From Bryobacterales bacterium (GTDB lineage: Bacteria; Acidobacteriota; Terriglobia; Bryobacterales; UBA6623): 37,822 nt of DNA. Below the pieces are notes generated by a model that saw nothing but the letters and a program-made list of their open reading frames with translations, searched no databases and was not told the origin of the DNA. Both the position numbers and the translations under genes were made by a program. This document shows, in pieces, positions 1-37,822 of this stretch (position 1 is the first letter of the stretch; each line of letters opens with the position of its first letter). Location of the stretch: assembly GCA_028819575.1 (NCBI GenBank), contig JAPPLB010000003.1, positions 1-37,822 on the forward strand, given 5' to 3'.

Positions 1-56
1 AAGTCCTGGCGGTCGTATCGCGTGCTTCGAGCGTCGGGTGGTGAGAAATGCAGGTT
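1..56 (+). repeat. Right half of palindromic repeat (copy A), cut by window edge
   Basis: The first 56 bases match the right half of the full element at 37281-37485. The block around GGCGGTCGTATCGCGTGCTT is identical to the copy at 37437, and it ends in the terminal repeat GTGGTGAGAAATGCAGGT at 38-55. The left half lies outside the window. No gene is disrupted. Confidence 0.8.
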
Positions 57-148
57 AGGCGCCACGCACTCGATGGAATAACACTTGGTCGGGCCTTCCA
101 TTGAACTCCCGCCACGGGTTGCCGGCGTGCGGTCGAGACGGAATGATC

Positions 149-412
149 TCAGTGGAGTTCGTGGTTCTTCCGGGTGCTTGTCACCAGGAAGTCGAAGATG
201 GCAAGTACCCGCTTGCGGTAGGAGTACATCCGGAAGAGGTTTTTACGGAATGCCGGATCGTACTCTCGGGCCCGCATCCACTTGTGGAACAGCTTTGGCG
301 AAACGTCAATCTCTTCCCTGAGGGAATCGGCGGAACGTCCGCGTAAAAACATCCCATAGAACAGGGCCGCTTCCCGTTGGGGAGCGTGGAATTCTGTGAT
401 ATCGCCGGGCAC
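149..412 (-). CDS. Small unrecognised basic protein (87 aa)
   Basis: This minus-strand frame gives an 87-residue basic, helix-rich protein after a GTG start at 412. AAGAGG lies 5 nt upstream of that start. The frame stays open much further upstream across the neighbouring aminotransferase, but that part is its antisense shadow. The segment from REAALFYGMFLRGRS to KRVLAIFDFLV reads like a genuine protein, with a regular helical pattern and many Arg and Lys. Its style resembles small conserved hypothetical proteins that I associate with acidobacteria, but I cannot name a domain. A short helix-turn-helix is conceivable (SADSLREEIDVSPKLFHKW) and unproven. It is divergent from the aminotransferase gene at 566. 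Confidence 0.55.
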   Translation of the reverse strand: MPGDITEFHAPQREAALFYGMFLRGRSADSLREEIDVSPKLFHKWMRAREYDPAFRKNLFRMYSYRKRVLAIFDFLVTSTRKNHELH

Positions 413-565
413 CGAGACCTCTTGAGAACAGGTCCACCTGCGGAGTATTTTTCCGAAGCCCCAGTATAAACGCGGTCTCCAGACGCCGCAAGACGGCTTT
501 CGCTGATTCTCGTTTTCATTCGCCGGGGCTCGAAACGGCTGTAGTGTCATCATAGGGAGTTCACA

Positions 566-1705
566 ATGACCGTCTCGATACCCTCCAAAGACAAGTTCCC
601 CCAGACCCGTGAATACACCTACTTGAACACGGCTGCCGAAGGACTGCTCTCGACCGACTCTCGGGAAGCGCTGCTGGAGTACGCGCGCGCCAAGTCGAAG
701 GGCAGCGTAAACAGGCCGAAGATCTATCAAGTGGAGACCGAGACGGTGGGGCTTGCCGCTTCGTTCCTCAATGCGCCAAAGGACTCTGTCACCTTTCTCG
801 CCAACGCGACGGAAGGACTCAACCTCCTCGCCAACTCGATGGATTGGTCGCAGGGCGACGAGGTCGTCATTACGGATCTGGAGTTTCCCTCGAACGTGAT
901 CACGTGGCTCCGCCTCAAGGAGCGTGGCGTGCGATTGGTCGTCGTCGAAGCGGACGGCGGAATGATCCGCCTGGAAGACATTACCTCTCGCATCACTCCG
1001 TGCACGAAGCTGGTTTCGGTGAGCCAGGTGAGCTACAAGTCGGGCACGCAGCTCCCTTATCTGAAGGAACTCGGCGACGAAGTCCACCGAGCCGGCGCGG
1101 TTTTCGCCGTGGATGCGACGCAGGCGCTGGGTCGTGTGCCGGTCGGCGTCGAGAATGTCGATTTTCTCGTCGCGAGTTCTTACAAGTGGCTTTTCACGCC
1201 GCACGGATTGGGGATCACGTATTGCTCGCCGCAGTTGTTGGAGCGCCTGTCGCCCGCGACGGCCGGTTGGTATGGCGTGCCGAACATTTTCACCCCGGAC
1301 CGTTTCGAGCGTTTTGTGTACAAGGAGGGCGCGGCGCGGTTCGTCTCCGGAATGCCGAACTTCTCGTCCATCTATGCGTTACGCGCCAGCTTGCAGTATC
1401 TGTCCGAGGTCGGCGTGGCTCATCTTGACGAATCGCTGGCGCCCCTGGTTCGTAAGATGCGTCGCGGGCTCGCCGGTCTGGGGCTGAAGTTGCTGACGCC
1501 GGAGGACCCGGCGTATCAATCGGGGATTGTGTCTTTCCTCCATCCCGCGGCCCATGAGATCGGCGCCGCGTTGGCCGCGCAGGACATTATCGTTTGGGCC
1601 AATGACGGGCGGGTTCGCTCGGCGGTCCACCTCTACAACGACGAGTCCGAGGTGGACCGTTATGTCATGGCCGTTGGAGGCATCTTGGATCGGATTGCTC
1701 ACTGA
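566..1705 (+). CDS. Class V aminotransferase family protein (cysteine desulfurase/isopenicillin epimerase-like)
   Basis: A 379-residue PLP enzyme of fold type I, class V. Visible signatures are the N-terminal YLNTAAEG segment, FLANATEGLNLLA (cofactor phosphate side), VDATQALGRVPV with the Asp that contacts the pyridine nitrogen, and SSYKWLFTPHG, where Lys207 should form the Schiff base. The C-terminal GRVRSAVHLYND motif is typical of the SufS/CsdA/isopenicillin-epimerase branch. I see no clear catalytic Cys loop of a true desulfurase, so the reaction is open: C-S or C-N lyase, or epimerase. The ATG at 566 follows AGGGAG. Expected in the cytosol. It converges on the M23 gene, with a repeat half-copy in the intergenic space. 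Confidence 0.85.
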   Translation: MTVSIPSKDKFPQTREYTYLNTAAEGLLSTDSREALLEYARAKSKGSVNRPKIYQVETETVGLAASFLNAPKDSVTFLANATEGLNLLANSMDWSQGDEVVITDLEFPSNVITWLRLKERGVRLVVVEADGGMIRLEDITSRITPCTKLVSVSQVSYKSGTQLPYLKELGDEVHRAGAVFAVDATQALGRVPVGVENVDFLVASSYKWLFTPHGLGITYCSPQLLERLSPATAGWYGVPNIFTPDRFERFVYKEGAARFVSGMPNFSSIYALRASLQYLSEVGVAHLDESLAPLVRKMRRGLAGLGLKLLTPEDPAYQSGIVSFLHPAAHEIGAALAAQDIIVWANDGRVRSAVHLYNDESEVDRYVMAVGGILDRIAH

Positions 1706-1788
1706 ACCGAGGGGACAACCGACTCACCCTGCCGAGACGGCCGCCGCAGCAAGGAACCTCGATGGGCAGTAACTGCTTTGTGCGTGTT

Positions 1789-1836
1789 GCCGGCCATATC
1801 TCGTGATACGGACGACATGTGGTGAGAAATGCAGGT
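1789..1836 (+). repeat. Right half of palindromic repeat (copy B)
   Basis: The terminal repeat GTGGTGAGAAATGCAGGT (1819-1836) is preceded by a diverged version of the right-half body (GGCCATATCTCGTGATACGG against GGCGGTCGTATCGCGTGCTT in the full copy). It lies between two convergent genes. The TAA stop codon of the M23 gene (1836-1838 on the minus strand) begins on the last base of the terminal repeat. No matching left half is seen upstream. Confidence 0.7.
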
Positions 1837-2747
1837 TAGTCGGCGAACTGGAAGGAAGTGCCGCGAAGATTGTTCTTCTGCAAATAGCGGTAAGGATTGA
1901 CCGGAGTGCCCTTGAAGCGAACTTCGTAATGCAGATGCGGCGATGTAGTCCTTCCGGTAGCGCCGGTCCGGCCGATCACTTGTCCCCGGCGGACGATTTC
2001 TCCGGCCCGCACGAAGAATTCGGAGAGATGGGCGTAATGGGTCGAAAGAGAGTTCCGCCCGTGACTGAGAACGACTCGCTTGCCGTACTGGCCTGCCCAA
2101 CCACTCTCGGTGACCATGCCGTCGGCGGCGGCGACGACAGGGGAGCCGTAGCGCGATCGAATGTCTACGCCGGGGTGGAAGGCGCCCTCTCCGCTGAACG
2201 GGTCGCGGCGGGTGCCGAATGAAGAGCTCAGCCTGCCTCGTATCGGCCAGACCGACGGCGTCGTGTTCTCGAGCCAGTACCACAGCGGCTTGCTGCCGGT
2301 CGGCGACAAGCGGACTTGCTGCAGGAAATCATATTGGCTGACGAAGTCCTCATAGCCTCGCTTGGCGGACGGTTCCGTCGGCGTCGATGTCCCGGACGCC
2401 TCGGGGCGCTTGATGCCGAACGCAATCGACACTTCATTCGCTAACTCTCCGAGTGAAGCGATCTGTGAGTTCCGCTCGTCGACCGTCTTCTGCAGTTCCG
2501 CGTTGTGGCGTTGCAGGGCTTCTTTTTCGTCGCGCAGTTCGTTGTAGGCCGTGGCCTTCCAGAGCATGCGGGCATAGCTGCCCGCCAGCCCCAGGCCTAC
2601 GATCGCCCCGAACAGGGCGAAGCTCAGAACGATGTGGATCGCGTAGTGAGGAATGTGGATACGCCGAATGCGGCCGTGGACGGAATGCGCCACGACAACA
2701 ATGAGATAATGCTTTCGGGAGCGTTTTGGGCTGTTTGTGCTTGACAC
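1836..2747 (-). CDS. M23 family murein endopeptidase, membrane-anchored
   Basis: A 303-residue peptidoglycan endopeptidase of the M23 (LytM/lysostaphin) family. A short cytoplasmic N-terminus is followed by one membrane segment (about residues 33-56), a coiled coil (about 65-105), a linker, and the catalytic domain from about residue 165. The zinc-site residues are present: His191 and Asp195 in FHPGVDI, and His271-x-His273 in HLHYEV. His237 and His240 in THYAHLSE are also there, so it should be catalytically active rather than an EnvC-type activator. The enzyme would cut peptide cross-links from the periplasmic side. Translation starts at GTG 2747 with no clear Shine-Dalgarno sequence. The stop codon abuts the repeat half-copy at 1789-1836. 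Confidence 0.9.
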   Translation of the reverse strand: MSSTNSPKRSRKHYLIVVVAHSVHGRIRRIHIPHYAIHIVLSFALFGAIVGLGLAGSYARMLWKATAYNELRDEKEALQRHNAELQKTVDERNSQIASLGELANEVSIAFGIKRPEASGTSTPTEPSAKRGYEDFVSQYDFLQQVRLSPTGSKPLWYWLENTTPSVWPIRGRLSSSFGTRRDPFSGEGAFHPGVDIRSRYGSPVVAAADGMVTESGWAGQYGKRVVLSHGRNSLSTHYAHLSEFFVRAGEIVRRGQVIGRTGATGRTTSPHLHYEVRFKGTPVNPYRYLQKNNLRGTSFQFAD

Positions 2748-2917
2748 TGGCTACCAGCCTTGCGGGTGAGGAGTACCAACGATCCCCGTGGGAGAAACCG
2801 CCGACTTGATCCTGGGCCAGGGATTACCCTGCAACCTAGCAAGTTTCCGGATATCTGTCAAGACGCATGCAGGCCCGGAATGGTTGCGTTCCCTGAATCC
2901 TTGGGGACTTCCAGTCA

Positions 2918-2923
2918 TACCCT
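2918..2923 (+). promoter_or_regulatory. Possible -10 element of thiL (leaderless start)
   Basis: TACCCT fits the loose TANNNT pattern and sits 6 nt before the ATG at 2930, which would put the transcript start at or next to the start codon. No Shine-Dalgarno sequence precedes the ATG and no good -35 is visible. It is weak alone and gains support only from similar arrangements elsewhere in the window. Confidence 0.3.
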
Positions 2924-2929
2924 GCCGGG

Positions 2930-3865
2930 ATGGTCGAAAACGAGGTCATTGAAAGCATCCGGAAAAGGGCCTCGCATGCCCGCCAGGAGGGTGTCCGTTT
3001 GGGAATCGGAGACGATGCAGCCGTCGTAAAGCCTCTTCCAAGCGGCTGTGACAGCCTGCTGACGACCGACCAGATCATTGAAAATACGCACTTTCTTCAG
3101 AGCAGCCATCCACCGGATGCCCTCGGATGGAAATGCTTGGCCCGCGGTCTCAGCGACATCGCCGCCATGGGGGGCAAACCACTTCACTTCCTGCTGTCTC
3201 TGGGGCTGCCGGAGTGGGTGTTCGCCAACGGCTGGTTGAGGCAATTCCTGTCTGAAATGTTCCGGTTGGCCGGTTCCACGGGAACCGCCCTCGTCGGGGG
3301 AGATGTGGCCCGCGCCGAGCGGTTCACCGCCCACGTCACCGTCACGGGCTCGGTTCCTGCGGGAACCGTCCTCCGTCGCGACAAAGCACGCCTCGGCAAC
3401 GTCGTTTACGTGTCCGGGGATCTCGGCGGATCCGTTCTCGGCCTCGAGCGGCTGCAGTCGCTCACGAAGACGCAGGACGACCCCGCGATCGAACGTCATC
3501 TCCGCCCGCGGCCCCGCCTCGACCTCGGTCGTTATCTACGCAAGGCCGGACGGGCCACCGCCGCCATTGACCTGAGCGACGGGCTTTCCACGGACGCCCG
3601 GCGAGTCGCCGAGGCGAGCCGCATCGGCATCGAGATCGACGAGTCCGCTGTACCCCGCTTCGCCGGCGCTGCCGTCGAGCAGGCTCTGCACGGCGGCGAA
3701 GAGTACGAGTTGTTGTTCACGGCCCGGCCCTCCACCCCGATGCCAAGCAGTTGGAGAGGCGTTCGCCTCACGCCCATCGGAACGGTCGTCGCCCGCCAAG
3801 GGGTTTTTCTCACCTCGTCCGGCAACAGCCGTCCTCTTAAGCCGCAAGGCTTCCGGCATTTCTGA
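2930..3865 (+). CDS. thiL: Thiamine-monophosphate kinase
   Basis: A 311-residue ThiL, which phosphorylates thiamine monophosphate with ATP to give thiamine diphosphate, the last step of cofactor synthesis in the cytosol. Family motifs occur in order: GIGDDAAVV near residue 25 (metal-binding Asp pair), TTDQIIENTHF at 45-55, SDIAAMGG at 75-82, GGDVARAE, IDLSDGLSTDARR, and GGEEYELLF near the C-terminus (usually GGEDYELLF). Length is normal for the family (about 300-330). The gene stands alone with no other thiamine gene nearby. A TANNNT hexamer just upstream hints at a leaderless message. It converges on the RidA-like gene, with a shared hairpin between the stop codons. Confidence 0.93.
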   Translation: MVENEVIESIRKRASHARQEGVRLGIGDDAAVVKPLPSGCDSLLTTDQIIENTHFLQSSHPPDALGWKCLARGLSDIAAMGGKPLHFLLSLGLPEWVFANGWLRQFLSEMFRLAGSTGTALVGGDVARAERFTAHVTVTGSVPAGTVLRRDKARLGNVVYVSGDLGGSVLGLERLQSLTKTQDDPAIERHLRPRPRLDLGRYLRKAGRATAAIDLSDGLSTDARRVAEASRIGIEIDESAVPRFAGAAVEQALHGGEEYELLFTARPSTPMPSSWRGVRLTPIGTVVARQGVFLTSSGNSRPLKPQGFRHF

Positions 3866-3884
3866 AAACGCGCGGCGAACTCCG

Positions 3885-3904
3885 CCGCCGGCTCTCGTCG
3901 GCGG
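3885..3904. terminator. Possible bidirectional terminator hairpin
   Basis: CCGCCG and CGGCGG form a 6-bp GC stem with an 8-nt loop between the convergent stop codons of thiL and the RidA-like gene. It is followed by GCTATTTT on the plus strand. The U-tract is short, so this is a modest call. Confidence 0.35.
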
Positions 3905-3905
3905 G

Positions 3906-4358
3906 CTATTTTGCCGCCGTAACCGTAATTTCGATCCGGGCTTTGCCCACGAGACTCGCGATGCCCACCGTCGTCCTTGCAGGCGGATCCTTCTTGAAGT
4001 ACTCCCGGAAGATGCCGCTCATGGTCGAGAAGTTCGCGATATCGGTGAGGTAGACCTTCGCATCGACTACGTCATCGAACGTATAACCGGCGTCGGTCAG
4101 GATCATCTCGATGCGCTTGAATGTCGAATGGACTTCTTCGGCGAAATCTTTCGGATACTCGCCGGTTTCGATGCTGCCGCCCGTCTGGCCGGCGACCCAC
4201 AGGATGTTGCCCACCTGCACGCCGGGACTGAACGGCATGTTGGGACGGTGTTGCTTCATCTTGGGCGGGTAGATGATCTTTTTCTCGGCGTTGGTCGCGC
4301 CGGGGGCCGACAGCAGGCCCAAGAGACACAGAAAGATCGGGATTCCTCTTTTTGTCAC
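3906..4358 (-). CDS. Exported RidA/YjgF-family protein
   Basis: About 150 residues when started at GTG 4358, which has GGAGG 9 nt upstream. The longer in-frame start at 4493 would add an unlikely extension running into the next gene. The first 24 residues (TKRGIPIFLCLLGLLSAPGATNA) are a typical Sec signal peptide. The rest is a RidA/YER057c/UK114 domain: WVAGQTGG, VHSTFKRIEMILTDAGYTFDDVV, VYLTDI, and the conserved Arg in PPARTTVGI with the Glu in RIEITV. RidA proteins hydrolyse reactive enamine/imine intermediates made by PLP enzymes, normally in the cytosol, so an exported form probably has another substrate. It lies about 100 nt downstream of the Tat-exported oxidoreductase and is probably co-transcribed. 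Confidence 0.85.
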   Translation of the reverse strand: MTKRGIPIFLCLLGLLSAPGATNAEKKIIYPPKMKQHRPNMPFSPGVQVGNILWVAGQTGGSIETGEYPKDFAEEVHSTFKRIEMILTDAGYTFDDVVDAKVYLTDIANFSTMSGIFREYFKKDPPARTTVGIASLVGKARIEITVTAAK

Positions 4359-4459
4359 GGGTACATTCCTCCGAAGGGTGATTGGGGTTCGTTGAGTGTC
4401 CCGGACCAGGGACAGGCAAACGGAACTCACCATCTTAACGCAGTCCTTCCCGGACCCTT

Positions 4460-5632
<1,173 letters not shown>

Positions 5633-5732
5633 TCCGATTCCCTCCAGCTTCCTGTTCTCGGTACCCGAGCATATCATCACGGCCCCCGCGAAACGTCAGG
5701 CCTGTGTTCGGTTACTCTGCTAGTAGACTCTC

Positions 5733-6587
5733 ATGCGGGCTCCTCTCCGGCTGATGGTTCTATGGCTCTGTGTCGGGACGTTGTCCGTCCCTCTCGCCGG
5801 TCAGCCCGAAGCGGAACCCGAAACCGCGCCCCGGCTCGTCTTCGAAGGCGAACCGCTGGTCTTGCCTCTCGAATGCTGGGAGGAGGACCTGCTGCGCGCG
5901 GGTCTGGTTTGCAACGATGTCACACCCTGCTCCCTCGTAATGGAGTTGGTCGCCATCGGTAACCTTGGCGACCGCGTCTACGTGATGGGGAACGTCCATG
6001 CGTCGGCCGGTACGGTGTCGTCCGTGCTGCTCGCCAGCGACGACAGAGGCCGGACCTGGACCGAGCCTCTCGATCGCATACCCGGTGGAAGTCTCGAGAT
6101 CTTTCGAGCCGTCGACGAAAAGCACGGCTGGATCGGCGGCCAACAATGGGAAGCTGATACGTCCCCCGATCCCTTCATGCTCTCCACGCGCAACGGCGGA
6201 GAGAGGTGGACCGACCGCTACATCTGGGATGAGGAGGACCGCACAGGCATCGTGCTGGAGTTCGATTTCGAAAACCCTCGTCACGGGTTCCTCATCATTG
6301 AGCGGACGGATGCCGAGGGAGACCCGTTCGAGCTGTACGAAACGAGGACAGGGGGCAGTTCGTGGAACATCCGTGGGTTTAGCAGTGAGGAGCCCGAGAT
6401 CCCGTTCGATCCCGACGCAGGGGAAGACCGCTGGCGCCTCCGTGAAGATCTCTCGAGCGGAACCTATTGGGTGGAAGAGAGAGAAGGCAACAACTGGAAG
6501 CCTGTGAGCTCCTTCGTGCCGAAGGTCGGCGCCTGCAACAACATGGAACGGAAATACGAGACACCGCGGGCGCTCACCCTTGACTGA
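5733..6587 (+). CDS. Secreted Asp-box (BNR-repeat) protein
   Basis: A 284-residue protein with a signal peptide (MRAPLRLMVLWLCVGTLSVPLAG) followed by three Asp-box motifs of the S/T-x-D/N-x-G-x-x-W type: SDDRGRTW, TRNGGERW and TRTGGSSW. Such motifs mark beta-propeller blades in sialidase-like and Ycf48-like proteins. Only about 240 mature residues are present, fewer than the 300 or more of a full six- or seven-bladed propeller, so it may be an incomplete or oligomerising propeller. No catalytic residues can be assigned. Function is unknown; an extracytoplasmic binding or assembly role is plausible. It is divergent from the Gfo/Idh/MocA gene and followed by a repeat half-copy. Confidence 0.7.
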   Translation: MRAPLRLMVLWLCVGTLSVPLAGQPEAEPETAPRLVFEGEPLVLPLECWEEDLLRAGLVCNDVTPCSLVMELVAIGNLGDRVYVMGNVHASAGTVSSVLLASDDRGRTWTEPLDRIPGGSLEIFRAVDEKHGWIGGQQWEADTSPDPFMLSTRNGGERWTDRYIWDEEDRTGIVLEFDFENPRHGFLIIERTDAEGDPFELYETRTGGSSWNIRGFSSEEPEIPFDPDAGEDRWRLREDLSSGTYWVEEREGNNWKPVSSFVPKVGACNNMERKYETPRALTLD

Positions 6588-6675
6588 TCGATCGCCCTTC
6601 GTAATGCCCCAATCCCTGCGGCGCCCGGCCTTTGCATTGCGCCCCTCTGGTCCCCGTGCTAGCATCAGACTTGAG

Positions 6676-6718
6676 GCGTGCTTCGCGGCTTCCCGCCGCG
6701 TGGTGAGGAATGCAGGTC
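6676..6718 (+). repeat. Right half of palindromic repeat (copy C)
   Basis: GTGGTGAGGAATGCAGGTC at 6700-6718 differs from the consensus terminal repeat by one base and follows a CGTGCTTCG block shared with other right halves. It lies between the Asp-box gene and tRNA-Asp, with no left half. Only this terminal portion can be aligned with confidence. Confidence 0.65.
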
Positions 6719-6786
6719 AGGCGAGGCTGGAAGCCCATCGGGTCCTGCATGTCTGGTATTTGCTTCTCGCTGTGTTTCCCAGTAAC

Positions 6787-6863
<77 letters not shown>

Positions 6864-6937
6864 TTCCTTCTCGCCGATCCTTGTTGCTTGAGAAGTGTTC
6901 CAACCGGCGCCGCTGAGCGCCTCTTTCAGAGTCTCCT

Positions 6938-8221
6938 ATGGCGAACGTCTTCCCCTTCCCGGCCTTCCGCTACACCGCGAAGGCGGGGCCGATTCACAAC
7001 CTCGTCACGCAGCCGTATGACAAGATCCCGCCGGATTTGCAGCAGAAGTACTACGACGCCAGCCCCTACAATTTCGTTCGCCTGACGAAAGGCCGTGAAA
7101 AGCCCGGCGACAACGACGCGAATAACGTCTACACGCGCTCCGCCGACGACCTCGAAGCGTGGGTCCGCGACGGCGTCCTGGCGCAGGATGCGGCGCCGGC
7201 CTTCTACCCCTACTTCCAGCAATTCAAGCATCCCGAAAGCGGCGAAGTGCTGGTTCGCCAGGGGTTCATCGGTTTGACGGAGACCCTTCCCTACGAGAAG
7301 AAGGTCATCTTCGGCCACGAGCTGACGCACCGTGGCCCCAGGCTCGATCGCTTGATGCTGACGCGGCGCACCAGGTCGCACTTCGGGCAACTCTTCGTGC
7401 TGTACGACGACTCCGAACGAGCCGTCGAGACTCGCCTCGATGAGGCTGCGGAATCGCCTCCGCTAATCGACGTCATGGACCACGATGGTGTGCTTCACCG
7501 CGTTTGGAAGATTGACGACCCCGCCGTCACCGCTGAAATCCAGGGAGTCATGGCCGGCAAGAAGATCCTCATCGCCGACGGCCATCACCGCTACGAGACA
7601 TCCTTGGCCTACGCCGAGGAAAATGCCGGCGTCCCCGGTGCGAACCGCGTCATGATGACCTTCGTGAACATGCGCGCGGCGGGCTTGGTCGTGCTGGCGA
7701 CCCATCGCGTCCTCTCGGGCCTGGCTGGCTTTCCGGCCGAAGCCTTCCGGCAGAGGGTCGAGCAGTGGTTCGACACCGAAACTTTTGCAAGCTCCGACGA
7801 GTTGCGCGCAGCCCTCGACTCGGCGCCGGCCGGCCGCTCGGCCATCGGCGTCAGTCTCCAGGGGGCCGAAAGGAACTACTTGCTCCGGGGCCGCCCGGCC
7901 GTCCTCGAAGCTTGCCTGCCTGATGTCGCTCCGGATGAGAGAAGCCTCGATGTGGTCGTGCTCCACAGACTGCTGCTCGCTGAAGCACTGGGAATCTCCG
8001 CCGAAGACGTCCGGGAATTGAAGAACATCAGCTACGTGCGTGGCTTCGACGCTGCCGTCGCCGAGGTCCGCTCGGGACAGGCGCAGATCGCGTTTCTGCT
8101 CCGCCCGGTCGATGTGCGGAAGGTCGCGCAGATATCCTTCGGGGGTGGAGTGATGCCTCAGAAGTCCACGGACTTCTATCCGAAGCTCTTGTCGGGTCTT
8201 ACGGTTTACCGAATAGGGTAA
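6938..8221 (+). CDS. DUF1015 family protein
   Basis: A 427-residue protein of the DUF1015 family. Recognisable stretches are FPAFRYTAKAG near the N-terminus, LVTQPYDKIPP, SPYNFVRLTKG, the central YEKKVIFGHELTHRGP, and ILIADGHHRYETSLAYAEEN, the family hallmark. Some DUF1015 proteins resemble ParB/sulfiredoxin-fold kinases such as the free-serine kinase SbnI/SerK, but that activity cannot be inferred here. No signal peptide or membrane segment, so cytosolic. The start ATG at 6938 gives the usual MANVFPFPAF beginning. Its last 23 bp overlap the 3' end of the convergent small membrane gene at 8199. Confidence 0.85.
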   Translation: MANVFPFPAFRYTAKAGPIHNLVTQPYDKIPPDLQQKYYDASPYNFVRLTKGREKPGDNDANNVYTRSADDLEAWVRDGVLAQDAAPAFYPYFQQFKHPESGEVLVRQGFIGLTETLPYEKKVIFGHELTHRGPRLDRLMLTRRTRSHFGQLFVLYDDSERAVETRLDEAAESPPLIDVMDHDGVLHRVWKIDDPAVTAEIQGVMAGKKILIADGHHRYETSLAYAEENAGVPGANRVMMTFVNMRAAGLVVLATHRVLSGLAGFPAEAFRQRVEQWFDTETFASSDELRAALDSAPAGRSAIGVSLQGAERNYLLRGRPAVLEACLPDVAPDERSLDVVVLHRLLLAEALGISAEDVRELKNISYVRGFDAAVAEVRSGQAQIAFLLRPVDVRKVAQISFGGGVMPQKSTDFYPKLLSGLTVYRIG

Positions 8222-8525
8222 GCACGACCCAGGTGAGTGCGGCGGCGGAAAGCACCACGCCCAACGTCGCGAGCGCCTGCCGCTTTCGGTGGAAGATCTG
8301 CTTCTCTTCCACGGCGCTTTCCGAATCCTGACGCTCCCAAGTGAGTTCCTCGATGCGCTCGTAGGCCGCCTGATTGGCGATATAAAGCGTCTCGGTATCC
8401 GGTCCTTCGAGAGCCTTTTTGATTTCCTTCTTCAGCTCGCTCGGGAGTTCCTCGACCGAGCGGAAGTATGCTTCTTTTCGGGCCGTCGCGATGCGGATCG
8501 AAGATGTCTTCAAGACCCGGTTCAT
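8199..8525 (-). CDS. Small tail-anchored membrane protein, unknown function
   Basis: A 108-residue protein with a basic N-terminus, a charged helical middle (residues about 22-80, rich in Glu and Lys), and one C-terminal membrane segment (about 84-104, LATLGVVLSAAALTWVVLTLF). It looks like a tail-anchored protein facing the cytosol. Its ATG overlaps the stop codon of the LysR gene by four bases (ATGA, 8522-8525), indicating translational coupling and a shared transcript. I do not recognise a family. The tight coupling suggests a job linked to the regulator or its targets. Confidence 0.7.
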   Translation of the reverse strand: MNRVLKTSSIRIATARKEAYFRSVEELPSELKKEIKKALEGPDTETLYIANQAAYERIEELTWERQDSESAVEEKQIFHRKRQALATLGVVLSAAALTWVVLTLFGKP

Positions 8526-9463
8526 GACGCTCTCGACGCCTTTCGAGGACCGCGCGAGGCCGCCTTTTCGAGAACCGGTTCCGCGCCGGCAAACTCGCTC
8601 ACCACTTCGATGAAACCCAGCGCCGCGCGGGACAACGCCTTGTCCTTGCGATAGATCAGCCCGAGAGTGCGGATCATCGGCAGCGGCGCCAGGGGCACCG
8701 CCGCGAGGGCGCCGCTTCGAAGCTCGTTCTGAGCATTCGTAACCGCCATGAAGCCGATCCCCAGCTCGGCGATCACGAATTGCTTGATCATCTCGCTCGA
8801 CTCCAGCTCCATCGAGACTTCCATCTCGTCCTCGTAGATATCCAGGTATTCATTGATGCGGCTTCGTGTGCGTCCCCTCTTGGGCAGCAACAACGGATAC
8901 TGGACAATCTGTTCCGCGCCCACGCTCCTCAACGCCGCCAACGGGTGGCCCGGCGGCACGAGCAGCCGGATCTCGTCGGAATGGATCTCCACCGACTGCA
9001 ATCGACGCTCCCTCACCGGCATGTGCGTGATGCCGAAATCCGTGGAGTTGTCGAGCACAGCATCGACAATCGTGGATCCGTAGGAGCGAATCACCTGCAA
9101 TTGCACGTGGGGGAACTTCCCTTTGTAGGTCGAGAAAACGCGCGGCAGCACGTTCACGCAAGTCGCCTCGTTCGCCGCGATCATCACTTCTCCGCGGGGC
9201 ACGCGCTCCAGTTCCCGAACCGTATCGAAAGCCTCGCGCCTGGTATCGAGAATCTTTTGCGCGTACGTGGCGAATACCTTGCCGGCGACAGTCAACGAGA
9301 TCCGGTTCCCGAAGCGCTCGAAGAGTTGCGTGTCAAGCTCTTGCTCCATCTGCCGGATCTGCGCGCTGATCGCAGGCTGTGTGCGAAAGCACGAGCGCGC
9401 CGCCTTCGAGAAACTCTTCAGGCGCACGATTTCCAGGAATGCGTGCAACTGGTCAAAGTCCAT
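8522..9463 (-). CDS. LysR family transcriptional regulator
   Basis: A 313-residue regulator. The N-terminal winged helix-turn-helix (residues 1-60, MDFDQLHAFLEIV, KSFSKAARSCFRTQPAISAQIRQMEQELDTQLFERF) is canonical LysR. A linker helix and a periplasmic-binding-protein-like effector domain (about 90-300) follow, with PRGEVMIAANEA and DFGITHMPV. The effector cannot be told. It sits in an operon with the small tail-anchored protein. LysR regulators often control a divergent gene; the divergent neighbour is trpS, about 200 bp away, but trpS control by LysR is not expected, so the target may be elsewhere. Confidence 0.93.
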   Translation of the reverse strand: MDFDQLHAFLEIVRLKSFSKAARSCFRTQPAISAQIRQMEQELDTQLFERFGNRISLTVAGKVFATYAQKILDTRREAFDTVRELERVPRGEVMIAANEATCVNVLPRVFSTYKGKFPHVQLQVIRSYGSTIVDAVLDNSTDFGITHMPVRERRLQSVEIHSDEIRLLVPPGHPLAALRSVGAEQIVQYPLLLPKRGRTRSRINEYLDIYEDEMEVSMELESSEMIKQFVIAELGIGFMAVTNAQNELRSGALAAVPLAPLPMIRTLGLIYRKDKALSRAALGFIEVVSEFAGAEPVLEKAASRGPRKASRAS

Positions 9464-9628
9464 GAGAGGCGTCCTGTCGTACGTTACGGGAATGTTCCGA
9501 TACGCAAGCCTGCCAAGCCTGCCTAGACTATACCATCGCTCCCTGAGAATGAATCTCCCGCTGCGGAGCAGGTTGCCTCCGAGCGGATCTCGAAAATCCC
9601 GCGCTTGTGAGGTTCAGAAGCCGCCCCG

Positions 9629-9634
9629 TAGAAT
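9629..9634 (+). promoter_or_regulatory. Possible -10 element of trpS
   Basis: TAGAAT, five of six bases of the consensus, lies 25 nt before the trpS ATG and predicts a leader of roughly 20 nt. No convincing -35 is visible. Confidence 0.4.
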
Positions 9635-9659
9635 GTGAAGTTTCCTCTCTCGCCGTCTT

Positions 9660-10646
9660 ATGAAGCCGCGAATCTTCTCCGGAATGCAGCCGACCGGAAA
9701 TCTGCACATCGGCAACTACCTGGGTGCTCTGAAAACCTGGGCGCTGATGCAGTACGACCGTGAGCCGATCTTCTGCATCGTTGATCATCACGCCATCACG
9801 GTTTATCAGGAGCCCAAGGAGCTGCAGAAGAAGATTGAAGACGTGGCGGCTCTCTATGTGGCCTCGGGCATTGACCCGAAGCACGCTGCGATTTTCGTGC
9901 AGTCCAGCGTGCCGGCGCACGTCGAGCTTGCCTGGGTCTTCACTTGCGTCACGCCCTTCGGCTGGTTGAACCGCATGACACAGTTCAAGGCGAAACTCGA
10001 GCAGCAGGAGTCCGTTGGCGCCGGGCTGTTCTGTTATCCCACGTTGATGGCGGCCGACATCCTGCTCTACCAGGCAGGCATCGTGCCCGTTGGCGAGGAC
10101 CAGGCGCAGCATCTGGAATTGACGCGCGCCATCGCGCAGCGATTCAACACGCTCTACGGAGAGACGTTCGTCGTTCCGGAGACCAGGCTGCCCGCTGTCG
10201 GCGCTCGTGTCATGGGACTCGACGAACCGACGGAAAAAATGAGCAAGTCCGCAACCGGTCCCAACCACGCCATCAATCTGCTCGATCCGCCGAACCGCAT
10301 CAGGAAACTGATCGGCAGGGCCGTTACCGACTCCAAGCCCGGCGTCGACTTCGATGACCCGGGCGCTGGGGTGCGGAATCTGTTGAACATCTTCCAGGCC
10401 TTCTCCGGATGGACCGGCGAGCAAATGAGGGTGAACTTCGCCGGGATGCGCTACGGCGATCTCAAGAAGGCCGTTACGGACATGGTGGTCTCGCGACTCG
10501 AGCCGATTCAGAAGAACTATCAAGAGTTGACGGCCGACCGCGGGACGATTCGGCAAATCCTCAAAGAGGGGGCCGAGCGAGTCGCCCCCATTGCTCAACA
10601 GACGATGGATCTCGTCCGGGAGCGTACCGGCCTCTATCGTGGCTGA
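9660..10646 (+). CDS. trpS: Tryptophanyl-tRNA synthetase
   Basis: A 328-residue class I synthetase that charges tRNA-Trp. The ATP-binding signatures are clear: GMQPTGNLHIGNY near the N-terminus (the HIGH-like motif is HIGN) and EKMSKS near residue 198. GEDQAQHLELTRAIAQRFN is the family segment for tryptophan and ATP binding. Length matches the bacterial type (about 325-335). Start ATG 9660 is supported by the standard KPRIFSGMQPTG beginning. The MFS gene follows after 48 nt on the same strand and may be co-transcribed, although its function is unrelated. Confidence 0.96.
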   Translation: MKPRIFSGMQPTGNLHIGNYLGALKTWALMQYDREPIFCIVDHHAITVYQEPKELQKKIEDVAALYVASGIDPKHAAIFVQSSVPAHVELAWVFTCVTPFGWLNRMTQFKAKLEQQESVGAGLFCYPTLMAADILLYQAGIVPVGEDQAQHLELTRAIAQRFNTLYGETFVVPETRLPAVGARVMGLDEPTEKMSKSATGPNHAINLLDPPNRIRKLIGRAVTDSKPGVDFDDPGAGVRNLLNIFQAFSGWTGEQMRVNFAGMRYGDLKKAVTDMVVSRLEPIQKNYQELTADRGTIRQILKEGAERVAPIAQQTMDLVRERTGLYRG

Positions 10647-10694
10647 GCAACTCGACGTTGATGTGCCGTTGGAGCCTGCAGGCCGGACCTCGAA

Positions 10695-11975
10695 GTGAAC
10701 AACGACGCGGGCATCACCCTTCCCAACTACTACCGGTTGCTGCGCCGTAATGCTCACTTTCGGCGTTTGTGGCTCGCTCAGCTCGTTAGCGGAACGGGTG
10801 ACTGGTTCTACTCGGTCGCCATCTACGATCTCCTGCTCAGGCTGACGGGGTCTGCCGAGACCGTCGCTCTCGCGGCCGTCTTGCAGATTCTGCCGATGTT
10901 CGTCGCCGGACCGACAGCCGGCGCCGTGAACGACCGTGTCAGCCGCCGGCGCGTAATGCTGATCACCGACCTTGCGCGCTCGGCGATCGTGCTCGGGATG
11001 CTCACCGTCGGGACTCGCGAACAGATTGGGTTTCTCTATGTGTTGTTGGCCTTGGAGGTGACGACCGCGGCCTTTTTCGAGTCGGCGCGCACCGCCATCC
11101 TGCCGAATGTTGTGGGCCATCGCGATATCGCGACGGCCAACGCCGTGGCTGGAACCACTTGGTCCGTTAGCGTCACGGCGGGCGCCGCCATCGGAGGCTT
11201 TGTCGTCGCCTGGTTCGGTCGCGAGACGGTGTTCATGCTGAACTCCGGCTCTTTTCTCCTCTCGGCCTGGTTCATCTACCGCATGCGGGTACGCGAAACC
11301 CATGTCGATCCCGATACTCGCTTTCGCTGGCGTGAGGTCTTGGGCTTCGGTCCCATCGTCGAAGGCTTCCGGTACGTCGCCCGCGACTTGAGGCTCGCGT
11401 CGCTGTTGACCTTGAAGTTCGGCCTCGGCATCCTCGGGGCGCGCTTGGTCCTGGTGAGCGTCATCGGCAGCCGCGAATTCGCCGTAGGAGGAGAGCCCGC
11501 CCTCGGCATGAGCCTGCTGCTGGTGTTTCAGGGCGTCGGCTCGCTGCTCGGCCCTTTGGTCTTGGGTCCCTTTGTCGGCGGAAACCGAAGCCGGATGCGT
11601 TGGGCAGTGCTCGCCGGATACCTGGCCGGCGCGTTTTCCTACGTGGTCTTCAGTCAGGCGCGATCCCTGAATGTAGCGGCTTGGACCATGGTCGTCGCCC
11701 ATGCCGGCGGCTCGCTGGTTTGGGTCTACTCGACGACGCTCCTTCACTTCAGTACGGACGACCGCTTTCGAGGGCGCGTCTTCGCCGCCGACTTCGCTCT
11801 CTTCATGGTGACCGCGTCGGTCGCGAGCTATAGTTGCGGCTGGGCGATCGACCACGCTGTCGCGGCCCGCACGGCCGCGCTGGGAGTAGGATTGGCGATG
11901 CTCTTGCCCGCCGCCGCCTGGACGTTGAGCTTGCGCCTGCTTTGGCGAACCCACGATGAGACGGCCAAACCCTGA
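10695..11975 (+). CDS. MFS transporter (EntS-like efflux group)
   Basis: A 426-residue integral membrane protein with about 12 hydrophobic segments. The start FRRLWLAQLVSGTGDWFYSV and the loop after the second helix, GAVNDRVSRRRVM, fit the MFS branch that includes the enterobactin exporter EntS and macrolide exporters. A second basic loop lies mid-protein (YRMRVRETHVDPDTRFRW), as expected for two six-helix halves. The substrate is unknown. Start is GTG 10695, without a strong ribosome site. Confidence 0.88.
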   Translation: MNNDAGITLPNYYRLLRRNAHFRRLWLAQLVSGTGDWFYSVAIYDLLLRLTGSAETVALAAVLQILPMFVAGPTAGAVNDRVSRRRVMLITDLARSAIVLGMLTVGTREQIGFLYVLLALEVTTAAFFESARTAILPNVVGHRDIATANAVAGTTWSVSVTAGAAIGGFVVAWFGRETVFMLNSGSFLLSAWFIYRMRVRETHVDPDTRFRWREVLGFGPIVEGFRYVARDLRLASLLTLKFGLGILGARLVLVSVIGSREFAVGGEPALGMSLLLVFQGVGSLLGPLVLGPFVGGNRSRMRWAVLAGYLAGAFSYVVFSQARSLNVAAWTMVVAHAGGSLVWVYSTTLLHFSTDDRFRGRVFAADFALFMVTASVASYSCGWAIDHAVAARTAALGVGLAMLLPAAAWTLSLRLLWRTHDETAKP

Positions 11976-12108
11976 CTCGACCAAGGTCCCTGTAAACAGA
12001 CGTGCACGAGAAACCTGACAAGGGGGTTCTGCTTGAGCCGGGCAGGAGTTTGCCCGTTGCGATAGCCGCTGTGTCGAATGGCGTGCTGATCGCACATGGC
12101 TCCCGGTC

Positions 12109-12114
12109 TAAAAT
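12109..12114 (+). promoter_or_regulatory. Possible -10 element of the DUF1549/DUF1501 operon
   Basis: TAAAAT, five of six consensus bases, lies 41 nt before the ATG at 12156. If used, transcription would begin near 12121, ruling out the upstream in-frame ATG at 12096 and supporting 12156 as the translation start. Confidence 0.4.
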
Positions 12115-12155
12115 GGTTGTGGCTCCAGTCTGATCGGCGCCGGCCACGGGTGTGT

Positions 12156-15100
12156 ATGCACGCGCAGTTAAGCAGTAAAGTCTCTCTACTCGCCGGGTGC
12201 TCTACGGCCGGTTTGGTGTGCGCCCTCTTTTCGGTTTCCTCGTTCGCGGCCGCACCCACCGCGGATCAGCTCGAGTTCTTCGAATCACGGGTCCGGCCCT
12301 TGCTGGCCGAGCACTGCCATCAATGCCATAGCGCTCAGGCCAAGCCGGTTTTCGCGAAGCTCTACCTCGATACTTCCGAAGGGTTGCGGCAAGGCAGCGA
12401 AGCCGGACCGGTGGTTGTCCCGGGCCGGCCTGATGAAAGTCGCCTGATGCATGCGGTGCGGGGCGAATCGGTTCAGATGCCGCCCACGGGAATGCTTGCC
12501 GACGATCAGATCGCGGTGCTGGCGAAGTGGATCGAGATGGGAGCGCCCTGGCCGCAGGAAGAATCAAGGGACTTCGCCGCCGCTGAGACCGGCTTTGACC
12601 TCGATGCCCGCAAACAGGCGCACTGGGCCTGGCATCCGGTGAAGGCGGTTTCACCGCCGGAAGTCAGGAACCGGGCGTGGCCGTTGAACGATGTCGACCG
12701 CTTCCTTCTCGCCAGGCTCGAATCCGAAGGGCTCTCACCGGCGGAAGAGGCGGACCGGACCACACTGTTACGGCGGCTTTCGTTCGCGTTTACCGGTCTG
12801 CCGCCGTCTCCGGAACAGATCGAGTCATTTGTGAACGACGACTCTCCCGAGGCTTTCGAGCGCCTCGTTGACCGGCTGCTGGCGTCGTCCCACTTTGGTG
12901 AGCGCTGGGCGCGGCACTGGATGGACCTGGTCCGCTATTCGGAATCGCACGGCAGCGAAGGCGACCCGGATGTTCCCCAGGCCTGGCGCTACCGCGACTA
13001 CCTCATTCGCGCTCTCAATCAGGATTTGCCGTACGACCAGCTCGTCCGCGAGCATATCGCGGGTGATCTGCTGGACGAGCCTCGTTGGAGCGCCGACGGC
13101 AAGACCAACGAATCCCTTCTCGGCGTCGCGCACTTCCGCATGGTCGAGCATGCCTTCCAACCGGTTGAACCGTTGGAAGACCGCGTCAAGTGGACCGACA
13201 ATCAGATCGATGTCTTTTCGAAGGCCTTTCAGGGACTGACCGTTTCGTGCGCGCGCTGTCACGATCACAAATTCGATGCGATCAGTCAGAAGGATTTCTA
13301 CTCGCTGTTCGGCGTCTTCTACGGTGCGCGGCCGATTCAGGCGACGATCGACAACCCGAAAGATCTCAACATCCACCGCGAGAAGCTGGCCGCGCTGAAG
13401 GTCCGGATCAAGGAAAAGCTCGCTGCTGCCTGGATCGACGCGGCGCGCAAGCTTGAACTGCGGTTGATCTACGAGCAGGACGCCGCCATCAGGAAGGCTC
13501 TGGAAGAAGCGGCCTGCGACGAGGAGAGTCCGCTTGCCGTTTGGGAGTCTCTTCGCCGGAAAGAAGGAGACCAACTTGCATCAGGTTGGACGCGTCTGGC
13601 CCGCCATTGGCGCGACGAGGTTCGGTCCCGAGCGGAATTCAATGCGGCCCACTTTGAAGAGACCTGGCATCCGGGAGGCATGGATTACAACGAATGGCTG
13701 CGCTACGGTGTCGGCATGCCCGATAAGCCCGCTGAGGCCGGTGCATTCTTTGTTCAGCCCACCGGAGATCAAGTTGTCGGCGGGATCTATCCCGGTGGTG
13801 TTTACACGCACCTGCTGACGCCCAAGCACAATGGCATTCTGCAATCGCCGCGGTTCACGATCGAGCGGGATGCGATCAGCCTCCGCGGCCTCGGCGGCAA
13901 CATCAGCGCCGTCCAATTGATCATCGAGAACTATGCCGTGCCCCGCAGCGGCATTTATGGGCAGCGCTTCAACCTCTCCAACGACGAGATGAAGTGGGTC
14001 CGCTGGGATGCGACCTACTGGAAAGGGTTTACCGCCTACATCCAGTTCGCCACGCTTGATGACTACACCTATCGCAGTTCCAAACCGGTTCCGCTGTTCG
14101 ACGGCCGCTCGTACTTCGGCGCGGACCGCGTCGTCTTTCACGACAACGGCGGCTCGCCGAAGGAGGTGGTGCTGCCGATCCTGCATCTCCTGAGCGGGGG
14201 GGCGCCGTCTTTCCAACAGGAGTTGGCCCGGCGGTTCGCAGATTTGCTGGTCGACGCTGTCGAATCATGGCGCGTCGGCTCGCTGACTGAAGAGCAAGCG
14301 GCGTACCTTGACTACTTTGTGCGCCGCGATTTGCTGTCGACATCACTGGGACAGCTCGTCGAGTTGCAGCCGCTCGTTGCCGAGTACCGCGGTTTGGAGG
14401 CCGGGATTCCGGTGCCGCGCCGAGCTCCCGGCTTGCTCGAGGAGGCCGCGCCGGCCCAGCCGTTGTTCGTCCGCGGCAATCACAAGAATCCAGCCGATCC
14501 GGTCCCACGGAAGTTCCTGATGGCGTTGGGCGGCAAGCCCTTCGGCGCTCCGCGGGACGTGCGCCTGCACCTTGCCGAAGAAGTCGCGAATCCGCGCAAC
14601 CCTCTGACGGCGCGCGTAGCGGTCAACCGCATGTGGCGTCATCTCTTTGGGGAAGGCATCGTTCGCACCGTCGATAACTTCGGAAAGCTGGGAGACGAGC
14701 CGACACACCCCGAGTTGCTCGATTACCTGGCGGACCGCTTTGTCGAAGAGGGCTGGTCGATCAAGGAGATGCTGCGGCGGCTCGCGACTTCGCGGGCCTA
14801 TCGCATGAGCAGCCGGGCATCCGGGAAAGCTCAGGCCGCCGATCCCGAGAACAGGCTTCTGCAGCATGCCCACATCCGTCGTCTGGAAGCCGAAGCGATC
14901 CGCGACGCGATGCTGGCGGCCTCGGGTGAGCTGAAGCCGGATATGTACGGCCCCTCGGTCAAGACGTACTATGCGCACGAGTCCGGCCGGGCGAAGGGCG
15001 ATAAGGAAAAAGGGCCGCTTGACGGCGACGGCCGGCGCAGTGTGTATCTGGAAGTTCGTCGCAACCTGAGACATCCGTTTCTGGAGGTCTTTGACGTGCC

Positions 15101-15440
15101 GAAGCCCGCCACGACGCGCGGTCAGCGCGATGTGACGAACGTCCCCGCGCAGTCGCTCACGTTGATGAATAGTCCGTTCGCGATCGAGCAAGCCGGGAAA
15201 TGGGCCGAGCGCATCGTGAAAGACGGCAACGCCGATCCTCGACGGCGGATCGAGCAAATGTTTCTCGAGGCATTGGGCCGTTCGCCTTCGTCCGGCGAGC
15301 TTGACGAGGCGCAAACCTTCGTTGCCGGTTTGGCTGCGGAGCACGATGTCGCCGCGGACCGCATCATGAGCGATCGGCAGGTCTGGCAGGATTTCGGGCA
15401 GGCGCTGTTCAATCTCAAGGAATTCATCTATATTCGGTAA
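12156..15440 (+). CDS. PSCyt1/DUF1549/DUF1553 (PSD1) protein, exported
   Basis: 1094 residues from ATG 12156, where a signal peptide begins (HAQLSSKVSLLAGC to FAAAP); an ATG at 12096 would place 20 residues before it. Domains in order: a planctomycete-type cytochrome C module with a haem motif CHQCH (Cys54, Cys57, His58) and a distal MPP that could hold the Met ligand; DUF1549 (about 180-390) with GERWARHWMDLVRYSESHG and a second CARCH motif (Cys365-His369); a middle beta-rich region; and DUF1553 (about 800-1080) with NRMWRHLFGEGIVRTVDNFG. These proteins are abundant in Planctomycetes and some acidobacteria and are usually paired with DUF1501. Their reaction is unknown. Six nt separate it from the DUF1501 gene, so the pair is one operon. 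Confidence 0.92.
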   Translation: MHAQLSSKVSLLAGCSTAGLVCALFSVSSFAAAPTADQLEFFESRVRPLLAEHCHQCHSAQAKPVFAKLYLDTSEGLRQGSEAGPVVVPGRPDESRLMHAVRGESVQMPPTGMLADDQIAVLAKWIEMGAPWPQEESRDFAAAETGFDLDARKQAHWAWHPVKAVSPPEVRNRAWPLNDVDRFLLARLESEGLSPAEEADRTTLLRRLSFAFTGLPPSPEQIESFVNDDSPEAFERLVDRLLASSHFGERWARHWMDLVRYSESHGSEGDPDVPQAWRYRDYLIRALNQDLPYDQLVREHIAGDLLDEPRWSADGKTNESLLGVAHFRMVEHAFQPVEPLEDRVKWTDNQIDVFSKAFQGLTVSCARCHDHKFDAISQKDFYSLFGVFYGARPIQATIDNPKDLNIHREKLAALKVRIKEKLAAAWIDAARKLELRLIYEQDAAIRKALEEAACDEESPLAVWESLRRKEGDQLASGWTRLARHWRDEVRSRAEFNAAHFEETWHPGGMDYNEWLRYGVGMPDKPAEAGAFFVQPTGDQVVGGIYPGGVYTHLLTPKHNGILQSPRFTIERDAISLRGLGGNISAVQLIIENYAVPRSGIYGQRFNLSNDEMKWVRWDATYWKGFTAYIQFATLDDYTYRSSKPVPLFDGRSYFGADRVVFHDNGGSPKEVVLPILHLLSGGAPSFQQELARRFADLLVDAVESWRVGSLTEEQAAYLDYFVRRDLLSTSLGQLVELQPLVAEYRGLEAGIPVPRRAPGLLEEAAPAQPLFVRGNHKNPADPVPRKFLMALGGKPFGAPRDVRLHLAEEVANPRNPLTARVAVNRMWRHLFGEGIVRTVDNFGKLGDEPTHPELLDYLADRFVEEGWSIKEMLRRLATSRAYRMSSRASGKAQAADPENRLLQHAHIRRLEAEAIRDAMLAASGELKPDMYGPSVKTYYAHESGRAKGDKEKGPLDGDGRRSVYLEVRRNLRHPFLEVFDVPKPATTRGQRDVTNVPAQSLTLMNSPFAIEQAGKWAERIVKDGNADPRRRIEQMFLEALGRSPSSGELDEAQTFVAGLAAEHDVAADRIMSDRQVWQDFGQALFNLKEFIYIR

Positions 15441-15446
15441 CAGCCG

Positions 15447-16889
15447 ATGACGCGCGATCTCCATTTCCGCCCGCGCTTGACGCGCCGTGACATGCTGCGG
15501 CGCAGCTCCATCGGCTTCGGAATGCTGGCGCTGGCCGGGCTGATGGCCGACGAAGCCTACGCGGGCCCCCCCCGAAAGGCCGGCTCGCTCGCCGCGTTGC
15601 CGCCGCACTTCACGCCCCGGGTGAAGAACGTCATCTTTTGCTACATGTCCGGTGGCGTCTCGCACATCGATTCGTTTGACCCCAAGCCGCGCCTGGCCAA
15701 GGAAGCCGGCCAACCGATGCCGTTCAAGACCGAACGGACGATGTTCAACCAGGACGGCAACATCTTTCCGAGCCCTTGGGAGTTCCATCACTACGGCGAG
15801 AGCGGCATCCCCGTGAGCGACCTGTTCCCGCACATGGGATCGGTGGCGGACGAGCTCGCGGTCATCCGCTCGATGACCGTCAAGTTCATGGAGCACGCCC
15901 AGGCCAATTTCTACTTCCACGCCGGACAGCCCTTCACCGGCTTCCCCAGCATGGGTGCCTGGGTCAGCTACGGTCTGGGAACGGAAAACGACAACCTTCC
16001 GGGTTTCGTCGTGCTCGGAAGCGGCGGCATACCCCTGGGTGGCCTCAACGTCTTCGGCAACGGTTTCCTGCCGGCGACCCATCAGGGCTCGTTTCTCTAT
16101 CCCGATCGTGACGAGCCGCTGCACAATATCCGCCCGAGGGAATCGGACGCACTGCAACGCCGCCGGCTGGCCTTCGTCGACGGGATGGACCGAGGTTTCC
16201 TCTCCGATACCGGCGATCACGCGCCGATTGAAGCCGCCATCCGTAACTATGAGACGGCTTACCGTATGCAAGCCGTCGTGCCGGACATTGTCGACCTGAG
16301 CGGAGAGACGGAAGCGACGAAGAAGCTCTACGGCTTCGACTCCGAGAACCCGCAGAAAGCCGCTTACGCCAAGCAGTGTTTGATGGCGCGGCGCCTGGTC
16401 GAGCGCGGCGTGCGCTTCGTCGAGCTGACGATGGTTCCGACGAACGGTAACACGAACTTCAGCAATCCGTGGGATCAGCACGTCAAGCTCGAGAGGAACC
16501 ACGGGATCAATGCCTTTCAGGTCGATCAGCCGATCGCCGGGCTGATCAAGGACTTGAAAGCGCGCGGACTGCTCGACGAGACGCTCGTTCTCTGGTCCGG
16601 CGAGTTCGGCCGCACGCCGTTTGTGCAAGCGGCGGATGGCCGCGACCACAACCCTTACGGATTCAGCTTGTGGCTTGCCGGCGGAGGGGTCAAGGGCGGC
16701 ACGATTTTCGGAAGGACGGATGAGTATGGATACCGGGCGATCGAGAATGTCCTCACGATTCACGATCTCCACGCGACCGTCTTGCACCTGCTGGGCCTCG
16801 ACCACACCAAACTCACCTTCCACTTCGCCGGGCGGGATATTCGGTTTACTGATGTCCACGGGCACGTGATCGACGGGATACTCGCATAG
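15447..16889 (+). CDS. DUF1501 protein with Tat signal
   Basis: A 480-residue exported protein. The N-terminus has a twin-arginine motif ([11 protein letters not shown]) and a hydrophobic stretch ending at AYAGP. The rest is DUF1501, related to the sulfatase/alkaline-phosphatase superfamily: [20 protein letters not shown] near residue 64, [44 protein letters not shown] and [15 protein letters not shown]. Conserved Asp and His residues suit a metal site. Starting 6 nt after the DUF1549/DUF1553 gene, it would be co-produced with it. The substrate is unknown; carbohydrate- or sulfate-related chemistry is often proposed but is not shown by the sequence. Confidence 0.9.
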
Positions 16890-16897
16890 AGGACGCT

Positions 16898-16925
16898 GCG
16901 CGTAACGCCGCCCGCGCGACTTTTT
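16898..16925 (+). terminator. Possible rho-independent terminator after the DUF1501 gene
   Basis: GCGCG (16898-16902) pairs with CGCGC (16913-16917) around a 10-nt loop, followed by GAC and five Ts (16921-16925), starting 9 nt after the DUF1501 stop codon. The stem is short, so confidence is moderate. Confidence 0.4.
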
Positions 16926-17055
16926 CAACGGGTTACTGGATCGGCCCTGAAGCATGCGCTGCGCGTATCGGGATCCTTGGAGTACTCCGTGGGACGGTTT
17001 CCGGGTTGGTTTGAGTTCTTTTGGAACTGCGGGCTGTCGAGGATCTCCTCGCGTG

Positions 17056-17061
17056 TATGAT
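17056..17061 (+). promoter_or_regulatory. -10 element of the LamG/propeller gene (leaderless start)
   Basis: TATGAT, five of six consensus bases, ends 7 nt before the ATG at 17069. Transcription would begin at or within a base of the start codon. No Shine-Dalgarno sequence is present. Confidence 0.45.
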
Positions 17062-17068
17062 CGTGGCC

Positions 17069-18712
17069 ATGAGGAATACCTTTCCGGTTAGAGTTGCCGT
17101 TGGAACTATCGCCATCCTGCTGGGCTCGGCGCAGGCGTCCGCCCAGGATTCCGGTCTCGTCGCACACTGGAAGCTGCAAGGCAGCGTTCGGGATTCATCC
17201 GGACGGAACAACCATGGCGAAAACCACGGGGTGGACCTCGGGGACGAAGGGGCTCGGTTCGATGGACGAGGAGCCTACATCGAGGTGAGCGACAGCGACT
17301 CGCTCGACTTCTCCAGCGAAGACTTCACTATCGCGCTTTGGGTGAATACGGCCGGGATCCTCGACGACACTCTCGGCGACCTGCTCACGAAGTTTGATCC
17401 CAGGGCAAGGCGGGGCTTCAACCTTTCCATCAAGCATCATGTCGGTGTCACCGGCAGCCAGGCCAACTACCGCAACCTGCACTTCGGCATCGACGACGCT
17501 CGCGTCAGCGAGTGGACCCTCAACGGGCGTCCCGGCCGATCGATTTTCAATCATTCGATGGTGGTCCACGAGGGCAAGCTCTACGTCGGCACTGTCGAAG
17601 GGCAAACCAACAACGACCAGGGCCGCGTCTACCGCTATGACAATGGCCGCTGGACGGACCTCGGCGCTCCCTGGAAGAGCAATGGCGTCACATCGATGGC
17701 GAGCTTCGACGGGCATTTGTATGTCGGTGTCTCTCGCGTTCTGCTGCACTACTCCGGGCTAGAGCCCACGATCGCTCACCACATCGGCGGCAAGGTCTTC
17801 CGCTACGAAAACGGCGCGTGGGTCGACTGCGGCCAGCTCCTCGGAGTCGACGGCGTCAATGGCATGGTCGAGTTCCGCGGGAAGCTCTACGTGTCGGGTT
17901 TCTATCAGCCGGGGCTGTTCCGTTACGAAGGCGGCCGGCAGTGGACGGCTCTCGGGTCATACCGGGGCATGCGTCCCGAGGCGCTTGCGGTCTACGACGG
18001 AGCGATCTACGCCAGCGGCTACGACGAGGGAGCCGTCTATCGCTTCGACGGGGAGAAGTGGAGCCACACGGGTCACCTGGGAGACAGCACGCAGGTCTAT
18101 GGTTTCGCGGTGTATCAGGGCGGACTTCATGCCGGGACGTGGCCGAAAGCTACCGTCTACCGCTACGGCGGCGACAGCAACTGGGTCAGCATCGGACGCC
18201 TCGGCGAAGAGCAGGAAGTCATGGGGCCCAACGTTTATAACGGCAAGCTCTACTACGGCTCGCTTCCCCTCGCCCGGATCTTCCGCTACGACGGTGAGCA
18301 CGACTGGCATCCGATCGGCCGGGTCGATCACACGCCTGACGTCAAGTATCGACGCGCCTGGTCGATGGCTGTGTACCAGGGCAGGCTCTTTGTGGGGACG
18401 TTGCCGTCAGGCCAGGTCTGGTCCTTCGAGGCGGGCAGGAATGTCAGCTACGATCGTCCGCTGTCGCCCGGTTGGCGGCATATCGCGGCGGTGCGCGTCG
18501 GCGATGTTCTCAAACTGTACGTGGATGGCGTCGAGGTCGCGCGGTCCTCGCGCATGGGCCCCGCGAAGCTCGATCTCACGAACGACGAATCTCTCCGCAT
18601 CGGCTTCGGTCAACACGACTTCTACAACGGAGAGATGCGGGATGTACGGATCTATCGGCGGGGGTTGAGCGGCAAAGAGATCGGCCGCCTGTCTTCGTCG
18701 ATCGCTCAGTAG
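17069..18712 (+). CDS. Secreted LamG protein with inserted seven-repeat propeller
   Basis: About 547 residues from ATG 17069, giving a clean signal peptide (RNTFPVRVAVGTIAILLGSAQASAQ). Residues about 28-135 form the front part of a LamG/concanavalin-like jelly roll (LVAHWKLQG, ARFDGRGAYIEV, FTIALWVNTA). Residues about 160-465 contain seven repeats of the pattern V-Y-x-G-x-L-Y-x-G ... V-Y-R-Y ... W, ending in LFVGTLPSGQVWSF. The chain then returns to the back part of LamG (GWRHIAAVRVGDVLKLYVDG, EMRDVRIYRRGLS). The propeller is therefore nested within the lectin fold. The likely role is extracellular glycan or protein binding. It follows the DUF1549/DUF1501 operon on the same strand. Confidence 0.82.
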   Translation: MRNTFPVRVAVGTIAILLGSAQASAQDSGLVAHWKLQGSVRDSSGRNNHGENHGVDLGDEGARFDGRGAYIEVSDSDSLDFSSEDFTIALWVNTAGILDDTLGDLLTKFDPRARRGFNLSIKHHVGVTGSQANYRNLHFGIDDARVSEWTLNGRPGRSIFNHSMVVHEGKLYVGTVEGQTNNDQGRVYRYDNGRWTDLGAPWKSNGVTSMASFDGHLYVGVSRVLLHYSGLEPTIAHHIGGKVFRYENGAWVDCGQLLGVDGVNGMVEFRGKLYVSGFYQPGLFRYEGGRQWTALGSYRGMRPEALAVYDGAIYASGYDEGAVYRFDGEKWSHTGHLGDSTQVYGFAVYQGGLHAGTWPKATVYRYGGDSNWVSIGRLGEEQEVMGPNVYNGKLYYGSLPLARIFRYDGEHDWHPIGRVDHTPDVKYRRAWSMAVYQGRLFVGTLPSGQVWSFEAGRNVSYDRPLSPGWRHIAAVRVGDVLKLYVDGVEVARSSRMGPAKLDLTNDESLRIGFGQHDFYNGEMRDVRIYRRGLSGKEIGRLSSSIAQ

Positions 18713-18807
18713 GTCGTCATCCCGCCCTCGCTTCACGGGATTCTTTTCCGTCTTGAACCGCGCACTCCTCCGAGAGGGCTTGGGAGGTGAGGCCTGGCAA
18801 CGAGTTT

Positions 18808-20130
18808 TTACCGCGCGGTCAGGGGAACGGAGATGATTTGTTCGTCGTTGCGGGTGTAGATGTGTCGGTTGGCGTAGGCGGGGTGGACCCAGTTGACGGC
18901 TTTTCGCTCACGTCGGTTGGCGCCCATGGCTGTGGTGGGTCGGATCAGCTCGGTGCGGCTGATTTCCTGGTAGCCCTGCGGTGAGAGCTTGGCGATGATG
19001 AGCTCCCCGCGGTCGTTGTTGATGAAATAGCGGTTTCCGTGGCGAACGATGAAACCCGACACGTTGCGAGTCCGTTCGACCGTTGCTTGCTGCGATTCCC
19101 AGACTCTCTCGCCGGTTGCTCGGCGCAGGCAACGAAGCTGTCCTGAGCTGCAGAAGCCGTAGATGTAGTCGTCGTCGATGACGGGCGTGGCCATCAGGCT
19201 GTGGAGCTTGTCGGTATCGACGGCGCTGTCGCTGTCGCCTTTCCAAACCATCGTGGAGACGGGCTTTTCCGGGTCGAGTCGATAGAGGCGTGCGCCGCTG
19301 AAAAACGCCGAGACCATGATGTGCGGTTCGGCCCAGGCCGGCGTAGCGATCGGCGTGTTCATGCGGATCTTGAAGGGTTGCTCCCAGTAGAGCTCGCCGT
19401 CGTCGGGGGCCAGAGAGGCAAGCGCTCCGGCGTGCCAGACGATGAGTTGGCGGGTTCCGCCGGCTTCGATGAGGATCGGGTGCGAGTAGCCGGGCTCGGA
19501 GATGACGGCGTCGAGTGCACGCCAGATTTCCTGGCCGGTTGCTTTGTCGAGCGCGGCGACCTTGGCATTGGGCCGGCCGGCCGGGACAACGATCAGGCGG
19601 TCGCCGTCGACAAGGGGGGCGGCGGAGAAGCCCCAGGTGGGTAGCTCGGCGGAGAAGTCCTTGCGGTAGCTGCGTCTCCAGATCGGCCGGCCGGTCACGG
19701 CGTCGAAGCAGTGCAGATCCCCGACGGCGCCGAGAATGTAGACGCGGTCGCTGTCGACGGTCGGCGCGGCGCGCGGTCCCAGGGCATAGTCGAGGCCGGT
19801 GTAGTCGACGCGCCACTCGCGTGCCCAGAGGACTTTGCCGGTTTTCTCGTCGAGGCAGAGCGCGCGCTCGAACCCTTTGTTCGGCTCGGTTTGGCGATAG
19901 TCGGTGACGTAGACGCGGCCGCCGGCAACGGCGGGGCCGGAGTAGCCTGCCGCGATGGGTGTGCTCCAGCGGAGCTTGAGGCCGGTCTTGGGGAACGTCT
20001 CGATGATTCCGGTTTCCCTCCAGACGCCAAGGCGGCCTTGGCCGCGCCACTCGGGCCAGTCTTCGGCCGCAATGGGAGTAAGCGACAAACAGAAAATAAT
20101 GGGCAGACCCAGCAAACGGAACGGAACCAT
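18808..20130 (-). CDS. PQQ-type beta-propeller protein, exported
   Basis: About 440 residues from ATG 20130, which places a signal peptide (VPFRLLGLPIIFCLSLTPIAAED) at the N-terminus; a longer frame to 20352 lacks one. The mature part starts with WPEWRGQGRLG and contains repeated blades with the PQQ/YVTN pattern (ALCLDEKTGKVLWAREW, LHCFDAVTGRPIWRRSY, VAALDKATGQEIWRAL, LRCLRRATGERVWES), consistent with an eight-bladed quinoprotein-like propeller. No quinoprotein dehydrogenase catalytic motifs are apparent, so it is more likely a structural or binding propeller. It is divergent from the radical SAM gene and converges on the LamG gene. Confidence 0.85.
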   Translation of the reverse strand: MVPFRLLGLPIIFCLSLTPIAAEDWPEWRGQGRLGVWRETGIIETFPKTGLKLRWSTPIAAGYSGPAVAGGRVYVTDYRQTEPNKGFERALCLDEKTGKVLWAREWRVDYTGLDYALGPRAAPTVDSDRVYILGAVGDLHCFDAVTGRPIWRRSYRKDFSAELPTWGFSAAPLVDGDRLIVVPAGRPNAKVAALDKATGQEIWRALDAVISEPGYSHPILIEAGGTRQLIVWHAGALASLAPDDGELYWEQPFKIRMNTPIATPAWAEPHIMVSAFFSGARLYRLDPEKPVSTMVWKGDSDSAVDTDKLHSLMATPVIDDDYIYGFCSSGQLRCLRRATGERVWESQQATVERTRNVSGFIVRHGNRYFINNDRGELIIAKLSPQGYQEISRTELIRPTTAMGANRRERKAVNWVHPAYANRHIYTRNDEQIISVPLTAR

Positions 20131-20418
20131 GCAATCAGGCCAGGGAACGACATGTAAAATCCCTGAATTCGCAGCGGCGGTCAAGCTGGTACCATGTATC
20201 CTGCGAAGCCGCACCCCACGGTGATCGTTCCGGGGTTCGGCTAAAGCTTGAGCCTGCTGGATGACTGCTGACAAACCGCGGCAGACCGATACGAAGTACG
20301 CCGTCATCAAGAAACGCTGATTCATGTTGATGAGAGCTTTGTTCACAAGCATACAGGAACCCGCTCAGGCTGATACATGGTCTCCGTCAGGAGCGCCTCG
20401 GAGAGAGAAGGCAGCACA

Positions 20419-21990
20419 ATGCGAGTGCACCTCATCAACCCCAGCGATGTTGCGTTCGGAATAGGGGTCATCACCCCTCGCTGGCTTTACGTTCTCGCCG
20501 CCGCTACGCCGCGGCGGTTTGGAGAGCCTCATGTCGTTGATGAGTGCCTGGAGTTGCTCGATCCGGAGGAGATTCAGCAGGGAGATGTCGTCGGCATCGG
20601 CATTCACACCTCCAATGCGCTTCGCGGTTACGAACTGGGGCGGATCGTTCGTGAACGCGGAGCCACAGTGATCTTCGGGGGCATTCACGCCACGTTGTTC
20701 CCCGAAGAGGTTCAAGATCACGGCGCCGCCCACAGCGTCGTCAAGGGTGACGGCGACGTAGTGTGGGGAGAGGTGTTGACCGACTGCGCCAACGGTTGTC
20801 TGAAACCCCTCTATGACGGTGGGCGTGTCGAAGCCGGTGAGTTTCTGCCGGCCCGATGGGAGCTGATGCCGCCGGCAGGCTACCTGTTCGGCTCGGTTCA
20901 GACCGTGCGCGGGTGTCCGAAGCACTGTTCGTTCTGCTCGGTTTGGCGCACGGACGGCCAGAAGCCGCGCCAACGTACTTCAGACATCGTGATTGAGGAA
21001 ATTGTCGAATTGAGGCGCCTGGGATTTCGATTTATTATCCTCGCTGACGATAATTTCTACCCCGTCACGCAAGAGGATCTGCGTCTCGCGGAACAGCAGA
21101 AGAACGAGCAGCGGCTGAGTGAGTTGAGATCGATTCGCGCGGAACGATTCGAACTGATGGAGCGCATGGCCGATTTGCCGGGCGACATGATGTTCTTCAC
21201 GCAGATCACCATGGAAGCGGCGGAGGACCCGGAGTTTCTCGACGCCATGAGCGGCGCTCGCATCAAGGGCGCGCTCGTCGGTGTGGAGTCTGTGACGGCT
21301 GAAGGTCTGAAAGCGGTCTTCAAGGAGTTCAACGTTGCCGGAGACAGCTTGGTGCGTCAGCTCAAGACCTTCCAGCAGCACGGCGTATACATACTCGGGT
21401 CATTCATCTTCGGCCTCCCGACGGACCGGCCGGATACCTTCCGCGCTACAGTGAGCTTGGCTCAGGCGGCCGGCGCCACGTTCGCGCAGTTCGTGGTGTT
21501 GACGCCTTTTCCCGGAACGGTTGATTTCCAGCGCTGGGAGAGGGAGCAGGCGAAAGACCCTGTTCGGGTCGACGGCGTCCCGCTGACGCGCTACTGGCTC
21601 GTTCCCAGGCATCGGCGTCCGCGGCTTTACATACCGCATCCGAGCATGACCCACGAGGAGATTCGGCTCCAGGCGCATTACGCATGGAAAAACTTCTACA
21701 GCTTGCGGATGATCTGGAACCGTGCCCGGACTTGTACAAAAAGCATTCGGTCGCGCATGGCTTTTCTGCTCGTGTCGAAACTTTATCTCGAGATGTATGG
21801 CAAGACGGGCATCGCCACGGACAGCGCACGCATGGGACGCGCCGCGGCGTGGGCGCGCTGGCTGGCCAGGAAGTGCCTGCCTCTATTCCGCACGACCCCC
21901 ATGCCGGAATTGCAAATGCCTGTCTGGCCGCCCGCCCCTGCTCCGAGCACGCCAAGCGAGCGCAACGAGGTCGTGGCCGTCGTGCCATAG
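20419..21990 (+). CDS. B12-binding domain radical SAM protein
   Basis: 523 residues from ATG 20419, preceded by GAGAAGG 7 nt upstream. An N-terminal cobalamin-binding Rossmann-like domain (about 1-140; VVGIGIHTSNALRGYELG and VIFGGIHATLFPEE) is followed by a radical SAM barrel with the iron-sulfur motif RGCPKHCSFC (Cys166, Cys170, Cys173). A C-terminal extension of about 150 residues contains LYLEMYGKTGIATDSARM. Class B radical SAM enzymes use cobalamin to methylate unactivated carbon or to rearrange substrates. Length and architecture would be compatible with a hopanoid C-3 methylase (HpnR), but I cannot confirm that and no hopanoid genes are nearby. It stands alone. Confidence 0.85.
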   Translation: MRVHLINPSDVAFGIGVITPRWLYVLAAATPRRFGEPHVVDECLELLDPEEIQQGDVVGIGIHTSNALRGYELGRIVRERGATVIFGGIHATLFPEEVQDHGAAHSVVKGDGDVVWGEVLTDCANGCLKPLYDGGRVEAGEFLPARWELMPPAGYLFGSVQTVRGCPKHCSFCSVWRTDGQKPRQRTSDIVIEEIVELRRLGFRFIILADDNFYPVTQEDLRLAEQQKNEQRLSELRSIRAERFELMERMADLPGDMMFFTQITMEAAEDPEFLDAMSGARIKGALVGVESVTAEGLKAVFKEFNVAGDSLVRQLKTFQQHGVYILGSFIFGLPTDRPDTFRATVSLAQAAGATFAQFVVLTPFPGTVDFQRWEREQAKDPVRVDGVPLTRYWLVPRHRRPRLYIPHPSMTHEEIRLQAHYAWKNFYSLRMIWNRARTCTKSIRSRMAFLLVSKLYLEMYGKTGIATDSARMGRAAAWARWLARKCLPLFRTTPMPELQMPVWPPAPAPSTPSERNEVVAVVP

Positions 21991-22070
21991 TGGCCAGGGG
22001 TTCCCGGCCGGTCCTCCCTTACTCTCCTGGCATGGAACGTCGTCATGATACCGGCGGCGCATGGCTCTGG

Positions 22071-22076
22071 CATAAT
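22071..22076 (+). promoter_or_regulatory. Possible extended -10 promoter of the small lipoprotein gene
   Basis: CATAAT preceded by TGG resembles an extended -10 and lies 40 nt before the ATG at 22117. That gene has its own Shine-Dalgarno sequence (AGGAG 22104-22108), so this would be a normally led transcript. Confidence 0.35.
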
Positions 22077-22116
22077 ATGCGGGTCGGTTTCTCTGCACGG
22101 AAAAGGAGTCGGTTTG

Positions 22117-22530
22117 ATGTTCGGATTGAGGAGTTGGTTGATCGCCGCGGTTACGGTTGTTGCGATGGGTTGTTCGTCGGGGCCGGGCGGCGGCCGCCGG
22201 TTTGACGGTCCGGGGCCGCTGGTGCTGCATGTGAAGATCACGACGCAGTCCGGACAGGGTGCGGAACTTGAAAAGACCTTTCACGACGCCTTCTATCCGG
22301 CGGTGAGCAGTCAGGCCGGATTCAAGTTTTCGAATTTGCTGAAGGAGCAGGGGAGCGGCAACAGCTACGTGTTGACGATCGGCTTCGAAAGCGAAGACTT
22401 GCGGTTGCGGTGGGTTGCGACCGACCTGCATCAGGAAGTCTGGCCGCAGATGGCCGCTCACATGCGCGGCGAAGGCCCCGACGGCATCGAGGCGTTGGGC
22501 ATTATCGATCCGCCGATGTCGTCAGAGTGA
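22117..22530 (+). CDS. Small putative lipoprotein with ABM-like domain
   Basis: 137 residues from ATG 22117, with AGGAG 8 nt upstream. The N-terminus (FGLRSWLIAAVTVVAMGC) is a signal ending in a lipobox-like Cys, so the mature protein may be lipid-anchored. The rest (LVLHVKITTQSGQGAELEKTF, followed by alternating strands and helices) fits the dimeric alpha+beta barrel seen in antibiotic-biosynthesis-monooxygenase and related proteins. I see no cofactor-binding residues. Function is unknown. It lies between the radical SAM gene and the convergent leucine-rich repeat gene. Confidence 0.65.
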   Translation: MFGLRSWLIAAVTVVAMGCSSGPGGGRRFDGPGPLVLHVKITTQSGQGAELEKTFHDAFYPAVSSQAGFKFSNLLKEQGSGNSYVLTIGFESEDLRLRWVATDLHQEVWPQMAAHMRGEGPDGIEALGIIDPPMSSE

Positions 22531-22592
22531 GCGCCCCTCGAATCGATTCTTTTTGGCCGGATGTGCCGCGCGGGAAGCATTCCCGATCAGAA

Positions 22593-23726
22593 TCAGTCTT
22601 TTGACGATGTTTCAACGGCGTGCGCCCACCACACCAGTTCGCAATCGGGCCGCGCCGTCCGGAACCTTGCGACTCCCTCCGCGCTGACTTTCGTGCCCCC
22701 GACGGCAAGTTTCCTCAATGATTTGCTCTTCTGAAGTGCATCGAGGGTTGCATCGCTTACATTGGTCTCCGTCAGATACAGATTCTCGAGTTGCGTCAAG
22801 CGCTGGAAGATCGTGGCGGCCCTGTCATCAATGTTGCTCGCGTAGCCGACGCGCAGGCGGCGCAGCTTCGGAAATTGGGTCACGACAGCCAGATCTGCGT
22901 TGTCGACGGCCGTGCGGGTGAGATCAAGCTCGCGCAGGTTGACGAGCGGACTGATTCTCGGGAGCGAATGGAGTTCTTTGCGCCTTGCCAACGCGTGGCC
23001 GGGCCGGTCCAGCCCGCGGTCGGCGATGTTGGCGCCGCTGAGATTGAGCGACTCCAGTTGAGTGAGTTGCGCCAACCTGTGCATGTTGGCTTCGTTGAGG
23101 GCGATGCCCCAAAGCCCAGAGTCGACGCGTTGGATCCCGCTCACATCCAGATGACGCAGCGTGGGGACCATCTTCAGCAGATCGAGTCCCGGTCCAAGGA
23201 TGCGGTTTCCGCCGATCGCAAGCCGCTCGAGTCGGGTCAGTTCGGACAATGTCTCGAATCCGCTGTCGGTGACTTCGGTGTGGCTCAGGTCGAGCTCGGT
23301 CAGGCTTGTCAGCGTTCTGATATGCTCCAGGACGCGGCTCGTTACCTTCGTTCCGCGAAGATCGAGGCTCACGAGCTTTTTCCAACCCTTGATCTGCGCG
23401 ATCCCGCTGTCGGTCAGGTACTCCGCGTGGTGCAGCCGCAGATGCCGCACGTTCTCCAACTCCTTCAGATGTTCGAGACCGATATCGGTGATCCTTGTGA
23501 GGGCAAGATCGATCGTTTCCAGTTTCGGCAGCTTGGCGACCAGGGCCAGGTCGGCGTCGGTGATCCAGGTCGAAGTCAGGTTGACTCCGGTCGCTTGGCC
23601 TTCCGCGTCCGTGGCAACGGAACCGCCCTCGCTCCTCAACCGTTCGATGACGTCCTGATGAGAGAACTCGGCCGCGAACGCAGCACCGGCGAGGAATAGG
23701 CACAAGGCCGCTACCGACAGACGCAT
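22593..23726 (-). CDS. Exported leucine-rich repeat protein
   Basis: About 377 residues from ATG 23726; an ATG at 23738 overlaps a TACAAT hexamer and is less likely. The signal peptide is RLSVAALCLFLAGAAFA. The mature protein has about ten repeats of roughly 23-25 residues with the pattern T-x-I/V-T-D-x-G-L-x-x-L-x-x-L-x-x-L-x-x-L-x-L, typical of the bacterial leucine-rich repeats that alternate with TDxGL turns. Such proteins usually bind other proteins. No enzymatic domain is present. It is convergent with the small lipoprotein gene and divergent from the beta-lactamase-like gene. Confidence 0.85.
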   Translation of the reverse strand: MRLSVAALCLFLAGAAFAAEFSHQDVIERLRSEGGSVATDAEGQATGVNLTSTWITDADLALVAKLPKLETIDLALTRITDIGLEHLKELENVRHLRLHHAEYLTDSGIAQIKGWKKLVSLDLRGTKVTSRVLEHIRTLTSLTELDLSHTEVTDSGFETLSELTRLERLAIGGNRILGPGLDLLKMVPTLRHLDVSGIQRVDSGLWGIALNEANMHRLAQLTQLESLNLSGANIADRGLDRPGHALARRKELHSLPRISPLVNLRELDLTRTAVDNADLAVVTQFPKLRRLRVGYASNIDDRAATIFQRLTQLENLYLTETNVSDATLDALQKSKSLRKLAVGGTKVSAEGVARFRTARPDCELVWWAHAVETSSKD

Positions 23727-23736
23727 GGGCGGCCCC

Positions 23737-23742
23737 ATTGTA
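23737..23742 (-). promoter_or_regulatory. -10 element of the leucine-rich repeat gene
   Basis: On the minus strand TACAAT, five of six consensus bases, is followed by 10 nt and then the ATG at 23726, predicting a leader of about 3 nt. It overlaps the alternative ATG at 23738, which could then not be translated from this transcript. Confidence 0.4.
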
Positions 23743-23823
23743 TCGGACGTGCGAGCAGTGCGAGTTTCCGTGAGCCTTGACAGAGGCAGGGCGCGACGTT
23801 GACGAGCAGCGGGAGTGCATCTG

Positions 23824-23983
23824 GCAGTCCGTGGTGAAACCGCGCGTAGCGCCGAGAGCGGCGAGGCGGCAGGCTGACAAGGCGCGACGAGGGAGCATAT
23901 TGGACATATTCGACCGAGGAGCAACGCAGTTCAGCCGGGATGCATCGCCGCTTGAATGCAGCGGGGCTTTTGCCACGGGCTGC
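23824..23983. repeat. Second palindromic element with pairable ends (copy H)
   Basis: This non-coding stretch begins with GCAGTCCGTGGTGAAA and ends with TTTTGCCACGGGCTGC. The ends are inverted repeats matching at 13 of 16 positions, and the three mismatches become G-U pairs in RNA, so all 16 can pair. The centre holds the direct repeat CATATT-GGA-CATATT flanked by CGACGAGGGAG and CGACCGAGGAG. It is unlike the GTGGTGAGAAATGCAGGT family except for a shared short ACCACG-type core. It occupies most of the 326-bp gap between the leucine-rich repeat and beta-lactamase-like genes. A TAAACT hexamer just past its right end may be the -10 of the latter. Confidence 0.55.
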
Positions 23984-24052
23984 TAAACTCGCAAGGTCTC
24001 ATCGTCGCCGGACCCGCAGTTCTTGTTCGAAGTCGGCGCCACTCTTTCTGAA

Positions 24053-25069
24053 ATGCCTGTGCAACGCTCCGCTCGGATTCCGGTTCGGCGCCTGAAGCGC
24101 GGTGTCGGCATGGCCACCTTCGTGCTGGCCGTGGGGCTCATCCTGATAGCGGCTTCGACGTGTCACGTTGTCCCCGAGCACGAGGACCTCGATGCCGCAG
24201 TTCGCGCTGCCCTTTGGGACTTCAAGGGCTCGGTCGGCATCTACGCCAAGCACATCGATAGCGGACGGGTCTATGGCCGAAACCAGGACCAACTCTTTCC
24301 TACCGCTAGCGTTTTCAAAGTGCCGGTGATGATCGAGTTCTTTCGCCGCGTCGAGAGCGTCGAGCTGCTCACGGACCAGACTCAGGAATGGACCGGCGGC
24401 ATTTCCCGCCACGGAAGCGGTGTGCTCAAGGAGCGTGAGCACCCGGGTCCGCTGCCCTTGCTGGAGCTGTGCCGGTTGATGATCGCTCACAGCGACAACA
24501 TCGCAACCGACACGCTGATGCAGGTCGTCAGCGCGGCGTCGGTAAGCGCCACGATGGACGAGTTGGGCTTTCCGAACACGCACGTCGGTGGGAACTGCAC
24601 GGAGATGCACTACCAGATGGCGGATATCGATTCCCGCATCGGTTCCCCCGCTTTGGACGAGTTGCTCCTCAAACGTGCTCAGTCCGGTAGCTTGGTCGAA
24701 GCGGGCTTCGCGTCCGCCTCACCGGACGGCAATGTCACCACGCCTCGTGAGATGGGGCTGATCTTCAAGCAGATTCTTCGCGGCGAAATGGTCAGCGAAC
24801 TTGCGTCGCATCAAATGATCGGGATTCTCAAACAGACAACCGACCGCCGCATAATTCCAAGGCACCTGCCGTCCGGCACGGAAGTCGCGCACAAGATCGG
24901 AGGAACCTGGCGTGTCAAGGCCGACGTTGGAATCGTCTACTCTGAAAGCGGTCCCGTTGTCATGTCCCTCTTCGCGTACTACCATCGCTCCGAAACGCGC
25001 GCCGCGGACGTGCTCGCTGAGATTGCCCGCGTCATCGTTGATTGGGCCAGTGGACAAGGGCGCGTGTAG
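24053..25069 (+). CDS. Class A beta-lactamase-like serine hydrolase
   Basis: About 338 residues from ATG 24053; a TTG at 24023 would extend it. A basic N-terminus and one hydrophobic segment (MATFVLAVGLILIAAS, then Thr-Cys) suggest a signal anchor or lipoprotein. Serine beta-lactamase/DD-peptidase fold motifs are present: Ser86-Val-Phe-Lys89 (nucleophile and general base), Ser147-Asp-Asn149, a Glu184 at the spacing expected for the class A omega-loop Glu166, and Lys281-Ile-Gly-Gly as the KTG-like triad. It could hydrolyse beta-lactams or act on cell-wall or other amides. The modified KIG box and lack of the usual ExxLN sequence make the substrate uncertain. Confidence 0.8.
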   Translation: MPVQRSARIPVRRLKRGVGMATFVLAVGLILIAASTCHVVPEHEDLDAAVRAALWDFKGSVGIYAKHIDSGRVYGRNQDQLFPTASVFKVPVMIEFFRRVESVELLTDQTQEWTGGISRHGSGVLKEREHPGPLPLLELCRLMIAHSDNIATDTLMQVVSAASVSATMDELGFPNTHVGGNCTEMHYQMADIDSRIGSPALDELLLKRAQSGSLVEAGFASASPDGNVTTPREMGLIFKQILRGEMVSELASHQMIGILKQTTDRRIIPRHLPSGTEVAHKIGGTWRVKADVGIVYSESGPVVMSLFAYYHRSETRAADVLAEIARVIVDWASGQGRV

Positions 25070-25180
25070 ACCCACGTCCATGGCAAGGGAGCTTCGAAGA
25101 TTGGTTCCCGCACGACCCGGAGCCTCTTCACTCCTTGCGGCAGTGGAGGAAGCTTCGCTACTCTTGCCTCTCAGGAAGCC

Positions 25181-27724
25181 ATGAAGAAACTCGTCTCTCC
25201 GTTACTCTTTGTTCTTCTGTTACCGATCCCGAACCTCTGGGCGCAAGGCGGTGAGTACACCACTCTCAAGCTGCGCAGCAACTACATGTCGAGCTACTAC
25301 CTGGCTCACATGCCCAACCCCACGCCCTGGGCACCGTCCTGGTCACCCGACGGCAAGTGGATCGCCGTATCGATGTTTGGCTCGATCTGGAAGGTCGAAG
25401 TCGCAAGCGGCGTAGCCGTGGAGTTGACCCACGATGCGAAATACCATTCCAACCCCGATTGGTCGCCCGACGGCAAGTGGATCATCTATAGCGCCGATGA
25501 CGACGCCCGCAATATCCAACTCGCGATCGTCAACGTCGAGACCGGCCGTTCTCATGAGCTGACCTACGACGGACACGTCTACATGGACCCCGCATTCTCA
25601 CCCGACGGCAGACGGGTCGCCTACACGGCTACGAATCCCAATGGGACCTTCAACCTGTTCACCCGCCCGATTCGGAACGGAGACTGGACCGGTCCCGCCG
25701 TAGCGCTGAGCAGTGACAACAGGTTCCACAACAGCCGCCTGTATTTCGGTGAGTGGGACATCCACATCCAGCCCGCTTGGATGCCTGATGGCAAGGAGCT
25801 GATCGTCGTCTCGAACCGCGACGTGCCACTGGGTTCCGGGGATGTGTGGCGCATCCCCGCTGAAGCCGGAGGATTCGTTCGCCGCACGCGCATTCGCCGG
25901 GAACAGACGCTCTACCGCACCCATCCCGACGTGTCGCCGGATGGGAAGCGAATCATCTATGCCTCGACGAGCGGGTCGGCTGACCAGTTCGTGCATCTCT
26001 ACGTGCTGCCGACTTCAGGTGGCCAACCCTACAAGATGACCTTTGGCGAGCACGATCATTTCAAACCTCGCTGGTCTCCGGATGGCGAATGGATTGCCTT
26101 TATCTCGAACGAGGAAGGCGTTCCGCAACTCTGGCTGCTCGAAACCTACGGTGGCGCCCAGCAGAAGGTGGAGATCACCGAACGCCGTTGGAGGAGACCC
26201 GTGGGGAAGGTCCGTTTGAAGGTCACCGACGGGCGCAGCGGCAAGCCGACCGCTGCCCGCGTCATCACGAAGGCGTCTGACGGCAAGTTCTATGCCGGGC
26301 TCGAGACCTTTCCGATCACGGCGCGCTTTCAGGGGCTGCGCAATCAGAACATCTTCTACATGGAAGGCGAGAGCGTGATCGAGGCCCTGGAGGGCCGATT
26401 CCGCATCGAAGTGGCCAAAGGTTTCGAGTACATGCCCGTAACGCGTGAAATCGACATCAAGGAAGGGCAGACCGCGGTCGTCGACATCACACTCGAGCCT
26501 TTCGTTGATGTCGGGGCCAAGGGGTGGTACAGCGGCACGACTCACACCCACATGAACTACGGCGGCAGCGCCCGCATCACCCCTGAATACCTGATGATGA
26601 CCGCCCGTGCCCAGGACCTCGATATCATCAGCGCCCTGATCGCCAACAAAGACAACCGCATCCTCGACTGGCAGTACTTCGAGCAAGGCGGCGGTGAGCA
26701 TTCATCGTCGAAGGGTAATCCCGCGCAAATCGTTGTTTTCGGCGAAGAGTACCGGCCGCCTTTTTGGGGGCACACGTACTTCATCGGCCTGGACGACCAT
26801 TTCATCTCCCCGTTCCTGACCGGCTACGAGGGTACTGGCGTCGAAAGCCTCTACCCGACGAACACCGACATGTTCCGCAAAGCCCGGGCACAGGGCGCCG
26901 CAGTGGGCTACGTTCACGCCTACGGCGGTCAGGCCGACCCGCTCCAGGGCGGTCTCGGCGGCGCCAAGGGTTTCCCGGTCGACATGGCGCTGGGCACGGC
27001 CGACGGCTTCGAATGGTCCTCCCCGTCCCGCGGCGCAGTCACGGTTCTGCATCACTCCCTCAACAACGATTTTCGTGTCACCCCCGTCGGCGGAGAAGAC
27101 GCTCTCAACGATCTCCGCAAGCATCGCCCCATCGGTTTGATTCGAACCTACGCGGACCTGGGCGAGAACTTCACCGCGCAGGGTTGGATCGATGCCATCA
27201 AGAACGGGCGCACCTATGTCAGCAGCGGACCATTGGTCGAATTCACGGTCAACGGCCAAGGCCCGGGGCGGGATGTGAAGCTCGACAGGGGCGGTGAAGT
27301 AGCGATGGCCGTGAAAATCTGGTCCATCACGCCTTTACGCAAGGCCGCGCTGCATAGCAACGGAGAGGCTTGGCGGGAACTGCCCCTCAGCGAAGACCGC
27401 ACCCGCGTCGATTGGGCGTCGTCGATCTCTGTATCCGAAAGCCGTTGGTTCACATTGATTGTCGAGGCCGACCCCTACCCCGACGGCGGTCCTGACAGCT
27501 TTGGGCAGGCTGTCACCAACGCCGTGCGCGTCTACGTCGGGGATCGGAAAATTCGCAGCCGTGCGTCTGCCGAGTACTTCCTGCGCTGGATCGACAAGCT
27601 TGAAGGCATGGCCGAGGACTGGTTCGGGTGGCGCTCCGAGGCCGAAAAGAAGCACGTGTTTGCGCAGTTTGAAGAGGCTCGAGAGGTCTACCGCCAACGC
27701 GCTCGCGAAGCGCTGGCGGAGTAG
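25181..27724 (+). CDS. Exported TolB-type propeller fused to CehA/McbA-type metallohydrolase
   Basis: An 847-residue exported protein (signal peptide KKLVSPLLFVLLLPIPNLWAQ). Residues about 45-330 form a TolB/PD40 beta-propeller with six SPDGK/RW-type blades (SWSPDGKWIAVS, DWSPDGKWIIYS, AFSPDGRRVAYT and others). A short beta-rich linker follows (about 340-440). From about 445 to 720 is a PHP-like CehA/McbA-type metallohydrolase domain with GWYSGTTHTHMNYGG, the metal-binding start, and later GYVHAYGG and NGRTYVSSGPLVEFTVNG. The C-terminus is a helical tail. Propeller and hydrolase are combined in one chain. The substrate is not known; CehA itself cleaves carbaryl, an ester-like bond. A SD-like AGGA lies just before ATG 25181. 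Confidence 0.83.
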   Translation: MKKLVSPLLFVLLLPIPNLWAQGGEYTTLKLRSNYMSSYYLAHMPNPTPWAPSWSPDGKWIAVSMFGSIWKVEVASGVAVELTHDAKYHSNPDWSPDGKWIIYSADDDARNIQLAIVNVETGRSHELTYDGHVYMDPAFSPDGRRVAYTATNPNGTFNLFTRPIRNGDWTGPAVALSSDNRFHNSRLYFGEWDIHIQPAWMPDGKELIVVSNRDVPLGSGDVWRIPAEAGGFVRRTRIRREQTLYRTHPDVSPDGKRIIYASTSGSADQFVHLYVLPTSGGQPYKMTFGEHDHFKPRWSPDGEWIAFISNEEGVPQLWLLETYGGAQQKVEITERRWRRPVGKVRLKVTDGRSGKPTAARVITKASDGKFYAGLETFPITARFQGLRNQNIFYMEGESVIEALEGRFRIEVAKGFEYMPVTREIDIKEGQTAVVDITLEPFVDVGAKGWYSGTTHTHMNYGGSARITPEYLMMTARAQDLDIISALIANKDNRILDWQYFEQGGGEHSSSKGNPAQIVVFGEEYRPPFWGHTYFIGLDDHFISPFLTGYEGTGVESLYPTNTDMFRKARAQGAAVGYVHAYGGQADPLQGGLGGAKGFPVDMALGTADGFEWSSPSRGAVTVLHHSLNNDFRVTPVGGEDALNDLRKHRPIGLIRTYADLGENFTAQGWIDAIKNGRTYVSSGPLVEFTVNGQGPGRDVKLDRGGEVAMAVKIWSITPLRKAALHSNGEAWRELPLSEDRTRVDWASSISVSESRWFTLIVEADPYPDGGPDSFGQAVTNAVRVYVGDRKIRSRASAEYFLRWIDKLEGMAEDWFGWRSEAEKKHVFAQFEEAREVYRQRAREALAE

Positions 27725-27729
27725 CGCGA

Positions 27730-27735
27730 TATAAT
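27730..27735 (+). promoter_or_regulatory. -10 element of the NYN/LOTUS gene (leaderless start)
   Basis: A perfect TATAAT ends 6 nt before the GTG at 27742, which would place transcription start on the G of the start codon. It overlaps the end of the previous gene by a few bases. No -35 is obvious. Confidence 0.5.
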
Positions 27736-27741
27736 GACCCT

Positions 27742-29028
27742 GTGGAAGAGCAGCTCAAGATTGCCGTTTTTATCGACTACGACAACATCGAAATTGGTGT
27801 AAAAACTACTCTTCACCGCGAGTTCGACGTCCGCAGCGTGCTCGAGGGGCTCAAGGAGCGCGGTGAAGTCGTCTCCAAGACGGCTTATGGAAACTGGAGC
27901 CGCCATGGCGCGGCCGCCCGGGCTTTCAGCGAGCAGGGTGTGCAGATGGTGCAGCGCGACACTACGCCCAAGGGCGACAAGAATGGCGGTGACATCAACC
28001 TCGCGCTCGATGCCCTCGAGATGGCTTTTACGCGCGACCACATCAATGCGTTCACGATCGTCAGCGGCGACAGCGATTTCATGCCGCTCGTCAACAAGCT
28101 CAAGCAGTTCAACAAGCGCGTTCTGATCGTCGGCGGAAAGGCTTTCACGAGCACCATCCTGCAGCGCAACTGCCACGAATTCCTCAGCTATGAGTCCCTG
28201 CTCGACAGCCAGACTCCACGTTCCCGACGCGGCGGTGGATCCGGACAACGCAGCCGGCCGCGCCGCTCGCTGCCGTTGCAGCGCGCCGTTCCACTCGTGG
28301 ACCGCACGCTTCATTCGCTCGATCGGCGGGGGGTGCAGCCTCAACTCGGTCTGCTGAAGAGCACGATGCAGCAGCTCGACTCCGCTTTCGACGAGCGGGA
28401 ATACGGCGCGTCATCGTTCTCGGGCTTTATCGAGAAGCTCGTCGACGAAGGGTTTCTCGCGGTGCGGACCGTCGACGGCCAGGTGATGGTCGAACGTCGC
28501 GTCGACGACGAGGACTCCGCGAACGGCAATGGAGCGCGCGACCAGGAAGACGCGATTCGCATGCTCGCGGAAGTTCTGGTAGCCAACGTCGACATCTTGA
28601 GCATGGGCATCCCGGCGCGAGAAGTGGAAGCAGTCGTCACGGCCGCCGACCCCGACTTCAAGGAAACCGACTACGGATTCTCGGAGTTCACGGAGGTATT
28701 GAACTACGCTCATGACAAGGGCTTGGTGCGTGTGGAGGCGGACTTGGATCATGGCCTGCGCTACTATCCCGGAGATGAATTGGTCGGTGGTTCTCAGAGC
28801 GTCGGGGATGATGCCGAGGGCGAAACAGACGCCTCCGATCAAGCCGTATCATCGGTGGAACCGCTGGACGAGTCCAAGCCCTCTCAGTCTCGCGCGTCGG
28901 CGCGGGGACGAGGTCGAAGGACGACACGCGGCCGTTCCTCCGCGCCGCGCAAACCCGCAGCATCTCCGGCTCGGAGGAAGGCCTCCACGCGTCGGCCTGC
29001 AGGGGCGCCCGTAGACGCCGACGAGTAA
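27742..29028 (+). CDS. NYN-domain ribonuclease with two OST-HTH (LOTUS) domains
   Basis: 428 residues from GTG 27742. The N-terminal NYN (LabA/DUF88, PIN-like) nuclease domain (about 1-155) has acidic metal-site residues in VFIDYDNIEIG, GGDINLALDALE and IVSGDSDFMPLV. A Pro/Arg-rich linker leads to two OST-HTH/LOTUS domains: about 195-252 (LLKSTMQQLDSAFDEREYG, FIEKLVDEGFLAV) and about 268-345 (AIRMLAEVLVANVDILSMG, GFSEFTEVLNYAHDKGLV). The tail (about 375-428) is basic, rich in Arg, Ser and Ala. NYN plus LOTUS is also found in eukaryotic RNA-regulating proteins such as MARF1. The likely role is RNA binding and cleavage. It starts 17 nt after the previous gene. Confidence 0.88.
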   Translation: MEEQLKIAVFIDYDNIEIGVKTTLHREFDVRSVLEGLKERGEVVSKTAYGNWSRHGAAARAFSEQGVQMVQRDTTPKGDKNGGDINLALDALEMAFTRDHINAFTIVSGDSDFMPLVNKLKQFNKRVLIVGGKAFTSTILQRNCHEFLSYESLLDSQTPRSRRGGGSGQRSRPRRSLPLQRAVPLVDRTLHSLDRRGVQPQLGLLKSTMQQLDSAFDEREYGASSFSGFIEKLVDEGFLAVRTVDGQVMVERRVDDEDSANGNGARDQEDAIRMLAEVLVANVDILSMGIPAREVEAVVTAADPDFKETDYGFSEFTEVLNYAHDKGLVRVEADLDHGLRYYPGDELVGGSQSVGDDAEGETDASDQAVSSVEPLDESKPSQSRASARGRGRRTTRGRSSAPRKPAASPARRKASTRRPAGAPVDADE

Positions 29029-29038
29029 ACCTGCCGGT

Positions 29039-29311
29039 CTACTCGTCCACTCTGATTTTCAGCGCCTTGAGAAACGCACGGTCCTGCTTCGTGAATGGAG
29101 CCTCTGAGACGACAAGCGGCTCTGCTTTCGGTGCGTCCTGTGTATCCCCGTCATTCCGGTTGAGCCCGATCGTTGCTTCGATGACCAGAAACACATCGTA
29201 ACCCTCTTTCTTGATCTCTCCGATCGTCTCGGCAATGCTATCGGATTCCCCGAGAGAATCGTTGATGGCATTCCCGAGTTGCTGCATCAATTCCTTGAGG
29301 TGGTCGTCCAA
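29039..29311 (-). CDS. Small unrecognised acidic protein (90 aa)
   Basis: 90 residues from TTG 29311, with an AAAGG a few nt upstream; an ATG at 29287 would give a shorter form. Acidic and helical at the N-terminus (DDHLKELMQQLGNAINDSLGES), with a hydrophobic strand in GYDVFLVIEATIGL and a C-terminal segment FTKQDRAFLKALKIRVDE. No signal peptide or membrane segment. It converges on the NYN/LOTUS gene, with stop codons about 10 nt apart. I do not recognise a family. The coherent amino-acid pattern and stop-to-stop spacing suggest it is real. Confidence 0.6.
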   Translation of the reverse strand: MDDHLKELMQQLGNAINDSLGESDSIAETIGEIKKEGYDVFLVIEATIGLNRNDGDTQDAPKAEPLVVSEAPFTKQDRAFLKALKIRVDE

Positions 29312-29520
29312 AGGGTGCCTTTCGTGGGATTCCTGTATGGGAGAGCAGGCTGCTGTTTTCCGTCTCGGCCGATCGACTTACCTCATTCGTGCTCAGCGAA
29401 CCTGCGCGCTGCGCACCCCATTCAACCAGAACGATACGGGGTTTGCAATGCACCCCTGTTGACGATCTGCGGCCGATGCCAGGTGTGCCAGGGCCTGGAT
29501 GAGAGCTGAGCCGATTCGAG

Positions 29521-29526
29521 TACTAT
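29521..29526 (+). promoter_or_regulatory. -10 element of the small CxxC protein gene (leaderless start)
   Basis: TACTAT, fitting TANNNT, ends 6 nt before the GTG at 29533, again placing the transcript start on the start codon. No Shine-Dalgarno sequence is seen. Confidence 0.4.
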
Positions 29527-29532
29527 GTAGTC

Positions 29533-29835
29533 GTGAACGACAGTGTTTTTCATGTCGACTGTCCCTGCTGCTGTGCGTCGCTGGAAGTGGACGCCGAGCA
29601 CCGTGTCATCCTGTCGCACGAAGCCCCGAAACCCGAGAATGTGCCTCGGGACCTGCGGGCTGCCGTCCTGGACCTTAAGGCCGAAGAACGGACTCGGGAT
29701 GAGCGATTTCGCAAGCAGTTCGCGGCGGAGCGACGGCATGGAGAAGACTTGAAGAAACGCTTCGACGGGCTCTTGAAGAAAGCCCGTTCTAAAGGGCCTC
29801 CGGAGAAGTTCACGCGCGACATCGACCTCGATTAG
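29533..29835 (+). CDS. Small protein with Cys-cluster N-terminus and charged coiled region
   Basis: A 100-residue protein starting at GTG 29533. The first part (MNDSVFHVDCPCCCASLEVDAE) has a CPCC cluster with the look of half a zinc-ribbon knuckle. The rest is a highly charged helix (about 40-95) rich in Arg, Lys and Glu. One such knuckle would need a partner or a dimer to hold zinc. No family recognised. It precedes the M2 peptidase gene by about 150 nt. Confidence 0.6.
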   Translation: MNDSVFHVDCPCCCASLEVDAEHRVILSHEAPKPENVPRDLRAAVLDLKAEERTRDERFRKQFAAERRHGEDLKKRFDGLLKKARSKGPPEKFTRDIDLD

Positions 29836-29974
29836 ACGGCCGGCGATTCTTCCGGGGACTCGCAGACCTTTCCGCAAGAGACTGATGGAGAACGCCCTCG
29901 GCCATGTGCCCGTACTATTCCTTTTCTCGACAACAGTCGGCCGTGTTCGGTACGCGACAGCGCCGGGACCGCAG

Positions 29975-29980
29975 TAGAAT
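29975..29980 (+). promoter_or_regulatory. -10 element of the M2 peptidase gene (leaderless start)
   Basis: TAGAAT, five of six consensus bases, ends 7 nt before the ATG at 29988. An ATG at 29979 overlaps it and would lie upstream of the predicted transcript start, which favours 29988 as the start codon. Confidence 0.45.
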
Positions 29981-29987
29981 GTGCGTG

Positions 29988-31787
29988 ATGAAACGCACCT
30001 GTTTATTGATCATTGTTTCCGGCTTGGCCGTGTCGCTTTCGTGTGGATCAGGTGGGTTGAGCCCCCAAGAGCAGGCTGATCGATTCCTTGCGATGTATGA
30101 CGGTATCGGACAGAAGGTCTACGCTGTCACTTCCGAAGCGTATTGGAAGTCGTCGACGGACGTGACCGAGCAGCACGTCGGTGAACGTATCGGCGCCGAG
30201 AGCGCTCTGGCGGCCTTCTCCGGGAGCCGCTACGTCATCGAGACGACACGTAGTTTGCTTGCATCCCGCGACGAGTTGGATGATCTGACAGTACGGCAGC
30301 TCGAGAAGATCCGGCTCACCGCTGCGGAGTATCCTGGGACGATTCCCGAGACGGTAGCGGCGCGTGTCGCACAGGAAGCCAAACAGAGCGCGGTGCTCGA
30401 CGGCTTCGAGTTTTGCGAGCAGCGCCGAGGGGAATCGTGCGCCAACGTCGTCAACCCGAACCAGATCGACAACACGCTCCGCGACTCCCGAGACCTCGAG
30501 CAGCGGCAACACATCTGGGAAGTGTCCAAGCAGACCGGCCCGGCCTTGAAACCGGGTCTGATCGAGCTGCGCCGCTTGCGCAACGAGCTTGCGAAAGAGA
30601 TGGGTTTCGACTCGTTCTTCGCGTTGCAGGTCGCCGACTACGGGATGACGGTTGACGAGATGATGCAACTCATGGAGGGATTCCAGACAGATCTGCGTCC
30701 GCTGTATAAGCAGGTGCATTGCTGGGCGAAGTTCGAATTGGCCAAGCGATACAAACAGCCGCCGCCAAAAAAAATACCTGCCCACTGGATCGGCAACCGC
30801 TGGGCTCAGTCTTGGCCCGGACTTTCCTCAACAGTGAGCTTGGACGGCCTGTTCAAGGAGAAGTCACCGGAATGGATCGTGGAGCAGGCCGAGGCGTTCT
30901 ATACGTCTCTTGACATGCCGCCGCTGCCCGACTCGTTCTGGGAGAAGTCGGATCTGTATCAGCTTCCTCCAGAGTCGACACGCAAGAAGAACACGCACGC
31001 CTCGGCTTGGCACCTGGATCTCGACAAGGATGTTCGATCCCTGATGAGCGTCGAGCCGAACTTCCGCTGGTTCCAGACTTCGCATCACGAATTGGGACAT
31101 GTCTATTACTTCATGCTGTACTCCAATCCGAACGTACCGCTGACGCTGCGAGGGGGCGCCAACCGCGCCTTCCACGAAGCCATCGGCGATCTGATCGGTA
31201 TCGCGGCGCGGCAACCGGCGTATCTCAAACAGATCGGCCTCTTGGGGGAGGATGTCGAGATCGACCAGGTCCAATGGCTTCTCGACGAGGCGCTGAATCA
31301 GGCTGTCGTATTCATTCCGTTCTCCGCGGGAACCATGTCGTTCTGGGAACACGATCTCTACGAAGAAAACCTTTCGCCCGAAGAGTTCAACCAGCGCTGG
31401 TGGGAGTACGTGGGCCGCTTCCAGGGAGTCGAGCCGCCCAGCCCGCGCGGCGAGGAGTTCTGCGACGCCTGTACCAAGACGCATATCAGCAATGATCCGG
31501 CGCAATATTACGACTACGCGATGGCATTCGTGCTGAAGTATCAGTTGCACACCTACATCGCGAACAACATCCTCAAGCAGGACCCGCGCGACTGTAATTA
31601 CTACGGCAACAAGCAGGTGGGGCGGTTCCTGTCGGACCTGCTGAGCTTGGGCGCTACCCGGGACTGGCGCGAAGTGATCCGTGAAATGACCGGAGAGGAG
31701 ATCAGCACGCGGGCGATGCTCGACTACTTCTCACCCTTGACGGACTATCTCAAGAAGGAAAACGAGGGCCGGGACGTTAACTGGTAG
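29988..31787 (+). CDS. M2 family peptidyl-dipeptidase (ACE-like), probable lipoprotein
   Basis: About 599 residues from ATG 29988, giving a signal sequence KRTCLLIIVSGLAVSLSC that may be lipidated at Cys (lipobox not ideal). The mature chain is the length of one ACE catalytic domain. Zinc site: His367-Glu-Leu-Gly-His371 (family usually HEMGH) and Glu397 in FHEAIGD. The spacing from His371 to Glu397 is 26 residues against 24 in human ACE, so there is a two-residue insertion in the loop (near YSNPNVP). M2 enzymes remove C-terminal dipeptides. The protein would act outside the cytosol on small peptides, for nutrient use. Confidence 0.92.
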   Translation: MKRTCLLIIVSGLAVSLSCGSGGLSPQEQADRFLAMYDGIGQKVYAVTSEAYWKSSTDVTEQHVGERIGAESALAAFSGSRYVIETTRSLLASRDELDDLTVRQLEKIRLTAAEYPGTIPETVAARVAQEAKQSAVLDGFEFCEQRRGESCANVVNPNQIDNTLRDSRDLEQRQHIWEVSKQTGPALKPGLIELRRLRNELAKEMGFDSFFALQVADYGMTVDEMMQLMEGFQTDLRPLYKQVHCWAKFELAKRYKQPPPKKIPAHWIGNRWAQSWPGLSSTVSLDGLFKEKSPEWIVEQAEAFYTSLDMPPLPDSFWEKSDLYQLPPESTRKKNTHASAWHLDLDKDVRSLMSVEPNFRWFQTSHHELGHVYYFMLYSNPNVPLTLRGGANRAFHEAIGDLIGIAARQPAYLKQIGLLGEDVEIDQVQWLLDEALNQAVVFIPFSAGTMSFWEHDLYEENLSPEEFNQRWWEYVGRFQGVEPPSPRGEEFCDACTKTHISNDPAQYYDYAMAFVLKYQLHTYIANNILKQDPRDCNYYGNKQVGRFLSDLLSLGATRDWREVIREMTGEEISTRAMLDYFSPLTDYLKKENEGRDVNW

Positions 31788-31844
31788 TGCTCTGCGGTTC
31801 GGGTTCGATCCGGCGGTGCTGTACTAAGAGAGATGCCGCCCGGT

Positions 31845-32867
31845 CTACGGCAGGCGGACTTCGCGGGAGAGTGCGGCGGGGCTTTCGTTGTTGTTTTGGT
31901 CGAGGGCGGTTACTTCGTAGCGGTAGCTGACGCCTTTTCGGACTTGCCTGTCGGTGAAGTTGATGGTGGGGATGGGGTCGGGGGTCAGCACGGCGGGTGC
32001 GGCGTTGTCTGCGGTGCGGCGGAGACGGTAACCGGCCAGGTCGGGCTCAGGGCCGGGTTCCCACGAAAGCTCGATGGAATCGAGTCCGGCGACGACCCGC
32101 AAGTCGTTCGGAGCGGAGGGCGGAAAGGCGTCGTGGGCGGCGATTTGGGCGGTCGGCGACGTCCCTCCCGCGACTTCGTAATCAGGGCTGCCGGACAAGC
32201 TTTGGACGCGGTAGACGTAGGTTTCTTCCCAGGTGAATTGTGGGTCGCGGAAGGTGGTTTCGGCCGTGATGGCGAGAGGTTGAAACTCGGATTGATCCTG
32301 GGCACGGCGGTGGATGCGGTATGACCGGGCGTCGGGTACGGCGGGCCACTGGAGTTCGATGGCGTCGGCGGTCACGGTGAGTTGGGGGGCCTCGGGAGCC
32401 GCGGGCGGCGCGAGGACCTGGATCACGAGCAGGTTCGAAAAGCCGGCCGAGCGCCCTCGGCGGCTTTCCGCGCGCACACCGAGGGCGAGGGTTTCGCCGA
32501 GAAAGGGTTGAGGGTCAAGGGTGATTTGAACGGGGTCGCCCGGGCCGAGGCCATCGAGGTCAGAGACATCCACCGAGTGGAGCCATTTGCTCTGGATGGC
32601 GAAATCGTCCGGGGACAACCGTTGCGGCGCGGTTGACTGCATGAAGTGGATGGCGAAGCGCTCGAGGTCGGTAAAGGGCATGCCCTCTGTGGTGGTTTCT
32701 GGCCAGGTCCATTGCAAGAGGATGCCTCGCTCGGTTTGGCGGGCAGCGAGGTCGTGGCTGCTTTCAGGGATGTTGAGCAGAGGAGGCAATGGTTCGCCAA
32801 CGGAACCGCAGAATGACAACAGCAGAAGCGCACATAAGATGGGGACCGTAACGAGCGCCTCCCGCAT
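31845..32867 (-). CDS. Fibronectin type III repeat lipoprotein
   Basis: About 340 residues from ATG 32867, supported by GGAGAGGAG just upstream; a longer frame to 32981 has no signal. The N-terminus REALVTVPILCALLLLSFC ends in a Cys that could be lipidated. The body has at least two fibronectin type III domains: about 165-250 (PEAPQLTVTADAIELQWP ... YVYRVQSLSG) and about 255-340 (APNDLRVVAGLDSIELSWE ... YRYEVTALDQNNNES), with an earlier, more divergent one at about 40-160. Such domains bind or space partners at the cell surface. It lies about 115 nt downstream of hslU on the same strand and may be its last operon member. Confidence 0.8.
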   Translation of the reverse strand: MREALVTVPILCALLLLSFCGSVGEPLPPLLNIPESSHDLAARQTERGILLQWTWPETTTEGMPFTDLERFAIHFMQSTAPQRLSPDDFAIQSKWLHSVDVSDLDGLGPGDPVQITLDPQPFLGETLALGVRAESRRGRSAGFSNLLVIQVLAPPAAPEAPQLTVTADAIELQWPAVPDARSYRIHRRAQDQSEFQPLAITAETTFRDPQFTWEETYVYRVQSLSGSPDYEVAGGTSPTAQIAAHDAFPPSAPNDLRVVAGLDSIELSWEPGPEPDLAGYRLRRTADNAAPAVLTPDPIPTINFTDRQVRKGVSYRYEVTALDQNNNESPAALSREVRLP

Positions 32868-32981
32868 CGCTCCTCTCCGGCGGTCGCCCACCGGCGCAGC
32901 AAAGCGGAGTTTGTCTGTTCTTGAGGGCGGGAGATGGCGTGCCCCCGTAGTTTGCGAAGACGTGCGCCGTGCAATCGACAA

Positions 32982-34346
32982 CTAGAGGATGTAGCGGCTG
33001 AGATCCTGGTCGCGGGAGATCTCGGCGAGGCGCTCGTTGACGTAGGCCGCGTCGATGTTGACCGTCTTCTTCTTGAGGTCAGGGCCTTCAAAGGAGATTT
33101 CCTCGAGGACGCGCTCCATGATCGTGTGGAGGCGCCGGGCACCGATGTTTTCCGTGTCTTCGTTGACCTGAGAAGCGACGGCGGCGATTTCCGAGATGGC
33201 ATCGTTGGAAAACTTGAGGCGGATGCCCTCGGTGTCCATCAACGCAGCGTATTGCTTGATGAGCGCGTTCTTGGGCTCGGTGAGGATACGGAAGAAGTCC
33301 TCGGTTGTGAGAGCTTTCATCTCCACGCGGATGGGAAAGCGTCCCTGAAGCTCGGGGATGAGATCGCTGGGCTTTGAGACGTGGAATGCGCCTGCGGCGA
33401 CGAACAGGATGTGGTCGGTGCGGATCATGCCATAGCGTGTGTTGACCGTGGTGCCTTCGACGATGGGCAGGATGTCGCGCTGTACGCCTTCGCGGCTGAC
33501 ATCGGGACCGCGGCCTCCTTCACGTCCGGCGATCTTGTCCATTTCGTCGAGGAAGATGATGCCCGACTGCTCGACGCGCTCGATGGCTTGGCGCGTGATC
33601 TGGTCCATGTCGACGAGCTTTTGCTCTTCTTCGGAGATGAGGTAGTCGAGGCCCTCGGTGACGCGCATCTTGCGGCGGCGATTCTTGCCGCCGAAGAGAC
33701 CGGGCAGCATGTCGCGCAGGTTGATATCCATCTCTTCGACACCGGTGTTGGTGACGATCTCGACGGGCATGTTGCGTTCGCGAACATCGATTTCGACCAT
33801 GCGGTCGTCGAGCTTGCCGTCTCGCAACTGGGCGCGCAGTTTCTCGCGGGTTCTCTCGATGCTCTCGCTTTCCTCGTCTTCCTTGAGCGGTGGCATGAGG
33901 ATGTCGAGCATGCGCTCTTCGGCGTTGACTTCGGCGCGCTCGGCGACTTGGTCGAGTTTTTCCTCGCGGAGCATGTCGATAGCGACTTCCACGAGGTCGC
34001 GGATCATCGAATCGACGTCTCTGCCGACGTAGCCGACTTCGGTGAACTTCGTCGCTTCGATCTTGATGAAGGGCGAGTTGGCGAGTTTGGCGAGGCGGCG
34101 CGCGACCTCGGTTTTGCCGACGCCGGTGGGACCCATCATCAGGATGTTCTTGGGCATCACCTCTTCGGCCATCTCGGAGTCGAGCTTCTGGCGCCGAATG
34201 CGGTTGCGGAGCGCAATGGCGACGGCCTTCTTGGCCTCGGCCTGTCCGATGACGTGCTTGTCGAGTTGTTGGACAATCTCTCGCGGCGTCAGCTCATCGA
34301 GCGCGACGGATTCCTTGGACGATTGTCCGGGGAGGTAGATGACCAT
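32982..34346 (-). CDS. hslU: HslU, ATPase subunit of the HslUV protease
   Basis: A 454-residue AAA+ unfoldase that feeds proteins to HslV. Walker [10 protein letters not shown] is at 72-80, the pore loop GYVGRD at 105-110, the acidic I-domain (about 115-255) in between, and Walker B IIFLDEMD at 263-270. The C-terminal DLSRYIL corresponds to the tail that docks in HslV and opens its active sites. hslV ends 9 nt upstream of this start, so the two are one operon. The ribosome site GGAG overlaps the hslV stop codon. Confidence 0.97.
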
Positions 34347-34355
34347 GGAGGGATA

Positions 34356-34901
34356 CTACTCCAATTCCTCGAACGTGATGTTGTCGTTCGTGTAGATGCA
34401 AATCTTGCCGGCGATGCGCATCGCTTCTTCAGCGATCTCGCGGGCGCTCATCTCGGTATGGGAGAAAAGGGCATTGGCGGCGGCGACCGCGAAGGGCCCG
34501 CCGGAGCCGACGCTCGCCATCGGTTCGTCGGGCTCGATGACATCGCCGTTTCCGCTCACGATGAGCGAGAGGTTCTTGTTGGCGACAAGCAGCAGCGCTT
34601 CGAGGTGGCGCAGAGACTTGTCCGTGCGCCATTCCTTGGCGAGCTCAACGGCGGCACGGCCCAGATTGCCTCCGTATTGCTGAAGTTTGTCTTCGAAACG
34701 CGAGAAGAGCGAAAGGGCGTCGGCGGTTGAGCCGGCGAACCCGGCTAGGATCTTGTTGTCGTGGAGCTTTCGGATCTTTTTTGCGGAGCCCTTGATGACC
34801 TCGCTGCCCATGGTGACTTGACCGTCACCTGCCATGGTGACCTTGCCGTTGCGGCGGACACAGAGGACCGTAGTGGAACGGATTTCAGGGAACCGGGGCA
34901 T
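34356..34901 (-). CDS. hslV: HslV, peptidase subunit of the HslUV protease
   Basis: A 181-residue threonine peptidase subunit forming a double hexamer with HslU. The sequence [20 protein letters not shown] aligns with the mature E. coli start TTIVSVRR at Thr10, which would be the nucleophile after removal of a nine-residue propeptide (MPRFPEIRS), longer than the single Met of many HslV proteins. [14 protein letters not shown] and GKICIYTN are family stretches. Start ATG 34901 has no Shine-Dalgarno sequence but a TATAAT lies just upstream. The repeat half-copy F lies in the upstream gap. Confidence 0.96.
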
Positions 34902-34915
34902 AACAACAAACTCTG

Positions 34916-34921
34916 ATTATA
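34916..34921 (-). promoter_or_regulatory. hslV: -10 element of the hslVU promoter
   Basis: A perfect TATAAT on the minus strand ends 14 nt before the hslV ATG, predicting a leader of about 7 nt. The -35 (TCGAGG at 17 nt spacing) is poor. The nearest copy of the repeat family begins at 34948, just upstream of that -35. Confidence 0.5.
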
Positions 34922-34947
34922 GGGGACGAGCGATCGGCCCTCGATCT

Positions 34948-35046
34948 GACCTGTATTCTCACCACGTGGCAAGGCGAAGTTCTTGAGAGGGCCGTCAGGA
35001 CGAGGCGCAAGCCGGGCGGAGGAAAAAGGCGCGCGCCGCTTGGCGC
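34948..35046 (+). repeat. Left half of palindromic repeat (copy F)
   Basis: GACCTGTATTCTCACCAC (34948-34965) is the left terminal repeat with one base substitution and one base missing. The following body matches the full copy: 34984-35046 and 37318-37380 are identical at 62 of 63 positions. Similarity stops in the hairpin (GGCGCGCGCC-GCTT-GGCGC) at about 35046, and no right half is found. The 35047-35138 remainder, with a short CACGAATCACG-type run, has no feature I can name. Confidence 0.8.
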
Positions 35047-35138
35047 CGGCAACACGGCCTGTGAGGTTTGTCACCAATCATGAGTCACGAAACACGAATC
35101 ACGGCCTTTGGGGCGCCTCGAGCGCACTTCCCGCAGCT

Positions 35139-35939
35139 TTAGTCGTAGACGTAGTGCAGCACCATCTTCAGGTCTTCCCAGGCTTGACGTTTGCCTTCTT
35201 TGTTGTAGGCGCGCAGCAGGAACGAGGGGTGGTACGTAGGCATGACGGGGATGCCTCGCCAGTCCTGCCACTGGCCGCGGATTTTCGTGATGCCCTGGCG
35301 GGTGTCGAGCAAGTATTTCGCGGCGGTTCCGCCCAATACGCAGATCGCTTTGGGACGGATGGCGTCGAGTTGGCGATCGAGAAATTGGCCGCAGGTCTTC
35401 ATCTCCTCGGGCTCGGGGGCACGGTTGCCGGGCGGACGGCACTTGACGACATTGCAGATGTAGACGTCCTCGCGTTGGATGGAGATGCCCTCGCCGGCGG
35501 CGGTGTTGTTGATCATCTGAGTGAGGAGCTGTCCGGCCCGGCCGACGAACGGCAGGCCCTGCGCATCCTCGTCGGCGCCGGGTCCCTCGCCGACGAAGAC
35601 GAGCTTGGCTTTGGCGTTGCCGCTGCCGAAAACGATTTTCGAGCGCCCTTCATGGAGGGCGCAGCGCGTGCACTCGCCCATGTCCTCCTGGATCTTTCCG
35701 AGCATGGCCGCGGGGTCCTGCCGTGCAGTCTCGCCGGCTCCGAAGAGATCCGTGCCGGGGCGGTAGTTCCAAACGGGTATGCGCTCGGCCGGTTCGGTCA
35801 GCTTGGGCTCAGGTGCGGCCGGCTGTGAGCGGCCCTTCCGGGCCTTGGAAGGAGAGACTGCAGCAGGAGCGCGGATCTCGGTGAACCCCAAATCGCGGTA
35901 GAAACGGAGGACATCTGGGAGGGAGGATGGGTCCGCCAT
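35139..35939 (-). CDS. Family 4 uracil-DNA glycosylase (iron-sulfur type)
   Basis: A 266-residue repair enzyme that removes uracil from DNA. The iron-sulfur ligands are probably Cys90 and Cys93 ([11 protein letters not shown]), Cys167 and Cys183 ([17 protein letters not shown]), giving the family pattern C-x2-C...C-x15-C. Active-site motifs are GEGPGADED (117-125), [12 protein letters not shown] and, near the C-terminus, YHPSFLLR. The first 75 residues are a poorly conserved, Pro-rich extension. It follows coaBC with a gap of 9 nt, so they are probably co-transcribed. Confidence 0.93.
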
Positions 35940-35945
35940 CCAGCG

Positions 35946-35951
35946 AGTCTA
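35946..35951 (-). promoter_or_regulatory. Possible -10 element of the uracil-DNA glycosylase gene
   Basis: TAGACT on the minus strand ends 6 nt before the ATG at 35939 and begins with the TAG stop codon of coaBC (35949-35951). It would allow leaderless expression independent of coaBC. The overlap with a required stop codon makes chance agreement more likely, so confidence is low. Confidence 0.25.
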
Positions 35952-37208
35952 GCGGCTGGAGCGGGAAGACTCAACCGCTTTTCGAAGATGGACGACCTTG
36001 TCGAGGATGCGCGCCGACATCTCTCGCTTGGACATGCTGGGCAACTCGGTTGCTTCGCCGGTCGAGTCCACAAGCCAGCCTTGGTTCAGGGAAGATCCGA
36101 AGCCGGTATCGGAGGTATCCGAACCGACCGGATTCGCAACGATGAGGTCGCAGTTTTTCGCCGCGAGTTTGGCGCGGGCGTTCTCGAGGACATCGTTCGT
36201 TTCCGCGGCGAAGCCGATGACGATGCGGCCGCCCTTCAGACGGCCGACTTCGAGGAGGATGTCCGGTGTGGGCTCCAGTTCGAGAGGGGGCGGCTCCCCA
36301 TGCTTCTTGAGTTTGGTCGGAGCAGCGGCGCGCGGGCGATAGTCGGCGACGGCGGCGACGGCGGCAAAGATCGTTGACTCGCTGAGCCTCTCGAGGACGG
36401 CGCGATGCATCTGCTCGGCGGTTTCGACCGGGATCACCTCGCAGCCGTTGGGCGGGGTGAGAGCGACAGGACCGCTCACGAGAACGACTCTGGCTCCTCG
36501 CTCGCGGGCCTCTCGAGCGAGAGCGTATCCCATGCGTCCACTCGAGCGGTTGGCGATGAACCGTACGGGGTCGATCGCTTCCTGTGTGGGGCCGGCGGTG
36601 ATGAGGACGGTCTCGGAAGCAAGATCGTCCGTTCGCGTCCGTCCTTCGAGAGCGCCCTCGGCGGTTTCGACGATTTGCTCCAAGTCCGCCAGCCGGCCCG
36701 GCCCGACCATGCCGCACGCGAGATCGCCGGCATCCGGTTCGACGATGGTGACGCCGCGAGCGGCAAGCTGCGCCACATTGCTCTGGGTCGCCGGGTGCCG
36801 CCACATGTTGGTGTTCATGGCGGGCGCGACGACGACGGGGCCGGTATAGGCCAGATGCATGGTGGTGAGGAAGTCGTCGGCGATGCCGTGGGCGAACTTC
36901 GCCAGGATATCGGCGGTCGCCGGAGCGACCAGCAGCAGGTCGCTTCGTTGAGCCACGTCGATGTGTTCGATCGAGCTGTCTCTTATTTCCGAGTCGGTCT
37001 CGCCGAACAGGTTCGTGATCACCTTGCGGCCGGTGAGAGAGGCGAAAGTGAGGGGCCCGACGAAGCGTTGCGCCGAGTCGGTCATGACGACTTGCACCTG
37101 GTGGCCGCGATCGGTGAGCAGGCGGACAAGCTCGGCGGCCTTGTAGGCGGCGATGCCGCCGGACACGCCCAACACGATCGAATGCTGCGAAGCCGTTTTC
37201 GTGGACAT
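35949..37208 (-). CDS. coaBC: Phosphopantothenoylcysteine decarboxylase/phosphopantothenate-cysteine ligase
   Basis: A 419-residue bifunctional enzyme for two consecutive steps of coenzyme A synthesis. The N-terminal flavin-dependent decarboxylase (CoaC, about 1-190) has VSGGIAAYK, His82 in IEHIDVA, the PAMN motif at 129-132 and Cys165 in ACGMVGPGRL. The C-terminal ligase (CoaB) has ITAGPTQEAIDPVRFIANRSSGRMG and AVADYRPR followed by the KLKK segment. Both domains are complete. It is the first gene of a likely operon with udg. A repeat element starts about 70 nt upstream. Confidence 0.96.
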   Translation of the reverse strand: MSTKTASQHSIVLGVSGGIAAYKAAELVRLLTDRGHQVQVVMTDSAQRFVGPLTFASLTGRKVITNLFGETDSEIRDSSIEHIDVAQRSDLLLVAPATADILAKFAHGIADDFLTTMHLAYTGPVVVAPAMNTNMWRHPATQSNVAQLAARGVTIVEPDAGDLACGMVGPGRLADLEQIVETAEGALEGRTRTDDLASETVLITAGPTQEAIDPVRFIANRSSGRMGYALAREARERGARVVLVSGPVALTPPNGCEVIPVETAEQMHRAVLERLSESTIFAAVAAVADYRPRAAAPTKLKKHGEPPPLELEPTPDILLEVGRLKGGRIVIGFAAETNDVLENARAKLAAKNCDLIVANPVGSDTSDTGFGSSLNQGWLVDSTGEATELPSMSKREMSARILDKVVHLRKAVESSRSSR

Positions 37209-37232
37209 CCGGGACCCGTTGCTGCTGTACGT

Positions 37233-37238
37233 ATTCTA
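37233..37238 (-). promoter_or_regulatory. coaBC: Possible -10 element of coaBC
   Basis: TAGAAT on the minus strand lies 24 nt before the coaBC ATG at 37208, predicting a leader of roughly 18 nt. No clear -35 is visible. Confidence 0.35.
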
Positions 37239-37280
37239 CGACGGCACTGCTCCGTTGCGGAGAGTTCAGGGCGAGGAGTT

Positions 37281-37485
37281 GACCTGCATTTCTCACCACG
37301 TGGCGAAGCGAAGTGCATGAGAGGGCCGTCAGGACTAGGCGCAAGCCGGGCGGAGGAAAAAGGCGCGCGCCGCTTGGCGCGCGCAGGCGTACTTGAACAG
37401 TACGTTGAGCACGGCAAGCAAGCGCAACGAAGTCATGGCGGTCGTATCGCGTGCTTCGGCCGTCATGTGGTGAGAAATGCAGGTC
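37281..37485. repeat. Full-length palindromic repeat element (copy D), 205 bp
   Basis: This is the reference copy of the family. It starts with GACCTGCATTTCTCACCAC and ends with its exact reverse complement, giving perfect 19-bp terminal inverted repeats. Inside are a strong hairpin (GCGCGCGCC at 37363-37371, GCTT loop, GGCGCGCGC at 37376-37384), a smaller one (CGTACT-TGAAC-AGTACG), and a conserved core shared with copy F. A 33-codon minus-strand frame (37335-37436) is probably incidental, since its stop is not conserved in F. It is non-coding and could be a miniature inverted-repeat transposable element or a structured regulatory repeat. No target-site duplication is apparent. Confidence 0.8.
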
Positions 37486-37749
37486 AGAGGTCCCGGCTCA
37501 TCGTCCGCGATCTCCTGCTCGAGGGTTTTTCTCAAGAGGGGTCGACGCGAATCTGTGGCACGGCCTCGACAAGCCGGCTGGAGGAGCGGGCCGGAGGCTG
37601 GGGCTGCGGGCGGCAATCCTATTCGGCAGCGACGCCGATGGCGGACGCCTGCGTGGAGCATCAGGGCATTCGCCGCCGCCGCCGGTCTCGACGTCTTCCT
37701 CGTTCTCGTCGTTGACCGGGGCGTCCCGCGATTTGCTATGTTCCTTCAT
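37486..37749 (-). pseudogene. Possible decayed or frameshifted small gene between repeats
   Basis: No intact gene fills 37486-37770. On the minus strand, ATG 37749 begins a charged peptide (KEHSKSRDAPVNDENEEDVE) with coding-like codon bias. Bias then moves to other frames: PAAAANALMLHAG, then DCRPQPQPPARSSSRLVEAV, then LRKTLEQEIADDEPG. Several frameshifts and one stop would be needed to join them. That fits a degraded gene or sequencing errors, whose 3' end meets copy D. I cannot identify a product. Confidence 0.3.
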
Positions 37750-37770
37750 GGCTCGCGATTGGGATTTTTA

Positions 37771-37822
37771 GCCTGCATTTCTCACCACGTGGCGAGGCGA
37801 AGTGCGTGAGAGGGCCGTCAGG
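37771..37822 (+). repeat. Left half of palindromic repeat (copy E), cut by window edge
   Basis: The window ends with CCTGCATTTCTCACCAC, the left terminal repeat, and the start of the core (GTGAGAGGGCCGTCAGG) as in copies D and F. The rest of the element lies beyond the window. Confidence 0.75.

Follow-up and report, generated by a model that had tools for sequence, protein, structure and literature searches.

A probably IS1380-mobilised MITE with a phylum-wide folded body and variable ends in Acidobacteriota

The inverted-repeat feature near the right end of the window (the whole 37,822-nucleotide stretch analysed here, which is an entire contig, C66, of a 5.37-Mb draft genome) is a MITE, that is, a non-autonomous transposon, and it is its body, not its ends, that is conserved across the phylum, a point that an earlier sequence-only reading of this DNA could not see. 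The explanation that we favour as a whole, and hold to be likely, is that the element is moved by IS1380-family transposases and belongs to a family in which a constant body, forming a strand-specific structure, is combined with exchangeable ends.

Results

Anatomy of the element and its copies in the window

Exact 19-bp arms, GACCTGCATTTCTCACCAC at 37281–37299 and its complement at 37467–37485, are present as the sequence-only reading had described for a 205-bp element, and about 0.0001 such inverted repeats (no more than 300 bp apart) would be expected in the window by chance. The ends, however, lie 2 bp further in than had been proposed. Alignment of the copies gave the true element as CCTGCATTTCTCACCAC...GTGGTGAGAAATGCAGG at 37283–37483 (201 bp), the outermost GA/TC being host DNA, a remnant of a decayed 4-bp target duplication (TTGA/TCAG). 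The full-length covariance model R2 matched this interval with 121 bits (E 5e-26). The features of the window are as follows.

37283–37483, plus strand (the best-folding strand): MITE, 201-bp variant
37283–37299, plus strand: left terminal repeat CCTGCATTTCTCACCAC, common to the copies
37467–37483, minus strand: right terminal repeat, exact complement of the left
37279–37282, no strand: left target-site copy, decayed (TTGA), position set by other copies
37484–37487, no strand: right target-site copy, decayed (TCAG), from other copies and the empty site in G002, a species of the same genus
37336–37359, plus strand: 24-bp insertion, present in the 201-bp and absent from the 177-bp form (alignment A1)
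37363–37384, plus strand: 9-bp GC stem with a GCTT loop, as already seen in the sequence-only reading
37360–37434, plus strand: conserved central core of about 75 bp, phylum-wide
23825–23982, plus strand: second-subfamily element, 158 bp, with CAGYCCGTGGTRAAA-like ends and the same body signature
37772–37822, plus strand: start of a further copy, ending at the contig end
1–54, plus strand: end of a further copy, beginning at the contig start
34951–35110, plus strand: decayed copy; G002 has a similarly sized insertion at this position
1785–1835, plus strand: right-end fragment of a copy
35949–37208, minus strand: neighbouring gene (ORF list), the MITE lying 75 bp upstream of its start codon

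The 158-bp element was also matched by R2 (37.8 bits, E 2.8e-7). From our own reading of its translation, we take the neighbouring gene to be probably coaBC. No transposase-type ORF was found in the 201 bp, in line with what had been noticed earlier, and the MITE has no coding capacity, because the lengths of 174, 175, 176, and 177 bp differ by non-multiples of three and because the conserved columns follow the hairpin. Recurrent heptamer-type repeats (CACGAAT/CACGAAA; CACGAATCACGAAACACGAATCACGG) occur at window positions 34951–35110 and in the right flanks of L003, L015, and L036, within or adjoining MITE copies of two species, and resemble a second element-associated repeat.

Abundance and insertion of the element

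The sequence-only reading had proposed a genome-wide count of copies, and the sequence proved not to be unique. Across the 5.37 Mb of the genome there are 598 exact occurrences of the 12-mer TGCATTTCTCAC and a single one of the reversed control, and the 205-bp query gave 40 matches of at least 93% identity over nearly the whole length, together with three shorter ones at 82–83%. A profile search of an 829-kb sample of the genome detected 112 loci, comprising 55 full copies and 57 fragments and 1.8% of the bases; extrapolation to the genome gives roughly 360 full copies and 725 loci, which is rough because the sampled contigs were not randomly drawn. Sizes of 177 and 201 bp are dominant, and 53 of the 55 full copies are intergenic, though 86% of the sample was called coding by a simple gene caller. 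Many contigs begin or end within a copy, and the element therefore breaks assembly. Units between MITE ends that lie 500–2630 bp apart consist of ordinary host sequence with no transposase. Palindromes of 34 to 38 bp were also observed (L061:2124-2157, L061:8844-8877, L080:8886-8919, and L074 near 14303), in which both terminal repeats stand with almost nothing between them and some of which adjoin YTAR-like bases; they may be minimal elements or deletion remnants.

Intact copies are flanked by a 4-bp direct duplication of the form YTAR (CTAG, CTAA, TTAA, TTAG, also TTAT). Among 50 copies of 160–215 bp, 18 have exact duplications, as compared with a mean of 6.3 and a maximum of 13 in 2000 shuffles. 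Moreover, 7 of the non-palindromic left units match directly and 0 match inverted, so that they are genuine duplications rather than a continuation of the inverted repeat. In G002, where the flanking DNA is about 86–97% identical, all seven testable full copies are absent (7/7), the window copy included. Several of the empty sites carry exactly one target, for example GGCTAA-element-CTAAAACG versus GGCTAGAACG, and the empty sequence at the site of the window copy is exactly as long as a single 4-bp target would make it; at the remaining sites, the flank has diverged or unrelated sequence has been gained. Reciprocally, one G002 copy is absent from G000. The earlier suggestion of a miniature element moved in trans is thus borne out by the repeats, the YTAR duplications, the empty sites, and an IS1380 element with the same ends, as described below.

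IS1380-family elements share the ends and the target of the MITE

A transposase gene bounded by the same ends, for which the sequence-only reading had proposed a search, was found in the IS1380 family. The genome has two intact IS1380-family transposase genes (NF033539, E 4e-115; Pfam DDE_Tnp_1_4, E 3e-148), and the two resident elements, about 1.7 kb each and 97% identical, have CTAA and CTAG as target duplications. One of their ends, CC(C/T)GCATTTCTCACCA, agrees with the MITE end at 16 of 16 positions in one copy, and the left terminal repeat of the window MITE (37283–37299) is identical over those 16 bases to one end of a resident element; the other end, CCCGGATATCTCACCA, agrees at 12 to 13 of 16. 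One resident copy lies within a MITE of the 201-bp form, where it occupies the internal CTAG. In a comparison set of 80 IS1380 loci from many named organisms, most loci with readable ends have CCCG(C/G)ATTTCTCAC or a close variant together with a YTAR duplication, the end form common to most readable relatives being CCCGSATTTCTCAC; in its ends and in its target, the MITE thus agrees with this IS1380 group. Judging from these likenesses, an IS1380-family transposase is the probable trans-acting mover of the MITE.

Two closer relationships to IS1380 were considered and rejected. The MITE is not an autonomous IS1380 insertion sequence, having no DDE transposase ORF, nor an internal-deletion derivative of one, as it shares no internal sequence with the IS. 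A search of 61 IS1380 loci for the core gave no match besides one judged to be due to chance.

Many of the genomes that bear the body are fragmented drafts, and an IS1380 match was found in only 9 of 29 body-bearing genomes. For the 8 genomes with both, the element end is closer to the IS1380 end of its own genome than expected by chance (7 of 20000 permutations). For example, the IS end GCATTTCTCAACGGGGT in G159 equals the element end GCATTTCTCAACGGGGT, and IS and element likewise share CCCGCATTTCTCACAC in G325 and CCCGGATTATGCATA in G293. As a separate observation, contig C1 of G008, a single-contig genome of the GTDB family of the window genome, has 28 IS1380 transposase matches, and the MITE query found nothing there: the presumed mover is abundant and the cargo absent.

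The body is conserved across the phylum and the ends change

In G042, from another family of the same order, the ends match at 17 of 18 positions and the central core of about 75 bp is 84% identical, while the arms between ends and core are 37–53% identical, yet still complementary. Searched with a covariance model of the core, 396 genomes of the phylum Acidobacteriota gave matches in 46, which represent 32 genera and belong mostly to other classes; many of the 46 have at least 12 core matches. Sequence comparison agrees with this phylum: G013, which is in the GTDB family of the window genome, is identical over 4419 bp to a contig labelled Bryobacterales bacterium, and G159 is identical over 3490 bp to one labelled Acidobacteria bacterium. 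The loci that were read are elements of 174–178 bp with terminal repeats and YTAR duplications, which align nearly without gaps. Beyond the phylum, where two of the three search routes covered small collections, plasmids gave only a 32-bp Sphingomonas match, judged to be chance after reading the region; no match was found in viral contigs searched with two patterns, and none in phages. A Rhodocyclaceae match (L183, 24 bits) was also judged to be chance. When R2 was run on about 60 IS1380 loci of many phyla, the only match outside the window genome was in an acidobacterium (L174).

At least three CCCG-type ends are found on the same body: TTTCTCAC, TTATTCATGA, and TTATGCATA. Within G333, identity between L294 (CTAG duplication) and L295 (TTAA duplication) is 91% in the body but 43% in the end, and within G372 the corresponding values for L334 and L335 are 92% and 43%; some genomes with two end types have contamination of up to 7%, that of G173 and G200 being 2%. 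A body-only tree, built on 132 columns only, requires at least seven changes of end type, and, for the commonest end type, branches with good support demand no fewer than four.

A further subfamily of exactly 158 bp has unrelated ends (CAGYCCGTGGTRAAA), YTAR duplications, and the same loop signature. Its members include the window element at 23825–23982 and that at L174:1772-1929 (uncultured Acidobacteriota, CATOST010000046), which has a perfect CTAG/CTAG duplication and directly adjoins an IS1380 element. No autonomous partner of this CAGYCCGTGG-ended subfamily was found in the sample. Larger units of about 260–318 bp with CAGYCCGTGG ends and YTAR flanks were also seen (L056:18401-18660, L057:8335-8594, L059:7171-7487, L069:2486-2754, and L086:1673-1990); they have no match to the body model, and another MITE family may therefore share these ends.

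Fold, covariation, and strand asymmetry

The whole 201 nt fold into one hairpin, to which the terminal repeats belong together with the body. The predicted energy is –64.1 kcal/mol (z –8.4) with DNA parameters and –117.2 kcal/mol (z –9.9) for RNA of the plus strand, versus –92.0 for the minus strand. The consensus fold of 25 non-redundant sequences is a single rod of 55 pairs, 42 of which change on both sides with pairing kept, a result reached in 0 of 500 shuffles. There are 259 compensatory cells, as against 84.7 in shuffles; covariation scores are 0.561 for the real, 0.205 for the shuffled, and 0.08–0.11 for the slid alignments. The most constant columns lie largely in or beside the internal loops (AAGGCG; GCAAC; CGCAGTAG). 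Some members of the family have a loop pair, CGAA/GCAGTAG, that is similar, as a pattern match only, to the loop-E (bulged-G) motif. No family of Rfam 15 matches the element at the gathering score.

In all 27 non-redundant copies, the plus strand gives the better fold, the mean difference being 12 kcal/mol. When pairs are taken from the plus-strand prediction, G-T outnumber A-C pairs 84:11 in the body. This excess depends in part on the choice of strand for the prediction: when pairs predicted from both strands are counted, the ratios are 8:5 (body) and 22:8 (ends).

Discussion

A proposed mechanism and its alternatives

We propose that IS1380-family (DDE) transposases recognise the terminal repeats of the MITE in trans and integrate it into intergenic YTAR targets, mostly CTAG, where the 4-bp duplication would result. 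The body, about 130 bp between the ends, would form a strand-specific hairpin whose conserved internal loops are kept along with pairing by compensatory change, and the ends would be replaced to fit whichever IS1380 type is present. The body would work as a single-stranded structure, most likely as RNA that binds a constant factor, and such binding would explain why the body is kept while the ends change. A foldable body that is retained while the ends differ to fit the local jumping genes suggests that it is preserved for a purpose; because the loops stay the same whichever type of transposase is present, their partner is more likely to be an unvarying host factor, or the fold itself. That the body acts as RNA is a tentative suggestion drawn from the patterns of pairing, to which we would give slightly less than an even chance. 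The fuller proposal, in which the body would be a mobile gene for a structured RNA (or single-stranded DNA), a bacterial analogue of SINEs that exchanges its ends among IS1380-type transposases across Acidobacteriota while its constant loops act with an unchanging factor, seems to us quite possible, if not quite probable.

All the hallmarks of a MITE are present, and the element could be an ordinary one moved by IS1380, with a functionless body, palindromy kept by template switching between the arms, and phylum-wide sharing due to horizontal spread. Correction from arm to arm would give concerted change of the two ends, and the distribution in the phylum (46 of 396 genomes) is patchy. Such correction should, however, yield perfect Watson-Crick arms without internal loops, whereas the loops are among the most constant columns, G-T pairs persist, the length is constant at 174–178 bp, and all 27 copies fold better on the same strand; we consider this origin quite unlikely. 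A body that works as a single-stranded DNA hairpin, at the replication fork or in a transposition intermediate, and is recognised by a host or transposition protein would account for the strong fold with DNA parameters and for the inclusion of the terminal repeats in the same hairpin, and the strand specificity suits single-stranded DNA as well as RNA. IS1380 transposases, however, are DDE enzymes that act on double-stranded ends, the genome has no single-strand (Y1) transposase, and the loop-E-like bases of CGAA/GCAGTAG form an RNA-type motif, if by pattern match only, all of which leaves the DNA hairpin somewhat unlikely.

A transcription terminator, mRNA stabiliser, or other cis-regulatory hairpin kept by the host, as which the element had also been read, would be expected to be very stable and to lie between genes, as it does, and 11 of 48 placed copies are in convergent gaps versus about 7.5 expected from gap length. 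Most placed copies, however, lie in tandem gaps, where 15 have the same orientation as their neighbours and 16 the opposite; divergent gaps hold 6, below the expectation from gap length. With no terminal T-run, and with copies absent at the same sites of the sister species, this role appears very improbable. The mover could also be sought outside IS1380. Elements of the IS5 family likewise insert at CTAG, and two of them (L095 and L096) lie at CTAG sites, including within MITEs, but the IS5 ends (GGCCTGTTAACACTAA) are unrelated to those of the MITE, in contrast to the IS1380 end with its identity over 16 bases, and the chance that IS5 moves the MITE is slim indeed. A REP/REPIN-like repeat moved by a RAYT (Y1) transposase, another of the earlier suggestions, would likewise be intergenic, palindromic, and high in copy number. 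The draft genome gave no Y1_Tnp match whereas control genomes were positive, and the element forms a complete unit, with terminal repeats as well as 4-bp direct target duplications; the chance of this origin is next to negligible. As to insertion within MITEs, L095 and L096 illustrate that MITEs offer landing sites to other insertion sequences.

Significance

In the usual view of MITEs, selection acts on the ends, the sequence between them drifts as filler, and few families last longer than a genus. In the present family, what stays constant across a phylum is the interior, and it is the ends that can be replaced. By its anatomy the element is a MITE, unusual in having a body more durable than its ends. 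Should the body prove functional, the element would be a nucleic-acid parasite under selection for a structure of its own, independent of any one transposase, and what the body binds would become a testable question. The results also link transposases of the IS1380 family with MITEs of very high abundance (1.8% of the sampled DNA) and explain many contig breaks in such draft genomes, and the covariance model supplied can be used for searching other phyla.

Comparison with known systems

The sequence-only reading knew of no named family with these ends, which holds within the databases and literature searched: in the open-licence literature, no paper was found that pairs IS1380 with such MITEs, describes the element, or contains its end sequences in a relevant context. 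IS1380-family elements (NF033539/DDE_Tnp_1_4) share with the MITE the terminal repeat CCYGCATTTCTCACCA and the 4-bp YTAR duplication, whereas the MITE has no transposase, shares no interior with them, and is about one-ninth of their length. REP/REPIN elements with RAYT are comparable as high-copy intergenic palindromes and differ in that this genome has no Y1 transposase and that target duplications are present. With the structured RNAs of Rfam, the body has in common covarying helices with conserved internal loops, but this RNA-like body lies inside a transposable unit. Eukaryotic SINEs are conserved folded bodies dispersed by the enzyme of another element; as an analogy only, the MITE shares the conserved folded body and the probable dispersal by a foreign enzyme, whereas it travels in the form of DNA bounded by terminal repeats instead of being reverse-transcribed, and its RNA is putative. 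Finally, ERIC, NEMIS/Correia, RUP, Chunjie, and QMITE are structured bacterial MITEs and, like the present element, are small and intergenic, with terminal repeats, hundreds of copies, and a hairpin formed by the whole unit. ERIC reaches up to 711 copies in one genome, as given in a review of prokaryotic MITEs that does not mention IS1380 (PMC10969869). These families are described from restricted host groups, with one end type each, whereas here the body is phylum-wide and the ends are exchanged.
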